Shown: positions 1 to 64,000 of the stretch, piece after piece | Layout of the letters: the number at the start of each line of letters is the position of its first letter | How positions within the stretch are numbered: the stretch's first letter is position 1 | NCBI GenBank assembly: GCA_018648645.1 | Contig: JABGQS010000008.1 | Span: 1-64,000 of the forward strand | From: Clostridia bacterium | Lineage (GTDB): Bacteria; Bacillota; Clostridia; Christensenellales; SZUA-584 | DNA length: 64,000 nt | Direction: 5' to 3' | Position numbers and translations under genes: made by a program | Notes under the pieces: generated by a model | Database searches by the model: none | Told to the model about the DNA's origin: nothing | The model's input: only the letters and a program-made list of their open reading frames with translations

Positions 1-126
1 CCGACTGAGCGCTATAGCGACGGCGTACTGCTTTACAACCCGGGCAGCTTATACGATATGAACCCAACCTACGGCATTATCACAATCGACAAAGGCAGTG
101 TAAAAATCAAAACATACTCCATATAA
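1..126 (+). CDS. Metallophosphoesterase (YfcE/MJ0936 type), C-terminal fragment
   Basis: Only the last 41 codons lie in the window, ending at a TAA at 124-126. The fragment contains an Asn-Pro-Gly-Ser turn followed by an Arg/Tyr-poor strand pair (YGIITID, VKIKTYSI). That is how YfcE/MJ0936-type phosphodiesterases end, where NPGS follows the last metal-binding GHTH motif. The metal ligands themselves lie upstream of the window, so the family call rests on the tail alone. The next gene starts 48 bases downstream on the same strand, so the two could be cotranscribed. Confidence 0.55.
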   Translation, partial: PTERYSDGVLLYNPGSLYDMNPTYGIITIDKGSVKIKTYSI

Positions 127-174
127 TGTGGTTATCAAAACATGCAACGCAAATAACAAAGCGAGGTACCGGTA

Positions 175-1224
175 TTGACAGAAAACCCAAACAGCTTCCA
201 GTTAGTAAGCAAGGATAGAAGAAAACTAAAACATGAAATGAGCAGAAATATACTGGTAATTGGAATGGTAGCAATCGCAGTCGGTATTATTCTGGCGTTA
301 GTGATGCGTTCCCCGTTACATTCCATATTGTCATATGCGGGCGGATTCGTTTGCATTCTTGTAACGTTTATCTTTCGTTTCAAAAGCAAGACCCTGCTGC
401 AAAAAGGTATACTGATTACAGTCATATATTTTGCATTCATATATATACCGATTGACTGGTATTTATTCGGAGGTATTCTTGGAAGCACTCCTTATGTATC
501 ACTCATGGTTGTGGTGGTCATGGCGACTGTTTTTTCGAAGAAAAAGCAAAAAATATTAATTCCTGCATATTTTGTATTGATACTGGCGCTGGCCGCGCAC
601 TCTATTGCTGACGAGATATACAGCAACAGCTCTGCGCGCATTTCCGAAATAATTATAACATTGGTAGCTTACTTTGCACTTATCGTATTTATGTTGTTTA
701 TGCGCAGGACTATGCTTGGGAGTTTGGAAAAACGCTATAGAAAAACCTTTGACGACTCAATCAAGGACAAGCTTACGGGCACGCTCAACAGGCGTGCGCT
801 CGATGATGTTCTGGACATCGCGGAATCTAAGTATCAGTCAAAGAAAGTTGACTATACCGTCGTAATGATTGATGTTGACATGCTAAAAGAACTTAACGAC
901 AAACTCGGTCATGCCTCGGGAGATTTGCTGCTCAAGCGTTTGGCAAACTGTATCGAGCAAAGTGTTCGAGCGGTTGATTATGTGCTGAGATACGGGGGAG
1001 ACGAGTTTCTCATACTGCTGCAAAACATTCCAAAAGTAAAGGTGAAAACGGTATTTAACAGAATTGAAGGTTTTTTGCACGATGAATATCTCGCACACGA
1101 TGACTTTCAAGTCTCTTTTAGCCGCGGCTTCGCCCAAAGAAAAGAATGCGATTCGCAGAAAGACATCGTCGAAACCGCCGATAAGCGCATGTACGAGTAT
1201 AAATACAGTCATCGAGACGACTAG
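175..1224 (+). CDS. Membrane diguanylate cyclase (GGDEF)
   Basis: The 349-residue protein starts with about six hydrophobic helices (residues ~24-185), forming a small membrane sensor of no recognised type. A GGDEF domain follows from about residue 200. The active-site motif is intact (YGGDEF), and RAVD lies five residues before it, which fits a product-inhibition I-site (RxxD). The protein should make cyclic di-GMP at the membrane in response to an unknown signal. I chose the TTG at 175 because GAGG lies about 8 bases upstream; ATGs at 233 or 238 are alternatives. A hairpin terminator follows. Confidence 0.85.
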   Translation: MTENPNSFQLVSKDRRKLKHEMSRNILVIGMVAIAVGIILALVMRSPLHSILSYAGGFVCILVTFIFRFKSKTLLQKGILITVIYFAFIYIPIDWYLFGGILGSTPYVSLMVVVVMATVFSKKKQKILIPAYFVLILALAAHSIADEIYSNSSARISEIIITLVAYFALIVFMLFMRRTMLGSLEKRYRKTFDDSIKDKLTGTLNRRALDDVLDIAESKYQSKKVDYTVVMIDVDMLKELNDKLGHASGDLLLKRLANCIEQSVRAVDYVLRYGGDEFLILLQNIPKVKVKTVFNRIEGFLHDEYLAHDDFQVSFSRGFAQRKECDSQKDIVETADKRMYEYKYSHRDD

Positions 1225-1249
1225 CGCAAAACATTCGATATACGAAAAT

Positions 1250-1281
1250 CCGGCACGAACAGCAGTGTGCCGGTTTTTTTT
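1250..1281 (+). terminator. Rho-independent terminator after the GGDEF gene
   Basis: A perfect 7-bp stem CCGGCAC (1250-1256) / GTGCCGG (1267-1273) has a 10-base loop and is followed by eight T. It lies between two convergent genes. Confidence 0.85.
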
Positions 1282-1286
1282 ATCCC

Positions 1287-2066
1287 CTATCGTTTGTTCT
1301 TATAAAAAACAAAGAACAACCTTGTAAATGGGAATAGCACTTTCCCATCCTGCTGAACTTCGTAGTGCTTCTTCATCCTATGCAAAACGAGGTTTTCAAA
1401 ATCAGCTATGTCTTGTCTGTTACCGAGCGCATCGTGATAAGGTCGCATGCCTGCCGACCGATACCACTCAATGATGTGCTCTCTGCTATCCATAACGTGA
1501 TAATATTTGGTCTCCCACAACAAACAGTCGCTGCTTAGGGTTGAGCAAATGTCATAATAATACCCCATATCCTGCATGCAGAAAGGGGAGAGGTGTGCAA
1601 GCTTATCTGCCCACCTTATGTCCATGGCAGCCTGCTCTATCGCAACTGTAATACCCATGTACCGAGTGTCCGGTATCTGCACGGCGAGAGCGCCTTGCTC
1701 ATTTAGCATACTATAGAGCCTTGGTATCAATTGGTCATGATTGGGCATCCACTGAATTGCTGCGTTCGAGAAAACTATATCGAACTTGCCTAATCTTTTT
1801 AAGTCTTTGTTCGCATCAGCAAGCTCAAATTGGCAATCAGGCAGCCTTTGCTTTGCCTGCTCCAGCATGTTAGGCGATTTATCTATCCCCACGATTTTAG
1901 CATCGCTCCACTTGTGCGCCAACTGTTCGGTGCTGTTGCCGGGGCCGCAGCCCACATCAAGAATCGATCTAACGCCTTTATGTTCAATATTACTCATTAG
2001 GTCTTTTGCGGGTAATGTTCTTTGCTCTTCAAATTTTCTATACAGATCAGCATTCCAATCCTTCAT
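1287..2066 (-). CDS. Class I SAM methyltransferase, trans-aconitate 2-methyltransferase-like
   Basis: The 259-residue protein has the SAM-binding motif I LDVGCGPGNST near residue 36 and the acidic motif II GIDKSP. The FSNAAIQWMPNH stretch is typical of Tam-type trans-aconitate methyltransferases, which methylate trans-aconitate to relieve aconitase inhibition. Length and C-terminal features (EWYRSAGMRPY) agree with that family. An AAGGAG-type ribosome site precedes the ATG. The gene is divergent from a LysR regulator and shares a 112-base control region with it, so LysR control is likely. The exact substrate is not provable from sequence. Confidence 0.8.
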   Translation of the reverse strand: MKDWNADLYRKFEEQRTLPAKDLMSNIEHKGVRSILDVGCGPGNSTEQLAHKWSDAKIVGIDKSPNMLEQAKQRLPDCQFELADANKDLKRLGKFDIVFSNAAIQWMPNHDQLIPRLYSMLNEQGALAVQIPDTRYMGITVAIEQAAMDIRWADKLAHLSPFCMQDMGYYYDICSTLSSDCLLWETKYYHVMDSREHIIEWYRSAGMRPYHDALGNRQDIADFENLVLHRMKKHYEVQQDGKVLFPFTRLFFVFYKNKR

Positions 2067-2104
2067 AATGACACACTCCTTACAGATACTTATTTACACT
2101 AGCC

Positions 2105-2119
2105 ATACAAGTATTGTAT
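2105..2119. promoter_or_regulatory. LysR-type operator between divergent genes
   Basis: ATACAA-GTA-TTGTAT is a perfect dyad (ATAC-N7-GTAT, with the T-N11-A layout of LysR boxes). It sits midway between the methyltransferase and the LysR gene. A direct repeat AGCCATA flanks it. Binding by the neighbouring LysR protein is inferred. Confidence 0.55.
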
Positions 2120-2178
2120 ACTGCAAGTAGCCATAAATATAATACGTAAAAATAATATGAATCATAACTGGGGGTTAT

Positions 2179-3051
2179 ATGAATATTAATACAGAACTCT
2201 ATAAAACATTCTACTCAGTGGCGAATTATAAAAGCATCTCAAAAGCTGCAAAAGCGATGTTTGTCAGCCAACCGGCTGTAACAAAGGCAATTCAAAAGCT
2301 CGAAAACCAGACCAATTGCACGCTTTTTATCAGAAATTCAAAAGGAGTAAGTCTAACTTTTGAAGGGCAGCTTCTATTTGCGAGTGTACAGAAAGCATTT
2401 GTTCATTTGCAAAACGCAGAAAGGACAATAGAAAACCTCGCGAACAACGAAATCGGATGCATTAAAATTGGAGTCAGCAATACACTGTGCAAATACTATT
2501 TTCTACCGCATCTCGAGAAATTCCATAAAACATATCCTCATATTAGCATTCAAATAGTAAATGTTCCTTCACCCACAACACTTGCATTGATTGGTAAGGG
2601 TGATATTGATTTTGGTATTGTCAGCTTTGGAGAACATAGTAGTCGGTTTAACTATATACGCTTAATGAATATTCATGATGTTTTTGTGTCATCAAAAGAG
2701 GTGAAATCAACAACATTGCCGATAGAAAAGCTTCGGGATTATCCGGTCATGATGCTTGAGAAAGGCAATCAAACCAGGATTCTTGTTGACAAATTTCTAT
2801 CAAACCATGGAGTTGTGATAGAGCCCGAAATCGAGATTGGCAGCATGGACTTTCTGATCGAGTTTGCAAAAATCGGGATTGGTGTTGCATGCGTGATTAA
2901 AGAGTTTGTCGAGCAGGAGCTTTGCAAAGGAGAGCTTTTTCAATTACCACTCTCAGCAGCGCCGCCACCAAGAGAGATGGGCTTAGTAACAAACAGAAAA
3001 ATTGCCTTGAGCCACGCGGCGAAAAACTTTGTAGACATGCTATTAACTTAG
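2179..3051 (+). CDS. LysR family transcriptional regulator
   Basis: The 290-residue protein has the LysR winged helix at residues 1-60 (AAKAMFVSQPAVTKAIQKLE). An effector-binding domain of the periplasmic-binding-protein type follows from about residue 90. GGGGG precedes the ATG. It is divergent from the Tam-like methyltransferase, the classic arrangement in which a LysR protein controls its divergent neighbour and itself. The effector is unknown. Local AT content is higher than in the downstream iron-sulfur operon. Confidence 0.88.
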   Translation: MNINTELYKTFYSVANYKSISKAAKAMFVSQPAVTKAIQKLENQTNCTLFIRNSKGVSLTFEGQLLFASVQKAFVHLQNAERTIENLANNEIGCIKIGVSNTLCKYYFLPHLEKFHKTYPHISIQIVNVPSPTTLALIGKGDIDFGIVSFGEHSSRFNYIRLMNIHDVFVSSKEVKSTTLPIEKLRDYPVMMLEKGNQTRILVDKFLSNHGVVIEPEIEIGSMDFLIEFAKIGIGVACVIKEFVEQELCKGELFQLPLSAAPPPREMGLVTNRKIALSHAAKNFVDMLLT

Positions 3052-3110
3052 TAAAACCTTCAAATTTGTAAGCAGCATAAAACAACCGCAATCTTGCTTG
3101 CAATTTAATC

Positions 3111-3149
3111 TTGACAAAATCGGTCGGGTATAATATCATAATCTCGACC
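3111..3149 (+). promoter_or_regulatory. Promoter and operator of the rrf2-nifSU operon
   Basis: TTGACA (3111-3116) is spaced 17 bases from TATCAT (3134-3139). An overlapping TATAAT at 3129 is too close to the -35 to be used with it. An imperfect inverted repeat, GGTCGGG (3122-3128) / CTCGACC (3143-3149), brackets the -10 region. That is a plausible autoregulatory site for the Rrf2 protein encoded just downstream. Confidence 0.6.
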
Positions 3150-3192
3150 AAAATACTAGGATTTGAGTATTCGTGTAAGGAGTCACATCCCA

Positions 3193-3645
3193 TTGATTAT
3201 TTCTACAAAAGGAAGATACGGGCTAAGGGCCGTGTTCGAGCTTGCCAAAGCGCATGGTCAGGGCACGATGAGCATCAAGAGCATTGCAGAGATGCAGGAC
3301 CTTTCCGAGCAGTATTTAGAGCAGATATTCTCGAAGCTAAAAGGTGCGGGGCTGCTTGTCAGCACCAGAGGCGCAGGCGGCGGATACAAGCTCGCATTCG
3401 ACCCTAAGGACATAGCAGTCGGCAAGGTGTTGACCGTGCTTGAAGGGGAGCTCGCGCCGGCAGAATGCGTTGGTGACGATGCTGCGCAGTGCGATAACGT
3501 TGCGCTTTGCACAACCCACGTCATTTGGCAGCGCATATACGACGGTTTCAACGACGTAATCTATTCAATAACGCTCGCCGACATGGTGGACGACTATCAA
3601 AAAATGCTCAGCAGCAAACCACAAGCAAAGGACGTGAGGTGCTAA
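3193..3645 (+). CDS. Rrf2 family iron-sulfur-sensing regulator (IscR-like)
   Basis: The 150-residue protein begins with the canonical Rrf2 start IISTKGRYGLRAV, which decides for the TTG at 3193; AAGGAG lies at 3177-3182. A winged helix covers residues 1-65 (LSEQYLEQIFSKLKGAGLL, then a Gly-rich wing). Three cysteines in the pattern C-x7-C-x5-C near residues 92-106 match the iron-sulfur ligands of IscR. It is immediately upstream of nifS and nifU, so it most likely represses this operon when its cluster is loaded. The spacing of the first two cysteines (x7 rather than x5) differs from E. coli IscR. Confidence 0.87.
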   Translation: MIISTKGRYGLRAVFELAKAHGQGTMSIKSIAEMQDLSEQYLEQIFSKLKGAGLLVSTRGAGGGYKLAFDPKDIAVGKVLTVLEGELAPAECVGDDAAQCDNVALCTTHVIWQRIYDGFNDVIYSITLADMVDDYQKMLSSKPQAKDVRC

Positions 3646-3647
3646 AC

Positions 3648-4814
3648 ATGGGAATATATTTGGATCATTCAGCAACAACATACGTGGACAAAAAGGTGCT
3701 TGCCAAAATGACGCAGTGCTATAGCGAAACGTTTGGAAATACATCCAGCCAGCACTCATATGGCAGGGACGCAGAAAAGGGCGTCGGCGCAGCGCGGGCG
3801 CAGGTCGCAGACGCTATCGGTGCTTCGCCCGGCGAAATCTACTTCACTTCCGGCGGTACAGAAAGTGACAACTGGGCGATCAAAGGTGTTGCAAAGTTCG
3901 CGAGAAAAGGGCACATCATCACAACCGGCATAGAGCACCGTGCGGTTCTGGACACGTGCAAATACCTTGAAGCCAAAGGCTTTAGCATAACGTATCTGCC
4001 GGTAGACGCGTTTGGCGCAGTTCGCGCAGATGACGTAGAAAAAGCGCTTCAGGACGACACAATACTCATCAGCATCATGTTCGCCAACAACGAAGTCGGC
4101 ACAATCAACCCAATGGCGCAAATAGGGCAGATCGCGAAAAAACACGGCGTGCTGTTTCACACAGACGCAGTTCAGGCTGTTGGGCACGTGCCTATAGACG
4201 TTAGCGCTATCGGTATCGATTTGCTATCGCTCTCCGCGCACAAGTTCTACGGACCCAAGGGCGTTGGCGCACTTTACATCAAGAACGGCACAAACATCGA
4301 GAAAATTATTCACGGCGGTTCGCACGAGAAGGGTATGCGCGCAGGCACGCTAAACAGCCCGGGTATCGTCGGACTCGGCGCTGCGATATCGCTCGCAACC
4401 GAAGTCATGGACAATGAGTTTGTGAAAGAAGCCGCGCTCGCAAAGCGGCTCAAAGACGCACTTTTACAGCTTCCAAAAGCAAAATACAACGGACACCCTG
4501 ACGATAGGCTTCCCGGAAACGTAAACATCTCGTTCGACGGCATAGAGGCAGAGGCTTTGATGCTGCACCTAGACCTAGAGGGCATCGCTGTGTCTACAGG
4601 CTCTGCATGCAGTTCGGGTTCAACCAACCCGTCATACGTATTGAAAGAGATGGGTTGCACCATAGAGCAGGCAAGGGCGGCAGTCCGCTTTACGATAGGT
4701 CGGTGCAACACCACGAAAGACATCGACACAGCAGCTAAAAAAACAAAGAGCATAGTGGAAAAGCTCCGAGCGCTCTCACCACTCTTTGCAGATAAAGGAG
4801 AAAAAAATGTATAA
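3648..4814 (+). CDS. nifS: Cysteine desulfurase NifS/IscS type
   Basis: The 388-residue PLP enzyme removes sulfur from cysteine for iron-sulfur cluster assembly. Visible features are the N-terminal YLDHSATT, the cofactor-stacking His97 (GIEHRAV), the PLP lysine K199 in SLSAHKFYGPKG, and the active-site loop cysteine C321 in STGSACSSGS. The ATG at 3648 begins the conserved N-terminus and lies 2 bases after the rrf2 stop. Its 3' end overlaps nifU by 8 bases, so the two are probably translationally coupled. Confidence 0.95.
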   Translation: MGIYLDHSATTYVDKKVLAKMTQCYSETFGNTSSQHSYGRDAEKGVGAARAQVADAIGASPGEIYFTSGGTESDNWAIKGVAKFARKGHIITTGIEHRAVLDTCKYLEAKGFSITYLPVDAFGAVRADDVEKALQDDTILISIMFANNEVGTINPMAQIGQIAKKHGVLFHTDAVQAVGHVPIDVSAIGIDLLSLSAHKFYGPKGVGALYIKNGTNIEKIIHGGSHEKGMRAGTLNSPGIVGLGAAISLATEVMDNEFVKEAALAKRLKDALLQLPKAKYNGHPDDRLPGNVNISFDGIEAEALMLHLDLEGIAVSTGSACSSGSTNPSYVLKEMGCTIEQARAAVRFTIGRCNTTKDIDTAAKKTKSIVEKLRALSPLFADKGEKNV

Positions 4815-5169
4815 CGAAAAGGTTCTACAGCACTTCAAAGACCCGCACAATGTCGGCACGATGGAAAACCCGGACGGTTACGGTGAGGTCGGCAGCAGCG
4901 AATGCGGGGACACCATGAAGATGTATATCAAAGTGGACGACAACAAAATCACTGACATCAAATACCAAACATACGGGTGCTGCGCGGCAATCGCTTCGTC
5001 CAGCATCGCGACTGACATGGCACTCGGCAAAACCATTGAGGAAGCTCAGGCAATGTCCAAGATGGATATCGTGCAGGAGCTCGGCGGTTTGCCCGAAAAG
5101 AAAATCCACTGCTCGCTTTTGGCAGAAGACGCGCTAAAGGAAGCGATTAAAGACTACAAATCAAAATAA
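4807..5169 (+). CDS. nifU: Iron-sulfur scaffold NifU/IscU
   Basis: The 120-residue scaffold protein receives sulfur from NifS and assembles the cluster. The three ligand cysteines are present in SSECGD, TYGCCAA and KIHCSLLAEDAL, as in the NifU N-terminal / IscU family. The Asp after the first Cys is the residue that tunes cluster release. AAGGAG at 4795-4800 is ideally placed for the ATG at 4807, inside the end of nifS. In related genomes this pair is often followed by mnmA, but here it is followed by a terminator. Confidence 0.95.
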   Translation: MYNEKVLQHFKDPHNVGTMENPDGYGEVGSSECGDTMKMYIKVDDNKITDIKYQTYGCCAAIASSSIATDMALGKTIEEAQAMSKMDIVQELGGLPEKKIHCSLLAEDALKEAIKDYKSK

Positions 5170-5197
5170 ACTTCTTTCATTTAGAGGAGATATAACC

Positions 5198-5218
5198 ATG
5201 CAAAACGGGTGCTTTTGA
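5198..5218 (+). other. Possible six-residue micro-ORF behind a strong ribosome site
   Basis: GAGGAG precedes an ATG that encodes MQNGCF and then TGA, within the leader of the downstream terminator. It could be a remnant of a lost third operon gene or a translated control peptide. Nothing further supports it. Confidence 0.2.
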
Positions 5219-5256
5219 CCCATACCGGAATGAAAACACGTTAAGCAGAGATAAAG

Positions 5257-5277
5257 GCGGCAATATGCCGCTTTTTT
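5257..5277 (+). terminator. Terminator of the rrf2-nifSU operon
   Basis: A 6-bp stem GCGGCA / TGCCGC with a 3-base loop is followed by six T. Confidence 0.85.
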
Positions 5278-5300
5278 AATACAGATTGAACCGATTCTGC

Positions 5301-5329
5301 TTGAAAACAATGACATAAAAATGTATAAT
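5301..5329 (+). promoter_or_regulatory. Promoter of the 7TM-GGDEF gene
   Basis: TTGAAA (5301-5306) and TATAAT (5324-5329) are spaced by 17 bases. This argues that translation starts downstream at 5357. Confidence 0.75.
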
Positions 5330-5356
5330 GTAACAAATATTCATTTACGAGGTTTT

Positions 5357-6916
5357 ATGGAAACGTATTTCTTGCTCGGTATACTATTATTTGTTTTAGC
5401 TACAGTAACGCTAATATCAGGCATTTACCTGTACAGAATCAAGCTGTCTTCCGGCACCAAGGAGCTTGCGATTCTTTGTTTTGCCGTCACACTATACTGC
5501 GTCGGATTTGCGCTCGAACTCGCAAGCACCAATTTCGATCTAAAGGTAATATTTAATACAATCAAATATATAGCGGTCCCGTTCTTTGCCCCGCTGTGGC
5601 TGGTTTTCATACGCGGGCTTTTCAAAAGAAAAACAAAAAGCATACTGCGCTGCAACATACTCATCTTTTTCTTGCCGGTGGTCAGCCTCGTAATGCGCTT
5701 GACAAATGACTTTCATGGGCTGTACTATACAGGCGTCACAGTTGGAGGGCATCCTTCGTTTCAGCTCTTGAGTTTTGAATCAGGTCCGTGGGTAGCTGTA
5801 TTTGGTGCATATACCGGCATCATTTTTACTGCCATCATGGTGCTTATAGTAATCGAGATTATTCGCAACAAGAAAAACCGCCGTCACGCCGGCATCATGC
5901 TCGGGTCAATATTGGTGCTGATGGCTTTCGGAGCGCTTGCGATCATCGACACCTTCGAGTTCGTCGTAATGCTGTTGCCCTTCATACTCCCTGTGGCTGT
6001 GGTGTTCATCTTTCTCCTGCTCTACAAATTCAATCTGTTCAACATTGTCCCATTGTCTCACACCAAGGTTTTCGAGTGGTCCGAAAACGGCATACTCGTG
6101 CTCGACAACGACTTGCGTTTAACCGACTACAACAGCGCAATGCAGCAGATTTTTCCGCAGATTTCGCACACTTCATACGGCACAAAGCTGGATGCGTTTA
6201 TTGACGAAAGCGACCATGTCGAAAATGCAATACTCAGCTCGAAAGAGTACACAATCAGCGTTCAGCAAGACAGCATGGCTATGCATTTTAGCATCACTGG
6301 TACAGTGATACTCGACAAAAAGCACGCAAAGACAGGCTACATGGTCACATTCTCAAACATCACAAAAATCGTCGATACGATGGACGAGCTGACATACCTT
6401 GCAAATACTGATTCCTTAACCGGGCTATTTACAAGGAGGACATTCACAGAGAACGCAGTGCGAGAGTTGAGCAGAGCGAAAAGGCACGGGCTGCCGCTTG
6501 CTTGTGTTATGCTCGACATCGACCATTTTAAGAACACTAACGATACATTTGGTCATATAGCCGGCGACGTTGTGCTCAAGGGCATCGCCAAGCTTTGTCG
6601 CAAAAGTTTGCGCGACATCGACTTGCTCGGACGCTTTGGCGGCGAAGAGTTCATAATACTGCTGCCCGAAACTGATATGAAGGGCGGCAAAATCGCGGCT
6701 GAGCGAATCAGAGAGATTGTGCAAAACCAAACCTTCACATTCGACGACAAAAAAATAAAGGCCAAAGTCAGCCTCGGCGTTGTCGGGACAGATAAAGTCA
6801 CCGATGAGGACCTTGATACCTTTATCAAAAATGCGGACAAAGCTATGTACGCCGCAAAAGCGGACGGACGAAACCGCGTTGCATCTTTGTCGGACATTCA
6901 GCAAGGCGCAAACTAA
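5357..6916 (+). CDS. Seven-TM sensor with PAS-like region and GGDEF domain
   Basis: The 519-residue protein has seven hydrophobic helices (residues ~1-225), as in the histidine-kinase N-terminal 7TM region. A PAS-like segment follows (~230-340; ENGILVLDNDLRLTDYN), then a GGDEF domain with the intact signature GGEEF. RDID lies five residues before it, as an I-site. It should synthesise cyclic di-GMP in response to a membrane or cytoplasmic signal. The ATG at 5357 has GAGG just upstream and lies 27 bases after the promoter -10. It is monocistronic, flanked by terminators. Confidence 0.9.
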   Translation: METYFLLGILLFVLATVTLISGIYLYRIKLSSGTKELAILCFAVTLYCVGFALELASTNFDLKVIFNTIKYIAVPFFAPLWLVFIRGLFKRKTKSILRCNILIFFLPVVSLVMRLTNDFHGLYYTGVTVGGHPSFQLLSFESGPWVAVFGAYTGIIFTAIMVLIVIEIIRNKKNRRHAGIMLGSILVLMAFGALAIIDTFEFVVMLLPFILPVAVVFIFLLLYKFNLFNIVPLSHTKVFEWSENGILVLDNDLRLTDYNSAMQQIFPQISHTSYGTKLDAFIDESDHVENAILSSKEYTISVQQDSMAMHFSITGTVILDKKHAKTGYMVTFSNITKIVDTMDELTYLANTDSLTGLFTRRTFTENAVRELSRAKRHGLPLACVMLDIDHFKNTNDTFGHIAGDVVLKGIAKLCRKSLRDIDLLGRFGGEEFIILLPETDMKGGKIAAERIREIVQNQTFTFDDKKIKAKVSLGVVGTDKVTDEDLDTFIKNADKAMYAAKADGRNRVASLSDIQQGAN

Positions 6917-6941
6917 GTCAAAACAATAAACCGTATAATAA

Positions 6942-6974
6942 AAGCCGACGTATATCGCCGGCTTTTATTTTGTA
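6942..6974. terminator. Bidirectional terminator between convergent genes
   Basis: AAGCCGACG / CGCCGGCTT (one mismatch) around a TATAT loop has T-rich tracts on both strands. It can serve both the GGDEF gene and dapL. Confidence 0.75.
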
Positions 6975-6988
6975 TTAGTATTCTACTA

Positions 6989-8206
6989 TTATAAAGTTAG
7001 CGCGCTCAGCCGCTCAACCGCTTTTATGGTATTCTCCTCAGTGTTAAACGCTGTCAGCCTGAAATACCCTTCGCCCGAGCTTCCAAAGCCCGCACCCGGC
7101 GTTCCTGCCACGTTCGCTTCATTCAGCAGCTTGTCAAAGAACTCCCAAGAGCCCATTCCGTCCGGCGTTTTCAGCCACACATAAGGCGAGTTCACACCGC
7201 CAAAGCACTCGATACCGATTTTCTTTAAACCGCTGGTGATTATTTTCGCATTGTTCAAATAATAGTCAATCGTTTCTTTTATCTGCTCTTTGCCCTGCTC
7301 GCTATAGCACGCAAGCGCGCCCTTCTGCGTAATATACGGCACACCGTTAAACTTGGTGCAGTGCCGCCTGTTCCACATATCGCGAATCGACTGCTTAGCG
7401 CCGCTACTGTCCACGCCGTAAAGCGCTTTCGGTACAACGGTATAAGCGCATCTCGTGCCGGTGAATCCGGCTGTTTTAGAGAAGCTGCGGAATTCTATTG
7501 CAACTTCGTCTGCGCCGTCAATCTCGTAAATACTGCGCGGAATATCATCCTCGCGTATAAAAGCTTCATACGCCGCGTCAAACAGTATAATCGCTCCGTT
7601 TTTCTTCGCGTAATTGACCCACGTTTTCAGCTCGTCCTTTGTAAGCACGGTGCCTGTCGGGTTGTTCGGATAACACAGATATATTAAGTCTACCGGCGTG
7701 CTTGGCAATGCCGGTTTAAAGTTATTCTCCGCTGTGCACGGCAAATACGTGATGTCGGTGTACGCCTTTGCGTCGCTGTCATACTCGCCCGAGCGCCCTG
7801 CCATAACGTTCGTGTCTACATACACAGGATAGACAGGGTCCTGCACCGCCACTTTGCACGTGCCAGAAAACAGCTCGCCGATGTTGCCGGTGTCGCACTT
7901 CGCCCCGTCGCTGACAAATATCTCGTCTGCGCCAATGCTCATGTTCGCATAATCGTTATCTGCAATCGCCTCGCGCAGCCACGCATAGCCTTGCTCCGGT
8001 CCATATCCATGCAGCCCTTGCGCGCTCGACATGTCGTCCACCGCGCTGTGCATCGCGTCGATTACCGCAGGCGGAAGAGGCCGTGTCACGTCACCGATAC
8101 CAAGTTTGATAACACCCTCGCCTTTGTGCGCAGCAATTCGCTTGCCTATCTCCGAAAATAAATAGCTTCCCTGCAGCCTTTGATAGTTCTCATTTACTAA
8201 AATCAT
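6989..8206 (-). CDS. dapL: LL-diaminopimelate aminotransferase
   Basis: The 405-residue aminotransferase of fold type I converts tetrahydrodipicolinate directly to LL-diaminopimelate for lysine and peptidoglycan. The N-terminus [19 protein letters not shown] and [10 protein letters not shown] are diagnostic of DapL. The PLP lysine is in [10 protein letters not shown], and CYPNNPTG binds the substrate carboxylate region. Length matches the family. The start at 8206 follows a GGAGAG ribosome site; an upstream in-frame ATG at 8242 lacks one. The product needs DapF epimerisation; see the unusual dapF-like gene at 20302. Confidence 0.95.
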
Positions 8207-8373
8207 AAGTCGTTTCTCTCCTGTAATATTTACTTGGACCAAATAGGTCTATTGATTAAGTTTGCAAGAATTATATTAACATATTACGCACCAAATTGCC
8301 ACACGTATTATGGGTACAAAGGGGTAAGCAGTGCCCAGTTTCTGCGGTTTTTGAACGCAAATCTGCGATTTTA

Positions 8374-8431
8374 ATATGCGTGTAAATTTACGCATATGAT
8401 TATTTGCTTTTTTTACGGCTTGTGGTAAAAT
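8374..8431 (+). promoter_or_regulatory. nadABC promoter with upstream dyad
   Basis: A promoter of form TTGCTT (8404-8409), 16 bases, TAAAAT (8426-8431) is preceded by a perfect inverted repeat ATATGCGT (8374-8381) / ACGCATAT (8390-8397). The dyad sits just upstream of the -35, where a repressor or activator of NAD synthesis could bind. No regulator gene for it is visible in the window. The rest of the 8207-8467 gap shows nothing recognisable. Confidence 0.5.
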
Positions 8432-8467
8432 GAATCAGAACTAAATAAAATCAACAAGGGGCGGACA

Positions 8468-9373
8468 ATGCGAAACATTGAAAAGAAGATTGCACGGCTG
8501 AAAAAAAGAAAGAACGCGATTATTCTCGCGCACTATTATCAAACGGGCGACATTATCGACGTTGCGGACATGGTGGGCGACTCATACGGGCTAAGCAAAA
8601 AAGCCAAAGAGAACGACGCAGACATCATCGTGTTTTGCGGTGTTCGGTTCATGGCGGAAAGCGCCAAAATCTTAAGCCCGCAAAAAAAGGTGCTGCTTCC
8701 CGCAGCTGCCGCAGGTTGTCCGATGGCAGATATGGTCAAGCCGGATGACATTCTTTCACTTCGCAAACAGTACCCGAACGCCGGCGTGGTTTGCTATGTC
8801 AACTCAACCTATGAGGTCAAGGCAGAGTGCGACGTATGCGTCACTTCATCAAACGCAGTCAAGGTCGTTGCCTCGCTGCCTCAAAAGCAAATCATATTCG
8901 TGCCCGACCAAAACCTCGCACGCTACGTGGCACAGCAGCTGCCCGACAAAGAGATCATCCCGTACTGCGGGTTTTGCATTGTACACCATCAAGTAAGCGG
9001 AGCCGACGTAGACAAAGCACGTGCGTCGCTTCCAAACGCGCAGCTTCTCGTTCACCCAGAGTGCACGCAGGAAGTCGTGGACAAAGCGGACTTCGTAGGC
9101 AGCACTGCGGGCATCATCAAGCGCGCTACGCAGTCGGACAACAAAGAGTTCATCATCGGCACAGAGATGGGTATATTGCACGTACTGCAAAAGAAGAACC
9201 CGGACAAAAAGTTTTATCTGCTTTCGACAAAGCTGCTTTGCTCCAACATGAAAAAGACAAAGATACTCGACGTATACGAGGCATTGAAGTACGGTCAGCA
9301 CGAGATTATTCTCGATGAGGATATTGCGGCTCGTGCCAAGAAGAGCCTCGACAAAATGCTCGAGCTAAGCTAG
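8468..9373 (+). CDS. nadA: Quinolinate synthase
   Basis: The 301-residue [4Fe-4S] enzyme condenses iminoaspartate with dihydroxyacetone phosphate to quinolinate. The N-terminal AHYYQTGDIIDVADMVGDS and MAESAKIL are signatures of the family. The three cluster cysteines correspond to C84 (AAGCPMAD), C170 (YCGFCIVHH) and C258 (LLCSNMKKT). It is the compact type lacking the E. coli N-terminal extension. AAGGGG precedes the ATG. It is the first gene of nadABC, 12 bases from nadB. Its cluster would be supplied by the nifSU genes at 3.6-5.2 kb. Confidence 0.96.
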   Translation: MRNIEKKIARLKKRKNAIILAHYYQTGDIIDVADMVGDSYGLSKKAKENDADIIVFCGVRFMAESAKILSPQKKVLLPAAAAGCPMADMVKPDDILSLRKQYPNAGVVCYVNSTYEVKAECDVCVTSSNAVKVVASLPQKQIIFVPDQNLARYVAQQLPDKEIIPYCGFCIVHHQVSGADVDKARASLPNAQLLVHPECTQEVVDKADFVGSTAGIIKRATQSDNKEFIIGTEMGILHVLQKKNPDKKFYLLSTKLLCSNMKKTKILDVYEALKYGQHEIILDEDIAARAKKSLDKMLELS

Positions 9374-9385
9374 ACAGGAGGAACA

Positions 9386-10930
9386 ATGAAACGATATATC
9401 GCGGACATAAGCGATGCACAAATACACCAAATCGACGTTGCCATCATCGGCAGCGGTCTTGCGGGTATGTATGCGGCATACCACCTTGACGACTCGCTTA
9501 ACTGTGCGCTGTTCACAAAAGAGCAAATTGAGGACTCGAGCAGCTCGCTTGCCCAGGGCGGCATAGCTGTGGTCACCGAAAAAGACGACACGTTTCTATA
9601 CCACTTCCAAGACACCATGAACGCGGGAGCGGGCGAGTGCGACGAGATGGCGGTGCGCACTATCGTCGAGGAAGGACCCGAGCAGATTGAAGAACTTCTT
9701 GCCATCGGCGCGCATTTTGACATCGACAGACACGGCAACCTCTTAACCACGCGCGAAGGCGGGCACGGCATGAACCGTATTCTGCACGCGGGCGGAGACG
9801 CAACAGGTCAGGAGATGGTACGCGCGCTCAAAAAAACAGTGCTTGCTAAAGACAATATAAAAGTCCACGAAAACTCTTTTGTCGCCGATATACTAACGCA
9901 AGATGATGAAGTCGTGGGTCTAAGCGTGTATGAAAACGATGCATGGCACGTATACAAAACACGTCACGTAATCGTGGCGACCGGCGGTATCGGGCAGGTT
10001 TTTCGATACACCACCAACCCCGGCGTTGCAACGGGCGACGGTATCGCGCTTGGGTTTCGGGCAGGCGCAGTCATCGAAAACATGGAGTTCATACAGTTTC
10101 ACCCAACCGGCATGTACACGCCCGAAAACAGAAATACACAATGTTTCTTAATATCCGAAGCTGTGCGCGGCGAAGGCGGCATATTATTAAACGACGCGAA
10201 CCAGCGCTTTATGAAAGAGCGTCACCCTCTGGCAGAGCTTGCCCCGCGCGATATCGTTGCGCGCGAAAACTATCGCGAAATTCAAAACCAAGCCTCGCCT
10301 TATGTTAAGCTAGACATCACGGCAAAATCAAGAGATTTTCTGAGCAAACGTTTCCCAACGATATTTGGCAAATGCATGGAAAACGGCATCGACATGTCCA
10401 AAGATTTCATCCCTGTCGGTCCCGTCCAGCACTATATGATGGGCGGCATCACGACCGATTTGATGGGACAGACCAACATCAAAGGTCTGCTTGCCTGCGG
10501 AGAAGCGGCAATGACAGGCGTGCACGGCGCAAACAGGCTCGCCAGCAACTCCACGCTCGAATGTCTGGTGTTTGGGCGCAAATGTGCTGATGTGGTTAAC
10601 GACGAGTTCACGGGAGCTGATATTGAAATCGACATACCAAAGCCCGCACAAAACGAGAATGTTTCGTTTGACACCGAGGAAATGATGGTCGAAATCAAAG
10701 GCATCATGGTCAAATACTGCGGCATATTGCGAAATGGTCCCAGCATGATGTACGGGCTGCATCAAGTAGAGCAAATGCTGGCTGTGCTCGACAACGCAAA
10801 GCTGAATAGCCTGCGCGACATGGAGCTGTACAACATGGCAACAATCGCTAACGAAGTATTAAAGGGCGCTATAGCGCGAAAGCGCTCTGTGGGCGCGCAT
10901 TATCGCATAGACGAAGGGAGAACGTACTAA
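9386..10930 (+). CDS. nadB: L-aspartate oxidase (FAD)
   Basis: The 514-residue flavoprotein oxidises L-aspartate to iminoaspartate, which it hands to NadA. It has the FAD-binding dinucleotide motif AIIGSGLAGMYAA at residues 19-30, the SSSLAQGGIAV segment, and HGANRLASNSTLECLVFG, typical of NadB and related fumarate-reductase flavoproteins. In anaerobes fumarate is the likely electron acceptor. AGGAGG lies 7-12 bases before the ATG. Its stop overlaps the nadC start by one base (TAATG), so the two are coupled. Confidence 0.95.
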   Translation: MKRYIADISDAQIHQIDVAIIGSGLAGMYAAYHLDDSLNCALFTKEQIEDSSSSLAQGGIAVVTEKDDTFLYHFQDTMNAGAGECDEMAVRTIVEEGPEQIEELLAIGAHFDIDRHGNLLTTREGGHGMNRILHAGGDATGQEMVRALKKTVLAKDNIKVHENSFVADILTQDDEVVGLSVYENDAWHVYKTRHVIVATGGIGQVFRYTTNPGVATGDGIALGFRAGAVIENMEFIQFHPTGMYTPENRNTQCFLISEAVRGEGGILLNDANQRFMKERHPLAELAPRDIVARENYREIQNQASPYVKLDITAKSRDFLSKRFPTIFGKCMENGIDMSKDFIPVGPVQHYMMGGITTDLMGQTNIKGLLACGEAAMTGVHGANRLASNSTLECLVFGRKCADVVNDEFTGADIEIDIPKPAQNENVSFDTEEMMVEIKGIMVKYCGILRNGPSMMYGLHQVEQMLAVLDNAKLNSLRDMELYNMATIANEVLKGAIARKRSVGAHYRIDEGRTY

Positions 10931-11763
10931 TGGTAGATTTATTCTCGCTGAACAAGCTGATCAAAACAGCGCTTGAGGAAGACCTCGGGATGGGCGACAT
11001 CACAACAAACAGTACCGTGCCACGCGGCAAACGCATATCGGGCAACTTTATCGCGAAAGCGCCGGGCGTGCTGTGCGGCATGGACATAGCAAAAGCCGTG
11101 TTTGCTTACATCGACGAGGGCATCACATTGACGAGCATATTCGAAGACGGGCAGAGCGTCGCAGCGGGCGATATCATCGCCACGATAGAAGGCAACGCAG
11201 CCAACGTATTAATCGGAGAGCGTCTCGCGCTAAACTTAATGCAAAGAATGTCGGGCATTGCCACCAACACCTTCAAATCTGTCGCCAAAGTGCAGGGCAC
11301 GGCTGCAAAGATTCTCGACACGCGAAAGACAACGCCGGGGCTTCGGTTGCTCGAAAAATACGCAGTGCGCACGGGCGGCGGATACAACCACCGTTTCTCC
11401 CTGTCCGACGGCGTTCTTATCAAAGACAACCACATCAAAGCCGCAGGGGGCATAACAAACGCCGTTACGTCAGCCAGAGAAAACGTGCCGCACACACTCA
11501 AAATCGAGATCGAGGTTGAATCACTACAGCAAGTAGAGCAAGCTATAGCTGCCGGTGCTGACATCGTTATGCTCGACAACATGACCAACGAGCAGATGCG
11601 CGAAGCCGTGAACTTCATCGCAGGACGCGCGCGCACAGAGGCTTCGGGGAACATGGACCAAAAAGACTTGCAGGCTGTTGCCCAAACGGGCGTAGACTTC
11701 ATATCCATCGGCGCGCTGACCAACTCAATTTACCCACTCGACATCAGCTTAAAGTTTAAGTAA
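10930..11763 (+). CDS. nadC: Nicotinate-nucleotide pyrophosphorylase (quinolinate phosphoribosyltransferase)
   Basis: The 277-residue enzyme converts quinolinate and PRPP to nicotinate mononucleotide and completes the de novo route begun by NadB and NadA. Conserved elements are EDLGMGDITT near the N-terminus, RMSGIAT, LDTRKTTPGLR (PRPP/quinolinate-binding Arg and Lys) and GGGYNHR. The EVES segment and DNMT complete the barrel. The start codon overlaps the nadB stop. A strong terminator follows. Confidence 0.96.
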   Translation: MVDLFSLNKLIKTALEEDLGMGDITTNSTVPRGKRISGNFIAKAPGVLCGMDIAKAVFAYIDEGITLTSIFEDGQSVAAGDIIATIEGNAANVLIGERLALNLMQRMSGIATNTFKSVAKVQGTAAKILDTRKTTPGLRLLEKYAVRTGGGYNHRFSLSDGVLIKDNHIKAAGGITNAVTSARENVPHTLKIEIEVESLQQVEQAIAAGADIVMLDNMTNEQMREAVNFIAGRARTEASGNMDQKDLQAVAQTGVDFISIGALTNSIYPLDISLKFK

Positions 11764-11783
11764 CGTCTCACATTATTACCGCT

Positions 11784-11816
11784 AAGCTGCATCGCAACTT
11801 CGATGCAGCTTTTTTG
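11784..11816 (+). terminator. Terminator of nadABC
   Basis: A perfect 11-bp stem AAGCTGCATCG / CGATGCAGCTT with a 6-base loop is followed by a T run. Confidence 0.9.
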
Positions 11817-11827
11817 CGCCTCAAGAA

Positions 11828-11856
11828 TTGAAAAACCTCTTGTGTCGTGGTACAAT
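11828..11856 (+). promoter_or_regulatory. Promoter of sbcDC
   Basis: TTGAAA (11828-11833) and TACAAT (11851-11856) are spaced by 17 bases, 36 bases before the sbcD start. Confidence 0.65.
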
Positions 11857-11891
11857 GAATTATTGCAATATACACGACATATGGGGGTTTC

Positions 11892-13085
11892 ATGAAGATA
11901 CTTCACACATCCGACTGGCACATCGGGCACGCGCTCTACGGCAAAAAACGAAACGACGAACACTCTGCGTTTCTTAATTGGCTGACCGAGCAGATTGCCT
12001 CGCGCGATATCGACGCCCTTGTCGTGTCGGGCGACATTTTTGACACGGGCTCACCCGGAGGAGCCGCAGAGCAGCTCTATTTCGACTTTCTGACATCCAT
12101 TATCAAAACAAATTGCAAAACAGTGGTTATCGTTGCCGGCAATCACGACTCCCCGCGGCGCTTGCAAGCACCTGCCGCCCTGCTGAAGAAATTGCATATT
12201 CACGTTATCGGCATCCCGTCAGCGCCGGCCGATCACGTAATTGAACTTAAGGACAGCGATGATAACATTGGCGCGCTGTGTTGCGCCGTTCCATATCTTC
12301 GCAAGAACGATATGGTGCGCATTGAAGATGATAACATCTCCACCGACGAGAAAATTATACTCGCAACAAAGCAGTTTTACAGCGATGTTGCAGCTGCCGC
12401 AAAACAGAAAAATCCCGATGTGCCAATCATCGCGACAGGGCATCTGTTTGCGCAAGGCGCGACAACAAGCGAGGGTGACGGTGTGCGCGAGCTTTACGTA
12501 GGCAGCCTCGGTCATGTGGGTGCAGATGTTTTTCCTGAAGAGATAGACTACGTTGCGCTCGGACATATACACAGCAAGCAAACGGTGTCGGGCAACGAGC
12601 GTATCAGATACAGCGGCTCTCCGCTCTGCATGAGCTTTTCAGAGATCGGCAAACCAAAGTACGTGCTGGAAATAGACACTCTTGATGGCATAAGTGTCGA
12701 TAAAATCGAAGTGCCTGCTTTCCGACAAATGAAAGCGATTTCGGGCGACTACGACGAAATTATATCAGCGCTTGGCGCACTTTCCGGCGATGTTTGGGTA
12801 GAAGTGACATACACCGGCAGCGAGCTTAGATCCTCGCTCTCCTTCGATATAAACGAAGCAGTAAGGGGCAGCGACATCAGCGTGCTTAGCATTCGCAACA
12901 AGGCAATAATCGACAGCATCATAGGCGCAACGCAGATATCACAGACACTCGAATCAATGAAGGTGGCTGACGTATTCCTGCGGTGCATGGACGACAACGA
13001 AATATCCGGAAGCCGCCGCGAGCATATGACCGCCGACTTCAACGAAATTGTGCGCGAAGTGCAGGAGCGTGACTTATGCGAATAG
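11892..13085 (+). CDS. sbcD: Exonuclease SbcD (Mre11-type nuclease subunit)
   Basis: The 397-residue metallophosphoesterase has the metal-binding motifs in order: DWHIGH near residue 8, VVSGDIFDTG, VAGNHDSPRRL, ATGHLF and ALGHIH. It is the nuclease partner of SbcC and removes DNA hairpins and protein-blocked ends during replication and repair. GGGGG precedes the ATG. Its last 10 bases overlap sbcC, the usual coupled arrangement of this complex. Confidence 0.95.
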   Translation: MKILHTSDWHIGHALYGKKRNDEHSAFLNWLTEQIASRDIDALVVSGDIFDTGSPGGAAEQLYFDFLTSIIKTNCKTVVIVAGNHDSPRRLQAPAALLKKLHIHVIGIPSAPADHVIELKDSDDNIGALCCAVPYLRKNDMVRIEDDNISTDEKIILATKQFYSDVAAAAKQKNPDVPIIATGHLFAQGATTSEGDGVRELYVGSLGHVGADVFPEEIDYVALGHIHSKQTVSGNERIRYSGSPLCMSFSEIGKPKYVLEIDTLDGISVDKIEVPAFRQMKAISGDYDEIISALGALSGDVWVEVTYTGSELRSSLSFDINEAVRGSDISVLSIRNKAIIDSIIGATQISQTLESMKVADVFLRCMDDNEISGSRREHMTADFNEIVREVQERDLCE

Positions 13086-16009
13086 AGAAAGTGGTAGTGC
13101 AAAATATCAATTCGCTGTATGGTCGTTTTACAATCGACTTCACAGACCCAGCATACTCCGAAGGTCTTTTTGCAATCGTCGGGCCATCGGGCTCAGGCAA
13201 AAGCAGCGTGCTCGATGCCATGTGCCTCGCGCTATATGGGCGAACTCCGCGCATAACCGTCAGCGATATGCACGACGAGACGATGAGCCAGAACACCGAT
13301 ATATGCGTCGCAGAGGTCGTGTTCGTGTCGGGCGAGAAACGATACAGAAGCACATTCGAGCACAGGCGAACAAAACGGAGTGCCAAGCCTTTTATGTCGC
13401 CAAAAAATGAGCTTTTTGAGTTTGAAGCAGATGGCACACAAACGACGCTCTCAGACAATTCGACAGAAGCAAAGCGCAAAGTAACTGATATCGTCGGGCT
13501 TGATTACGACCAGTTCACGCGCTCGGTGATGCTTGCACAGTTCAAGTTTGCCGAGTTCTTGAGCGCGAACTCAACTCAGCGCGCAGAGATTTTAGAGCAG
13601 GTTTCGGGTACAGACATATATCGGCGCATATCAATGGCGGTTTTCAATAAGCAAAAATTTTATGCAACTGCACTGGATGAGATTCGCATCAAAAGAGAGA
13701 CGATCAACGTGCTGGTGCCAGCTGAGGTTAAGCAAATCGAAGCTGAGTTGACAAGCATAGACGCAGCAGTTAGCGGCTTTGAAGCGCTCAAAGATAAGGT
13801 TGATGAAAGTTTGTCAACACTTACCCAGTCAGACAAATACAAAACTGCGCTTGCAGAGTTTGAAGCACACAAGCAAAAAGTTGTGCAGAACGTACTCGAG
13901 AAGAGCAAGGTTTTTGACGAAGCGGCAGACGAAGAGAAAAAGATAAAGCTGCAGAGTAAAGCGCTGCAAAAAACGTTGGTATCTGTAAGAAAACTTGATC
14001 TCAACATCTCGGCAGCAAACAAAGAAATTGGTAGGTTGAGGAGCGATTCTGAAACCGCCGACAAAGACATAAAATCGCAGAAAAAAATCATCCTGCAAAT
14101 ACTTACAAGACACCTGCCGAGTGCAGACAACAACGAGCTGAAAAGAATATACGAAGCGGACAACGAAGCGGACATCATAGCAAAGCACATCAGCGCTGCA
14201 CTCAAAATAAAGGAAGATAAGCAGAGCAGTCTGCGTGCAGAGATAAACAAAACACTTCAGAGCAAAGACGAAACGCATTGGCGTAATTTGCAGGAGGAAT
14301 TGGAGCGAGCGCTGCCGCTATTGCAGGCAAAGCATGCCAAGACCTCTGCGGAGCAAGCTCTTAAAAAGCTGCGTAAAAGCCTGACAGCGCTGCAGGCAGA
14401 GGAAAAGCAAATTGATAAGCAGATTGCCGATAACCAAGAGAAGTTCCTGCTTGCCAAGCTGACCGAAAAATATGCGGATGAGAGAAGCAAGCTAAATGAC
14501 GGACAACCTTGCCCGCTGTGCGGCGCGTTGCAGCACCCAAGCGCTCACGAGCACCTAGACACTTCTTTCGTGAAAGCGGCAGAGCAAGAAAAGCAACAGC
14601 TAGAAAACAAGAAGACAAGCATATCCGAGGACATCACAAGAATCGCAGTTGATGTAAAAGCGCAGGTCAATATAATCGCCGATAACGAGGATATATTGAA
14701 GGGCAAGAATGCTTTGCTGGAAAAGCTGGAAACCGCGCAACCTCAGGATGTGCAGAAGCAGACAGAGCATATCAAACAGCTGCTAAGCCAAAGCAGACAG
14801 CTTAGTGAGCAGTTGGCTTTGGCAGCAGAAAGTGTTCTTAATTTGACAAGGCAGCTAAACGAAGTGGACAAAGATGTCGCTGACATCAAGCACGCGAAAT
14901 CTGTAATCGGCGATTTAGAGCTGCGCAAAGCAAATACCGAGAAGGAGCTGGCTGTAGCGGGCAAAGAAAAAACGACGCTGTCAGAGCAGCGCGTGCAAAT
15001 GTTTGGCGACAAGGACGCTGATTCTGAAGAGACAGCCGCAAATTCAGCACTTGTCACAGCGGAGCAAATCACGCGTGCCGAGCGCAAACGCATGGAGGCT
15101 GCAAAAGCAGACGAAGTCAGGAACAAGACCGACATAGACCGCAGCAAGACGCAGATAGAAGCGCTTGCTAAAAAGCTCGACCAATCATACAGCGATGTTT
15201 TAGGCGGAGCTGCGGTCGTCACTACGCTCGAGCCAACCGGGCAAACAGACTTATACGATACGGTGCAAAAGCAGAATGCAGCACTAATGCAAACCGCGCA
15301 GCAAAGCCGAGAAACCATGACAGATTTAACCGGCAGTCTTTTCGCGCTGGCAACAAAGCTGAAGGAGAGCAAAGGTGAGGCGCGCAACAAACTGCGTGAG
15401 AACGATAGCAAGAAAAAGCAGATTAAGGAGCTTGATGTGCAGGAGAAGGACGACGGCAAGCAGTTCAAACGCTGGAACGAGCTTAACGCCTTGATCGGCT
15501 CGGCAGACGGCATAAAGTTCAGCCGAATCGCGCAAGGCATCACGTTCGATGTGCTGCTCCAATACGCCAACGAGAGCTTGAAGAAAATGAGCGACCGCTA
15601 CATCCTAGCGCGCGACAGCTCAAAGAACGCCAGCCCTCTAGAAATCAACGTTGTCGACAACTACCAAGCCGGCGACATCCGCCCCGTCAGCAACCTGTCG
15701 GGCGGCGAAAGCTTTGTGGTGTCCATGGCACTGGCACTCGGGCTGTCTGAGATGTCTTCGGGCAAAACGCAAATCGACTCGCTGTTCATCGACGAAGGCT
15801 TCGCGTCCCTCGACGAGAACTACCTAGAGCTCGCGCTTCAAACGCTGTCCACCCTCGGCAACCGCGAGAACAAACTCATCGGCGTAATCTCGCACGTCAA
15901 AGAATTAAAAGAGCGCATCGACACGCAGATAGAAGTATCGGCACTCACGGGCGGACGCAGTACGCTGACCGGTCCCGGTGTGAGTATAGACGAAAGATAT
16001 ATCTTGTAA
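13076..16009 (+). CDS. sbcC: Exonuclease SbcC (Rad50-type ATPase subunit)
   Basis: The 977-residue SMC-like ATPase has a Walker A GPSGSGKSS near residue 41 and a Q-loop (AQFKFAEFL). Long coiled coils flank a zinc hook CPLC at residue ~478, and the C-terminal ABC signature LSGGESFVVSMALALGLSE is followed by Walker B FIDEGFASLD. It assembles with SbcD into the hairpin nuclease. The ATG lies inside the end of sbcD. Length is typical for Firmicutes SbcC. Confidence 0.95.
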   Translation: MRIEKVVVQNINSLYGRFTIDFTDPAYSEGLFAIVGPSGSGKSSVLDAMCLALYGRTPRITVSDMHDETMSQNTDICVAEVVFVSGEKRYRSTFEHRRTKRSAKPFMSPKNELFEFEADGTQTTLSDNSTEAKRKVTDIVGLDYDQFTRSVMLAQFKFAEFLSANSTQRAEILEQVSGTDIYRRISMAVFNKQKFYATALDEIRIKRETINVLVPAEVKQIEAELTSIDAAVSGFEALKDKVDESLSTLTQSDKYKTALAEFEAHKQKVVQNVLEKSKVFDEAADEEKKIKLQSKALQKTLVSVRKLDLNISAANKEIGRLRSDSETADKDIKSQKKIILQILTRHLPSADNNELKRIYEADNEADIIAKHISAALKIKEDKQSSLRAEINKTLQSKDETHWRNLQEELERALPLLQAKHAKTSAEQALKKLRKSLTALQAEEKQIDKQIADNQEKFLLAKLTEKYADERSKLNDGQPCPLCGALQHPSAHEHLDTSFVKAAEQEKQQLENKKTSISEDITRIAVDVKAQVNIIADNEDILKGKNALLEKLETAQPQDVQKQTEHIKQLLSQSRQLSEQLALAAESVLNLTRQLNEVDKDVADIKHAKSVIGDLELRKANTEKELAVAGKEKTTLSEQRVQMFGDKDADSEETAANSALVTAEQITRAERKRMEAAKADEVRNKTDIDRSKTQIEALAKKLDQSYSDVLGGAAVVTTLEPTGQTDLYDTVQKQNAALMQTAQQSRETMTDLTGSLFALATKLKESKGEARNKLRENDSKKKQIKELDVQEKDDGKQFKRWNELNALIGSADGIKFSRIAQGITFDVLLQYANESLKKMSDRYILARDSSKNASPLEINVVDNYQAGDIRPVSNLSGGESFVVSMALALGLSEMSSGKTQIDSLFIDEGFASLDENYLELALQTLSTLGNRENKLIGVISHVKELKERIDTQIEVSALTGGRSTLTGPGVSIDERYIL

Positions 16010-16066
16010 AATGCCCGCATTAACGCTATAATCAGTGGTTGGCACACAGGCAGTAAAGGAGTGCGT

Positions 16067-16747
16067 ATGTACAGCAAAGCGACGCTTGAAAAAACGCTAA
16101 AGAAGAACGGCGCATCATTGGTCGGGTTTTCCGATGTGACTTCTGCGGCAGCAGACAAAAGATTCAATCTGCCAAGCGCAGTGACGATTTTGGTCGCGCT
16201 GGATAAAGACGTTGTGCGCAGCATAGAAGGCGCACCGACGCGCATCTATTACGAGGAGTACAAGCGAGTCAACGCGATGCTGGATAGGCTTGGTGCGATG
16301 TGCGCAGATTGGCTGCGTAGTGCAGGCTACGAAGCGAAAGCGCTGCCCACCACCGAAGTTAAGAGCAACGAGCAGCTCGTGACCGACTTCCCGCACAAGA
16401 CGGGCGCGATTTTGTCCGGTCTCGGGTGGATAGGCAAATGCGCGCTGCTCATCACGAAAGAGTATGGAAGTGCGATCCGGCTGACAACAGTGTTTACAGA
16501 CATGCCGGTGCAAAATGCAGACATGATGGTTTCGCTTTGCGGCAGATGCACGCAGTGTACAAATGCGTGCCCCGGAGGAGCGATAACGGGCAAAAAGTGG
16601 GAATACGGCATGCAGCGCAGCGAGCTGTACGATGCGTGTGCCTGCCAAGCGGAAGCTCGTTTGCAAGGCGCAAAAATTGGGGTAGAAAACACCATCTGCG
16701 GCGTTTGCATTGCAAGCTGTCCGTGGACAAAATGGTATTTGAGATAG
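16067..16747 (+). CDS. Short QueG-like double [4Fe-4S] protein
   Basis: The 226-residue protein contains the QueG (epoxyqueuosine reductase) middle segment GLGWIGKCALLI. Two ferredoxin cysteine clusters follow (CGRCTQCTNACPGGAI and CGVCIASCPW). True QueG is over 300 residues and has cobalamin-binding and C-terminal repeat parts, so this is a shortened relative of the COG1600 group with an unproven substrate. AAGGAG at 16056-16061 favours the ATG at 16067 over the GTG at 16061. It is 57 bases after sbcC and 28 bases before typA. Confidence 0.7.
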   Translation: MYSKATLEKTLKKNGASLVGFSDVTSAAADKRFNLPSAVTILVALDKDVVRSIEGAPTRIYYEEYKRVNAMLDRLGAMCADWLRSAGYEAKALPTTEVKSNEQLVTDFPHKTGAILSGLGWIGKCALLITKEYGSAIRLTTVFTDMPVQNADMMVSLCGRCTQCTNACPGGAITGKKWEYGMQRSELYDACACQAEARLQGAKIGVENTICGVCIASCPWTKWYLR

Positions 16748-16775
16748 TTTTAAAATTTTAAGAATAGAGGGAACA

Positions 16776-18584
16776 ATGCAAACACAGGAGAAGATTAGAA
16801 ACATTGCAATCGTGGCGCATGTTGACCACGGCAAGACAACGCTGGTTGACCAAATGCTGCGCCAATCGGGCATTTTTAGTGCGCACGAAAAGGTGAAAGA
16901 GCGCGTGATGGACTCTGGCGATCTCGAGCAGGAACGCGGCATCACCATACTTAGCAAAAACACGGCGGTGGAGTACAACGGCGTAAAAATCAACATCGTA
17001 GACACGCCCGGGCATGCCGATTTCGGCGGCGAGGTAGAGCGCGTGCTGACGATGGTAGACAGCGTGCTGCTGCTCGTAGACGCGTTTGAAGGGTGCATGC
17101 CGCAAACACGGTTTGTGCTGAAAAAGGCGCTTGCTCTCGGTAAGCACGTCATGGCGGTCGTCAACAAGATCGACAGACCGGGCGCGCGCCCCGAAGAAGT
17201 TGTAGACAGCATCATCGACTTGTTCATAGAGCTTGACGCAAGCGAAGACCAACTCGATTTCCCGATAGTATACACATCGGCAAAAAACGGCACAGCGTCT
17301 CTCGACGCGCACAACCAAACTGAGAATATCATACCGTTGTTCGATGCGATAATGGAGCACGCACCTGCGCCAAAGGGCGAAATCGACGGCATGCTCCAGG
17401 TGCTGATTTCCAACATAGACTACGACGAGTACATCGGACGCATCGGCATCGGCAGGGTAGAGCGGGGCAGCGCGACGCGCAACATGCAGGCTGTGTTGTG
17501 CAAGGACGACGGCACCACACAGAACGTCAAAATCGCGAAGCTGTTCACGTTTTCGGGACTTGATAGAGTGGACGCAGAGCAAGTGCAATTTGGCGATATT
17601 ATCGCGATTGCAGGAATCCCGGGTATCAACATCGGCGAGACGGTGTGCGACCCGGAGTGTGTAGAACCGCTTCCGTTTGTCAAGATAGACGAGCCCACGG
17701 TGTCTATGAACTTCATGATAAACAACAGCCCGTTTGTTGGAACAGAAGGCAAATACGTCACATCGCGCAACATTCGAGAGCGATTGATGCGCGAGCTTGA
17801 AACCAACGTCAGCCTACGCGTAGAAGAGACGGACAGCACAGACTCGTTCAAGGTTTCGGGCAGGGGAGAGCTGCATTTGTCGATACTTATCGAGACCATG
17901 CGCAGAGAAGACTTCGAGTTCGCCGTGTCGCGCCCAAGGGTTATATACAAAGAAGAAAAGGGCGTACGCCAAGAGCCCTACGAGCTGCTGATGATTGACA
18001 TTCCGGGCGAGTATACCGGCGTTGTTGTCGAGAAAATCAACGTGAGAAAAGGCGAGCTTGTGGACATGGCGACCGAGGGCGGCAGCACACGGCTCGAGTT
18101 CAAAATTCCCGCACGCGGGCTTATCGGATATCGGAACGAGTTTATGACGGACACCAAAGGCAACGGTATACTTAACCACATTTTCTGCGGATACCGCGAC
18201 TATGCGGGCGACATACCCGAGCGTCAGCGCGGCAGCATCATGGCGCACGAGCGCGGCGAAAGCACAGCGTACGGGCTGTTTAACGCGCAAGAGCGCGGCA
18301 GGCTGTTTGTCGGTGCCGGCGTCAGCGTATACGAAGGCATGATTGTCGGCGAGAACGCGCGCCTTGAGGATATCATCATCAACGTCTGCAAGAAGAAGCA
18401 GCTGACCAACACGCGCGCATCGGGCAGCGACGAGTCGCTTAGGCTGACTCCTGCAACGGTGCTGAGTCTCGAGCAAAGCCTCGAGTTTATCGCCGACGAC
18501 GAGCTTGTTGAAGTAACGCCGCAAAGCATACGGCTTCGCAAAGCGGTGCTGAACAAGACGGAGCGGCTGAGGTCGAATAAGTAA
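16776..18584 (+). CDS. typA: Translational GTPase TypA/BipA
   Basis: The 602-residue ribosome-binding GTPase has G1 AHVDHGKTTLVD, G3 DTPGHADFGGE and G4 NKIDRPGARP. Elongation-factor-type domains II and III follow, then the TypA-specific C-terminal region. The full length agrees with the family (about 610). It assists 50S subunit assembly and stress adaptation. GAGGG lies before the ATG. A hairpin terminator follows. Confidence 0.96.
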   Translation: MQTQEKIRNIAIVAHVDHGKTTLVDQMLRQSGIFSAHEKVKERVMDSGDLEQERGITILSKNTAVEYNGVKINIVDTPGHADFGGEVERVLTMVDSVLLLVDAFEGCMPQTRFVLKKALALGKHVMAVVNKIDRPGARPEEVVDSIIDLFIELDASEDQLDFPIVYTSAKNGTASLDAHNQTENIIPLFDAIMEHAPAPKGEIDGMLQVLISNIDYDEYIGRIGIGRVERGSATRNMQAVLCKDDGTTQNVKIAKLFTFSGLDRVDAEQVQFGDIIAIAGIPGINIGETVCDPECVEPLPFVKIDEPTVSMNFMINNSPFVGTEGKYVTSRNIRERLMRELETNVSLRVEETDSTDSFKVSGRGELHLSILIETMRREDFEFAVSRPRVIYKEEKGVRQEPYELLMIDIPGEYTGVVVEKINVRKGELVDMATEGGSTRLEFKIPARGLIGYRNEFMTDTKGNGILNHIFCGYRDYAGDIPERQRGSIMAHERGESTAYGLFNAQERGRLFVGAGVSVYEGMIVGENARLEDIIINVCKKKQLTNTRASGSDESLRLTPATVLSLEQSLEFIADDELVEVTPQSIRLRKAVLNKTERLRSNK

Positions 18585-18597
18585 ATTGAAAAGACAG

Positions 18598-18625
18598 AGA
18601 GCGGTGCGGTTGTGTCGCTCTTTTT
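18598..18625 (+). terminator. Terminator after typA
   Basis: AGAGCG / CGCTCT form a stem with a 12-base loop, followed by a run of T. Confidence 0.75.
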
Positions 18626-18715
18626 GTTTAAGGTTGGCTTTCGCAAAGCGAGCTGCAAATGAATTTAAGAAGATTCTAAACACAAGAAAAATATTACAAA
18701 ACCATTACGAATATA

Positions 18716-18744
18716 TTGACAAAGTGTTATGTGAACGGTATGAT
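18716..18744 (+). promoter_or_regulatory. Promoter of the SleB-like hydrolase gene
   Basis: TTGACA (18716-18721) and TATGAT (18739-18744) have ideal 17-base spacing, 41 bases before the ATG. Confidence 0.75.
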
Positions 18745-18784
18745 GGTGAAAGAAATATAGCATTTTGACGACAGAGAGGGGAAC

Positions 18785-20260
18785 ATGAGAAGGAAGTCGA
18801 CTAAAAAAACGCGTGCCGTTAAGACAAAACATATAAAATCATCTGCGGGCAAGTCGGCGAAGCGTTCCCGGACAACAAATGCGAGCAAAACTGCCGATGA
18901 AAATATGGATTCGGTGGAAGCGCGTGCGAAAAGACGAGCCGCCCGTCGAAATAGAAAAGGCTTTTTGAATTACTTCTTTGACGACAAACCGAGCACTGAT
19001 AAGAACGCGAAGCAGAAGCCAAATTCGACAAAGTCCTCGGGCAAAAAACCGAAGAGCGATCAAGTCGTCCCCAAAAAATCGATAACGAAACGCTTAGCTG
19101 CATTTGTGAGCGCAAAATGGGCAGCTCTTTTGAATATAAGAAAGCGGCAAAAATTTTCAGCATTCAAGCAAGTGGTACCCGCTAAGAAATTAAGCAGCAG
19201 TATTAAACGACGCATATTGATGTACGGCGGAGCTGGGTTGCTGGCTGTCGCGATCGTGCTTTTGATTGTGCTTGTGCCGGGTCGCGATGACACTTTGGGT
19301 GATGCAGAATTAGCGCTTGCGGAAACGGCCGATATTACGTCTTTGCCGACTGACGTGCCAAGCACGCCGATTCCGACGAGCACGCTTGTACCAACACCGA
19401 TACCGACGACATCGCCAACGCCGATACCAACAACGACACCCGCACCGACGCCGTCTGCGACACCCATACCAACAACGACGCCCGCGCCAACACCGTCCCC
19501 GACCCCAAAACCGACTCCAACACCGCCACCCGCCGTGAGCATGAGCGAGATGACCGCATATTACCGCGTGGAGGCAGATTTGTATTACAACCAAGCCGGG
19601 TATTCGACAAATTATTATGAGTACACCGACGAGGAAATGCACATATTGGCGCAGGTGATTCACAAGGAAGCTAGGGGCGAGACGCTGGAAGGAATGATCG
19701 CAGTTGGCAACGTGGTAATGAACCGTGTTCTAAACACCAGCTATTTTAACGGTACTATTACGGCGGTCGTGGTGGACTCTGGACAATTCGCGTATAATCC
19801 GGCAACAGTTCCCAGCACAGCATGCAAGACCGCGGCAAGAATGGTACTGGATGATCAAAAATGGGTTGTTGCGCAGCACGTTTACTTCTTTAAGACCAGC
19901 GATCACCCATGGGGTTCCAAAACGTTTTATAAGAAAATAGACCACCACTACTTTTACTCGTATCCGTACAGCGGCAGAAACAACAACAACAACGTTCCGC
20001 CCGAGCTTTTTGAGCGCACTTTCGAGTGGCCGAGGTATGGATGCAAACCGGGAACAAGGGTGAGACGCGTCCAGACGATGCTGCACGCCCTAGGGTACGA
20101 TGTCAGCGCGGACGGATGGTTTGGCATGGGAACAAAAGAAGCTCTGCAAGCGTTTCAAAGCGACAAAGGCTTGACCACCGACGGCGTTGCGGGGCCGACC
20201 ACGCTCGAGAAATTGATACGCGCTTATGGCGTGGACAAATATCAAGCGGACTTTCTCTAA
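18785..20260 (+). CDS. Membrane-anchored cell wall hydrolase (SleB domain plus peptidoglycan-binding domain)
   Basis: The 491-residue protein has a long Lys/Arg-rich cytoplasmic head (1-140), one membrane helix (~143-166) and a Pro/Thr repeat spacer (~193-250). A Hydrolase_2/SleB domain follows (~270-400; HKEARGETLEGMIAVGNVVMNR contains the presumed catalytic Glu), then a C-terminal PG_binding_1 domain (~418-478; VQTMLHALGYDVSADGWFG). SleB-type enzymes cut cortex or wall peptidoglycan. The membrane anchor and large basic head are unlike spore-cortex SleB, so a vegetative wall role is as likely. GAGAGGGG precedes the ATG. Confidence 0.88.
   Translation: MRRKSTKKTRAVKTKHIKSSAGKSAKRSRTTNASKTADENMDSVEARAKRRAARRNRKGFLNYFFDDKPSTDKNAKQKPNSTKSSGKKPKSDQVVPKKSITKRLAAFVSAKWAALLNIRKRQKFSAFKQVVPAKKLSSSIKRRILMYGGAGLLAVAIVLLIVLVPGRDDTLGDAELALAETADITSLPTDVPSTPIPTSTLVPTPIPTTSPTPIPTTTPAPTPSATPIPTTTPAPTPSPTPKPTPTPPPAVSMSEMTAYYRVEADLYYNQAGYSTNYYEYTDEEMHILAQVIHKEARGETLEGMIAVGNVVMNRVLNTSYFNGTITAVVVDSGQFAYNPATVPSTACKTAARMVLDDQKWVVAQHVYFFKTSDHPWGSKTFYKKIDHHYFYSYPYSGRNNNNNVPPELFERTFEWPRYGCKPGTRVRRVQTMLHALGYDVSADGWFGMGTKEALQAFQSDKGLTTDGVAGPTTLEKLIRAYGVDKYQADFL
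19363..19535 (+). repeat. Pro/Thr-rich coding repeat in the wall hydrolase
   Basis: Degenerate tandem units of the kind ACGCCGATACCAACAACG encode (T-P-x-P-T)n, about 57 residues. This is an extended spacer that would carry the catalytic domain across the wall. The unit is imperfect and in frame throughout. Confidence 0.8.
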
Positions 20261-20301
20261 TACATAAACAACAGCGATAAACGAGGAGTGAGGTATACAA
20301 T

Positions 20302-21174
20302 ATGAAAGACTTAGAATATGCGCAAATTATTGTGAGACTGAAAAACGGATGGCTGAAAAGTCACGGGCTTGGCAACGACTACATCGTGTTTGACGCCAGC
20401 AACATATCGTGCGTGCTGGACAACGATACGATCGTGAGGATATGCGACAGCCACTACGGCATCGGATCGGACGGAATTCTCGTGTGGGTCGACAGCAAGC
20501 GCGCCGATTTTGGGATGGAGATATTTAACCCGGACGGCAGCCAAGCGGAGAAAAGCGGCAACGGCTTGAGGATATTCGCGGACTATGTATACAGCATGGG
20601 GTTTACCGACAAAGCGAAGTTCAGCATCGAAGTTGGCGGCGAAATTGTAAAATGTGCGCTTAGCTTCGACAAGGACGGCGACGTTGGCGACATCACCGTT
20701 GACATCGGTAAGGCTACGTTTGTGCCGAGCGAAGTGCCGGTATTGTGCGACAAAGCTCAGGCACTTGATATGGAGCTTGAGCTTGATGGCGAAACGTATC
20801 TTTTTTCTGCGGTGTCTGTAGGCAATCCGCACGCGGTTTGTATCGTAGATGACTTAGACGCTGTAGATGTGAAAAAAATCGGCGCGATGGTGGAAACGCA
20901 CGAGATATTCCCCAATCGTACGAACGTGCAGTTTGCACAGGTAATGGACAGGGGAAACGCAAAAATCGAGATATGGGAGCGAGGCGCGGGGTATACGTTG
21001 GCTTCGGGCAGCAGCTCTTGCGCGGTGGCGGCGGTGCTGCACAAAAAGGGGCTTGTGGACGACGATGTGCATCTGCACATGCCGGGCGGAGTTTTGTATG
21101 TGTCGATTGGCAAAGACTATGCGTTGAAGCTGAGAGGCCCGGTTGAGCGGTCTGCGTGTGGGGTTTTGCTGTAA
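20302..21174 (+). CDS. dapF: Diaminopimelate epimerase family protein with both catalytic Cys replaced
   Basis: The 290-residue protein has the DapF fold markers HGLGNDYIVFD, FNPDGSQAE and SVGNPHAVC. DapF interconverts LL- and meso-diaminopimelate with two cysteines. Here the first (in the usual CGNG motif) is S85 (EKSGNG) and the second (usual ACGTG) is S235 (ASGSSSC); the usual Glu of GET is Y231. Either a Ser/Ser subfamily or a different substrate is possible. It is the only DapF-like gene seen alongside dapL. The ATG at 20302 has GGAGTGAGG upstream and adds about 15 residues to the usual N-terminus. Confidence 0.75.
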   Translation: MKDLEYAQIIVRLKNGWLKSHGLGNDYIVFDASNISCVLDNDTIVRICDSHYGIGSDGILVWVDSKRADFGMEIFNPDGSQAEKSGNGLRIFADYVYSMGFTDKAKFSIEVGGEIVKCALSFDKDGDVGDITVDIGKATFVPSEVPVLCDKAQALDMELELDGETYLFSAVSVGNPHAVCIVDDLDAVDVKKIGAMVETHEIFPNRTNVQFAQVMDRGNAKIEIWERGAGYTLASGSSSCAVAAVLHKKGLVDDDVHLHMPGGVLYVSIGKDYALKLRGPVERSACGVLL

Positions 21175-21189
21175 CAATCAGAAAAGCAA

Positions 21190-21232
21190 AAAGCACCAAG
21201 AGTGATTAATAGTCACCCTCGGTGCTTTTTTT
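21190..21232. terminator. Terminator between convergent dapF-like and esterase genes
   Basis: AAAGCACC (21190-21197) pairs with GGTGCTTT (21221-21228) and runs into a T tract, with an additional inner stem. A-rich sequence on the left makes it plausible for both strands. Confidence 0.8.
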
Positions 21233-21242
21233 GTGCAACGCT

Positions 21243-22121
21243 TTAATATTTGCTGAAGAAGCGCCAAATAACTTCGACGGCGATGGTGCCCGTTTTATCT
21301 TTTGCGGTTGGCCAGTCGTGACCCATATTGTCGATTTGAATGAACCAAACCTCGTTGCTGTTAATGCCGTCTGTATAGTATGTCGCATTGGTGCTGTTCT
21401 CTATGAACTCGGTGTGCGAATTCGTGCAATCACTCAGCCCTGCCCAAAACTTGATTACCTCTGACATGGGTGGAGCACCGCCCCAGCCGCCGATTGGAGA
21501 CATAGAACCATCGAGCGGCACAGCTGTATCCTCTGTGCCGTGTATTTGGAGTATGGGGATTGGATTGGCGATATTGCGGGTTTCCCAAGTGTAGCCGCTC
21601 ATCGTTCCGCCGACAGACGCGATTGCACGGAAAACATCCGATGCTTCGCATGCGAGGGTATAGCTCATGAAACCACCATTCGAAAAGCCGCAGGAATATG
21701 TTTTGCTTGGGTTAAGGCTGTGCTCTGTCTGCAAAAAGACGGCGAGCTCTGACAAAAAGCCGATATCGTCAGTGTCGCTTATGGTGAAGCGAGAGTTCCA
21801 GTGCGAGTTGCCGCTATCGTCCGAAGTTCCTTTTGGGTAGCATACAGCAAAACCGTTTGCATCGGCGACGTCGTTCATGCGAAAGGAGATAGCATCGCTT
21901 TCTGTTTGGGTGTAGCCGTGGAGCACGAAAACGAGCGGCGCGTTGTCGGTCAAGCCGGCAGGTAGGTAGAGCGTATACTCGCGCGTTAGTCCATCGTGTT
22001 CAAATGTCAATTGGTGTGTTGATGCTTTGCCCGCGTCAACCATTTGGGTATTGCAGGCGGGGAGCAGTATCAAACCGAATATGAGAACCAATGTGAGTAA
22101 TATAACGATTGTCTTTTTCAT
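21243..22121 (-). CDS. Secreted lipoprotein esterase (PHB depolymerase / feruloyl esterase-like)
   Basis: The 292-residue protein has a lipoprotein signal with lipobox LLPAC (Cys at ~23). An alpha/beta hydrolase domain follows: the oxyanion region is VLHGYTQTES, the nucleophile Ser is in GFSNGGF, an acid lies near HGTEDTAVPLDG, and a late His is in MGHDWPT. The pattern matches LpqC-type polyhydroxybutyrate depolymerase and feruloyl esterases acting outside the cell on ester-linked polymers. The substrate cannot be fixed. GGAG precedes the ATG. Confidence 0.8.
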   Translation of the reverse strand: MKKTIVILLTLVLIFGLILLPACNTQMVDAGKASTHQLTFEHDGLTREYTLYLPAGLTDNAPLVFVLHGYTQTESDAISFRMNDVADANGFAVCYPKGTSDDSGNSHWNSRFTISDTDDIGFLSELAVFLQTEHSLNPSKTYSCGFSNGGFMSYTLACEASDVFRAIASVGGTMSGYTWETRNIANPIPILQIHGTEDTAVPLDGSMSPIGGWGGAPPMSEVIKFWAGLSDCTNSHTEFIENSTNATYYTDGINSNEVWFIQIDNMGHDWPTAKDKTGTIAVEVIWRFFSKY

Positions 22122-22326
22122 AACGTCAAACTCCTTTATAATGTTGAGTTAATGCAGTACGTGTTTAGACATATTATACCAAGTGAAGAGCCAAGGTGCA
22201 AATGCTCCAAAGATAACATTCAGCAAGAGCGCGAAAATGGTAGTTTTCCCTATGTATAATTGAGTGAATGTGTAGTATAATCGTTTCATCAAGACTGCTT
22301 ATGCAAACACAAAGCGGAGGCAAGAT

Positions 22327-23196
22327 ATGGGCGTATCTCCCGGCAGCGTAACGGCAGCTGTGACAATCAACGAAAACCGGCTCAATTTCATTTTTGCGGA
22401 TGGATTTTATTCTGCGCACGGGGTCGATGCGGAGATGCATTCGCATTCTTTTTATGAGATGCACTTTTTTACGCTTGGCAGCGGAAGCGTGGAATTTAAA
22501 GATGAGACTGTGCAGTTTGGTGCAAACATGCTTCTCATCGCCGCTCCCGAAACGTATCATATACAACGAAAAAGCAGCACTGAAGTAAGAAAATATGTGT
22601 TTAAATTTTCTGCGGCTGTCTCGAATGAACGCGATGATATTTTGGTACCGCTGCTAGGTTTAATTGATAGTAAAGGTTTTTTGGTGCTTAGAGGCTGCGA
22701 GTTTCTAAAGGATGTATTGGGACGAGTACAAGTTGAACTGCGAGGGGAAGAAAAGGGATATTTGAGCCTGATTTCTAACAGCTTATCATCCATGATGATT
22801 GAGCTGAGCCGGAGCAGCTGCACGGAGGGCGCTTTGTTAAAGCCGAATCACAGCAGAAGAGAGCATGTGTCTGTTATAACGGCAACAATAATCGATTATT
22901 TCTTTGACCAAAACTACAACAGGAATGCGAAAATTGACGACCTTTGTAGCCTTGTGCATCTTAGCCAAAGCCAGCTTAGCAGAACGATTAAAACAATGTA
23001 TGGCATGACATTCAAAGAAAAACATACGAGCACGAGAATCAACTATGTTGCGCATTTGCTGGTAAAGGACGAATTGAGTATTACGCAGATTGCACTCATG
23101 TGCGGGTTTGACAGCGTGTCAACTTTTTCGAACTATTTTAAGCGCCGTATGCATATTTCACCGCAGCAATACCGAAAACAAAACCGCAGTTTATAA
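22327..23196 (+). CDS. AraC family transcriptional regulator
   Basis: The 289-residue protein has an N-terminal cupin effector domain (HSHSFYEMHFFTLGSG near residue 40). The C-terminal ~100 residues hold two AraC helix-turn-helix motifs (IDDLCSLVHLSQSQLSRTIK and ITQIALMCGFDSVSTFSNYFKR). GGAGG lies 6 bases before the ATG. It is transcribed toward the aminotransferase-UroD-reductase cluster and is probably its regulator; a sugar-derived effector is inferred from the fold. Confidence 0.88.
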   Translation: MGVSPGSVTAAVTINENRLNFIFADGFYSAHGVDAEMHSHSFYEMHFFTLGSGSVEFKDETVQFGANMLLIAAPETYHIQRKSSTEVRKYVFKFSAAVSNERDDILVPLLGLIDSKGFLVLRGCEFLKDVLGRVQVELRGEEKGYLSLISNSLSSMMIELSRSSCTEGALLKPNHSRREHVSVITATIIDYFFDQNYNRNAKIDDLCSLVHLSQSQLSRTIKTMYGMTFKEKHTSTRINYVAHLLVKDELSITQIALMCGFDSVSTFSNYFKRRMHISPQQYRKQNRSL

Positions 23197-23294
23197 ATTG
23201 GCGCATGAGGACGCGCAACATGCTTGATTTATCTATATCATAAGCAGCGAAATTGTTTTATTCTTGTATCAATAAAACAATATGGAGGTGTGCT

Positions 23295-24524
23295 ATGGAT
23301 AAAAAACAAAAGGCGGATGTGTCGGGCAGAGGACTCGGCGGAGATTTCAAAGTGCCGTTCCCGGGAAAAATGAGTCCGTATACACAGGACGAGATCAATG
23401 CGGTTGTGGATGTTATGAAAAATGCGGACGGGTTGACACAAGGGCAGCACATGCGGCAGTTCCAAGAGGATTTTGAAAGATATTCGGGCGTGAATCATGC
23501 GTTTGCGGTGGACAACGCCAGCAACGCGCTTGTGCTTGCTGTGGCGCTGTGCAAACTGAAAGCGGGCGACGAAGTGATTGTGCCTGCGTACACATTTTGC
23601 TCGACAGCGATTGCCGTCGGGGCGCTTGGTGTGGATATCGTTTGGGCGGACACCGATGAGAAAAGCTGGAACATTAGCCCAAAAGACATAGAAAGAAAAA
23701 TTACGAGCAGAACAAAAGCTATTATCGCAGTGCATTTGCTTGGTATGCCTGCAGATATGCCGGCGATTATGGAGATTGCAAAAAAACACGGCTTGAAAGT
23801 TATCGAGGATTGTGCGCAGGCTCCGGGCGCTTCTATAAACGGGCAGATGTGCGGAAGCTTTGGCGATTTTGGGTGCTTTTCTTTCCAGACAGCAAAGAAC
23901 ATATCGACACTTGGCGAAGGCGGTATACTTACCGTGAAGAGCGACGAGGACGCTGCGCTTGTGCCGGGGCTGCGGTTTGTAGGCGCAAAGGCGTTCCCGG
24001 AAGGGAGAGAGCGCTATTGGGTGCCTGCGATGAGCACGGTGGACGAGGACATCACGGGACAGTGGCCGTTCAACTTTTGCATCGGTGAAGCGCAGTGTGC
24101 GCTTGGGTCTGTCATGCTAAAGCGCCTGAATGATATAAACGGTACGCTGATTGCGCAGGGTGACAAAATTCGGGCTGCGCTGGCGGACACGCCGGAGGTT
24201 ACGTTTAACACGATACCAAAAGGGTATAAGCATCTGCATCATCAGTTTGTTATGCATTTTGAAGGAGCAGGCGGCAAAGGGCGAGACGATTTGATGGATA
24301 TATTGGTGAACGATTATAAGATAAAAGTGATTGTGCAGTATTATCCGCTTTACAATTTTCCGCTGTTTGAGAAAATGGGGTTTGGCGAGCACGATTGTCC
24401 TGTACTCGACGAATGGTGGGGCAGCTCGTTCAGTCTGCCTTGGTGGTGCGGGATACCCGAAGAGACTATAGATTATATTGTGGATTCGGTCAAGAAAGCG
24501 ATTGAGCAGCTGAAAAGCGCTTAG
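23295..24524 (+). CDS. DegT/DnrJ/EryC1/StrS family sugar aminotransferase
   Basis: The 409-residue PLP enzyme has PLP lysine K201 in FSFQTAKNISTLGEGG, Asp172 in VIEDCAQAPGA, and the N-terminal TQGQHMRQFQEDFERYSG. The family transfers an amino group to a keto-sugar or keto-cyclitol. It is the first of a tight run with a UroD-like gene (15 bases on) and an aldo/keto reductase, all behind AraC. GGAGG precedes the ATG at 23295; an upstream in-frame ATG at 23253 has none. The substrate is unknown; no nucleotide-sugar genes are adjacent, so a catabolic or free-sugar role is possible. Confidence 0.85.
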   Translation: MDKKQKADVSGRGLGGDFKVPFPGKMSPYTQDEINAVVDVMKNADGLTQGQHMRQFQEDFERYSGVNHAFAVDNASNALVLAVALCKLKAGDEVIVPAYTFCSTAIAVGALGVDIVWADTDEKSWNISPKDIERKITSRTKAIIAVHLLGMPADMPAIMEIAKKHGLKVIEDCAQAPGASINGQMCGSFGDFGCFSFQTAKNISTLGEGGILTVKSDEDAALVPGLRFVGAKAFPEGRERYWVPAMSTVDEDITGQWPFNFCIGEAQCALGSVMLKRLNDINGTLIAQGDKIRAALADTPEVTFNTIPKGYKHLHHQFVMHFEGAGGKGRDDLMDILVNDYKIKVIVQYYPLYNFPLFEKMGFGEHDCPVLDEWWGSSFSLPWWCGIPEETIDYIVDSVKKAIEQLKSA

Positions 24525-24539
24525 GACGGAGGCAGAGAC

Positions 24540-25742
24540 ATGGCAAATGATATGACAAGCAGACAGCGGTATATGGCTGCGTTGAACCACGAGGAAGCCG
24601 ACCGTGTGCCGATATTTATTGACGGAGTACCCAATGTCTTTTTTACACAGAAGGTCAAATGGTATAATCAGTTTGAAAGAGCGCTGGTTATGAAAGAGCT
24701 TGGATGCGATCCTATGATAAACATTTGGCTTCCGACAGCAGTTCCGTCACCGGAGGTCGGGATTAGGACTTGGAGAGAGAAGAAGGACGGGAAAACGTAT
24801 CTTGGCAAAGAGTTTTCGACTCCGAAGGGGAATTTGCGGCAGGTAATTCATGAAACGGAGGACTGGGTGGATTCGAGCCACGGGTATTGGGTGCAGCGTA
24901 CACTTGAAAGCGGCGAAAAGACGACGTATGGCATGGACGTTTATGATGATTGGTGCGTGTCGAGACGAACCGAGCCGTGGGTGAAAGGAAAAGAGGATTT
25001 AGAGAAGCTTAAGTATATACTTAAAATGCCGGCTAAGTGGGAGCTTGACGAATGGCGGCATGACACGAGCAGAGCGATGGAGTTTGCACAAAAGCACGAT
25101 TTGCTGACGTGCGTGCGAAGAACGATTGTGTCGGACGCTTCGCAATGGTTTTGCGGTATCGAGTGGTTTATGTATCAGCTGTATGACGATCCTGAGTTTG
25201 TAGAAGAGTTTTTTGAAATATTTGAGGAGATTGCGGCGTGGCAGACACAGCTTGCGCTGGAACAAAAGCCGGATGTGTTGCAACGGCGCGGGTGGTATGA
25301 CACGCCGGACTTTTGGGGCGGAGCGCATTTTGACAAATACATCGCGCCGTCAGTCAACAACGAGGCCAAAACCGTGCACTCGGCGGGTGCTAAGTTTGCG
25401 TATCTTTTGACGGAGGGATGGGGACCGTATCTTGAGAAGTTTAAGAACCTTGATGTAGACTTGTTCTGGGGGCTTGACCCGAACCGCAACCATGCGACTT
25501 TAGAAGAGGTTAAAAGCAGCATCGGAGCACAAAGCACGATACTTGGCGGAGTCAGCAGCGAAGAGGATATTATTCTTGGCACGGAAGAGCAGATTAGAGC
25601 GGCTGTGCGTCGGGCGGTAGAGACGATGGCACCGGGCGGCGGGTTTATACTTGCGCCGAGCGTCGGGCTGTGGCGAGGTACGCCGTGGGAGAACGTTGCT
25701 GTGTTTATTGACGAAGCGCACAAAGCGGGCGCGTATAAATAG
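24540..25742 (+). CDS. Uroporphyrinogen decarboxylase-like (URO-D) family protein
   Basis: The 400-residue protein has the URO-D barrel pattern: N-terminal RQRYMAALNHEEADRVP, and a late HSAGAKF...DLFWGLDP...GGVSSEEDIILGT...GGGFILAPS series. In this subgroup, found in anaerobe sugar and methyl-transfer clusters, members are corrinoid methyltransferases or of unknown function rather than heme enzymes. No heme genes are nearby. GGACGGAGG precedes the ATG. Cotranscription with the DegT gene is likely (15-base gap). Confidence 0.75.
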   Translation: MANDMTSRQRYMAALNHEEADRVPIFIDGVPNVFFTQKVKWYNQFERALVMKELGCDPMINIWLPTAVPSPEVGIRTWREKKDGKTYLGKEFSTPKGNLRQVIHETEDWVDSSHGYWVQRTLESGEKTTYGMDVYDDWCVSRRTEPWVKGKEDLEKLKYILKMPAKWELDEWRHDTSRAMEFAQKHDLLTCVRRTIVSDASQWFCGIEWFMYQLYDDPEFVEEFFEIFEEIAAWQTQLALEQKPDVLQRRGWYDTPDFWGGAHFDKYIAPSVNNEAKTVHSAGAKFAYLLTEGWGPYLEKFKNLDVDLFWGLDPNRNHATLEEVKSSIGAQSTILGGVSSEEDIILGTEEQIRAAVRRAVETMAPGGGFILAPSVGLWRGTPWENVAVFIDEAHKAGAYK

Positions 25743-25765
25743 CGCGCAAGAGAAGGAGTTTTATT

Positions 25766-26677
25766 ATGGAGTATAGGAAAATACCGAAGACGAGTATTGA
25801 GGTTTCGCCGATCTGCCTTGGGACGATGACGTTTGGCACGCCCGTCAGCGTGGACGATTCTGTGAATCTGACGCGATATGCGATGGAGCGGGGCATCAAC
25901 TTTATCGATACTGCGAATATGTATGAAGGCTATGCGCGGCATCTGGGGAGCGCGGGCGGTGTTGCCGAGGAGTGCATCGGCAAGGCTGTAGCGGGCAGAC
26001 GGGGCGAGGTTGTTATTGCGACAAAGGTGGGTGCCAGCGTGGGGGACACGCCGCTTGACCGCGGTTTGAAACGCGAGGCGATTGAGCACAACCTGACAAA
26101 GAGCTTGAAGCGGATGAACACCGATTATGTGGATATCTATTATGCGCATTTGTTCGACAAGCAAACGAGTGCGATTGAGCTTGCGAGCGCTATGAACGAC
26201 GAGATTGACAAAGGGCGGATAAGGCAATGGGCGATTAGCAACTATAGCGGAGCGCAGCTAATGGAGCTGTTGGATGTGTGCGACACCAACAGCTTGAAGC
26301 GACCTGTGATGTGTCAGCCTGCGTTGTCGCTTTTGAACCTTGATGCGCTGGGCGACATAATGTATGCGTGCCTGAGAGAGGAAATCGCGGTTGCGCCGTA
26401 TCGCATATTGCAAAGCGGGCTGCTGACGGGCAAGTATTTGAAGAGCCAGACTGCGCCAAAGGGCAGCAGAAAAGCGGAGCACCCGAGTTGGGTACCCGAC
26501 ATGAGCGCGGAGCAGGAAGCTAAGCTGGAGGCTGTGCGGAAATTTTGCGAGAAGGGCGATGTGCCGATGACAACACACGCGATACGCTTTGTGCTGGATC
26601 AGCCGAGCGTGGTAAGCGCGATTGTGGGTGTGAAAAGCAAAGCGCAGGTTGCCTTTGCGGTGGATTGCGTGGAGTAA
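25766..26677 (+). CDS. Aldo/keto reductase
   Basis: The 303-residue NAD(P)H oxidoreductase has the catalytic tetrad Asp in FIDTANMY, the following Tyr, Lys in VVIATKVG and His in YYAHLFD. It reduces aldehydes or ketoses and closes the AraC-DegT-UroD cluster, 23 bases after the UroD-like gene. AAGGAG lies before the ATG. A second aldo/keto reductase lies at 36397; the two are clearly different subfamilies (this one has an extended GYARHLGSAGGVAEE loop). Confidence 0.88.
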   Translation: MEYRKIPKTSIEVSPICLGTMTFGTPVSVDDSVNLTRYAMERGINFIDTANMYEGYARHLGSAGGVAEECIGKAVAGRRGEVVIATKVGASVGDTPLDRGLKREAIEHNLTKSLKRMNTDYVDIYYAHLFDKQTSAIELASAMNDEIDKGRIRQWAISNYSGAQLMELLDVCDTNSLKRPVMCQPALSLLNLDALGDIMYACLREEIAVAPYRILQSGLLTGKYLKSQTAPKGSRKAEHPSWVPDMSAEQEAKLEAVRKFCEKGDVPMTTHAIRFVLDQPSVVSAIVGVKSKAQVAFAVDCVE

Positions 26678-26757
26678 GCATATTGTATGGAGAGTATAAA
26701 AGAAGGGGCGGCGACTTTGGCTGCTCCTTTGTGTTGTGCACCGTTAACAATTTGTAG

Positions 26758-26763
26758 TATAAT
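26758..26763 (+). promoter_or_regulatory. Candidate -10 element for the DUF2164/ALDH transcript
   Basis: TATAAT lies 27 bases before the small gene, with a weak -35 (TTGTGC at 26734-26739, 18-base spacing). An imperfect hairpin at about 26703-26730 may terminate the preceding operon. Confidence 0.45.
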
Positions 26764-26790
26764 CAAAGCAATATGCAGGGGGGTTATTGC

Positions 26791-27015
26791 ATGAGTAATG
26801 TGAAGCTTAATAAAGAAGAGTATAATACGGCGCTGGATGAGGTAAGAAGATATTTTGTACAGGAGAGGGAAGAAGAGCTCGGCGAGCTGCAAGGCAAGCT
26901 GCTGCTGGACTTTATGCTGGAGAAAATTGGGCCGGCAATCTACAATCAGGCGATATCTGATATGCAGAAATTTTTAAGCGAGAGAATAGACGATATGTAC
27001 GAGTATATGCGTTGA
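26791..27015 (+). CDS. DUF2164 family small protein
   Basis: The 74-residue protein is charged and helical, with the DUF2164 core YFVQEREEELGELQGKLLLDFMLEKIGPAIYNQAI. The family's function is unknown; members are short cytosolic proteins. GGGGGG lies before the ATG at 26791, which I prefer to the ATG at 26773. The ALDH gene starts 41 bases downstream and could be cotranscribed. Confidence 0.8.
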   Translation: MSNVKLNKEEYNTALDEVRRYFVQEREEELGELQGKLLLDFMLEKIGPAIYNQAISDMQKFLSERIDDMYEYMR

Positions 27016-27056
27016 GTGTTTCAGCGTAGACTACAACTTTAGCGGAGAGGTATTTT

Positions 27057-28421
27057 ATGAGCAACATAGACAAGACGATGCAGCGGCAGCGGGAATTTTT
27101 CAAAACCGGGCAGACGAAGGACGTTGGTTTTCGGCTGGCGCAATTAAAAAAGCTGCGTATTGCGCTGCAACAGAACGAGGAGCACTTTTATACAGCGATG
27201 CGCGGCGATTTTGGCAAGTGCGAGTTCGAGGTGTACGCGACTGAATTGGCGCTCGTCATCAGCGGGATTAAGCAGTATGAGCGACGGCTGAAATGCTGGA
27301 GCCGAGACAGGACTGTGCCAAGATCCATGGCGTCGATTCATGCGAAAAGTACGATTCGCCTAGAGCCGTATGGTGTGATGTTGATAATCTCGCCGTGGAA
27401 CTATCCTGTGCTGCTGACGCTCTCGCCGTTGATTGGGGCGATGGCTGCGGGCAACACCGTTGTGATAAAGCCCTCGCGGTATGTGCCGAAAACTGCGGGG
27501 CTGATAAAGCGCATTATTGAGGAGAACTTTGACGAGCAGTATATCGCTGTGTTTGAGGGCGGACGGAACGTGAACGCAAGCATATTGGCGCAAAAGTATG
27601 ATTATATGTTTTTCTCGGGCGGGACAAAGGTCGGCAAGATTGTGATGCACGCGGCAGCGGAAAACCTGACACCCGTGACGCTGGAGCTGGGCGGGAAAAG
27701 CCCGTGTATTGTGGACGAAACGGCGAACATAAAAAAAGCGGCGAAAGCGATTTGCTGGGGCAAGTTTATGAACGCCGGGCAAACTTGCATTGCGCCCGAC
27801 TTCGTGATGGTGAAAGCGAGCCAAAAAGCGCAGTTGATTGAAGAGATGAAGAAGGTTGTGCGGAAGTTTTACGGTGACGACCCGCAGAAAAGCGATGATC
27901 TTGCGCGCATTATATCGGACAAGCATTTCGATAGATTGTGCGGTTTGATTGACCCGGGCAAGGTGGCTGTGGGCGGGCAGAGCGACGCGGCGACGTGCTA
28001 CATTGCACCGACTATTATGGACAATGTAAGTTTTGACGACGCAGTGATGGGCGAGGAGATATTCGGACCGCTGCTGCCGATAATCGAGTATACCGACGAA
28101 ACGGATATGATTGAGCTGCTGCAAAGCAGACCAACGCCGCTGGCGATGTATATATTCAGCGCAGACAAGCGCAAAATAAAACGATATCTAAAAGCGCTGC
28201 CTTCGGGCGACGCTGTTGTGAACGATACACTGATGCAGATTGTGAACCCGCACCTTCCGTTTGGCGGACAGGGCGAGTCGGGAATAGGGCACTATCACGG
28301 GCGACACAGCATCAATGCGTTTTCGCACCACAGGTCGGTAGTATATCGCAGCAGGCTGCTCGACATACCGAGATACGCGCCGTATGAAAGAATAATTGGG
28401 TTGATTAAAAAGCTTATGTAG
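27057..28421 (+). CDS. Aldehyde dehydrogenase, class 3 (NAD(P)-dependent)
   Basis: The 454-residue enzyme has ISPWNYPVLL, catalytic Glu210 in TLELGGKSP and nucleophile Cys244 in NAGQTCIAPD. The short length and lack of an N-terminal oligomer arm put it with ALDH3-type dehydrogenases that oxidise medium or long aldehydes to acids. It is not an acyl-CoA-forming type and carries no encapsulation peptide, so I do not link it to the microcompartment. Its last 8 bases overlap the end of a convergent lipoprotein gene. GGAGAGG precedes the ATG. Confidence 0.9.
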   Translation: MSNIDKTMQRQREFFKTGQTKDVGFRLAQLKKLRIALQQNEEHFYTAMRGDFGKCEFEVYATELALVISGIKQYERRLKCWSRDRTVPRSMASIHAKSTIRLEPYGVMLIISPWNYPVLLTLSPLIGAMAAGNTVVIKPSRYVPKTAGLIKRIIEENFDEQYIAVFEGGRNVNASILAQKYDYMFFSGGTKVGKIVMHAAAENLTPVTLELGGKSPCIVDETANIKKAAKAICWGKFMNAGQTCIAPDFVMVKASQKAQLIEEMKKVVRKFYGDDPQKSDDLARIISDKHFDRLCGLIDPGKVAVGGQSDAATCYIAPTIMDNVSFDDAVMGEEIFGPLLPIIEYTDETDMIELLQSRPTPLAMYIFSADKRKIKRYLKALPSGDAVVNDTLMQIVNPHLPFGGQGESGIGHYHGRHSINAFSHHRSVVYRSRLLDIPRYAPYERIIGLIKKLM

Positions 28422-28767
28422 CGGGGTAGCAAACGCTGCAAGGGGTAAGCCCCTGCTGCTGCGCCTGATCGAGCGATATGGGTATTTTGGATTTGGATAG
28501 GTGGGAGCATCCGTCGATGTGATACTTTTTGCCCGTTTTGGTGGAGTACACGATGTCTTCGTCTGCGTATGGTTGGTCTTCGGGCGATAATGCGCCGCCG
28601 CGAGAGATTGTGCCGGTATCGGCATCTGACTCGACCAAGCTTGACTCGACAGATTCGGGTTCGGCAGAGCTGCGCACGACAAGACCTCCGTTGCGCACGA
28701 TGTCTGGTGTGCATGCTGCGAGGAGAAGCAGGATGATTATTGGTAAGATAACGAGTAACTTTTTCAT
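28414..28767 (-). CDS. Small lipoprotein with Ada-like CxxC metal-binding tail
   Basis: The 117-residue protein has a signal peptide with lipobox LLLAAC, then a Ser/Glu-rich spacer. The C-terminus is a YHIDGCSHLSKSKIPISL...GLTPCSVC motif. This Cys-(x)n-CxxC element resembles the zinc-binding part of Ada and occurs at the ends of many surface proteins and nucleases. Function unknown. The start at 28767 is chosen because the lipoprotein signal begins there. It overlaps the ALDH gene tail to tail by 8 bases. Confidence 0.75.
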   Translation of the reverse strand: MKKLLVILPIIILLLLAACTPDIVRNGGLVVRSSAEPESVESSLVESDADTGTISRGGALSPEDQPYADEDIVYSTKTGKKYHIDGCSHLSKSKIPISLDQAQQQGLTPCSVCYPAT

Positions 28768-28893
28768 AGCAACCACCAAAATAAAATGATACATAGATTA
28801 TAAAGGGGAAACGCAGATAAATGCAAATCGGTGTGGCATGGCGCGCTTTACTACTGTATAATACAAGACGATAAAACTTATCGGAGGACGAGT

Positions 28894-29859
28894 ATGAAGA
28901 TTGTTGTGCTGGACAGAGGGGCGCTTGGGTTCGACGGCGTTTCGTGGGAGCCGCTGGAGGCGCTTGGAGAGCTGGTTCGATATAAGAAGACTAGCGAGGA
29001 GCAGGTGGTGGAGCGGATTGGTGATGCGCGGTTTGTTTTGGTGAACGGAACGTGGCTGACGAGGCAGGCGATTATGGCGGCGCCGAACTTGGAGTGGATA
29101 GGCGTGACATCGACGGGGTATAACCGTGTTGATGTGAAGGCGGCTAGCGAGCGGCGGATACCCGTGTGCAACTCGCCGAATTTTTCGTCTAACAGCGTTG
29201 CAGAGCTGGCGTTTGCGCTGCTGCTGGAGCTGGTTCGCGGCGCAGGGGAGATATCGCGCAAGGTTAAGAGCGGCGGTCGCAAGAAGGGCGAGCGGATCCT
29301 CGAGAACAGGATATGTTTGCAGGAGCTGTTTGGCAAGACGGTCGGGATAGTTGGCTACGGCGCGATTGGCAGGAGGAGCGCGGCGATTGCGCGCGGGTTT
29401 GGCATGAACTTGATTGTGAATGACGACTACATTGACCAAAGTGTGTTTGCGGATACGCGGTTCGTGCCGCTTGATGAACTGTTTAAGCAATCGGACGTGA
29501 TTATGCTGCATTGTCCGCTTAACCAAGACAATGAGCACATGATTGACGCGGACGCGATTGTGCAAATGAAGGACGGCGTTGTGATTATAAATGCGGCGCG
29601 GGGCGGCTTGATAGATGAGGCGGCGCTGGCGAATGCGCTGGCCAGCGGCAAAGTGGGCGGTGCGGGCATTGACAGCGTGGAGGTTGAGCCGATAGAGCCG
29701 GATAATCCGCTGATGGGTGCGAAAAACATTGTGCTTACGCCGCACATCGGGTGGTCTAGCAGAGAATCGAATGAGCGCTTGATGGAAGTGGTGGCGGAGA
29801 CTTTGAGGTCGCACTTGAACGGGAAAACGATAAACGCGGTGAACATGCCGTTTAAATAA
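28894..29859 (+). CDS. D-isomer-specific 2-hydroxyacid dehydrogenase
   Basis: The 321-residue NAD enzyme has a Rossmann motif VGIVGYGAIGRRSA, catalytic Arg in INAARGG, Glu in the EPIEPDNP region and His in LTPHIGW. This is the glycerate/hydroxypyruvate reductase layout. GGAGG precedes the ATG at 28894, and TATAAT (28857-28862) with a weak -35 lies upstream. A HAD phosphatase gene follows after 12 bases. Glycerate or a related hydroxyacid is the probable substrate. Confidence 0.88.
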   Translation: MKIVVLDRGALGFDGVSWEPLEALGELVRYKKTSEEQVVERIGDARFVLVNGTWLTRQAIMAAPNLEWIGVTSTGYNRVDVKAASERRIPVCNSPNFSSNSVAELAFALLLELVRGAGEISRKVKSGGRKKGERILENRICLQELFGKTVGIVGYGAIGRRSAAIARGFGMNLIVNDDYIDQSVFADTRFVPLDELFKQSDVIMLHCPLNQDNEHMIDADAIVQMKDGVVIINAARGGLIDEAALANALASGKVGGAGIDSVEVEPIEPDNPLMGAKNIVLTPHIGWSSRESNERLMEVVAETLRSHLNGKTINAVNMPFK

Positions 29860-29871
29860 AACAGAGGGAGA

Positions 29872-30543
29872 ATGAAGTTGCTTGAAGCGGTAATATTTGA
29901 TATGGACGGCGTGCTGATTGACAGCGAGAAGGAGTACAGACGAGTGGAGCTTAACTTGGCTAAGGAACTCGGCATTCCGTTTACGGCGCAGGAGCAGAGC
30001 GGATATGTAGGCATCCATCAGCAGGTGATGTGGGAAGAGGTGCTGGCGAAACACGGTATGGATTTGGATGCGGACGAGATTACGCAGACCGAAGAAGACA
30101 GGATGTTTGAGTACTATGCGCACGGGGAGCTGGACGCTATTGCACCGAGTGTGAAGCTGGTAAAGCAGCTGTTTGACAACGGTATCAAATGCGGCGTGGC
30201 GACATCGAGCATAGAGATAAATGCAGATGCTGTGCTTAAGCGACTGGGTATTGACAAGAAGTTGTCGGCTTTGGTGTGCAGTTGCATGGTGGAGAACTGT
30301 AAGCCTGCGCCCGATATATATAGCAAGTGCGTGGCGGATTTGGGCGTGAATGCGGGAGGATGCGTGGCGATTGAGGACTCGAAAAACGGCTGTATATCGG
30401 CGAAAAGCGCGGGCCTGAAGGTCATCGGGTACGCGAATCCGACATCGGGGAATCAGGATTTGAGTGCGGCGGATGTGGTTGTGGATGACATGAGCGAGGT
30501 TACAACAGCGCTGCTGAGAAGCATGTTTGAGCAAAGGGATTAG
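29872..30543 (+). CDS. HAD superfamily phosphatase (beta-phosphoglucomutase-like)
   Basis: The 223-residue protein has motif I FDMDGVLIDSE with both catalytic Asp residues, motif II ATSS, Lys in CKPAPDIY (motif III) and motif IV AIEDSKNG. The small helical cap places it with beta-phosphoglucomutase-like sugar phosphatases. It is 12 bases downstream of the hydroxyacid dehydrogenase, so the pair may process a phosphorylated sugar acid. The exact substrate is unknown. Confidence 0.87.
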   Translation: MKLLEAVIFDMDGVLIDSEKEYRRVELNLAKELGIPFTAQEQSGYVGIHQQVMWEEVLAKHGMDLDADEITQTEEDRMFEYYAHGELDAIAPSVKLVKQLFDNGIKCGVATSSIEINADAVLKRLGIDKKLSALVCSCMVENCKPAPDIYSKCVADLGVNAGGCVAIEDSKNGCISAKSAGLKVIGYANPTSGNQDLSAADVVVDDMSEVTTALLRSMFEQRD

Positions 30544-30592
30544 GGCTCAAAAGCTGGCGGAGTTGTTCACAAAATATTAATTAAAAATATCG

Positions 30593-30621
30593 TTGACAAG
30601 TAAAGTTAGCTGTGGTAAACT
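30593..30621 (+). promoter_or_regulatory. Promoter of feoAB
   Basis: TTGACA (30593-30598) and TAAACT (30616-30621) have 17-base spacing. The AT-rich stretch just upstream could hold an iron regulator site, but no clear dyad is visible. Confidence 0.65.
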
Positions 30622-30655
30622 CGGGATTAGATAAGCAAGGTTGGGAGGAAGACGT

Positions 30656-30868
30656 ATGTCATTATCTAATGGAGAACTAAGAGAAAGCTATTTGATCAAG
30701 GCGATAGAAAGCATCGACCAGGAAATGACCGACTTTTTGTTTTCGCTGGGGTTTTACTCAGGACAAAAGGTGACGATTATCAGCAAGCTGGCGAGTAACT
30801 ATATCATCAACGTGAGGGACGCGCGGTATAGCATAGATAAAGAGCTGGCGCAGGCGATACTGGTCTAG
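30656..30868 (+). CDS. feoA: Ferrous iron transport protein A
   Basis: The 70-residue SH3-like protein has the FeoA pattern LGFYSGQKVTIISK...INVRDARYSIDKELAQAI. It assists the FeoB channel at the cytoplasmic face. GGGAGG lies 7 bases before the ATG at 30656. feoB follows after 75 bases on the same transcript. Confidence 0.9.
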   Translation: MSLSNGELRESYLIKAIESIDQEMTDFLFSLGFYSGQKVTIISKLASNYIINVRDARYSIDKELAQAILV

Positions 30869-30943
30869 CGGACATAGAATATGAGAAGGGCACTTTTTTT
30901 TGGCACAGAAGTTAGCCGAGACTAACAATTTGGAGGATGATGC

Positions 30944-32935
30944 ATGCGAATTGCACTGACCGGCAACCCGAACAGCGGAAAAACGACTTTGTTTAACGCC
31001 ATTACGGGAAAAATTGAACACGTTGGCAACTGGGCGGGCGTGACGGTGGAGATGAAAGAGGGTAAGGTGAAGCCGAGCCTGAATAAGAGCGGGCTGCAGA
31101 TGAGCGTTGTCGATCTGCCGGGCGCTTATTCGATTTCGCCGTATACCAAGGAAGAGTCGGTCACGCGAGACTACATTACAAATGAGCGACCTGATGTGAT
31201 TGTCAATATCGTGGATTCCACCAACCTAAGCCGAAGCATATTTTTTACTACACAGCTATTGGAGCTGAATATCCCGGTTGTGATTGCGCTGAACAAGAGC
31301 GATTTGTCCACAAAGAAGAAAACAATGATTGATACGGAGCTGCTTAGCAGGCTGCTGCAATGTCCGGTGGTGTCTACAATATCGACTGTTTCATCCAAGA
31401 ACGGATTGGAAAAACTGGTCAGCGAGGCTGCGAGGGTTAGCCAAACAAAAGACCAAGAGCCGCCGAAAATAAACTTTAGCGGCACTAAAGGCAAAAAAGC
31501 GGATGTCAGACGGTTCGAGTTTGTAAACGAAATTGTACAGATGGTTGAGAAAAGGGAAATAGACTCTGCCAAGCAAACGCGGCAGGACAAGGCTGATCGA
31601 ATTATCGCAAGCCCGTGGTTTGGGATTCCGATATTCATCGGGGTCATTTTCGTTGTGTTTTCGATATCGCAAGCGTGGGTTGGCCCATGGCTCGCAGGTA
31701 TACTCGGCGGCTGGATTGATGCTTTTTACGGCTGGGTGCAGGGATTAATGGGAAGCGGAGTGAACCCTGTTGTCAGCGCGCTGCTACTGGACGGAATTAT
31801 CGGCGGCGTGGGTGCTGTAATCGGGTTTTTGCCGCTGATTATGCTGTTGTTCTTTAGCTTGGCACTGCTGGAGGACTGCGGATATATGGCGCGCGTTGCG
31901 GTAATAATGGACAGGTATTTCAAAAAAATCGGGTTGTCGGGACGCTCGATTATACCAATGGTTATTGGCACGGGATGCGCTGTGCCGGGCATTATGGCGA
32001 GCAGAACGATTAAGGACGAGCGTCAACGGCGCACGACTGCGATGTTGACACCGTTTATGCCGTGCGGAGCGAAACTGCCCATCATTGCGCTGTTTGCCGG
32101 TATATTTTTCGGGGGGCAGGGCTGGATTGGCACATCGATGTATTTCCTCGGTATCGTCATTATTGCGCTTGGCGGATTGATGATACGCAAAATGAACGGC
32201 GATAAAAGCAAGTCGCACTTTATCATCGAGCTGCCCGAATACAGAATCCCGAGCGTTAAGCGGGCGCTGTTGTCTGTGATGAACAGAAGCAAAGCGTTTA
32301 TCATCAAGGCGGGAACGATAATACTGATATGCAATGCGTTGGTACAGCTGTTGCAGTCATTCAACTGGCAGTTCCAAGTGGTTGCGGCTTCGGCACCGGA
32401 GGCGAGCATATTGGCGAGCATCGCGACACCGCTGGCTGTGGTTTTCATACCGCTTGGGTTTGGGTTGTGGCAGTTTGCAGCAGCGGCGGTGACAGGGTTT
32501 ATCGCGAAGGAAAACGTTGTCGGTACGCTGGCTGTGTGCTTCGCGATAACAAACTTCATTAACGTGGAGGAGCTGTCGCTGGCAGGCGGAGCAGCCGGGG
32601 ATGTGAGCGTCGTGTTTGGAATCGGTGCAGTTGCCGCGTTGTCGTATTTAGTGTTTAACCTGTTCACACCGCCGTGTTTCGCAGCTATTGGCGCGATGCG
32701 CAGCGAAATCGGATCACGCAAGTGGTTCTTCGGCGCGATTGGGTTTCAGCTTGGCATGGGGTATACGCTTGCGTTTCTCGTGTATCAAATTGGAACGCTT
32801 GCGACAACGGGAGAGCTTGGCGGCGGATTTGTCGGCGGCTTGATAGCAGTTGTGTGTATCGTTGGTATCGTCTCTTATTTGATGATACGTGGCGGCAGAA
32901 AGACTGTAGCAAAGCCTGCAAAGCTGTCGATATGA
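30944..32935 (+). CDS. feoB: Ferrous iron transporter B
   Basis: The 663-residue inner-membrane protein has an N-terminal G domain (GNPNSGKTTLFN, DLPGAYSIS, NKSD) and then about eight to nine membrane helices with Gate motifs (GTGCAVPGIMASRTI). It imports Fe(II) under anaerobic conditions, which fits an organism with many iron-sulfur enzymes in this window. GGAGG precedes the ATG. Length is typical. Confidence 0.95.
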   Translation: MRIALTGNPNSGKTTLFNAITGKIEHVGNWAGVTVEMKEGKVKPSLNKSGLQMSVVDLPGAYSISPYTKEESVTRDYITNERPDVIVNIVDSTNLSRSIFFTTQLLELNIPVVIALNKSDLSTKKKTMIDTELLSRLLQCPVVSTISTVSSKNGLEKLVSEAARVSQTKDQEPPKINFSGTKGKKADVRRFEFVNEIVQMVEKREIDSAKQTRQDKADRIIASPWFGIPIFIGVIFVVFSISQAWVGPWLAGILGGWIDAFYGWVQGLMGSGVNPVVSALLLDGIIGGVGAVIGFLPLIMLLFFSLALLEDCGYMARVAVIMDRYFKKIGLSGRSIIPMVIGTGCAVPGIMASRTIKDERQRRTTAMLTPFMPCGAKLPIIALFAGIFFGGQGWIGTSMYFLGIVIIALGGLMIRKMNGDKSKSHFIIELPEYRIPSVKRALLSVMNRSKAFIIKAGTIILICNALVQLLQSFNWQFQVVAASAPEASILASIATPLAVVFIPLGFGLWQFAAAAVTGFIAKENVVGTLAVCFAITNFINVEELSLAGGAAGDVSVVFGIGAVAALSYLVFNLFTPPCFAAIGAMRSEIGSRKWFFGAIGFQLGMGYTLAFLVYQIGTLATTGELGGGFVGGLIAVVCIVGIVSYLMIRGGRKTVAKPAKLSI

Positions 32936-32966
32936 GCGCAGGCAGGAAAGCAAACAGAGGTGAGAT

Positions 32967-33110
32967 ATGAGTTATATAGATTTTATTGTGATTGGTGTGA
33001 TTGCAGCTGTGGTTGCGCTCGCGATAATAAAGATGGTGAGAAACAAGCGCAGGGGCATTAAGTGCAGCGGATGCGAAGGGTGCACTAAGGACTGCACGGA
33101 ACGAAAATAG
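32967..33110 (+). CDS. FeoB-associated Cys-rich membrane protein
   Basis: The 47-residue protein starts with one membrane helix (FIVIGVIAAVVALAIIKMV) and ends in a basic, Cys-rich tail with four Cys (KCSGCEGCTKDC). This is the small partner that follows feoB in many Firmicutes. Its role is unproven; metal handling at the Feo pore is a reasonable guess. AGGTGAG precedes the ATG. It is 31 bases after feoB. Confidence 0.85.
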   Translation: MSYIDFIVIGVIAAVVALAIIKMVRNKRRGIKCSGCEGCTKDCTERK

Positions 33111-33130
33111 ATAAGAAGCTTATTATAAAG

Positions 33131-33178
33131 TCGCGAAGACAGGTTTTCAAGCAATATTGAAACTATCAGCGGCTTTTT
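33131..33178 (+). terminator. Terminator of the feo operon
   Basis: AGTCGC / GCGGCT outer stem plus an inner TTTCAA / TTGAAA stem is followed by a seven-T run. Confidence 0.65.
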
Positions 33179-33183
33179 TTATA

Positions 33184-33212
33184 TTGAATGATTATAGCGT
33201 CTGCGATATGAT
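33184..33212 (+). promoter_or_regulatory. Promoter of the Gfo/Idh/MocA gene
   Basis: TTGAAT (33184-33189) and TATGAT (33207-33212) have 17-base spacing. Confidence 0.6.
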
Positions 33213-33253
33213 GTAGGTGACACAATACAACACACAATGCGAAAGGAAAAACA

Positions 33254-34363
33254 ATGGATAAAGTTAGGGTTGCAATAGTGGGTCTTGGGTTTGGCGCGGA
33301 GTTTATACCCATATTTCAAAAGTACAATAAAACAGAGTGTGTCGCGGTTTGCCGCAGAGACGAGAGTAAGCTGAATGAGTGCGCGGATTTGTTTGGCATA
33401 GAGAAGCGGTATACGGACTTTGACGCGATGCTGGAGGACGACGAGATTGATGCGGTGCACATCAACTCTGACTTGAAAAGCCACGCAAGCATGACCATCG
33501 CGGCACTTAAAGCAGAAAAACACGTTGCGTCTACCGTGACTATGGGGATGAGCGCTGCGGAGTGCGAGGAAATCGTCGACTTGGAGGAGCAGACCGGTAA
33601 GGTTTATATGATGATGGAGACGGCTGTGTATACGCGGGAGTATCTGTATTTCAAGAAGCTGTATGATGACGGAGAGATCGGCAGATTGCAGTTCGTACGC
33701 GGCGCGCATCAGCAGAATATGTCGCTTCCGGGATGGCCCGATTATTGGTATGGGCTGCCGCCGATGTATTATCCGACGCACGCGGTTTCGCCGCTGAGTG
33801 ACATACTCGGTAAACCGGTGCAGACGGTGCGGTGTTTGGGGTCAGGTCGGATAAACGAGGAGTACATAAAAAAATATAACTCGCCGTTCGCGGTGGAGAG
33901 CGCGCTGTTGACGTTTAAGGACAGCGATGTGGCGGGAGAAATATCTCGCTCGCTGTTTGATACGATTCGCCAGTACAAAGAGAGCTTTGATTTTTACGGC
34001 ACGAAGAAGTCGTTTGAGTGGGAGCAGTGCGCGGGTGAGAACCCTGTTATACATTCGGGGTTTGAGGACGCGGAGCGCGCGGCTGTGCCGGACAGCGATT
34101 ATATGCTGCCAGCCGAGATTGCGCCGTTTTCGCTGGAGAACCAGATTGTGGACGAGGAGCATGTTTCGTTTGTGCAGGGCAGCGGGCACGGCGGGTCGCA
34201 TCCGCATATGGTGCACGAGTTTATCAGTGCGATATTGGAAAATAGGAAAGCACATGTGAGCGCAAAGGTTGCAGCAAACTGGACTTTGGCAGGAATCATT
34301 GCACACGAGTCGGCAATGCGCGGCGGCGAGGCGATGGGGATGCCGCAGTTTACGCAGTATTAG
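33254..34363 (+). CDS. Gfo/Idh/MocA family sugar dehydrogenase
   Basis: The 369-residue oxidoreductase has an N-terminal NAD(P) Rossmann fold (VAIVGLGFGAEFIPIFQ) with the acidic and basic residues usual in the family. The EKHVAST position replaces the common EKP motif (no Pro). The C-terminal substrate domain includes the His of YPTHAVSPL. It probably oxidises a sugar or cyclitol. The xylose-isomerase-like protein downstream makes the common two-gene sugar catabolic pairing, but each has its own promoter. Confidence 0.85.
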   Translation: MDKVRVAIVGLGFGAEFIPIFQKYNKTECVAVCRRDESKLNECADLFGIEKRYTDFDAMLEDDEIDAVHINSDLKSHASMTIAALKAEKHVASTVTMGMSAAECEEIVDLEEQTGKVYMMMETAVYTREYLYFKKLYDDGEIGRLQFVRGAHQQNMSLPGWPDYWYGLPPMYYPTHAVSPLSDILGKPVQTVRCLGSGRINEEYIKKYNSPFAVESALLTFKDSDVAGEISRSLFDTIRQYKESFDFYGTKKSFEWEQCAGENPVIHSGFEDAERAAVPDSDYMLPAEIAPFSLENQIVDEEHVSFVQGSGHGGSHPHMVHEFISAILENRKAHVSAKVAANWTLAGIIAHESAMRGGEAMGMPQFTQY

Positions 34364-34366
34364 TGA

Positions 34367-34395
34367 TTGCATGCTAAGATTATTGACGCTATAAT
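34367..34395 (+). promoter_or_regulatory. Promoter of the xylose-isomerase-like gene
   Basis: TTGCAT (34367-34372) and TATAAT (34390-34395) have 17-base spacing. The same -35/-10 pair occurs at the microcompartment promoter (37592-37620). Confidence 0.7.
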
Positions 34396-34436
34396 ATATG
34401 TGATGAGTTTCGATTATTAAACAGGAGGAAATTATT

Positions 34437-35468
34437 ATGTCAAGATTTAAGTATTCTGCAGGGCCTTGGAACGTGCACAGCGGAGCGGACGCGTTTGGAC
34501 CACCGGTTAGGGACGAGATCGCGTTTGTGACCAAGGTGAAGAAATTTAAAGAGATCGGGTTTGACGCGATACAGTTTCATGACGATGACGCGGTGCCTAA
34601 CATTAACGACCTGAATGAAGACCAGATTATAAAAGAAGCGCAGAAGGTGAAGACGATTCTTGACGACCACGGTTTGGTCGCAGAGTTTGTAGCGCCGCGA
34701 CTTTGGATGGACCCGAGAACCATTGACGGCGGGTATACCAGCAACCGCGCCGAGGACAGAGAGTTTGCAATGTGGCGCAGTTACCGCAGCATCGATATCG
34801 CCAACGCGCTTGGGTGCAACAACATTGTGCTTTGGCTGGCACGCGAAGGCACGTATGTGTATGAGAGCAAAGACCCGGTTATCAGCACAAAGCGCATTAT
34901 AGAAGCCATGAACAAGATGCTCGAGTACGACAAGAATATTAGAGTTTTGATAGAGACCAAGCCTAACGAGCCGGTGGATATCAGCTTTTGCCCGACGATG
35001 GGGCACACGATGGCATTGTCATCTGCGAGCGTTGACCCGGACAGAGTGGGCGGGCTGCTTGAGACTGCGCACGCTGTGCTGGCGGGGCTTGACCCGGCGA
35101 ACGAGATTGCGTTTGCGCTGGCGTTCGACAAGCTGTTCAGCGTGCATCTGAACGACCAAAACGGCATGAAGTATGATCAGGACAAAGCGTTTGCGGTGGA
35201 CAACCTGAGGCGCGGCTTTAACCAAGTTAAGGTGTTGATGGACAACAACTATGGCAGCCGCGGCGAGTTTGTTGGGCTGGACGTTAAGGCGATTCGCACG
35301 CAGAACATCGAGAACAGCTATCGGCATCTGGAAAACAGCCTGAAGATAGCAAAGCTGCTTGAAGGAAAAGTTGAGCGGTTTGACAATAAGTTTGCGCAGC
35401 AGTGCATAGATGCGCGTGATTACGAAGCTTTGGAGATGTATGTTGTTGAGCATTTGATGCAGGGCTAG
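34437..35468 (+). CDS. Xylose isomerase-like TIM-barrel protein
   Basis: The 343-residue protein belongs to the xylose isomerase / sugar-phosphate isomerase-epimerase barrel group. Its candidate metal ligands are Glu in VLIETKPNEP, His/Asp in VHLNDQNG and a late Asp in FVGLDVKAIR. It shows the N-terminal FKEIGFDAIQFHDDDAVP (with the FHDDD that suits xylose-isomerase-type active sites). Substrate not assignable. AGGAGG precedes the ATG. It has its own promoter and terminator. Confidence 0.82.
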   Translation: MSRFKYSAGPWNVHSGADAFGPPVRDEIAFVTKVKKFKEIGFDAIQFHDDDAVPNINDLNEDQIIKEAQKVKTILDDHGLVAEFVAPRLWMDPRTIDGGYTSNRAEDREFAMWRSYRSIDIANALGCNNIVLWLAREGTYVYESKDPVISTKRIIEAMNKMLEYDKNIRVLIETKPNEPVDISFCPTMGHTMALSSASVDPDRVGGLLETAHAVLAGLDPANEIAFALAFDKLFSVHLNDQNGMKYDQDKAFAVDNLRRGFNQVKVLMDNNYGSRGEFVGLDVKAIRTQNIENSYRHLENSLKIAKLLEGKVERFDNKFAQQCIDARDYEALEMYVVEHLMQG

Positions 35469-35492
35469 ACCGAAGTAAGTATTGCAGTAACG

Positions 35493-35525
35493 AAGGACGC
35501 TGACGTATTGTTGGCGTTCTTTTTA
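35493..35525 (+). terminator. Terminator after the xylose-isomerase-like gene
   Basis: AAGGACGC (35493-35500) pairs with GCGTTCTT (35514-35521, one G-U), followed by T. Confidence 0.75.
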
Positions 35526-35646
35526 TGTGCCTGTCGAGTAGGGTGTATTATTGGCTTGAAAGCGATATTCAAACAAAATGAAGGGAAATTCGACTGTGTG
35601 TGGAATATAGTTAGTGGGTAATAAATAATGCAAGAGGGAAACTATA

Positions 35647-36174
35647 ATGGAAAAACTATTTGAAATTTCGGGGTTTAATATTTATTTGCAGGTGGCGGTG
35701 ACGTTCATTTCGATTGTGCTGCATTTGATATTGATGCGTAAAAAGAAGCGAAAAGAGCCTGTGATTGCGATTATCGCGGTCTACACGATATGTCTGTCGG
35801 GATGGTTCGCATTGGTAAGCGGATTGTTCGGGCATATATTCTTTGCCGATCAAGTTGCGAGCTCGATTGGATGGCCTTTGAGTTCGGGGTTCCAGATGGA
35901 GCTTGGGTTTGCAGCAGCCGGCATTGGGCTGATAGGCTTCCTCGCGTTTTGGAAGCGCTCGTTTATGCTGCCGTATATAATAGCGCGGTCGGTATTTCTG
36001 CTGGGCGCAGGGATAACTCACATTGTGCATATGGTGCAGCATAATAACTTTGCGCCGAGCAACACCGGGATTGTGTTGTATTGGGACTTCATTTTTCCGG
36101 TTGTGTTGATAGCACTGTATGCGCTGTATAGGCGCAGTAAAAAAGGGCGGAGTCATTTTAAGATTGAGAAATAA
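35647..36174 (+). CDS. Four- to five-helix membrane protein (DUF6790-like)
   Basis: The 175-residue protein has about five membrane helices. A conserved-looking stretch GHIFFADQVASSIGWPLSSGFQMELGFA and LLGAGITHIVHM recalls the DUF6790 group, of unknown function. GAGGG precedes the ATG. It is alone on its transcript, with a T/A-rich upstream region. There is no functional hint from its neighbours. Confidence 0.65.
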   Translation: MEKLFEISGFNIYLQVAVTFISIVLHLILMRKKKRKEPVIAIIAVYTICLSGWFALVSGLFGHIFFADQVASSIGWPLSSGFQMELGFAAAGIGLIGFLAFWKRSFMLPYIIARSVFLLGAGITHIVHMVQHNNFAPSNTGIVLYWDFIFPVVLIALYALYRRSKKGRSHFKIEK

Positions 36175-36254
36175 CCATGCGGCAAAGAGAATTGATGTAT
36201 TCAAAACACAGCTAATGCGTTATATTACTTGTATAGAAATTCGGGAGGAGTGCG

Positions 36255-36299
36255 ATGAAGTACGCAAATATGGTTGATAGAAAAAAGAATACTGCATGA
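36255..36299 (+). other. Possible 14-residue micro-ORF with strong ribosome site
   Basis: GGGAGGAG precedes an ATG encoding a 14-residue, basic peptide ending in TGA (MKYANMVDRKKNTA). It is followed by about 100 AT-rich bases before the next gene. It may be a gene remnant or a leader peptide; support is weak. Confidence 0.2.
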
Positions 36300-36396
36300 A
36301 TACTTAGTTGCTACATAATTTTAAACATCAGATTAATGTCTAAATTATTCTGAGAATATAAAATACAAGTAAAATATAATAAGGAGGAGAAGATAT

Positions 36397-37383
36397 ATGA
36401 AATATAGAAAGTTTGGCAACACCGGCCTTGATGTCTCTGCAATCACGATGGGCACATGGGCAATGGGCGGCGGCGAATGGTGGGGTTCTGATCATGATGA
36501 TAATCGATATATTGATACCATCAAATACGGGTTTGACAATGGGATCAACATTATTGATACGGCTATGGGATATGGAGCAGAAAGTCATTCGGAGGAGCTT
36601 GTGGGCAAAGCATTGCACGGTTATCGCGACAAAGTTTATGTTGTCTCAAAAGCTACTGCGGATTTCTTGACGGCAGAACTGGCGGAAAAAACGGTACGAG
36701 ATAGCTTGAAGCGGATGGATATAGATTATATAGACGTCTATTTTATCCATTGGCCGGATGCGGCGATTTCTGTTGCGCACAATATGGAAGCGATGGAGAA
36801 GCTTCGCGATAAGGGATTGATTAAGCATATCGGCGTTTCCAACTTTACGACGAGGCATATGGATATCGCACGAACTGCCGGTACAATTGACGTCTTTCAG
36901 CCTCCATACAGCCTATTCTGGCGCAATATCGAGAAGGAGCTTTTACCATACTGTATCAAAAACGGTATTGGAGTAATGACATACAGTTCTCTCGCGATGG
37001 GGCTGTTGTCCGGCACATACACGCAGGAGCTCAATCTTGAGGAAGGCGATATTCGAAAAACAATGGTGCCACTGTTTGCCGGAGAAACTTACAGCAAAGC
37101 GCTTGAGGCAGTTGAGAAGATACGTAATATCGCGGCTCGCCATGGCGTAACGGTTGCGCAGGCTGCGATAAGCTGGGTTTGCAGTCAGCCGGGTATTTCG
37201 ACCGTACTTACCGGTGCAACCACGCCCAAACAGTTGGAAGAAAACATTAAGGCCGTTGACATTGAATTTAGTGATGAGGAACTGGTAGAAATGGGTAAGG
37301 CATGTGAGCAAGTCAACCGCGACGTCGCTGATTGGGACTCGATGTATTGGAAGAGCGCGGCGCAGTATGAGATTAAGGAGTAG
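36397..37383 (+). CDS. Aldo/keto reductase
   Basis: The 328-residue reductase has the tetrad Asp in IIDTAMGYG, Tyr (same motif), Lys in VYVVSKA and His in YFIHWPD. The NADP-binding C-terminus is SQPGISTVLTGATTPKQLEEN. It belongs to the general YhdN/GSP69-like group acting on diverse aldehydes and sugars. AGGAGG precedes the ATG. It lies just upstream of the microcompartment promoter, separated by a terminator, so it is not in that operon. Confidence 0.88.
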   Translation: MKYRKFGNTGLDVSAITMGTWAMGGGEWWGSDHDDNRYIDTIKYGFDNGINIIDTAMGYGAESHSEELVGKALHGYRDKVYVVSKATADFLTAELAEKTVRDSLKRMDIDYIDVYFIHWPDAAISVAHNMEAMEKLRDKGLIKHIGVSNFTTRHMDIARTAGTIDVFQPPYSLFWRNIEKELLPYCIKNGIGVMTYSSLAMGLLSGTYTQELNLEEGDIRKTMVPLFAGETYSKALEAVEKIRNIAARHGVTVAQAAISWVCSQPGISTVLTGATTPKQLEENIKAVDIEFSDEELVEMGKACEQVNRDVADWDSMYWKSAAQYEIKE

Positions 37384-37406
37384 GGCAGCAAACGAATGGA
37401 ATGCGA

Positions 37407-37438
37407 AGGGTGTTGTAGAAATACGGCACTCTTTTTTT
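37407..37438 (+). terminator. Terminator after the aldo/keto reductase
   Basis: AGGGTG / CACTCT form a stem (one G-U) followed by seven T. Confidence 0.65.
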
Positions 37439-37520
37439 GTGGAGAAACGGGGGAGCGGAAAGATTCCTAGCGGTGCTCGCAATGACAGTAGGGAGCGGGC
37501 GAAAAAGGGGGCGAAAAAGT
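37431..37520. repeat. Decayed dispersed intergenic repeat
   Basis: The 356-base gap 37384-37739 holds a terminator, this repeat, and then the BMC promoter and leader. The repeat contains AAGATTCCTAGCGGTGCTCG followed by CAATGACA, a wording typical of dispersed intergenic repeats. Its left edge (T-run, GTGGAGAAACGGGGGAG) resembles the start of the repeat island at 53904. No transposase is present. Confidence 0.5.
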
Positions 37521-37562
37521 GATATACACGATTCGGCGTGGTAAACGAATGAAGTGGTATTA

Positions 37563-37623
37563 AATAAAATTAAATTTTATTGAAATTGCTATTGCATTAT
37601 TTAAAAACATGTACTATAATACA
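37563..37623 (+). promoter_or_regulatory. Microcompartment operon promoter with two dyads
   Basis: TTGCAT (37592-37597) and TATAAT (37615-37620) have 17-base spacing. A perfect palindrome AATAAAATT-A-AATTTTATT (37563-37581) lies just upstream of the -35. TGTA-N6-TACA (37610-37623) spans the -10. The GntR protein encoded at 39516 is the obvious candidate to bind one of them. The transcript has a leader of about 115 bases. Confidence 0.7.
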
Positions 37624-37739
37624 AGTCATCAGATGAATGTTATGAATAATATTACGATTACAAAAATTAGTATGATGTTGTGAAAAAGTTGTCAATATCA
37701 GTGCGAGTGGGCAAGGGCACTAAACTGCGAGGTTTGCAT

Positions 37740-38042
37740 ATGATTGTTGCGAAAGTGTGCGGCAGTATTGTCAGTACAAACAAATCGGATAGAATGCAGG
37801 GTATGAAGATATTGCTCGTTAGGCAGGTGGACATTCCTTCGCAAAAGCAGGTGGGTGAACCCAAAGTGGCGATAGATACGATTGGCGCCGGGGAGGGTGA
37901 AATTGTGCTTTGCGTTGCTGGGAGCAGCTCGCGCCAGACGAGCAAGACGTTTGAAAAGCCTGTTGATTTGGCTATTATCGGGATTGTGGATTCGATTGAT
38001 TTGATTGGCAGCCGCGTGTTTGAGAAGTACGAGAGCGAGTAG
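37740..38042 (+). CDS. BMC pentameric vertex protein 1 (EutN/CcmL family)
   Basis: The 100-residue protein has the EutN/CcmL pattern: VCGSIVSTNKSDRMQGMKILLVRQVD, VAIDTIGAGEGEIVLCVAGSSSRQT and DLAIIGIVDSID. Such pentamers close the vertices of icosahedral microcompartment shells. I take the ATG at 37740 (GCGAGG upstream) over the GTG at 37680, since family members begin here. It is the first gene of the shell cluster, 15 bases before a second, divergent pentamer gene. Confidence 0.93.
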   Translation: MIVAKVCGSIVSTNKSDRMQGMKILLVRQVDIPSQKQVGEPKVAIDTIGAGEGEIVLCVAGSSSRQTSKTFEKPVDLAIIGIVDSIDLIGSRVFEKYESE

Positions 38043-38057
38043 AGTAGAGGATACAGT

Positions 38058-38321
38058 ATGCTGATTGGTGAAGTGCTGGGCAATGTGGATTGCACGGTAA
38101 AAAACGAAGAGCTGCGCGGACTGAAGCTGAAAGTTGTTCGGCTGTATAAGGATGGAAGAGCTGACAGAGTTGTTGTGGCGGGGGATGAGAAAGTAGCACC
38201 CGAAAACGGCGATTTTGTGGTTCTTGAGCAAAGTCAATCGCGTGGGCTTACGATTACGGATTTTTTAGGCGAGAATGTGTCGCCTTATATAAATGAAAAA
38301 ATCAACATGAAAATATCTTAA
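38058..38321 (+). CDS. BMC pentameric vertex protein 2 (EutN/CcmL family)
   Basis: The 87-residue protein is a second EutN/CcmL homologue (IGEVLGNVDCTVKNEELRGLKLKVVRL...DGRADRVVVAGDEKVAPENGDFVVLEQSQS). It differs strongly from the first. Loci with two pentamer types are common; they may occupy distinct vertices. GTAGAGGAT lies upstream of the ATG. It lies 12 bases before the hexamer gene. Confidence 0.9.
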   Translation: MLIGEVLGNVDCTVKNEELRGLKLKVVRLYKDGRADRVVVAGDEKVAPENGDFVVLEQSQSRGLTITDFLGENVSPYINEKINMKIS

Positions 38322-38333
38322 AGGAGAAAAACA

Positions 38334-38609
38334 ATGGTTAAAGAAGCACTCGGAATGGTTGAGACGAAAGGTCTCGTTGGCGCAGTAGAAGCAGCAGACG
38401 CAATGGTTAAAGCAGCAAACGTTAAGCTGCTTGGCAAAGAGAAAATTGGCAGCGGGCTTGTGACCGTTATGGTTAGAGGCGATGTTGGCGCAGTGAAAGC
38501 AAGCGTGGATGCAGGCGCAGCAGCTGCGAAGAGAGTTGGAGAGCTTGTATCTGTGCACGTTATTCCGCGTCCGCACGACGATGTAGAGTCGATATTACCC
38601 GGACAATAG
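38334..38609 (+). CDS. BMC hexameric shell protein (PduA/EutM type)
   Basis: The 91-residue BMC-domain protein begins [21 protein letters not shown]. It carries K26, which PduA uses at hexamer edges, and pore loop KIGSG with S40 at the pore, identical in that loop to PduA. This suggests a small, polar pore that passes hydroxylated metabolites. It is the only BMC-domain protein in the window. AAGGAG precedes the ATG by 7 bases. High expression is expected from its position and start site. Confidence 0.96.
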
Positions 38610-38612
38610 CTG

Positions 38613-38664
38613 CGGCAATCGGCATAGCGAGGCTGCCCGCAACTTCGGTGGCAGTTGATTGCTG
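38613..38664 (+). other. Structured intergenic RNA between shell and core genes
   Basis: CGGCAATC (38613-38620) pairs with GATTGCTG (38657-38664), and an inner CTGCC / GGCAG hairpin with further pairing lies inside. There is no T run, so this is not a simple terminator. It could set mRNA decay so that shell mRNA outlasts cargo mRNA. Confidence 0.45.
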
Positions 38665-38714
38665 TGCGAAAAACGACTTTAGAATCACAAAGAGACGGAT
38701 GAGGTGAGATGACA

Positions 38715-39467
38715 ATGGATTTAGATGCACTTATTGCGCAAATTACGGATGAAGTGTGCTCAAGAATTGAAAACGAGGGCACAGCGCCGATTGGCAGCAG
38801 CGATGTCGGCAACGATGTTGGCAACGATGTTGGCAACAATGTTGCGGGGGCTATTGAGTATACCGTTATGGATCCGAGCGCAAAAATTGAAGATATTGCG
38901 CGCATGTGCAGCACTGCCAAGCAGAAAGGCTTTGCAAGTGTTTGTGTTGCGCAATGGTTTGTGGCGTATGCCAAGGAGAAGCTTAGCGGCACGGACGTGA
39001 AAGTGTGCACCTCAGTGGGGCTGCCGGGCGGCAGAAGCGCGACTGCGGCAAAGTATGCCGAAGTGAAGGAAGCTGTGAAAAACGGCGCGGACGAGGTTGA
39101 GATACCGATTAATATGACGCTGCTGGAAGCGGGCGACCTCGAAGAGCTGAAAAACGACCTCGAAGAGGCGATGGTGCCTGCTGCGGACAAAGCGGTTGTA
39201 AAAGCCGTTATTGAGCTGGGCGGCGTATCGGCGGACAAAAGAACAGCCGCGATTGCGGAAGCGAAACAATGTAACGCCGATTACGTTGTGATTAGCAGAA
39301 TACTAAGCGGCGGGGCGCACGATATGGATGAAGTGAGCAAAGTGACCGAGCTGTGTGCAGGAAGCATAAAAGTGAAAGCGGTCGGACAAATTTTGGACGG
39401 AAGCGCAGCGGGGGCAATGATTTCGCTTGGCGTGGATAGAATCGGGACGAGCGCTGCAGGACTATAA
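38715..39467 (+). CDS. DeoC-like aldolase homologue with N-terminal encapsulation peptide and no Schiff-base Lys
   Basis: The 250-residue protein begins with an amphipathic helix MDLDALIAQITDEVCSRI, the pattern of BMC encapsulation peptides, then a Gly/Asn/Asp/Val repeat linker (~27-43). A deoxyribose-phosphate aldolase barrel follows from residue ~47. DERA uses a Lys in VKTSTGF for the Schiff base; here the aligned stretch is ADYVVISRIL, with V192 in its place. K221 keeps the second Lys (KVKAVG), and E129 replaces the catalytic Asp. Normal DERA chemistry is therefore doubtful. GAGGTG lies 8 bases before the ATG at 38715; ATG 38709 is too close. Confidence 0.88.
   Translation: MDLDALIAQITDEVCSRIENEGTAPIGSSDVGNDVGNDVGNNVAGAIEYTVMDPSAKIEDIARMCSTAKQKGFASVCVAQWFVAYAKEKLSGTDVKVCTSVGLPGGRSATAAKYAEVKEAVKNGADEVEIPINMTLLEAGDLEELKNDLEEAMVPAADKAVVKAVIELGGVSADKRTAAIAEAKQCNADYVVISRILSGGAHDMDEVSKVTELCAGSIKVKAVGQILDGSAAGAMISLGVDRIGTSAAGL
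38808..38843 (+). repeat. 12-base tandem repeat in the DeoC-like linker
   Basis: Three units GGCAACGATGTT (38808-38819, 38820-38831 and GGCAACAATGTT at 38832-38843) follow a related GGCAGCAGCGATGTC. They encode GNDV repeats and keep the frame. Confidence 0.85.
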
Positions 39468-39515
39468 ATCAGTAACAAATAATGCAATGGGATTTTGCAG
39501 AAGGGGAGCAGTCAT

Positions 39516-40229
39516 ATGTTGGCGTATGTAACCACAAAAGATCGCATACTAAACTACATAAAAAAGAATAAGGTCAACATCGGCGAGAAACTGCCACCCG
39601 AAAGCGAGCTGTGCAAGATACTCGGTATAAGTCGGCTGACGCTGCGCGAAGCCATTAACGCGCTGAAAAACGAGGGTATGATCAACTCGATTCAAGGCAA
39701 GGGTACGTTTGTGTCGGGCAACATCGACAACATTGCCAACACTCTGAACAGTAACCTTGGCATAAGCGAAATGATTGTTTCGAGCGGACACAAGCCGGGA
39801 GTGAATCACTTTGAGAAAGAGCTTGTGAAAGCGGACAAAAACATTGCAAAGAAAATCGGCGTGGAGGAAGGCGCGGATGTTCTTGTGCTAAAGCGTATAA
39901 GAACTGCGGACGACAAGGCGGTTGTGTATTCGATGGACTATTTTGTGCCGAAGATGACGGCGCAGTTTCTTGGGGTGACTGACGAGAACGTTTCGATATA
40001 CAGCTTTATGGAGGATGTTTGCGGTATTAAAATTGGCTCGGGCATTGCTGAAATTCTGCCTGTTGTTGCAGAAAAATGGCTGGCAGAGATGCTGGAGATT
40101 GAAGTCGGCGAGCCTGCACTGATGATAAAGCAAGTGGTGACGGATATTCATGGTGAGCCGCTGTTGTACGCAGAGGAGTATCTGCGCTCGGACAGCTTTA
40201 AGCTGCTCATCAACAGAAGGAGGTCGTAG
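39516..40229 (+). CDS. GntR family regulator (HutC/UTRA type)
   Basis: The 237-residue protein has an N-terminal winged helix (GEKLPPESELCKILGISRLTLREAI). The C-terminal UTRA effector domain runs from about residue 80 and ends in YAEEYLRSDSFKLLI. HutC-type regulators sense sugar phosphates or amino-sugar derivatives. It sits inside the BMC operon and most likely controls the dyads at 37563-37623. AAGGGGAG precedes the ATG at 39516. Its last codons contain the AGGAGG used by the next gene. Confidence 0.9.
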   Translation: MLAYVTTKDRILNYIKKNKVNIGEKLPPESELCKILGISRLTLREAINALKNEGMINSIQGKGTFVSGNIDNIANTLNSNLGISEMIVSSGHKPGVNHFEKELVKADKNIAKKIGVEEGADVLVLKRIRTADDKAVVYSMDYFVPKMTAQFLGVTDENVSIYSFMEDVCGIKIGSGIAEILPVVAEKWLAEMLEIEVGEPALMIKQVVTDIHGEPLLYAEEYLRSDSFKLLINRRRS

Positions 40230-40231
40230 TT

Positions 40232-41296
40232 TTGAAAGCGATCGTGAAATATGGGTATGGAAAATTTGAAACGGAAATCAGAGACGTGCCTGTGCCGACT
40301 ATCGGCGATGATGACGTGCTGCTGGAAGTAAAAGCGGCCGGTGTTTGTGGCTCTGACATTGCGTTTGACGACGGCGGACACGAGAACCTTTTGAATCCGC
40401 CGGTTATATTGGGACATGAATTTTCGGGAGTTGTCAGCAAAATCGGCAGGAACGTGACTGAATGGAAGGTTGGCGATAGGGTTGTGTCCGACAACACGGG
40501 CAAAGTGTGCGGCAAGTGCTATGCGTGCGGTGTGGCGGATTATCTATCGTGCCCGGAACGGCTGGGGCTTGGATACGGCATGGACGGCGGGTTTGCAAAG
40601 TATGTGCGTATTCCCGGAGAAACGCTGAAAGTGTTTCCGAACAGCTTGATGAGCATACCGCAGGAGCTTTCGTTTGAAGAAGCGGCGATTATCGACCCTT
40701 GCAGCAACGCGTATATGGCGGTTGTGCAAGAGTCGAAGTTTATGCCGGGAGATTATGGCGCTGTGTTTGGCGTTGGTGCGCTGGGGCAGTTTTCGATACA
40801 GGCACTGCGTGCGGCTGGTGCGGCGAAGATAATCGCGATTGGGCTGAGTGAAGACAAGAAGGAGCGCTTTGACCTGGCAAAGTACAACGGCGCGACTGAT
40901 ATCGTGGTTGCCGACGAAGTTGACACGATTGAAGAAGTTAATAGGCTGACAAACGGTGAGGGCGTCGGTTTGGTGGTCGATTGCGCGGGAGTCGCGGTTG
41001 TGTTGAAGCAGTCGATTGAGATTGTGCGCACAGCCGGAGAAATTGTAAAAATCGGGTATGATGAGAAGCCTGTTGGGTTTTCGCTCGACCCGTTGATAGA
41101 TAAAGCAGTTAGTTTGAAAGGACATTTTGGGTATAACTGGCTTTCGTGGCGCGGCGTTATGAACTTGGCGGTTGCGGGCAAAATCGACCTTAAGTCGATG
41201 ATATCGCACAAGATGAAGCTAAGCGAGTTTCGAGCGGCGTTTGATTTGGTAAGGGATAGAAAAGCGATAAAGATTGTGTTATACCCCGAAGATTAA
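40232..41296 (+). CDS. Zinc-dependent alcohol/polyol dehydrogenase (MDR family)
   Basis: The 354-residue medium-chain dehydrogenase has catalytic-zinc ligands in AGVCGSD and GHEFSG, and a structural-zinc loop with exact C-x2-C-x2-C-x7-C spacing (CGKCYACGVADYLSC). The NAD-binding GVGALGQFSIQALRAAG is present. It resembles sorbitol, threonine and galactitol dehydrogenases, so it likely oxidises a secondary hydroxyl of a sugar alcohol or sugar acid. The TTG start at 40232 follows AGGAGG with two bases after the gntR stop. No encapsulation peptide is visible. Confidence 0.9.
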   Translation: MKAIVKYGYGKFETEIRDVPVPTIGDDDVLLEVKAAGVCGSDIAFDDGGHENLLNPPVILGHEFSGVVSKIGRNVTEWKVGDRVVSDNTGKVCGKCYACGVADYLSCPERLGLGYGMDGGFAKYVRIPGETLKVFPNSLMSIPQELSFEEAAIIDPCSNAYMAVVQESKFMPGDYGAVFGVGALGQFSIQALRAAGAAKIIAIGLSEDKKERFDLAKYNGATDIVVADEVDTIEEVNRLTNGEGVGLVVDCAGVAVVLKQSIEIVRTAGEIVKIGYDEKPVGFSLDPLIDKAVSLKGHFGYNWLSWRGVMNLAVAGKIDLKSMISHKMKLSEFRAAFDLVRDRKAIKIVLYPED

Positions 41297-41332
41297 TATT
41301 GTTAATAAAAGTGACGACTTGGAGGAATAGCT

Positions 41333-42367
41333 TTGAAGATATACATATGTGCAGATTTTAGCCAGGATGGAATTGAGCTGCTGAAAGTGGCAGGTCACGA
41401 TGTTCGTTTAGGAGGCTGGGGATTCACCAGCGAAATACTTGAAGAAGACGCGCTGATTGCCGATATCGGCGACGCTGATGTTTTGGTGGTCGGGTATGAA
41501 AAGGTGACCCGCAAGGTGCTGGAAAACACGAGCTTGAAGATAATATCTTCGATTCGCGGTGGTCCGCGCGCCAACATTGATGTTGACTATGCAACGAGCA
41601 TCGGCATTCCTGTGTTTTTCACGTTTGGAAGAGAAGCGCTGCCTGTTGCCGACTTTACAATGGGGCAGATACTTGCAGTGACACGAAAGATTGCGCGGGC
41701 AGACAGGGAGCTGCGAGGCGGATTGTTTACTGCACCCGACGGGGATTACGGAAGCGAAGGCGACGTGATTTGGGACATGAGCCCTGAGGGACCTTGGCAG
41801 TCGCGCAAGGGCATAGAGCTTGAAGGAAAAACGATTGGGCTGATTGGATTTGGCACGGTTGGGCAGCAGGTTGCCGACAGGTGCAAAGGGTTTGGAATGC
41901 GCGTGATTGCGTACGATCCGTATCAGGATGAGGAGATAATCAAGGAACACCATGCGCAAAGAGTGAAGCTGCCCGAGCTGCTAAAATCGTCGCATATCAT
42001 ATCTGTGCATGCCAAGGTGAACGAAAAGAACGCCGGCATGCTTGGCAAGGAAGAGTTTGAGATGATGCGAGACGGTGTGTTTTTCGTAAACAACGCTAGA
42101 GCGGGCATTGTGGTAGAAGAAGTGTTGCGCGATAATCTGCGGAGCGGCAAGCTAGGCGGGCTGGCGCTGGACGTGTTTCACAACGAGCCAATAAAAGAGA
42201 ACGACGAGTATTTTAATTATGATAACGTGATATTGACACCGCACATTGCGGGGTCGGGAACCGACGTTATTTATCTTCAATCGGTCATGATAGCCAACGA
42301 TTTGCTCCTCTACATTGCGGGCGGGCGACCAAAACCGATTGTGAACCCAGAGGTGTTTGACAACTAA
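41333..42367 (+). CDS. D-isomer-specific 2-hydroxyacid dehydrogenase
   Basis: The 344-residue NAD enzyme has GLIGFGTVGQQVADRCKGFG, catalytic Arg in VNNARAG, Glu in HNEPIKEND and His in LTPHIAGSG. It is a different branch from the dehydrogenase at 28894. In the BMC operon it could oxidise or reduce a 2-hydroxy or 2-keto sugar acid. GGAGG lies 7 bases before the TTG start. No targeting helix is seen at either end. Confidence 0.9.
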   Translation: MKIYICADFSQDGIELLKVAGHDVRLGGWGFTSEILEEDALIADIGDADVLVVGYEKVTRKVLENTSLKIISSIRGGPRANIDVDYATSIGIPVFFTFGREALPVADFTMGQILAVTRKIARADRELRGGLFTAPDGDYGSEGDVIWDMSPEGPWQSRKGIELEGKTIGLIGFGTVGQQVADRCKGFGMRVIAYDPYQDEEIIKEHHAQRVKLPELLKSSHIISVHAKVNEKNAGMLGKEEFEMMRDGVFFVNNARAGIVVEEVLRDNLRSGKLGGLALDVFHNEPIKENDEYFNYDNVILTPHIAGSGTDVIYLQSVMIANDLLLYIAGGRPKPIVNPEVFDN

Positions 42368-42386
42368 CGAGTAAAGGAAGATAACT

Positions 42387-43463
42387 ATGGCATATGTAAA
42401 GACTTTGGATATACTGGAAAAATGCGCACAGGAAAAGTTTGCGGTGGGTGCGTTTAACTTAAACGGGCTGGATCAGATACCTGCGCTTGTGAAGCGGGCA
42501 GAGGCGCTTGGTGCGCCGATACTCGTGACAGAGCCGGGCGTTATTGAGCCGTATGTGGATTTTGAGCAGATGGCGGCGGTGACGTATCTCGCGGCGAAAA
42601 ACGTGAATGTGCCTGTTGGGCTGCACCTGAGCCACGGCGGAGATTTGGAGACTGTGGAGCACGCTGTAAAAGCAGGGTTTACGTCTGTGATGTATGACGG
42701 CAGCAAGCTGGAGTACGAAGACAATGTGCGCAACACGGCAGAGGCCGTGAAAATGGGGCACAGCTATGGCGTTGCTGTTGAGGGCGAGCTTGGTGCATTG
42801 CCGGGCGCATCCGAAGGCGGCGCAGCAGCGGAAACAGCAGTGGACACAATGACCGACCCTGCGCTTGCAAAGGATTATGTGCAAAGAACGGGCGTCGATA
42901 TATTGGCGGTGTCTATAGGCAACGCGCATGGATTGTACAAAGGAAAGCCGAGTCTCGATTTTGCGCGGCTAGAGCAGATATATTACGGGCTGATGAGCCA
43001 GAACGTGTACTTAACGCTGCACGGCGGCACAGGAATACCAGAGGATCATATCAAACGCGCGATGGGAATGGGCATCGTGAAGGTTTGTATATACACCGAT
43101 ATGTGTGTGGAAGGCAAGAAAAACGCCAACGCTTATGTAGCGGAGAAACCCGAATATCAAGGCAATTACGATATATGTGATTTGATACGCACAATAAACG
43201 ACGGATTTTTGGATGCGGCAGAAGTTTGCATGAAGATGTTTAGCAGCACCGGGCGCGTGCATAAAAGCGACAGCTATGCGGCGGCGCAAATTGGCGGGGG
43301 TAGCGTATCGGTTGCGTCGGCAAGCAACGCAGCAGCACCTAAGGAAAGCTCGGGCGGACCTGTGGAGAACTGGGACGTGGGACCGAAAACGCCGTCTGAA
43401 CCGACGCTGCGAGAGCAGAGCAAGCAGGCGATAGATAAGATTTATTGGCACAAAAACGTTTAG
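42387..43463 (+). CDS. Class II aldolase homologue (GatY/FbaA family) with altered active site and C-terminal tail
   Basis: The 358-residue protein is a class II fructose/tagatose-bisphosphate aldolase barrel. The zinc ligands are kept (H83, E134, H181, H212), but the catalytic Asp82 of LHLDHG is S82 (LHLSHG). The phosphate-site Asn of KVNVAT is C234 (KVCIYT), with Y236. These changes argue against ordinary ketose-bisphosphate cleavage. After the barrel ends (~residue 291) comes a 65-residue tail: an Ala/Ser/Gly linker, then a possible short helix LREQSKQAIDKIYW that may target it to the shell. A GTAAAGGAAG ribosome site precedes the ATG. Confidence 0.88.
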   Translation: MAYVKTLDILEKCAQEKFAVGAFNLNGLDQIPALVKRAEALGAPILVTEPGVIEPYVDFEQMAAVTYLAAKNVNVPVGLHLSHGGDLETVEHAVKAGFTSVMYDGSKLEYEDNVRNTAEAVKMGHSYGVAVEGELGALPGASEGGAAAETAVDTMTDPALAKDYVQRTGVDILAVSIGNAHGLYKGKPSLDFARLEQIYYGLMSQNVYLTLHGGTGIPEDHIKRAMGMGIVKVCIYTDMCVEGKKNANAYVAEKPEYQGNYDICDLIRTINDGFLDAAEVCMKMFSSTGRVHKSDSYAAAQIGGGSVSVASASNAAAPKESSGGPVENWDVGPKTPSEPTLREQSKQAIDKIYWHKNV

Positions 43464-43476
43464 TTGGAGGCAGACA

Positions 43477-44985
43477 TTGCGGTTGATGGGTGTGGACATG
43501 GGAACCTCGGGCTGTAAAGCCGTGGTGTTCGATGAAAAATTCAATATCGTGTGCGATGCTTACCGCGAGTATGAGCTGAGCTTCCCGGGAGAAGGGCTGC
43601 TGGAGCTTGACCCGAACGTTGTTTGGGACAACATCAAGGCGGTCATCAGCGAAGCGAACGGCAAGACGGACAAGCCTGTGAATGCGCTTGCGATATCTGC
43701 AATCGGCGATGTGATTTTGCCGCTGAGGTACGACGGAACGCCGGTGCGCAAAGCGATTATCGACTTTGACCCAAGAGGCACGGAGCAGATAAAGAAGTTT
43801 GTCAGCGATTTTGGAGAAGGAGCGTTCTTTCATATAACGGGAATGCCGCCGCTGTTTATTGGAAGCCTAGCAAAAATACTTTGGATACAGACAAACGAGC
43901 CGCAGATTTACGACAAGGTGCAAAGATGGGGCACATTTGAAGATTTTATTGTGCAGAAGCTGGGGCGAGCTCCAAGCGTTAGCTATAGCGAAGCGGCAAG
44001 GACGATGTTGTTTGACATCAGAGACAAAGCGTGGAGCAAGCAGGTGTTGGACAAAATACCTATGGATGAGCGCATGCTTCCAAAGGTTGTGCCATCGGGA
44101 ACAAAGCTTGGCAAAGTGCAAGCCGGGTTGGCAAAGAAGCTTGGGTTCAGCAAGTCGCCGGAGATTGTGAGCGGCGGACACGACATGGTGTGTGCGGCGA
44201 TTGGCGCCGGGCTGGATGAGAGGAAGAGTGATACGGCGGTTAATATCGCCGGGACGATAGAAGGCATTGTGGTGGCAATGGACAAGGCAAACACGGGCGC
44301 AGCGATGCTTGATAACTTGTTTCCGTGTTATCCCGGGTACGACGGGTACGTGACGTTTAGCGTAAATTTGACGGCAGGGTGTATATTGCGCTGGTATCGC
44401 GATGTGATTGCGAGTGACACTTACGAGCTGTGCAAGATGAGCGGCGAGGACGTATTTGAAAAGCTGCTTGAAGCGCTGGAAGCGGATAAGCCCAGTGAGA
44501 TGATATTTTTGCCGCACTTTTCGGGGAGCGGAAACCCGCACTTTGACCCGAACGCTAAAGGGACGATATATGGGCTGACACTCAGCAGCACGAGGGACGA
44601 TATTGTGCAGGCGATGATTGAAGGGCTGTGCTACGAGATAAAGCTGCACAGCGATGCGCTGCGCAAAGCAGGGATTGACATCAGTGCTATTCGGTCGGTT
44701 GGCGGCGGTGCGAAGATAGACAAGCAGCTGCAATTAAAAGCGAACATAACTGGGCTGATTGTAATTAAAGGAAACGTGAGTGAAAGCTCGGCGCTTGGCG
44801 CAGCGGCTATGGCGGGCGTGGCTATGGGGCAGATAAAGCACCCGAGCGAAGCGTTTGCGACAGCTGCCAAGAAAGAAAAAAGGTTTGTGCCACAGAGCGA
44901 AACCAAGAAGAGTTTTGAGAAGGCGTATGCAAAGTATGCCGCGCTCTTTAATAAAATTCATGATTTTGAGTCGCAGAATAATTGA
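43477..44985 (+). CDS. FGGY family carbohydrate kinase (xylulokinase-like)
   Basis: The 502-residue ATP-dependent sugar kinase starts GVDMGTSGCKAVVFD. It has the FGGY signature GSLAKILWIQTNE, catalytic D236 in GGHDMVCAA, the ATP-site NIAGT and the C-terminal GGGAKIDKQLQLKANITG. It probably phosphorylates the sugar brought in by the ABC importer encoded next. GGAGG lies 6 bases before the TTG start. The specific sugar cannot be told. Confidence 0.92.
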   Translation: MRLMGVDMGTSGCKAVVFDEKFNIVCDAYREYELSFPGEGLLELDPNVVWDNIKAVISEANGKTDKPVNALAISAIGDVILPLRYDGTPVRKAIIDFDPRGTEQIKKFVSDFGEGAFFHITGMPPLFIGSLAKILWIQTNEPQIYDKVQRWGTFEDFIVQKLGRAPSVSYSEAARTMLFDIRDKAWSKQVLDKIPMDERMLPKVVPSGTKLGKVQAGLAKKLGFSKSPEIVSGGHDMVCAAIGAGLDERKSDTAVNIAGTIEGIVVAMDKANTGAAMLDNLFPCYPGYDGYVTFSVNLTAGCILRWYRDVIASDTYELCKMSGEDVFEKLLEALEADKPSEMIFLPHFSGSGNPHFDPNAKGTIYGLTLSSTRDDIVQAMIEGLCYEIKLHSDALRKAGIDISAIRSVGGGAKIDKQLQLKANITGLIVIKGNVSESSALGAAAMAGVAMGQIKHPSEAFATAAKKEKRFVPQSETKKSFEKAYAKYAALFNKIHDFESQNN

Positions 44986-44999
44986 AAGCAGGTGGGGTT

Positions 45000-46496
45000 T
45001 TGAGCGAGTTTATACTTGAAATGAAAAACATTGGGAAGTCTTTTTCCGGCGTGAGTGTGCTGAGAAACATTAACTTAGGATTGGTAAAGGGAGAAGTTCA
45101 TGCGCTGCTGGGAGAAAACGGCGCAGGCAAATCTACTTTGATAAAGATAATAAGCGGGTTTCATCCGACCGAGAAAACGGCGCAGATTATTCTTGACGGT
45201 AAACGAGTAGCGTTTAAGAAACCGAAGGACGCGCTGGACGCTTCGATACATACGATATATCAAGAGCTGACGCTTTGCCCCGACATGACGGTTGCGGAAA
45301 ACATTGTGATTGACAAGCAGGACAGGTTTAAGGGTGTGCTGCAGCACAAAAAGCAATACAATAAAATCGCGCGAGATGTGCTGAACAGGATGGAGCAGAA
45401 AGATATCAGAGTAAACGCGATGGTGAGGACGCTCTCGATTGCGCAGCAGCAGGTTGTCGAGATAGCAAAGGCGATTGCCAGCGATGCAAAGGTTATTCTG
45501 ATGGACGAGCCGACCTCGTCGATATCCCAAGAGGACGCGGACGAGCTGATGAATATTATTCGGCATCTTAGAGACCAAGGCGTTACTATAATTTATATAT
45601 CGCACAGGCTGCACGAGATTGACGGAATCGCGGACAGGATCTCTGTGCTGCGCGACGGCGATTTGGTGGGGACGGTGAACAACAAGGACGTTACCGAAAA
45701 TGATTTGATAAACATGATGGTTGGCAGGCAGCTAAAAGACATGTTCCCAAAAAGGGACATTAAGCTTGGCGATGTTGTGCTTAGCGTAAAGGATTTGGAA
45801 AGTGAAAAAACATTTAAGAACGTTTCGTTTGAAGTGCACAAGGGAGAGATTTTCGGCATCGGCGGGCTGGTTGGTGCAAAGCGTACCGAGGTTCTAGAAG
45901 CGCTGTATGGGCTGAGAAAAATTACTGGCGGGCAGATTGAGCTTAACGGGAAGAAATTTGTGCCGAGGAACCCGATAAACGCTATGAAGCACAAAATTGC
46001 CTTTGTTACCGAGGACCGAAAGAAATCGGGACTGGTGTTGTGTTTGTCTGTTATGGAAAACCTGAACATGATTAACGCACAGGAAAAAACGCCGCTGGGA
46101 ACGCTTAGCTGGAAAAAGCTGATGGGCAAGGCGAAGAAGCAGCAGGACAGCTTGGATATAAGGATATTTACGCTAAAGCAGATTGTGGATACGCTGTCGG
46201 GCGGGAACCAGCAGAAGGTGGCTCTTGGCAAGTGGATGGAGTTTAAACCGGACATCTTGCTGTTTGATGAACCGACGCGCGGCATCGATATTGGTGCGAA
46301 AACGGAGATATATAACATAATGGGCGAGCTTGCTGCGGCGGGTACGGCGATTATCATGGTGAGCTCTGAGCTGCCCGAGCTGATCAGCATGGCAGACAAC
46401 ATTATGGTTATGAGAGAAGGCGTTATGAAGGGCGTGCTTAACCGCAGCGAGGCAACGCAGGAAGCTGTTATGACACTCGCGGCGCTTAAGGACTGA
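45000..46496 (+). CDS. Sugar ABC transporter, double ATP-binding protein (RbsA type)
   Basis: The protein has two ABC modules. The first has Walker A GENGAGKST, a degenerate signature LSIAQQQ and Walker B ILMDEPTSS. The second has a degenerate A loop (GGLVGAKRTE), signature LSGGNQQKVALGK and Walker B LLFDEPTRGIDIGAK. This asymmetry is normal for RbsA/MglA. AGGTGGGG lies just upstream of the TTG at 45000; an in-frame TTG at 44982 overlaps the kinase stop but lacks a ribosome site. It energises uptake with the next two genes. Confidence 0.93.
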   Translation: MSEFILEMKNIGKSFSGVSVLRNINLGLVKGEVHALLGENGAGKSTLIKIISGFHPTEKTAQIILDGKRVAFKKPKDALDASIHTIYQELTLCPDMTVAENIVIDKQDRFKGVLQHKKQYNKIARDVLNRMEQKDIRVNAMVRTLSIAQQQVVEIAKAIASDAKVILMDEPTSSISQEDADELMNIIRHLRDQGVTIIYISHRLHEIDGIADRISVLRDGDLVGTVNNKDVTENDLINMMVGRQLKDMFPKRDIKLGDVVLSVKDLESEKTFKNVSFEVHKGEIFGIGGLVGAKRTEVLEALYGLRKITGGQIELNGKKFVPRNPINAMKHKIAFVTEDRKKSGLVLCLSVMENLNMINAQEKTPLGTLSWKKLMGKAKKQQDSLDIRIFTLKQIVDTLSGGNQQKVALGKWMEFKPDILLFDEPTRGIDIGAKTEIYNIMGELAAAGTAIIMVSSELPELISMADNIMVMREGVMKGVLNRSEATQEAVMTLAALKD

Positions 46497-46543
46497 TCGA
46501 ATAGCGAATATAAAAAATCTAGATATAAATTGGAGGAAAGATA

Positions 46544-47527
46544 ATGCAGGCAAAAAGCGGTGTGAAAAAGCGAGGCGGAATTACTGTTGGTCAGTTCTTT
46601 ATAAGGTTTAGGACGATTATTATCCTTATCGTGATAATGGGTATTTTTACAGCACTTAATGATGTGTTCATTAATCCGATAAATCTATTGAATATGCTGA
46701 AGAGACAGAGCTTTGTGTTTATTGTGGGCTTTGGAATGACGTTTGTTATCACGCTGGCCGGACTTGATTTGTCTGTTGGTGGTGTGGCGGCAATTACAGG
46801 CGTTGGGTTCTCCATGCTTGTAAAGGGCGGGCTGATGCCGATTGTACCTGCGCTGCTGATTATGCTTGTTGTGGCACTGGCGCTTGGATTCTTTAACGGA
46901 TTTGTATCCGTAAAGGGAAAAATTGAGCCGTTCTTGGTGACACTCGCAACGATGAATATATTTAGAGGACTGGCGCTGATACTCAGCGAGGGCAGACCAA
47001 CACCGATTGTTGTTGAAGGGTTTGCAGATTTCTTTGGAAACGGAAAAATAGGCGGGGTTTTCCCGACGCCGGTTGTATTTGTAATTGTTCTGTTTGCAGC
47101 AACGTGGTTCCTATACAAAAAAACGAAATTCGGATTCTATGTGCGGTGCATCGGTGGAAACCAAGAAGCCGCTAGGGTTGCCGGAATTAAAGTCAATTTT
47201 ATAAAGATTACGGCATACACTCTAAATGCGTTCTATGCATTTGTAGCAGGTCTTATACTGGCGGCGCTGTTTAACTCGGGCAATCCGGACCTCGGAAAAG
47301 ATTTACCGTTGGATGCGATTTCGGGCGTTATACTTGGCGGAACCGCGATTTCGGGCGGTAATGGGCGTATATGGGGCACATTTGGTGGTTGCTTGATTAT
47401 CGCCGCGCTTAGCAGCGGAATGTCGCTACTCAGTTTGCCGTATTCGTATCAGATTGTGGTTAAGGGCGCAGTTATCATATTGGCGATGCTGCTTGACAAC
47501 TATCTGAAAGCAAGAAGTAATGAATAG
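46544..47527 (+). CDS. Sugar ABC transporter permease (RbsC type)
   Basis: The 327-residue protein has eight to ten membrane helices and the RbsC/MglC motifs TLAGLDLSVGGVAAITG, RGLALILSEGRPTP and SGVILGGTAISGGNGRIWGTFGG. It forms the channel with the ATPase encoded just upstream. GGAGG lies 7 bases before the ATG. The homodimer is the usual form, and only one permease gene is present. Confidence 0.94.
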   Translation: MQAKSGVKKRGGITVGQFFIRFRTIIILIVIMGIFTALNDVFINPINLLNMLKRQSFVFIVGFGMTFVITLAGLDLSVGGVAAITGVGFSMLVKGGLMPIVPALLIMLVVALALGFFNGFVSVKGKIEPFLVTLATMNIFRGLALILSEGRPTPIVVEGFADFFGNGKIGGVFPTPVVFVIVLFAATWFLYKKTKFGFYVRCIGGNQEAARVAGIKVNFIKITAYTLNAFYAFVAGLILAALFNSGNPDLGKDLPLDAISGVILGGTAISGGNGRIWGTFGGCLIIAALSSGMSLLSLPYSYQIVVKGAVIILAMLLDNYLKARSNE

Positions 47528-47573
47528 ATTTGGCTATTGCTTTAGCCAATAAAAATAATAGGAGGAAAAGAAG

Positions 47574-48818
47574 ATGAAGAAAGTGGTTAGATTGTTGGTT
47601 CTCGTATTGGTTGTCTTACTGGCCTTTGCGGCATGTAACCCAGCAGTAACACCCGAGGAAGTTCAAGATGTTGTTGAAGACGTAGTTGAAGACGTAGTGG
47701 ACGATGCAGAGGATGTTGTCGAAGATGTCGTTGAAGACGTTGAAGACGTAGTCGCAATGCATACAAATGCTGCAGACTTTGACTATCAAGAAGCAGAGGG
47801 CACAGTGTTTGACCTCAACGGATATTACAATCCATTGGGCGTTGAATGTGATGTTACGATTAGAGCTACGGGCGGCACGGTTAACGTTCCTGACGGAATG
47901 ACCGACGCGTTCCCGACGGCAAACGAAGCGTACACAATTGGATTCTCTGTTTACTACACGGTTGATGAAGTTGGTTCCATGATTCTTGATACTATGGAAG
48001 CTGCTGCATTAGAAGCCGGCGTAACGCTGCTCGTTAATGACGCGAACTATGACCAGAACGCGCAGAACACAGCAATTGAGCAGTGGATACTCCAGGATGT
48101 TGACGGAGTTATTTTGGCTCCTTGCGACTTCTATGGCGTAAAAGAGTCTCTTGACGCTTTGAAAGAAGCCGGAATTCCGGTTGTTACACTAAATCCGCCG
48201 TTGGCAGGAGAAGCTGATGCAGTAACAAGCTTTGACTGTGTTGTTCAGGGACAGCAGGCAGGCGAAATGCTTGAAGCTGCAATCATGGATGCAGGCATAG
48301 AGATGAAGGGCACAATCGTATGGCAGAACCTTCCTTTCGTTCATCCAAACGCTGCAACACGTGCGCTTGGATTCTTGCAGGTATTCGAAAAGTATCCTGA
48401 CGTAGAGTTGATTGAACTGACGGGTATTTCTCCGGAAGACCATTACACTGCGTTTGAAGGCGCTTTGGCTGCGCATCCTGACATGATTGGTGCTTGGGGA
48501 CTGTACAGCTCTGCAACAATCGGCATGATGAATGCTAAACTTGCAGCAGACAGCGACGTTCTGTTAAGCTCTGTCGACAACGACAAGCTGATCCTCAAGG
48601 GCATCTATGACGGAGACATCGTCGGTAGCGCGTGCTATTCTTCGATATGGCCGGCAAGATGGACAATGAGCCAGATGATTAATCTGTTGAACGGTGTGGA
48701 AATACCGGGATTGCTCTATGGTGCAAACATGGCTGTTACACCGGACAATGTAGAAGAAGCGTTTGAGCTTTACTATCCGGGACAGACTCTTGCAGGATTT
48801 ATGGCAGGAACTGAGTAG
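47574..48818 (+). CDS. Sugar-binding lipoprotein of the ABC transporter (RbsB-like)
   Basis: The 414-residue protein has a signal peptide with lipobox LAFAAC (Cys ~21). An acidic Val-Val-Glu-Asp repeat spacer (~residues 30-60) follows, then a type I periplasmic-binding domain (~120-410; IGFSVYYTVDEVGSMILDTM, GVILAPCDFYGVKESLDAL). It captures the substrate at the cell surface. Upstream AGGAGG is strong, so it is probably the most translated transporter gene. The acidic spacer is unusual for the family. Confidence 0.92.
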   Translation: MKKVVRLLVLVLVVLLAFAACNPAVTPEEVQDVVEDVVEDVVDDAEDVVEDVVEDVEDVVAMHTNAADFDYQEAEGTVFDLNGYYNPLGVECDVTIRATGGTVNVPDGMTDAFPTANEAYTIGFSVYYTVDEVGSMILDTMEAAALEAGVTLLVNDANYDQNAQNTAIEQWILQDVDGVILAPCDFYGVKESLDALKEAGIPVVTLNPPLAGEADAVTSFDCVVQGQQAGEMLEAAIMDAGIEMKGTIVWQNLPFVHPNAATRALGFLQVFEKYPDVELIELTGISPEDHYTAFEGALAAHPDMIGAWGLYSSATIGMMNAKLAADSDVLLSSVDNDKLILKGIYDGDIVGSACYSSIWPARWTMSQMINLLNGVEIPGLLYGANMAVTPDNVEEAFELYYPGQTLAGFMAGTE

Positions 48819-48871
48819 TACAAGGCAACAATAGTAGCGACATAATAGTAAACTAGTTGAAAGAGGTTATA

Positions 48872-49546
48872 ATGATGAAAGAGATTCCAAAGCTTATCGT
48901 GATGTTGACCCACAATGACAAGACTGTGAAAGACGCGATTAAAGTATTCAAAGCCTGCAAGGACACCCAGGCGCAGTATTGGGGATTCAAGGAAGCCGGA
49001 CTGAAAAAGAGCAAGATGAAGCGTCTTGTGAAAATGATGAAGGCTGCGGGCAAGACAACGTTTCTTGAAGTTGTGGACTATACGGAGCAGGGCTGTATTG
49101 AAGGCGCGAAGGTTGGTATTGAATGCGGTTTTGATATCCTGATGGGTACGATGTACTTTGACTCTGTCAGAGACATTGTGAAGGAAGCCGGGATGATGTA
49201 TATGCCGTTTGTCGGGGAAATTACCGGCAGACCTAGTATACTCGGCGGCACGATCGAGGGCATGGTTGGCGAGGCCAATTCGCTGATTGAAAAAGGCGTT
49301 GATGGGTTTGACCTGCTTGCGTATCGGTTTACCGGAGACCCTGAAGAGCTGATTAAACGGTTTGTTGATGAGGTTAACCTGCCGGTGTGTATTGCCGGAA
49401 GCATCAAGAACTTTGAGAGGCTCGATTTGATGAAGGATGTTTCGCCGTGGACGTTTACAATCGGAAGTGCATTCTTTGAAAAGGATTTTGGAGATCTTTC
49501 ATTTGCTGACCAAATCGAAGTAGTTTGCGACTACATGAAAAAGTAA
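48872..49546 (+). CDS. Uncharacterised TIM-barrel protein
   Basis: The 224-residue protein is unrecognised by name. Eight candidate beta strands can be traced (KLIVML, AQYWGF, TTFLEVV, DILMGT, MYMPFVG, GFDLLAY, PVCIAGS, FTIGSAFF). The late PVCIAGSI and TIGSAFF positions suit a phosphate-binding barrel such as those of HisA, NanE or KGPDC. A sugar-phosphate isomerase or epimerase role is a guess. AAGAGG precedes the ATG pair at 48872/48875. It closes the transporter operon and is followed by a terminator. Confidence 0.7.
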   Translation: MMKEIPKLIVMLTHNDKTVKDAIKVFKACKDTQAQYWGFKEAGLKKSKMKRLVKMMKAAGKTTFLEVVDYTEQGCIEGAKVGIECGFDILMGTMYFDSVRDIVKEAGMMYMPFVGEITGRPSILGGTIEGMVGEANSLIEKGVDGFDLLAYRFTGDPEELIKRFVDEVNLPVCIAGSIKNFERLDLMKDVSPWTFTIGSAFFEKDFGDLSFADQIEVVCDYMKK

Positions 49547-49556
49547 CGTGTTTATG

Positions 49557-49597
49557 GGGAGCGAAGCCGGATGAGCGGTTTTGCTCCCTTAACTTTT
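49557..49597 (+). terminator. Terminator of the BMC-transporter operon
   Basis: GGGAGC / GCTCCC outer stem and AAGCCG / CGGTTT inner stem are followed a few bases later by seven T. Confidence 0.75.
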
Positions 49598-49687
49598 TTT
49601 AGACAAATATGCGATGGGAAAGCGTGAGAATTATTAGGCGTGTTTCATTGTGTGGTTTGAGCGCAAGAATCCTTTGAGGTGTGAGGA

Positions 49688-50164
49688 ATGAAAGTGAAAG
49701 TTCAGGAGCTTAATAGCGAGAAGTTTGCGCCGTTTGGCTCGTATTTTAATATTTACGATGTGGACACCGGACGCGAAGGGGATTTCTCGTATTATCCTGA
49801 CGAGACGGCTGCGCTTCTTGGCGGCAGCCTTGCGGGATTCAGCGTTTGCGGCATCAACATGAGAGAGATGGTCGTGGACGTTGTAGAGATGCACGAGGAT
49901 ACCGAAGAGATTGAGTTTTGCATGACCTGCGATAGTGTGATATTGGTCGGGCAGGAGAGCGGAAAGGTTCCCGTGATGACTAAGTTTGAGGCGTTTTTGG
50001 TGCCGAAGGACACGCTTGTACGGTTTAAGCGCAAGGTGTGGCATTTTGTGCCGTTTCCGCAGCAGGATGTGAGAGCGATGGTGCTGACCGTGCTGCCGCC
50101 GTTTACGTATACCAACGATTCGGTTGTCGTGAATTTACCCGAAACGATTGAAATTGAGCTGTAA
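49688..50164 (+). CDS. DUF4867 / ureidoglycolate lyase-like cupin protein
   Basis: The 158-residue beta-rich protein begins VQELNSEKFAPFGSYFNI, as AllA-type ureidoglycolate lyases do. It shows cupin-like strands with VVEMHEDTEEIEF and KRKVWHFVPFP, whose His and Glu residues could bind metal. DUF4867 proteins of this type lie beside sugar isomerase and kinase genes. A role in lactone or ring opening is conceivable but unproven. GAGGTGTGAGG precedes the ATG. It is 27 bases before the first PIG-L gene. Confidence 0.65.
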   Translation: MKVKVQELNSEKFAPFGSYFNIYDVDTGREGDFSYYPDETAALLGGSLAGFSVCGINMREMVVDVVEMHEDTEEIEFCMTCDSVILVGQESGKVPVMTKFEAFLVPKDTLVRFKRKVWHFVPFPQQDVRAMVLTVLPPFTYTNDSVVVNLPETIEIEL

Positions 50165-50190
50165 TTGAGGTTACAGATAAGGGAGACAGA

Positions 50191-50913
50191 ATGAGAGTTT
50201 TGTTTATTGGCGCGCATCCCGACGATTGTGAGTTTTTCTGTGCGGGAACGCTGGCGAAGTATGCGGCGCGTGGGGATGATATTACGATAGCGATATCGAC
50301 CAACGGCAACATCGGGTCTATGCGGCATGAGCGCAAAGAGGATATTGCGGCGATTCGGCACGTCGAAGCGCAGAACGCTTGCGATATTATCGGTGCGAAG
50401 CTGATTTGGATGGACATTGACGACGAGTACGTGATTGACAGCCGGCAGACGAGAGACATGTTTATTGACGTGGTGCGTAGGGCGCGGCCGGACGTGATGT
50501 TTACGACTTGGAAGATGAAGGATTATAACCCCGACCACGACATAACCGGGTACATGGCGTTTATTGCGCGGATAAATTCGACGATTAAGTTGATTAAGAC
50601 GGAGCATCCGCCGACGGAAAAGATACCTGTAATGTTTTATTGCCAGCCAACGGGCGGGGCGAATTTTATACCTGAATATTACGTGGACGTAACGGAGACT
50701 ATGGACACTAAGGTGGCTATGTGGATGGCGCATAAATCGCAGAACGAGGAGTGGGCCGATGACATGTTCCACGTTGATATATTGAAGATGATGAAAGATA
50801 ACTGTGCGTATTTTGCAAACCAGACGGGCTCGAGCAGCAAGTACAGCGAAGTGTTTCGGCTGTGCAACACGTTCCCGATTGGCGCAGCAGAGCCGCATAA
50901 GTTGTTACCATAA
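50191..50913 (+). CDS. PIG-L/LmbE family zinc deacetylase 1
   Basis: The 240-residue enzyme has the zinc motif GAHPDDCEF (H9, D11/D12) and the later NPDHDITGYMAFIARI with its His ligands. PIG-L enzymes remove N-acetyl groups from sugars such as GlcNAc-inositol or N,N'-diacetylchitobiose. It is one of two tandem paralogues; the two share large blocks, e.g. the DHDITGY motif. AAGGGAG precedes the ATG. This suggests that an N-acetylated amino sugar or its conjugate is a substrate of the locus. Confidence 0.9.
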   Translation: MRVLFIGAHPDDCEFFCAGTLAKYAARGDDITIAISTNGNIGSMRHERKEDIAAIRHVEAQNACDIIGAKLIWMDIDDEYVIDSRQTRDMFIDVVRRARPDVMFTTWKMKDYNPDHDITGYMAFIARINSTIKLIKTEHPPTEKIPVMFYCQPTGGANFIPEYYVDVTETMDTKVAMWMAHKSQNEEWADDMFHVDILKMMKDNCAYFANQTGSSSKYSEVFRLCNTFPIGAAEPHKLLP

Positions 50914-50934
50914 AACAAACAAAGGAGTATGAAT

Positions 50935-51657
50935 ATGAGAGTATTGGCTTTTGGTGCACATCCTGATGATGTTGAGTTCAGATGCGCAGGAACTTTGAAG
51001 AAATATGCGGATCGCGGTGACGAGATATTTATTGCCATTGCAACGAACGGAAACATCGGCTCTTTTAGAATGAGCAAAGAGGAAATCGCGGAGGTGCGGC
51101 ACAAGGAAGCGCAGAACGCTGCAGATATGCTGGGCGCGAAGCTGTTTTGGATGGGTGTTGATGACGAGTTTTTGTTTGACACCAAAGAGACGCGGCTGAT
51201 GTTTATCGACGTGGTTAGGCAGGCAAAGCCGGATGTGATATTTGCGCCGCCGTATTATAGAGATTATAACCCCGATCACGACATTACAGGGTATTTGGCG
51301 TTTATCGCGCGAGTTAACGCCAGTATAAAGCTGATTGAGACGGAGCATGAGGCGCATACCAAAGTGCCGCCTATGTTTTTTGCGGCGCCGTTTGGCATCA
51401 GCAATACGTTTACTCCAGAGTATTTTGTGGACATTACGGAGCAGGCGCAGTTTAAGATGGACATGTTTTTGTGCCATGCGAGCCAGCAGGGTGCTTGGTG
51501 CAAGGATGCGTTTGGCGTGAACTATGCCGAGATTATGGATAGAGAGAACAAGGCGCTGGCGGCGACATGCGGAACGCCGGGGGTGGATAGCGTTGAAGCG
51601 TTTATGCTGTGCAAAACGTGGCCGATTATAGCAGGTGCGTATAAGCTTCTTCCTTAG
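50935..51657 (+). CDS. PIG-L/LmbE family zinc deacetylase 2
   Basis: The 240-residue paralogue has GAHPDDVEF (H9, D11/D12), NPDHDITGYLAFIARV and HxxxE-type sites. It starts 22 bases after deacetylase 1. AAAGGAG lies 7 bases before the ATG at 50935, so I prefer that over the in-frame ATG at 50929. Two non-identical deacetylases argue for two related substrates or a heteromer. The downstream hairpin at 51686 may limit read-through. Confidence 0.9.
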   Translation: MRVLAFGAHPDDVEFRCAGTLKKYADRGDEIFIAIATNGNIGSFRMSKEEIAEVRHKEAQNAADMLGAKLFWMGVDDEFLFDTKETRLMFIDVVRQAKPDVIFAPPYYRDYNPDHDITGYLAFIARVNASIKLIETEHEAHTKVPPMFFAAPFGISNTFTPEYFVDITEQAQFKMDMFLCHASQQGAWCKDAFGVNYAEIMDRENKALAATCGTPGVDSVEAFMLCKTWPIIAGAYKLLP

Positions 51658-51685
51658 TTTTACTTATATAAAATTCGTGCCATGT

Positions 51686-51708
51686 GCCCGCAGCTAAAAA
51701 GTGCGGGC
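51686..51708. terminator. Strong hairpin after the deacetylases
   Basis: A perfect 7-bp GC stem GCCCGCA / TGCGGGC has a 9-base loop. Only three T follow, so it may attenuate rather than terminate. Confidence 0.5.
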
Positions 51709-51737
51709 TTTGGCATGTCGATATAAAGGAGATGAAA

Positions 51738-52235
51738 ATGAAAAAAATTGAGATTATGGAGACGGTAGCGTTAAGCTCGCCGCATTTGTTTGGATTGCTG
51801 GTGACGCGCAGTGAGGACGGCAGAAGGAACGTGATGGGCGTATCGTGGTTTAGCTTTGCGTCATTAAAACCGGCTAAGATGGTGTTTTGCCTTGGCAGCA
51901 AAGGCTATACGGGCGAGGTTATCGGCAAAACGGGCGTGGCTACGCTGTGCTTGCCGACCGAGCAGATTGAGAAAAAGGCGATGGCGTGCTGTAAAAGCAG
52001 CGGCAGGGATACGGACAAGATAGCTTCGCTGGGGCTGGAGACGATATTGCCGGAGGGGTTTGATGTGCCGGCGATTGTGGGCAGCAGGATAGCATGGGCT
52101 CTGAAACTTGATCAGACGATGCAGGCGGGGGATCATACAGTTTTTTTGGCCGATATAACGGCAGCAGCGCAGCTTAGCGATGAGCCGAGCTTGTATGCGT
52201 TTGGCGGTTATAGTGAATTGAAGAGCGTAGAGTAG
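51738..52235 (+). CDS. Flavin reductase-like FMN-binding protein
   Basis: The 165-residue protein has the flavin reductase domain pattern: LLVTRSEDGRRNVMGVSWFSFASLKPAKMVFCLG, then GDHTVFLADITAA. Family members reduce FMN/FAD or act as flavin-dependent reductases in anaerobes. AAGGAG lies 6 bases before the ATG at 51738, which excludes an upstream GTG at 51684. It is last in the deacetylase stretch; cotranscription depends on the hairpin before it. Confidence 0.82.
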   Translation: MKKIEIMETVALSSPHLFGLLVTRSEDGRRNVMGVSWFSFASLKPAKMVFCLGSKGYTGEVIGKTGVATLCLPTEQIEKKAMACCKSSGRDTDKIASLGLETILPEGFDVPAIVGSRIAWALKLDQTMQAGDHTVFLADITAAAQLSDEPSLYAFGGYSELKSVE

Positions 52236-52343
52236 ACGTCGCGGTTGCGGTAAAGCTGCGAGCGTAAGCAGTTTTCGTTGATATTGCTGCGCAAATGTTG
52301 TATAATTATTGGGACAATAATGATTGCGGAAGGTAGAAGACAG

Positions 52344-52712
52344 ATGAGAAAAACCGAGATGGTATATGGATTGTTTGCAGGGGTATTTGGCATTGCGCTA
52401 GGCGTGTTGTTTTTTCTGGACTTGTTGCCGCATTCGCAGATTGTTCCGTATACGCACAACCCGACTTACGCGATTATCTGCATAGTTGCGAATGTGGTCG
52501 GAATTGTTGGCGCGATTGTTGTTACAAGACGGAACATGATTGGCGCTTTTATTATGGCGGGGGCGATGATAGCCGTGATGGTGTTTGGATTCCCATGGCA
52601 GTCGATATCGGCGGTACCGATGACAATAAGCGTGGTTTTGGCGATGGCGCCAGTAAAAGCACACGCGGAAGAAGAGTATGAGATAGCAAACAACAATGCA
52701 AAAACAGAGTAG
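52344..52712 (+). CDS. Small four-helix membrane protein
   Basis: The 122-residue protein has four hydrophobic helices and a charged C-terminus (AHAEEEYEIANNNAKTE). No family is recognised; the layout resembles DUF4064-like small membrane proteins. GGAAGG precedes the ATG at 52344; an ATG at 52278 would add a poor N-terminus. It stands alone before a terminator. Confidence 0.65.
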   Translation: MRKTEMVYGLFAGVFGIALGVLFFLDLLPHSQIVPYTHNPTYAIICIVANVVGIVGAIVVTRRNMIGAFIMAGAMIAVMVFGFPWQSISAVPMTISVVLAMAPVKAHAEEEYEIANNNAKTE

Positions 52713-52730
52713 CTGATAAGATAGATTTTT

Positions 52731-52766
52731 AAGGCGACACAGATGTTACGGGAGTGTTGCCTTTTT
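52731..52766 (+). terminator. Terminator after the small membrane protein gene
   Basis: A 10-bp stem AAGGCGACAC / GTGTTGCCTT (one G-U) is followed by T. Confidence 0.85.
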
Positions 52767-52878
52767 GTTTACAAATTATTAATATTCAAATTGATCAAAT
52801 GGGTGTATAATACTAGTGACGAATGCTCTAAGTAAAAAACGCTATTATAATTTTAAGTAAATCTAAAGGAGATTCGTC

Positions 52879-53865
52879 ATGATTTTAATAACAGGTGCAG
52901 GCGGCCATATCGGCAACGTGCTGGTCAAGCATCTCTATCGCAAGGGGCATAGGGATTTAAGACTGTTTGTGCAACCCAAAGAAGATATTTCATATATTGA
53001 GAAGTATGCGAGCGAAGTAATCAGAGGAGACATTCGCGATTCTTTTGCTGTGTCCGCTGCTGTGAGAGGCTGCGATAACGTGTTTCACTTGGCAGGGCTC
53101 GTCCAGATTTCGGGTGTGAACAAAAAGCTCGTTATGGACGTGAACGTAGGCGGCACGATTAACGTGATTAACGCGTGCCTTGAGAAGAAAGTGGATAGGC
53201 TGCTTCATGTGTCAAGCGTGCACGCACTCAAAGAACCCGAGGTCGGGCAGATCGACGAGACGCTCGATTCGGACATCAGCCACTTAAACGGCGCGTATGC
53301 GCAAAGCAAGGCGATGGCGACTATCGAGGTTATGAACGCGATTCAAAAGGGACTGAACGCGGTGATCGTGTTTCCGTCCGGCGTGATTGGACCGTATGAC
53401 TTTAGGAGCAGCTACACCGGCAGCGCGATTAAAGGATATATCAGCGCGAGCAAGACGCAGTATTACTTTGACGGCAAGTACGATTTTGTTGATGTGCGAG
53501 ACGTTGTTGACGGAATATACCGCGCGTGGAAAGCCGGCGAAAAGGGTCAGGGCTATATTATCTCGGGCAGCATTTCTAGCCTGGAGGAGATTATCGAAGC
53601 GGTGGAGGACACCACAGGCAATACGGTTAAGCGCAAAAGAGTGCCTGCGTTCTTGGTGAGAGTAGCGGCGTTCTTTGCACCGATATACTATAAGATTGCG
53701 CGCAAAAAGCCTGTGCTGTCGAAGTACTCGATTGACGTGCTGATGGGCAATGCGAATATATCGAGCTTTAAAGCGGAAAGCAAGCTTGGGTATAGGGCGA
53801 GGCCGCTTATCAAAACGATACGCGATATGGTGAGGTGGCACAAAGCCGCGAAGATACATAGCTAA
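52879..53865 (+). CDS. NAD-dependent epimerase/dehydratase (extended SDR)
   Basis: The 328-residue protein starts ITGAGGHIGNVLVKHL (GxxGxxG NAD motif), has D39-type acid positions, a Ser in HVSSVHAL and the catalytic Tyr-Lys in YAQSKAMA. It resembles dihydroflavonol-reductase/3beta-HSD-like SDRs acting on sugars or other carbonyls. AAGGAG precedes the ATG, and TATAAT (52806-52811) lies upstream with a poor -35. A terminator follows. The substrate is unknown. Confidence 0.88.
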   Translation: MILITGAGGHIGNVLVKHLYRKGHRDLRLFVQPKEDISYIEKYASEVIRGDIRDSFAVSAAVRGCDNVFHLAGLVQISGVNKKLVMDVNVGGTINVINACLEKKVDRLLHVSSVHALKEPEVGQIDETLDSDISHLNGAYAQSKAMATIEVMNAIQKGLNAVIVFPSGVIGPYDFRSSYTGSAIKGYISASKTQYYFDGKYDFVDVRDVVDGIYRAWKAGEKGQGYIISGSISSLEEIIEAVEDTTGNTVKRKRVPAFLVRVAAFFAPIYYKIARKKPVLSKYSIDVLMGNANISSFKAESKLGYRARPLIKTIRDMVRWHKAAKIHS

Positions 53866-53880
53866 CGAGTAATAACAATA

Positions 53881-53910
53881 GGGCGGTGCGAGAATGCATC
53901 GTCCTTTTTT
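53881..53910 (+). terminator. Terminator after the SDR gene
   Basis: GGGCGGTGC / GCATCGTCC (two G-U pairs) with a 5-base loop is followed by six T. Confidence 0.8.
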
Positions 53911-53951
53911 GTGCAGAAAAACGGGAGGGTAATGCGTTCTGCGAGCAGGTG

Positions 53952-54018
53952 GGGAGCGTCCTTCGGACAGGAGGTGAGGCTTACTGCACACAATAATGGG
54001 AGCGTCCTTCGGACAGGA
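53952..54018. repeat. Direct repeat with GTCCTTCGGAC hairpins
   Basis: A 21-base unit GGGAGCGTCC-TTCGGACAGGA occurs at 53952-53972 and again at 53998-54018. Each copy holds the small hairpin GTCC-TTC-GGAC. It belongs to the 293-base gap 53866-54158 that also contains a terminator, another repeat and a promoter. Confidence 0.75.
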
Positions 54019-54057
54019 AGTGGTAAATAATGGAAGTAGGCAGCGGGAGAAGAAAAG

Positions 54058-54094
54058 ACCCTTCGACTGCGCTTTGCTCCGCTCAGGGTGACAC
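54058..54094. repeat. Dispersed palindromic repeat remnant
   Basis: CCCTTCGACTGCGCTTTGCT followed by CCGCTCAGGGTGACA can fold on itself (CCCT...AGGG). This wording is common among dispersed intergenic repeats in bacteria. No transposase is nearby. Confidence 0.5.
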
Positions 54095-54105
54095 GGGGCG
54101 CATTG

Positions 54106-54134
54106 TTGCAACAGAACGAAAATTCGTGTATAAT
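54106..54134 (+). promoter_or_regulatory. Promoter of the radical SAM gene
   Basis: TTGCAA (54106-54111) and TATAAT (54129-54134) have 17-base spacing, directly after the repeat remnants. This supports the start at 54159 and rules out an upstream in-frame ATG at 54030. Confidence 0.75.
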
Positions 54135-54158
54135 TGGGGCGAAGGCAGGGCGTGGATT

Positions 54159-55046
54159 ATGGAGTATGTCAGCGCGAAAAATATCGTTTCGGGGTATGCG
54201 GAGAACACGCAATGGTTTGGTGCGAACTATAACATGAACATATACCGCGGGTGCTGCCACGGGTGTATTTATTGCGACAGCCGAAGCGAGTGTTATGGTG
54301 TTGAGGATTTTGACACGGTGCGTGCGAAGACTAACGCGCTTGGAATTATCGAGCGGAATTTGCGCAGCAAACGCAAAAAGGGCGTTGTCGGTATGGGCGC
54401 AATGAGCGATCCGTATAACCCGTTTGAGTATGAGCATAAGCTGACTCGGGGTGCGCTGAAGCTGATTGACCGATATGGGTTTGGCGCGGCGCTTGCAACA
54501 AAAAGCGATTTGGTTGTGCGCGATATCGATGTTTTGCAGGCAATTGCGAAAATTTCGCCGGTGATTGTCAAAATGACGGTTACGACGAGCGATGATAAAT
54601 TGAGCCGAATCGTTGAGCCGCATGTGTGTGCGTCGTCTCGGCGGTTTGCTGCCATCAAAAGGCTGAATGATGCAGGCGTTTACGCGGGGGTGTTGATGAT
54701 GCCGATATTGCCGTTTATTGAAGACAACGAGCGCAACATACTTGGCATTGTGCGCGCGGCAAGCGCGAGCGGGGCGCAGTTTATATTCGGCGCGTTTGGC
54801 ATGACGCTGCGCACGAACCAACGTGATTGGTATTATGATAAATTGGATGTGCACTTCCCGGGGTTGAAGAAGAAGTATATTAGAACGTATGGGGATAAGT
54901 ATAGCTGCGGTGTGCCGCACCATCGCAGACTAAAGCATGTGTTTGAGACAGAGTGTAGGAAGCTGGGGATTCGCACGGATATGGCGGATATTATTGATGG
55001 GTATAAAGGGAAGTATGAGGTTGAGCAGATGAGGTTTGATGTGTAG
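54159..55046 (+). CDS. SPL-type radical SAM protein
   Basis: The 295-residue protein has the radical SAM cysteines in YRGCCHGCIYCDSR (C-x3-C-x2-C, with an extra Cys). The spore-photoproduct-lyase-family order follows (GAMSDPYNP, LITKSD-like ATKSDLVVRD). Members of this COG1533 group include DNA photoproduct lyase and many uncharacterised proteins, and this one is the shorter, Rv2578c-like kind. Substrate unknown. A partial copy of its 3' end lies at 55575. Confidence 0.85.
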   Translation: MEYVSAKNIVSGYAENTQWFGANYNMNIYRGCCHGCIYCDSRSECYGVEDFDTVRAKTNALGIIERNLRSKRKKGVVGMGAMSDPYNPFEYEHKLTRGALKLIDRYGFGAALATKSDLVVRDIDVLQAIAKISPVIVKMTVTTSDDKLSRIVEPHVCASSRRFAAIKRLNDAGVYAGVLMMPILPFIEDNERNILGIVRAASASGAQFIFGAFGMTLRTNQRDWYYDKLDVHFPGLKKKYIRTYGDKYSCGVPHHRRLKHVFETECRKLGIRTDMADIIDGYKGKYEVEQMRFDV

Positions 55047-55099
55047 AGGGGAGAAATCTTGTCGTTTAATAATTTCTAAGTATATGTCTTTTTGAATAA

Positions 55100-55411
55100 T
55101 TAGCTTGGTGTTACTGCAAGGATTCCATAAAGTGCGACCAAAAACCCGATTAGTATAGAAATGAATACGAGCATGGAACGTGATTTGTTTTTTATGACTG
55201 CGATTATGCCAATTATAAAAGAAAGCACACCTGCAAACCATGCACATATCATTGGGATAGTAAGCGTAAGATTACTAAAAAAAGTTTCGCCGCCTTTTTG
55301 ATTAAAAACGTTGATTAGTAAAAAGAATAAAACTACCAATAACACCGAGAAAATAAGAAGAGCAACAGACCATATACCGAGTTTTGATTTTGGCAAAACA
55401 CTGATTTTCAT
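55100..55411 (-). CDS. Small membrane protein
   Basis: The 103-residue protein has three membrane helices (LGIWSVALLIFSVLLVVLFF, IPMICAWFAGVLSFIIGIIAVI, LVFISILIGFLVALYGIL). No family is recognised; similar small proteins are often annotated DUF4190-like. GGAGGTG precedes the start at 55411 on the minus strand; a longer form to 55471 lacks such a site. It lies between the radical SAM gene and its partial copy. Confidence 0.7.
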   Translation of the reverse strand: MKISVLPKSKLGIWSVALLIFSVLLVVLFFLLINVFNQKGGETFFSNLTLTIPMICAWFAGVLSFIIGIIAVIKNKSRSMLVFISILIGFLVALYGILAVTPS

Positions 55412-55507
55412 AGAGGACACCTCCAGCAAATCATTATACTTAATTATAAACCTAAACTTAAAGAATAGCAACTCAACTATTTAGTTTTGGGTTAGTGTTT
55501 AAATAAA

Positions 55508-55552
55508 AACACCTCTATTGCATTTGCTGACAATGGAAGGTGCTTTTTTGTA
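55508..55552. terminator. Hairpin between the small genes
   Basis: CACCT / AGGTG and CTATTG / CAATGG stems are followed by six T on the plus strand. What it terminates on the plus strand is not clear. Confidence 0.5.
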
Positions 55553-55574
55553 TGGGCTAATTTACAATTAGAAT

Positions 55575-55655
55575 GGGATTAGGACGGATATGGAGAGTAT
55601 TATTGATGGGTATAAGGGGCGGTATAAGGTGGAGCAGATAGGGTTTGATGTTTGA
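55575..55655 (+). pseudogene. 3'-end fragment of a second SPL-type radical SAM gene
   Basis: In frame and ending in TGA, this 26-residue stretch (GIRTDMESIIDGYKGRYKVE, then QIGFDV) matches the C-terminus of the radical SAM protein at 54159-55046 (GIRTDMADIIDGYKGKYEVE, then QMRFDV). The sequence immediately upstream shows no homology, so it is a truncated, diverged copy. The conservative changes suggest that it derives from a once-functional paralogue. Confidence 0.85.
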
Positions 55656-55665
55656 GGTAGTGGGG

Positions 55666-56001
55666 CTAATTAACAACTATCGTCGCTCCAGAAATCATGT
55701 GTACACTAAATGCTTCCGGTCCAGCCCAATCCTGATCTAAGAGTGAAATGACCAGCTTGCGTTTTCTCCCGAATTTCATAGTTAGATGTTTCTTATCCTT
55801 ATACACGATTTTTACTATTTTCTTTCCGATATACTCTGAGCAAAAGTCTGCTTCAAAAAGATGACTATTGTTTTTCACGCAATGGTATAAGGGGTTGTAG
55901 CAATTAACTCCACCGATATCCAGCTCAATTTGCCAATAATCATGCGTCTTTACAATTTTCTTAATTTCTGCACCGATTAAATTCCTTAACGTATTTCGCA
56001 T
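55666..56001 (-). CDS. Hypothetical protein
   Basis: The 111-residue soluble protein is beta-rich (IELDIGGVNCYNP, IVKIVYKDKKHLTMKFGRKRKLVISL) and AT-rich compared with its neighbours. It resembles small immunity-like or DUF6188-like proteins, with no firm family. The start is taken at the first ATG, which has only a weak ribosome site (GAGGTT). Low GC and isolation suggest a transferred gene. Confidence 0.55.
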   Translation of the reverse strand: MRNTLRNLIGAEIKKIVKTHDYWQIELDIGGVNCYNPLYHCVKNNSHLFEADFCSEYIGKKIVKIVYKDKKHLTMKFGRKRKLVISLLDQDWAGPEAFSVHMISGATIVVN

Positions 56002-56034
56002 TTTACTTTGAACCTCATTAATTACTATTTCTTA

Positions 56035-59000
56035 CTAATTCGCAATCTGATCCTTGGCGAGCGAGAGCATCAGCTTGATGCGGTTGAGCTGGTTGACTTC
56101 GCTGGCACCGGGGTCGTAGTCGATGGCGACGATGTTGGCGTTTTTGTATTTGGCACGAAGCGGCTGGATTACGCCTTTGCCGAATATGTGGTTGGGCAGG
56201 CACGCAAAGGGCTGTGCACAAACAACGCCGTCTGCACCTTCTTTGATGAGCTCTGCCATCTCGCCGGTGAGGAACCAGCCTTCGCCCGTTTGGTTGCCGA
56301 TGGACAAAAACTCTGCCGCTGAATCGGCTTTGTGCGATATTGGGCTTGGCGAATAGAAGCGCTCAGATTTGTCGAGGGCTTTCTTCATCAGATGGCGCGA
56401 GCGCTCGATTATCGCAACGGCGATGTTGCCGATGGTCGCGAAGATTTTTGCTTTGCCGAGCTGCTCGGACTTGAAGTTGGTGTTGTAGGCGCAATACAGC
56501 AGGAAGTCCATCAAATCGGGAACTTTGACCTCTGCGCCTTCCTCCTCGAGCACCTTGACGATTTGGTTGTTGGCGGTCGGGTGGTATTTGACGAGAATCT
56601 CGCCGACCACGCCGATGACCGGTTTGCGGATGTCGCGGATGGGCATGGTGTCAAATTCCTCGACCATTTCGTTTATGATGCGCTTGTATTTGCGGCGACC
56701 TAAGTGCTGCACGTTTTCTGTCACGATCTCGCGCCACTTCTGGTACGCTTTCTCGACATCGCCCTCGTTAAGCTCGTAAGGACGGATAGCCAGCGTGAGG
56801 CGGTTAAGAAGATCGCCATAGACGATTGCGCGCAAGGCGTGGCGGATAAACTTGATTGTGTATTTGAAACCGGGGTGTTTCTCCAGCCCGGCTGCGTTCA
56901 ATGAGATAACCGGTATGTTGTCGTACCCTGCGTCGGTTAGCGCTTTACGGATGATGCCGATGTAATTGCTGGCACGGCACCCGCCGCCTGTTTGCGAGAT
57001 GATGCAAGCGAGTCGGGTGATGTCGTATTTGCCCGACTTGATGGCTTCGATAAGCTGACCTGTGACCAAAATGGTCGGGTAGCAAGCGTCGTTGTTGACG
57101 TATTTAAGCCCTTCTTCGACAGCGTTTCTGTCAACCGAGGGAAGCACTTCGAGCGTATAGCCCGCCGCTTTGAACGCAGGCTTTAGAAAGTCGAAGTGTA
57201 TCGGCGACATTTGCGGTGAGAGGATGGTGTACTCGCTCTTCATGTCTTTCTCGAACAGGACTTTCGTATAGCCTGTCACTTTTTCCTTGATCGCTTCGGT
57301 GATGCGCTTACCTTTTTTGTCGCGCTCTGCCATGGCGGCGGCGAGAGAGCGCAGGCGAATCTTGATTGCGCCCGTGTTACTGATTTCGTCGATTTTGATG
57401 AGCGTGAAGATTTTGTCGTGCGCTTGTAAAATCTCGCTGGTTTGGTCGGTGACGACTGCATCGAGTCCGCAGCCGAACGAGTTTAGCTGAACGAGCTCGA
57501 GCCCGTCCGTGACGCCGACGAGATATGCCGACGAGTATATGCGCGTGTGGTACATCCATTGGTCGAGCACGCGAAGCGGTTTGTATTCGCCAAGGTGTGC
57601 GACGCTCTGCTCTGTCAGCACAGCGAAGCCAAGCGACGTGATTATGGAGCTGATGCCGTGATTGATTTCGGGGTCTACGTGGTATGGACGACCGCCGAGA
57701 ACGATAGCTTTCATTTCGCCGGCTTTGACTTTGGCGACGATTTTCTCGCCCTGTTTGCGCAAGTCGTGCTGGAAGGCGGATTTCTCGTGCCACGCAGCTT
57801 TTGCGGCTGCTTTGATTTCGTTTTTTGGTATGTCGGGGAACTCTTGCACAAGACGCGCGGTCAGCCGTTTGATGGTGTCCATCGGCAAAAACGGCATCAG
57901 GAAATCCACGCCGTTCTCTTTGATTTCCGGCATGTTGTTTTTGATGTTCTCGGGATATGACGTGACTATTGGGCAGTTGAAGTTGTTTGCTGCCTGTTTC
58001 TCTTCCTTTTTCTCGTACGGAATGCACGGGAAGAAAATCGTTTTGACATCCGCGTCAATTAACTTTCGGATAGCGCCGTGCGCCAGCTTTGCCGGATAGC
58101 ACAGAGACTCGCTCGGTATGCTCTCGATGCCTGCGCTGTAGACTTTGCGCGAGGAGCGAGGAGACAGAACAACTTCGTATTTAAGCTCCGTAAAGAACGT
58201 GTGCCAGAACGGATAGTTTTCGTATATTCCGAGCACGCGGGGGATGCCCATTTGTCCGCGTGATGCTTCATTGGTCGGTAGCGAATCGTACGCGAATGTG
58301 CGCTCGTATGTGTATTCGTACATGTCGGGCAGAGTGTTTTTGGCGTGGTCTGCACCTAGGCCGCGTTCGCAGCGATTGCCGGAGATAAACTTGCGCCCGT
58401 CACCGAATCGGTTGACCGTGAGGCGGCAGTTGTTCTCGCACGCCTTGCAACGTGTGAACTTTTGCGTGATGTCCATCGAGGCTAGCACGTCTTTCGATAT
58501 GATGGAAGAGACCGAGTCGGTCTCACATCTGTCGCGCGCAATCAATGCAGAACCAAAAGCGCCCATGAGCCCTGCGATGTTTGGGCGTGTGACCTGTCTG
58601 CCTGTCAGCAGTTCAAAGGAACGAAGCACGGCATCGTTCAAAAATGTGCCGCCTTGCACTACCACGTTTTTACCGAGGTCGTCTGCGGTTTTTAGCTTGA
58701 TGACTTTGTAGAGCGCGTTTTTGACCACTGAATAGGAAAGCCCTGCAGAAATGCCACCGAGCGTTGCGCCTTCTTTTTGAGCTTGGCGCACTTTGCTGTT
58801 CATGAACACTGTGCATCGGCTCCCTAGATCCATAGGCTGGGGTGCGAAAAGCGCTTGCTGCGCAAAGTTTTCGATGGTGCTTTCGAGCGAAGCTGCGAAT
58901 GTCTCGAGAAAAGAGCCGCAGCCGCTGCTGCACGCTTCGTTGAGGATAACCTCGTCGATAACGCCGTCTTTGATGCGCATGCACTTCATGTCTTGCCCGC

Positions 59001-60258
59001 CGATGTCGAGTATGAAGTCGATGTCCGGCTTGAAGTATTTTGCAGCGGTGTAGTGCGCAACCGTTTCGACTTCGTTGGTGTCGAGATTGAACGCAGCTTT
59101 GGCGAGGTTTTCGCCGTAGCCCGTTGACGCGGCGTTCGCGATGTATGCACCCTCCTGCAGCTTGTCGTAAACGTCGGCAATGATGCTGCGCATGACGTCT
59201 AGCGGTCTGCCTTTGTTGGAACCGTAGTGCGAGTATAGCATCTCGCCTTTTGTGGAGAGAAGCACCGCTTTGGTGGTGGTAGAGCCTGCATCTATACCGA
59301 GGAAGCACGCGCCGCTGTAATCGCTTAGCGCCGTTTTTGGCACATCTGCGCTTGCGTGGCGCGCGGAAAATTCGTCGTAGTCGCTTTGCGTAGCGAACAG
59401 CGGGTCTAGCTTTACGATGTTGTCTTCGAATGTATACACTTGCGTCGATTTATGCTGGAGGTCTTTGAGCGGCATTTTATCGCTGCTGGACATCAATGCG
59501 CAGCCTGCCGCAACAAACATCATGGCAAACGGAGCTTCCATGATGGCTTCGGGCTGCAGTTTCAGCGTTTTGACGAAGTGTTCTTTCAAAACGGGCAAAA
59601 AGTGCAAAGGTCCGCCGAGGAACGCGATGTTGCCGCGAATGGGGCGGCCGCACGCAAGCCCGCTGATGGTTTGGTTGACCACGGCTTGGAACACTGAAGC
59701 CGCGATGTCTTCTCTGGCAGCGCCTTCGTTGATTAGCGGTTGGATGTCGCTCTTGGCGAAAACGCCGCATCGTGCCGCGATGTCGTACACGTTGGTTGCG
59801 CCCGCTGCGAGGTCGTTTAGACCCAGCGCGTCGGTTTGCAGCAGCGATGCCATTTGGTCGATGAACGCGCCTGTACCGCCTGCGCACGTGCCGTTCATGC
59901 GCTGCTCTGTGCTGCCGGAAAAGTATGTGATTTTCGCATCCTCACCGCCAAGCTCGATGGCGACGTCGGTTTGCGGTATAAGCTCTTTTACCGCTGTGCT
60001 TGCCGCGATGACCTCTTGCACAAACGGCAGACCAAGCCATTTGCTTACGGACATTCCGCCCGAGCCTGTGACGCATACGGTGACGTTGATATCACCGAGC
60101 TCGTCATATGCCGCTTTCAGCATGGTCGCGACTGCCTCTGTGATGTCGCTCATATGTCTTTCATAGTAACTGAAAATAACGTTACCCTGATTCATAACAG
60201 TGCATTTAACTGTGGTTGAGCCAATATCGAGACCCATTTTGCTGGTGGTTGTCTTCAT
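56035..60258 (-). CDS. 2-hydroxyacyl-CoA dehydratase activase, large fused type
   Basis: The 1407-residue protein contains two BadF/HgdC-type ASKHA ATPase domains (~5-270 with CAGGTGAF; ~325-590 with LGIDAGSTTTKAVL and CSSGCGSF). An Fe-S segment follows (CKACENNC...CERG, ~610-640), then DUF2229 and an HgdB-like C-terminal half. Such activases use ATP to inject electrons into dehydratases; in the large fused type the dehydratase-like part is in the same chain. No separate hydroxyacyl-CoA dehydratase genes are adjacent, so the substrate is unknown. The ATG at 60258 follows GGAAAG on the minus strand. Confidence 0.9.
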   Translation of the reverse strand: MKTTTSKMGLDIGSTTVKCTVMNQGNVIFSYYERHMSDITEAVATMLKAAYDELGDINVTVCVTGSGGMSVSKWLGLPFVQEVIAASTAVKELIPQTDVAIELGGEDAKITYFSGSTEQRMNGTCAGGTGAFIDQMASLLQTDALGLNDLAAGATNVYDIAARCGVFAKSDIQPLINEGAAREDIAASVFQAVVNQTISGLACGRPIRGNIAFLGGPLHFLPVLKEHFVKTLKLQPEAIMEAPFAMMFVAAGCALMSSSDKMPLKDLQHKSTQVYTFEDNIVKLDPLFATQSDYDEFSARHASADVPKTALSDYSGACFLGIDAGSTTTKAVLLSTKGEMLYSHYGSNKGRPLDVMRSIIADVYDKLQEGAYIANAASTGYGENLAKAAFNLDTNEVETVAHYTAAKYFKPDIDFILDIGGQDMKCMRIKDGVIDEVILNEACSSGCGSFLETFAASLESTIENFAQQALFAPQPMDLGSRCTVFMNSKVRQAQKEGATLGGISAGLSYSVVKNALYKVIKLKTADDLGKNVVVQGGTFLNDAVLRSFELLTGRQVTRPNIAGLMGAFGSALIARDRCETDSVSSIISKDVLASMDITQKFTRCKACENNCRLTVNRFGDGRKFISGNRCERGLGADHAKNTLPDMYEYTYERTFAYDSLPTNEASRGQMGIPRVLGIYENYPFWHTFFTELKYEVVLSPRSSRKVYSAGIESIPSESLCYPAKLAHGAIRKLIDADVKTIFFPCIPYEKKEEKQAANNFNCPIVTSYPENIKNNMPEIKENGVDFLMPFLPMDTIKRLTARLVQEFPDIPKNEIKAAAKAAWHEKSAFQHDLRKQGEKIVAKVKAGEMKAIVLGGRPYHVDPEINHGISSIITSLGFAVLTEQSVAHLGEYKPLRVLDQWMYHTRIYSSAYLVGVTDGLELVQLNSFGCGLDAVVTDQTSEILQAHDKIFTLIKIDEISNTGAIKIRLRSLAAAMAERDKKGKRITEAIKEKVTGYTKVLFEKDMKSEYTILSPQMSPIHFDFLKPAFKAAGYTLEVLPSVDRNAVEEGLKYVNNDACYPTILVTGQLIEAIKSGKYDITRLACIISQTGGGCRASNYIGIIRKALTDAGYDNIPVISLNAAGLEKHPGFKYTIKFIRHALRAIVYGDLLNRLTLAIRPYELNEGDVEKAYQKWREIVTENVQHLGRRKYKRIINEMVEEFDTMPIRDIRKPVIGVVGEILVKYHPTANNQIVKVLEEEGAEVKVPDLMDFLLYCAYNTNFKSEQLGKAKIFATIGNIAVAIIERSRHLMKKALDKSERFYSPSPISHKADSAAEFLSIGNQTGEGWFLTGEMAELIKEGADGVVCAQPFACLPNHIFGKGVIQPLRAKYKNANIVAIDYDPGASEVNQLNRIKLMLSLAKDQIAN

Positions 60259-60357
60259 GTATTCTTTCCTATCCTTGAAAATTCGCTATCAATTAGTATA
60301 CACCAGGCGGGTGCAATATAAAAGTGAATCATAAGTTATTTAATATTTGTTCACAAC

Positions 60358-60397
60358 AAAAAAATCGGCAGCAATGCTGATAGTGCAATGCCGCCGA
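60358..60397 (-). terminator. Terminator of the DUF4432 gene
   Basis: Read on the minus strand, TCGGCGGCA pairs with TGCTGCCGA (one G-U) and is followed by a seven-T run. It separates the DUF4432 gene from the activase gene. Confidence 0.85.
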
Positions 60398-60416
60398 CTC
60401 AATAAAAACGTCTGTG

Positions 60417-61475
60417 TTACTTATAGTTTTGAAGTTCTGCCAGTTCGTTCCGTCCGTCAACAATTCCCAGCTCGATATCAAAGCGTCGCACTTCGCCTTC
60501 TTCGAGAAACTCGAGAATGCCCTGTTCTCTGGCGGCAGCCCTGCCAATTGGAGGGGTGTTGCACGGCTCCATCGCGGTGACGTAAGCGCCTTTGCCCATG
60601 TTTTTCCACTGGGTGAAGTTGCTAAGCTGGCTCTTTTTGTACTTGAGATATACGCCGAAACCGAGTACGTCGTTGTATAGGCACGAGAAGACGTTGTCGC
60701 CGCTCGGCTTCATGTCGTAGAAGAAAACGTTCTCGGGACAGTCCAGCACGGGCACTTCGAATGAGTGACAATTGTCTAAATACTTGGCGCTGTAGTCGTC
60801 TTTTGGGTTGATGTGCGCGCTCGTGTGGTATAGCTTTGTGTCTGTGCCAACGAGCGGATGACCAAAGTTGAAGTGGTAGAGTAGCATCAAAGGATGCGGC
60901 TTGAACCCGCAGTTTTCGACAGCGTCGCTGATGAGTATCTTTTTGTCGCCGAGAGAAAAGCTTATCTCTCTTGTGAGCGTCAGGTTTTGTGCGAAGAATT
61001 CGCTTTCGCGCACTTTGCCGCGCACTTTGAACACGAACTCGTCGCCAACCCATTCCTTAGATATGCCGATGTCATCCGCCGGGATGTTGCTGATTTTGCC
61101 GTGGATGCCAAGAAGCTTTCCGTCGTCCTCGCACGGCGGACCGACGTTGCAAAGACCGCACGTTGTGAGCAGACCCGCAGTGAAGTTGCGGAAGTAGTTC
61201 ATACCGTTCTCGTCGAAATATGTGGGGGAGACCACGCCTGTGTTGGAAATATAGCCAAACGGTACGCCTTTGTATTGCGCGCCTGCGAAATCCATACCGC
61301 GCCCGGGCAGCACGGAGATGTCGAGCCCTCCGCCAGTTTTGATATCAACGACGCTGACTCCGCCGCCTCTGCCGTCTTTTAACTCGCTGTATTTTGCATC
61401 CGCTATTTGAGAGATGTCACCGACATAGCTCTTAAGCTCCTGCTTTGAGTATTGCTTGTCAAATATTTTTGCCAT
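60417..61475 (-). CDS. DUF4432 family aldose 1-epimerase-like protein
   Basis: The 352-residue protein has the galactose-mutarotase-like beta-sandwich pattern: GGLDISVLPGRGMDFAGAQYKGVPFGYISNTG, then GLCNVGPPCEDDG, then LLYHFNFGHPLV with its His. DUF4432 proteins stand beside sugar isomerases and kinases and probably act on a hexose or sugar acid anomer. It is divergent from the fucose-isomerase-like gene at 61726, with shared TTTCGATAT motifs between. GAAAGG precedes the ATG on the minus strand. Confidence 0.85.
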   Translation of the reverse strand: MAKIFDKQYSKQELKSYVGDISQIADAKYSELKDGRGGGVSVVDIKTGGGLDISVLPGRGMDFAGAQYKGVPFGYISNTGVVSPTYFDENGMNYFRNFTAGLLTTCGLCNVGPPCEDDGKLLGIHGKISNIPADDIGISKEWVGDEFVFKVRGKVRESEFFAQNLTLTREISFSLGDKKILISDAVENCGFKPHPLMLLYHFNFGHPLVGTDTKLYHTSAHINPKDDYSAKYLDNCHSFEVPVLDCPENVFFYDMKPSGDNVFSCLYNDVLGFGVYLKYKKSQLSNFTQWKNMGKGAYVTAMEPCNTPPIGRAAAREQGILEFLEEGEVRRFDIELGIVDGRNELAELQNYK

Positions 61476-61485
61476 AACGCTTTCC

Positions 61486-61499
61486 TTTCAATATCGAAA
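61486..61499. promoter_or_regulatory. Operator-like site TTTCAATATCGAAA
   Basis: A 14-base near-palindrome (TTTC-A-ATAT-C-GAAA) lies 11 bases upstream of the DUF4432 start. It shares the TATCGAAA half-site with the dyad at 61577-61601. Confidence 0.5.
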
Positions 61500-61576
61500 A
61501 TTGCATAGAATACTTTGAAAAAGTGCAATATTAGAATATCATAATTTGGACTTGTTTACTAATAAAAAACTGTGTA

Positions 61577-61601
61577 TTTCGATATTTTTTTCATATCGAA
61601 A
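61577..61601. promoter_or_regulatory. Operator-like dyad TTTCGATAT-N7-ATATCGAAA
   Basis: This perfect 9-bp inverted repeat is 19 bases upstream of the -35 of the isomerase promoter. It carries the same half-site as at 61486, so one regulator may control both divergent genes. Confidence 0.6.
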
Positions 61602-61620
61602 GCAATATGACAAATTAATA

Positions 61621-61649
61621 TTGAGAAACCGCTCTTTGTGCTATATAAT
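61621..61649 (+). promoter_or_regulatory. Promoter of the fucose-isomerase-like gene
   Basis: TTGAGA (61621-61626) and TATAAT (61644-61649) have 17-base spacing. Confidence 0.7.
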
Positions 61650-61725
61650 ATGGATTGTCGGGCAAATACTATTGCTGTGATATTCAATTATATAAATTTA
61701 ATACTAAGCAGGAAAGAGGAGACAT

Positions 61726-63114
61726 ATGAAATTTGCGCTTATGTTTGGGAACAGAGGATTTTTCCCCGAAAGCCTAATAGGCAAGGCGAGAGAGCAGATG
61801 GTTGGCGTTGTTGAATCTCTGGGTTATGAGACGCTTGTAATGCCGAAGGGGATGACCAAGTATGGAGCTGTCGAGACTAGGCAGGACGGCGAAATATACG
61901 CAGAGTTTTTGCGCGAAAACGAATATGACGGTGTGATATTGTCACTACCGAATTTTGGCGACGAGAACGGTGCGATTGCTGCGCTACGGGACGCGGGTGT
62001 GCCGATACTGCTGCAGGCGTATCCCGACGAGATTGGCAAGATGGATTTTGCGCACAGGAGAGACGCTTATTGCGGAAAGCTGTCGGTGATGGACGTGTTT
62101 TATCAGAATGGATTGGCGTTCACTTCGTTTTCGCACGTGATGAACCCGCTTAGCGACGCATTTGCCAAAGAAGTGGTCGATTTTGCGGCTGTATGCAGGG
62201 TTGTAAACGGCATGAAGCGCATTAACGTTGGTGCTATTGGCGCGCGGACGACCGCGTTTAAGACGATAAGGTTTGACGAGATTGCATTGCAAAAATACGG
62301 CATCAACACGGAGACGATTGATTTGTCGGAGGTGTTTGCCAGGATAGATGCGATGGACGAGACGGACGGCAGAGTAATCGCGAAGCGCAAAGTGCTGACG
62401 GGGTATACGAACTGTAGCGAGCTGCCAAAGGATAAGCTGATGTCTATAAGTAAATTGGGCGTTGTGCTTGACGAGATTATTGAGGAGTACAAGCTTGACT
62501 GCATTGCGATAAGGTGCTGGAGCGAGTTTGAAATGTATTTGGGGATTACGCCGTGTCTGGTTGTGTCGCAGCTGTGTGAGCGCGGCATCGCGGCTGGGTG
62601 TGAGCTTGATGTGTGCAACGCGATAAGCATGCGCGCGCTTAGCTTGGCGGCGGATTTGCCCGCGACTTGTCTTGACTGGAACAACAACTATACGGACGAC
62701 ACGGACAAGTGCATATTGTTCCACTGCGGTCCTGTGCCAAAAACGCTGATGGTGGCGAACTCGGGGTATGTGACGCAGCACAAGATGTTTCAAAAAGCGC
62801 TTGGTGAAGGCACCGGATGGGGCTGTAACGAGGGGCGGATTGACAAGGGGGATATTACCTTCGCCAGCATGAAGACGCAGGACGGCAAGATGGTCTTTTA
62901 CATGGGCGAGGGAGAGTTTACCGATGACGTGATTGAAAAAGAGTTCTTTGGCGTGTGCGGCGTGGCGAAAATTGGCGATCTTGAAAAGAAGATAAATATT
63001 ATTGGCAAGAATGGGTTTATACATCATGTTTCTGTGACGAGGGGTAAAAAGGGCAGAGCGCTGGCAGAAGCGTTTACGACTTATTTGAAATATGATATTC
63101 AAGAGCTTGAGTAG
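61726..63114 (+). CDS. L-fucose/L-arabinose isomerase family protein
   Basis: The 462-residue protein belongs to the FucI/AraA-like fold: the N-terminal MFGNRGFFPESLIGKARE is a common start. The metal-site candidates are Glu in CWSEFEMYLGITPC, Asp in CELDVCNAI and His in CILFHCGPVP. FucI-like proteins interconvert aldoses and ketoses using Mn2+. It lies next to DUF4432 (divergent) and a sugar-binding lipoprotein gene, so an aldose-ketose step in an unknown sugar route is likely. GAGGAG precedes the ATG. Confidence 0.85.
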   Translation: MKFALMFGNRGFFPESLIGKAREQMVGVVESLGYETLVMPKGMTKYGAVETRQDGEIYAEFLRENEYDGVILSLPNFGDENGAIAALRDAGVPILLQAYPDEIGKMDFAHRRDAYCGKLSVMDVFYQNGLAFTSFSHVMNPLSDAFAKEVVDFAAVCRVVNGMKRINVGAIGARTTAFKTIRFDEIALQKYGINTETIDLSEVFARIDAMDETDGRVIAKRKVLTGYTNCSELPKDKLMSISKLGVVLDEIIEEYKLDCIAIRCWSEFEMYLGITPCLVVSQLCERGIAAGCELDVCNAISMRALSLAADLPATCLDWNNNYTDDTDKCILFHCGPVPKTLMVANSGYVTQHKMFQKALGEGTGWGCNEGRIDKGDITFASMKTQDGKMVFYMGEGEFTDDVIEKEFFGVCGVAKIGDLEKKINIIGKNGFIHHVSVTRGKKGRALAEAFTTYLKYDIQELE

Positions 63115-63146
63115 TGGTAGGTTATAAATACGAAGGGGATTAGAGA

Positions 63147-64000
63147 ATGATTCGAAGATACAAATATTTAGCTTTGGTGCTTGCCATTCTGATGATCGGC
63201 ACTTTTGGTGCGTGCGGTAATTCGGGTATTGAGAACTTGACAGACGAAGCAGGACCTTATTCGTTAATTGAGGGAACAAAATCTTTGACTGACAAGCTGA
63301 CGCTGGCGTGGTCACCGAAGAGTCTAAGTGATGAGTATTATGTCAAGGTGACGCAAGGGTTTGAAGATTATTGCGAGGAAAAGAATTATACTGCGCTTGT
63401 CGCCGACCCCAGGAATAAAAGGGAAGAGCAGTTTAGCGAGTTCGAAAATTGGATTGCCATGGGAGTTGACGGAATTGCAGCAAGCCCTGTGGATGCGCAG
63501 CGTCTGAGCGAAGTTGTGCAGATTGCGAAAGAGGAAGGGATTGTTGTCGCCGGATATTTTGACGAGATTCCGCTGGCGAATTTGAATTATGTTATTGATG
63601 AGTTTGCGTGCGGCGTGATTATCGGGGAAAACGCAGCGCGGTGGATTGACGAAAAGGTTGATGGCCCGGCAAATGTGTTTATTCTCGGCAACGATGCAGA
63701 TGAAGGTATGCTGATGCGACGCAAAGGGATTGACAGCGTGCTTGAGGGCGCGGGCTCGGTGCATGTGGTATCGCGCAAAAATGCGCAGACGGTAGGCGAA
63801 GCTGAGAAAGCTGCAACAAGTGTGCTGAGCATGTATGCGAACATTAACGTTGTTATTTGCGTGAGCGACGAGTTTGCGCTAGTCGTGCTTGAGATTACTG
63901 AGGATTCCGGTTTCGGCAACGAGAATTATTATATTGGCGGAGCGGGATATACGTTGGAGGCGATAGGGTTGATGAACGAGGCGGGAAACTTTATGCGCTC
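63147..64000 (+). CDS. Sugar-binding lipoprotein, partial (ABC transporter)
   Basis: The gene runs off the window's end. It encodes a signal peptide with a lipobox-like IGTFGAC, then a type I periplasmic-binding domain (KLTLAWSPKSLSDEYYVKVTQ and WIAMGVDGIAASPVDAQRL). It is distinct from the BMC-linked binding protein and lacks the acidic spacer. GAAGGGGAT precedes the ATG at 63147, 32 bases after the isomerase gene. ATPase and permease genes probably follow beyond the window. Confidence 0.8.
   Translation, partial: MIRRYKYLALVLAILMIGTFGACGNSGIENLTDEAGPYSLIEGTKSLTDKLTLAWSPKSLSDEYYVKVTQGFEDYCEEKNYTALVADPRNKREEQFSEFENWIAMGVDGIAASPVDAQRLSEVVQIAKEEGIVVAGYFDEIPLANLNYVIDEFACGVIIGENAARWIDEKVDGPANVFILGNDADEGMLMRRKGIDSVLEGAGSVHVVSRKNAQTVGEAEKAATSVLSMYANINVVICVSDEFALVVLEITEDSGFGNENYYIGGAGYTLEAIGLMNEAGNFMR

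Follow-up and report, generated by a model that had tools for sequence, protein, structure and literature searches.

A DeoC homologue that appears to have lost deoxyribose-phosphate aldolase chemistry and may serve as a scaffold in a BMC of Clostridia-type genomes

DeoC is taken as the mark of one of the most widespread BMC types, and a locus that contains it is assigned a function in DNA or sugar-phosphate catabolism. The window analysed here (a stretch of 64,000 nucleotides from a Clostridia genome) holds a DeoC-family gene with BMC-H and EutN genes directly upstream, and the question that it raises is whether the encoded protein is an aldolase and, if it is not, what part it plays in the organelle. 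An earlier note on this DNA had judged it to be probably not a normal aldolase. The genes concerned are:

37740..38042, + strand: BMC-P (EutN/CcmL) shell vertex protein 1 (PF03319, 94.5 bits; 57% identity to the EutN of the core locus on contig C8)
38058..38321, + strand: BMC-P (EutN/CcmL) shell protein 2, with a divergent C-terminal part (PF03319, 33.1 bits, residues 1-61 only)
38334..38609, + strand: BMC-H hexameric shell protein (PF00936, 103.8 bits; 92% identity to the C8 BMC-H)
38715..39467, + strand: degenerate DeoC (pseudo-aldolase), whole gene (TIGR00126, 134.5 bits, cut-off 117.3; catalytic residues replaced)

The DeoC gene lies in an open frame of the forward strand (38709-39467) whose first ATG gives a protein of 252 amino acids, P0001. 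The Shine-Dalgarno-like stretch upstream, GAGGTGAG at 38700-38707, is too near 38709, so that a start at 38715 is likelier; residues are numbered here as in P0001, two higher than in the earlier note (192, 129 and 221 become 194, 131 and 223). The protein scores above the cut-off of NCBIfam TIGR00126 ("deoxyribose-phosphate aldolase") and, because of this, would be named DERA by automatic annotation; PF01791, with 30.7 bits, likewise indicates a DeoC-family gene in the locus.

In E. coli DERA the covalent bond is made by Lys167, and proton transfer involves Asp102 and Lys201 (PMC8403123). From alignments to PDB and genomic homologues, the corresponding codons in the window are:

39099..39101, + strand: Glu131 (GAG), at the E. 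coli catalytic Asp102
39288..39290, + strand: Val194 (GTG), at the E. coli Schiff-base Lys167
39375..39377, + strand: Lys223 (AAA), at E. coli Lys201; kept in the window protein and lost in the other four members of its clade

The closest solved relatives are DERAs, and all five pairwise alignments to them agree on the placement of Val194, Glu131 and Lys223, as do the alignments to genomic homologues. A glutamine also replaces one glycine of the beta-7 GG motif, and a further lysine, Lys165, is present. The AlphaFold model (29 homologues, pLDDT 91) contains all eight strands of the (beta/alpha)8 barrel, with V194 in beta-6 (192-196) and E131 in beta-4 (129-133), and the top Foldseek matches of this model are DERAs only (8qps: target TM 0.91, rmsd 1.3 A). 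An intact barrel with tag helix and linker is also predicted for a clade member that lacks all three catalytic residues. The earlier note had read a valine at the Schiff-base lysine and a glutamate at the catalytic aspartate, and had proposed an alignment against Lys167, Asp102 and Lys201 of E. coli DeoC together with a structure prediction; the alignment finds V, E and K there, the model puts the first two on beta-6 and beta-4, and both substitutions are thereby borne out. The second lysine, which the note had described as retained, is indeed in place, but only in this basal member of the clade. An error of alignment register was ruled out by the five PDB alignments, the genome alignments and the model, and an assembly error was rejected because the same loss is common to four other genomes, one of them (G125) a single 2.77 Mb contig. 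Despite its DERA sequence family, the window protein is without two of the catalytic residues (Lys167 and Asp102) and should therefore not be named a DERA.

The other four proteins came from searches of related genomes and an alignment-based search of GTDB contigs. The resulting clade consists of the window protein (genome G000) and those of G125 (locus L064), G063 (JAFWMS010000017, L072/L085), CAJOKM010000005 (L084) and JAAWCJ010000029 (L086); all hosts are Clostridia-type genomes, the other four being described as gut-type bacteria. None of the five has an equivalent of Lys167 (the other members carry only V, M or L) or of Asp102 (where those four have nothing but T, L or I), and the Lys201 equivalent survives in one of five, the window protein (A or G elsewhere), while the Asp102/Lys167/Lys201 triad is kept in 38 of the 38 other complete DeoC homologues examined. 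The earlier suggestion to look for conservation among homologues is thus answered by a loss that is constant and a replacement residue that varies between members, and the judgement that this is not a normal aldolase now rests on a conserved clade of five. TIGR00126 scores of the other four (65.9-73.8 bits) fall below the cut-off of 117.3. In the tree the five proteins group with 100/99 support, the window protein being basal and long branches being flagged; common motifs and gene order independently point to a common origin. The clade is rare: a sample of 396 genomes from the order had it in three, and samples from the class (391 genomes) and the phylum (398) added no further member. A scan of 84,980 genomes with the single protein found nothing, and the clade-alignment search that followed gave three loci, one of them G063 again. 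High-scoring matches in G374 and G430 were ruled out as clade members, the lysine being retained.

Judged from the sequence, the loss of DERA chemistry in the degenerate DeoC is well supported. It is very improbable that class I aldolase activity persists in the window protein, with the Schiff base on Lys223 or Lys165: both lysines are there, the score exceeds the TIGR00126 equivalog cut-off, and a residual or altered activity is conceivable for this protein alone, but the clade conserves neither of them, Asp102 has been replaced as well, and it is Lys167 that makes the covalent bond in E. coli DERA (PMC8403123).

Has the gene, then, simply lost its use? The reading frames are open in five of five members. 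For the only usable pair, L085 against L084, the dN/dS of the degenerate DeoC is 0.103 at a dS of 1.26, which is near saturation; the class II aldolase has 0.040 and AldDH 0.070 (all NG86 values). The protein is thus under purifying selection and less constrained than its neighbours, as read from a dS near saturation. Its identity to the window protein across the four other loci is about 33-41%, against 56-75% for the enzymes of the same gene block, and it is the fastest-diverging protein of that block. Such fast divergence and the loss of otherwise invariant residues would suit a product that is decaying because nothing depends on it, a reading that is hard to credit when every frame is open, dN/dS is about 0.10, tag and barrel are retained and the operon position is fixed.

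What selection has preserved is less easily read. Thirty-five alignment columns are invariant across all five members. Four residues (W83, F84, M54 and L105) are switched or newly fixed in the clade, W83, L105 and M54 relative to ordinary DeoC, and five residues that surround the strands of the former active site (W83, F84, P133, N135 and M136) do not vary within it. These five could have a ligand-binding or catalytic role, which would count against a scaffold. The invariant columns, the switched and fixed W83, L105 and M54 and the purifying selection would all be expected of a barrel with a different enzymatic or ligand-binding activity, exercised through newly conserved residues (C-[VI]-x-[QE]-WFV, LPGG, AKYAE and [IV]P-x-NM) and with no Schiff base. 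However, no conserved acid/base or lysine has taken the place of the triad, the more derived members have an eroded and shortened beta-7/beta-8 half, Gly227 and Arg244 included, and the protein diverges faster than every operon enzyme; we consider such an activity a doubtful, minority possibility. Of the three readings that the earlier note had left open, a scaffold or a regulatory pseudoenzyme fits best, whereas the case for new chemistry in the same barrel suffers from the lack of a replacement catalytic Lys or Asp common to the clade and from the eroded C-terminal half.

The N-terminal extension of the protein has two parts:

38721..38774, + strand: N-terminal helix, putative encapsulation peptide (P0001 residues 5-22; AlphaFold pLDDT about 84-90; aligns with the N-terminal helices of other BMC-linked DeoCs)
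38778..38825, + strand: disordered linker with DVGN repeats (P0001 residues 24-39; pLDDT < 50)

A terminal helix followed by a disordered linker, encoded beside shell genes, is typical of an encapsulation peptide, and this one resembles the helix-and-linker signals by which BMC cargo is loaded. Its hydrophobic moment is not above that of shuffles (0.19 of them reach the window value); amphipathicity of the helix is significant in three clade members, and not in the window protein or L086. Oligomeric cargo that bears encapsulation peptides favours condensation (PMC12339742), and since such cargo is expected to condense better, even a tagged barrel that is catalytically dead would plausibly be of use.

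Downstream of the DeoC gene the window continues with:

39516..40229, + strand: GntR/UTRA regulator (PF00392, PF07702; 50-55% identity in the four other loci)
40232..41296, + strand: zinc alcohol/polyol dehydrogenase (PF08240/PF00107; 68-72% in the four other loci)
41333..42367, + strand: D-2-hydroxyacid dehydrogenase (PF02826; 74-75% in the four other loci)
42387..43463, + strand: class II ketose-bisphosphate-type aldolase with a C-terminal linker and conserved tail (PF01116, 244 bits; Ser82 at 42630-42632)
43477..44985, + strand: FGGY carbohydrate kinase (PF00370/PF02782; 56-58% in the four other loci)
44982..48818, + strand: sugar ABC importer (ORFs; ATPase 44982-46496, permease 46544-47527, binding protein 47574-48818; conserved in five of five loci)

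The degenerate DeoC heads this block in each of the five loci, and the order from GntR through the two dehydrogenases, the class II aldolase and the FGGY kinase to the ABC importer is the same; a second GntR copy is found elsewhere in two of the five. In the remaining four loci a full BMC core (AldDH, PduL and PduS) lies beside the block, and the core of the window genome is on contig C8. Next to the importer, at 48857-49546, lies the gene of a 229-residue protein that matches nothing in Pfam and, in NCBIfam, barrel enzymes only weakly; a 68% identical homologue of it is encoded beside the L086 locus.

The class II aldolase is itself unusual. In all five orthologues (56-62% identity to the window protein in the other loci) it reads HLSHG for the family's HLDHG, with Ser82 in place of Asp82, which we take to be catalytic, and KVCIYTD replaces the usual KIN motif (Asn to Cys), while the zinc-ligand histidines (SHG, NAHG and LHGG motifs) are present in five of five. 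Given Asp82Ser, the aldolase activity must itself be called putative, and the serine possibly reflects a new substrate, new chemistry or partner-dependent activity. After a linker the protein ends in a conserved tail, GPxYPSL...[FY]WxKN; an encapsulation peptide in this tail was considered and dropped, the hydrophobic moment giving it no support. Of 248 related genomes, three have a matching class II aldolase, and these are the three that have the degenerate DeoC. Such perfect co-occurrence and the conserved order of both genes could speak for a two-component aldolase, in which the DeoC pseudoenzyme is a subunit that regulates or completes the Ser82 enzyme and on which the conserved tail could dock; the tail could equally bind the shell, and we think such a two-component enzyme quite unlikely. 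A broader version, in which the dead barrel is an obligate scaffold or partner of a class II aldolase that lacks the canonical Asp, the two forming a two-protein aldolase in an undescribed BMC type, is unlikely as well, if a little less so.

We favour instead, with a probability of roughly one half, the explanation that the window DeoC is an encapsulated pseudo-aldolase that has been retained as scaffold or adaptor while the aldehyde is supplied by the class II aldolase; for the degenerate DeoC itself a scaffold is the role that we infer as most likely. The protein would descend from encapsulated DERA-type DeoC proteins and would have lost cleavage of deoxyribose-5-phosphate, and its tagged, probably oligomeric barrel would help to collect cargo or fix it to the shell, perhaps serving as adaptor for operon enzymes that have no tag, among them the class II aldolase. 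A sugar or polyol would enter through the ABC system; once the dehydrogenases had adjusted it and the FGGY kinase had phosphorylated it, the class II aldolase would split it to give an aldehyde, which AldDH, PduL and PduS of the BMC would then process (next to the block in four genomes, on C8 here). The case for the action of another aldolase is strongest in G063, where at E <= 1e-25 there is no other tagged DeoC and the sole other DeoC match is without the tag region; its BMC appears to be without an intact tagged DeoC.

The assembly of the window genome (2.67 Mb in 77 contigs) contains eight BMC domains, five EutN domains and six DeoCs with an alignable N-terminal helix: that of the window, one on C8, two on C9, and one each on C31 and C50. 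The N-terminal helix finds no match in a seventh DeoC, encoded on C23. The Asp/Lys/Lys triad is intact in the five other tagged copies. Contig C8 carries the main BMC core (PduL, AldDH, PduS and shell proteins) with an intact DeoC of its own, and the window locus, with two BMC-P genes, one BMC-H gene, the degenerate DeoC and the sugar operon, is on this account a satellite. The "signature cargo of this BMC" of the earlier note calls for qualification: the locus is one of several BMC loci in the genome, five other tagged DeoCs are intact and the main core lies on C8.

Compared with known systems, the window protein has the (beta/alpha)8 fold, the sequence family and the Lys201 equivalent of class I DeoC/DERA (TIGR00126; PDB 8qps, 6d33, 1jcl), and differs in its replaced Lys167 and Asp102, the Gln in the beta-7 GG motif and the N-terminal tag. 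Its locus shares with the SPU (sugar phosphate utilizing) BMCs (PMC4207490, PMC8217296) a tagged DeoC-family protein and, in related loci, AldDH, PduL and PduS; unlike them, it combines a catalytically degenerate DeoC with an operon-attached PF01116 class II aldolase and is without RpiB (PF02502). No RpiB was found in the window locus or beside the G125 and G063 loci, and the only one of the window genome is on contig C12, away from the BMC loci. A BMC enzyme homologue with a replaced catalytic residue has a precedent in GRM1 BMCs, where the second AldDH is catalytically dead and has been proposed as a scaffold or regulator (PMC4207490), although enzyme family and BMC type differ and the active GRM1 copy is in the same locus. 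In PVM, PVM-like and GRM5 BMCs (PMC8156839, PMC8217296) a class II aldolase also makes the aldehyde from a phosphorylated sugar, as it putatively does here; theirs is of the PF00596 fuculose-phosphate type, whereas ours belongs to PF01116, has Asp82Ser and shows no obvious encapsulation peptide. Neither the present operon nor a BMC with a fructose-bisphosphate-type aldolase and an encapsulation peptide was found in the literature searched, and we regard the BMC type as provisionally new, since the supplementary tables of the BMC catalogue lay outside that search.

Because a protein that passes the DERA cut-off has lost its catalytic residues, predictions of BMC function from the locus can be wrong; here the operon points to a different substrate. 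If the structural role is true, the protein would be a natural case of a cargo enzyme turned into a building part of an organelle, and active paralogues close to it, in the same genome, would allow direct comparison.

Some further features of these loci were observed. Contigs C8, C9, C31, C50 and C76 of the window genome carry core and satellite loci, each with a near-identical BMC-H (91-93% to that of the window) and a different tagged DeoC, and a sugar importer adjoins several of the BMC-H/tagged-DeoC loci of this genome. An iron-sulphur-like C-terminal motif, CxxCGxCxxxCP, occurs in intact tagged DeoCs at 12566-13396 and 7807-8676 of L030 (C9), 3993-4817 of L031 (C31) and 12353-13180 of L065. 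The BMC cores also encode a protein of 215-231 amino acids with a tag-like N-terminal helix and no Pfam match (9540-10187 of L029 on C8; 15665-16360 of L064).
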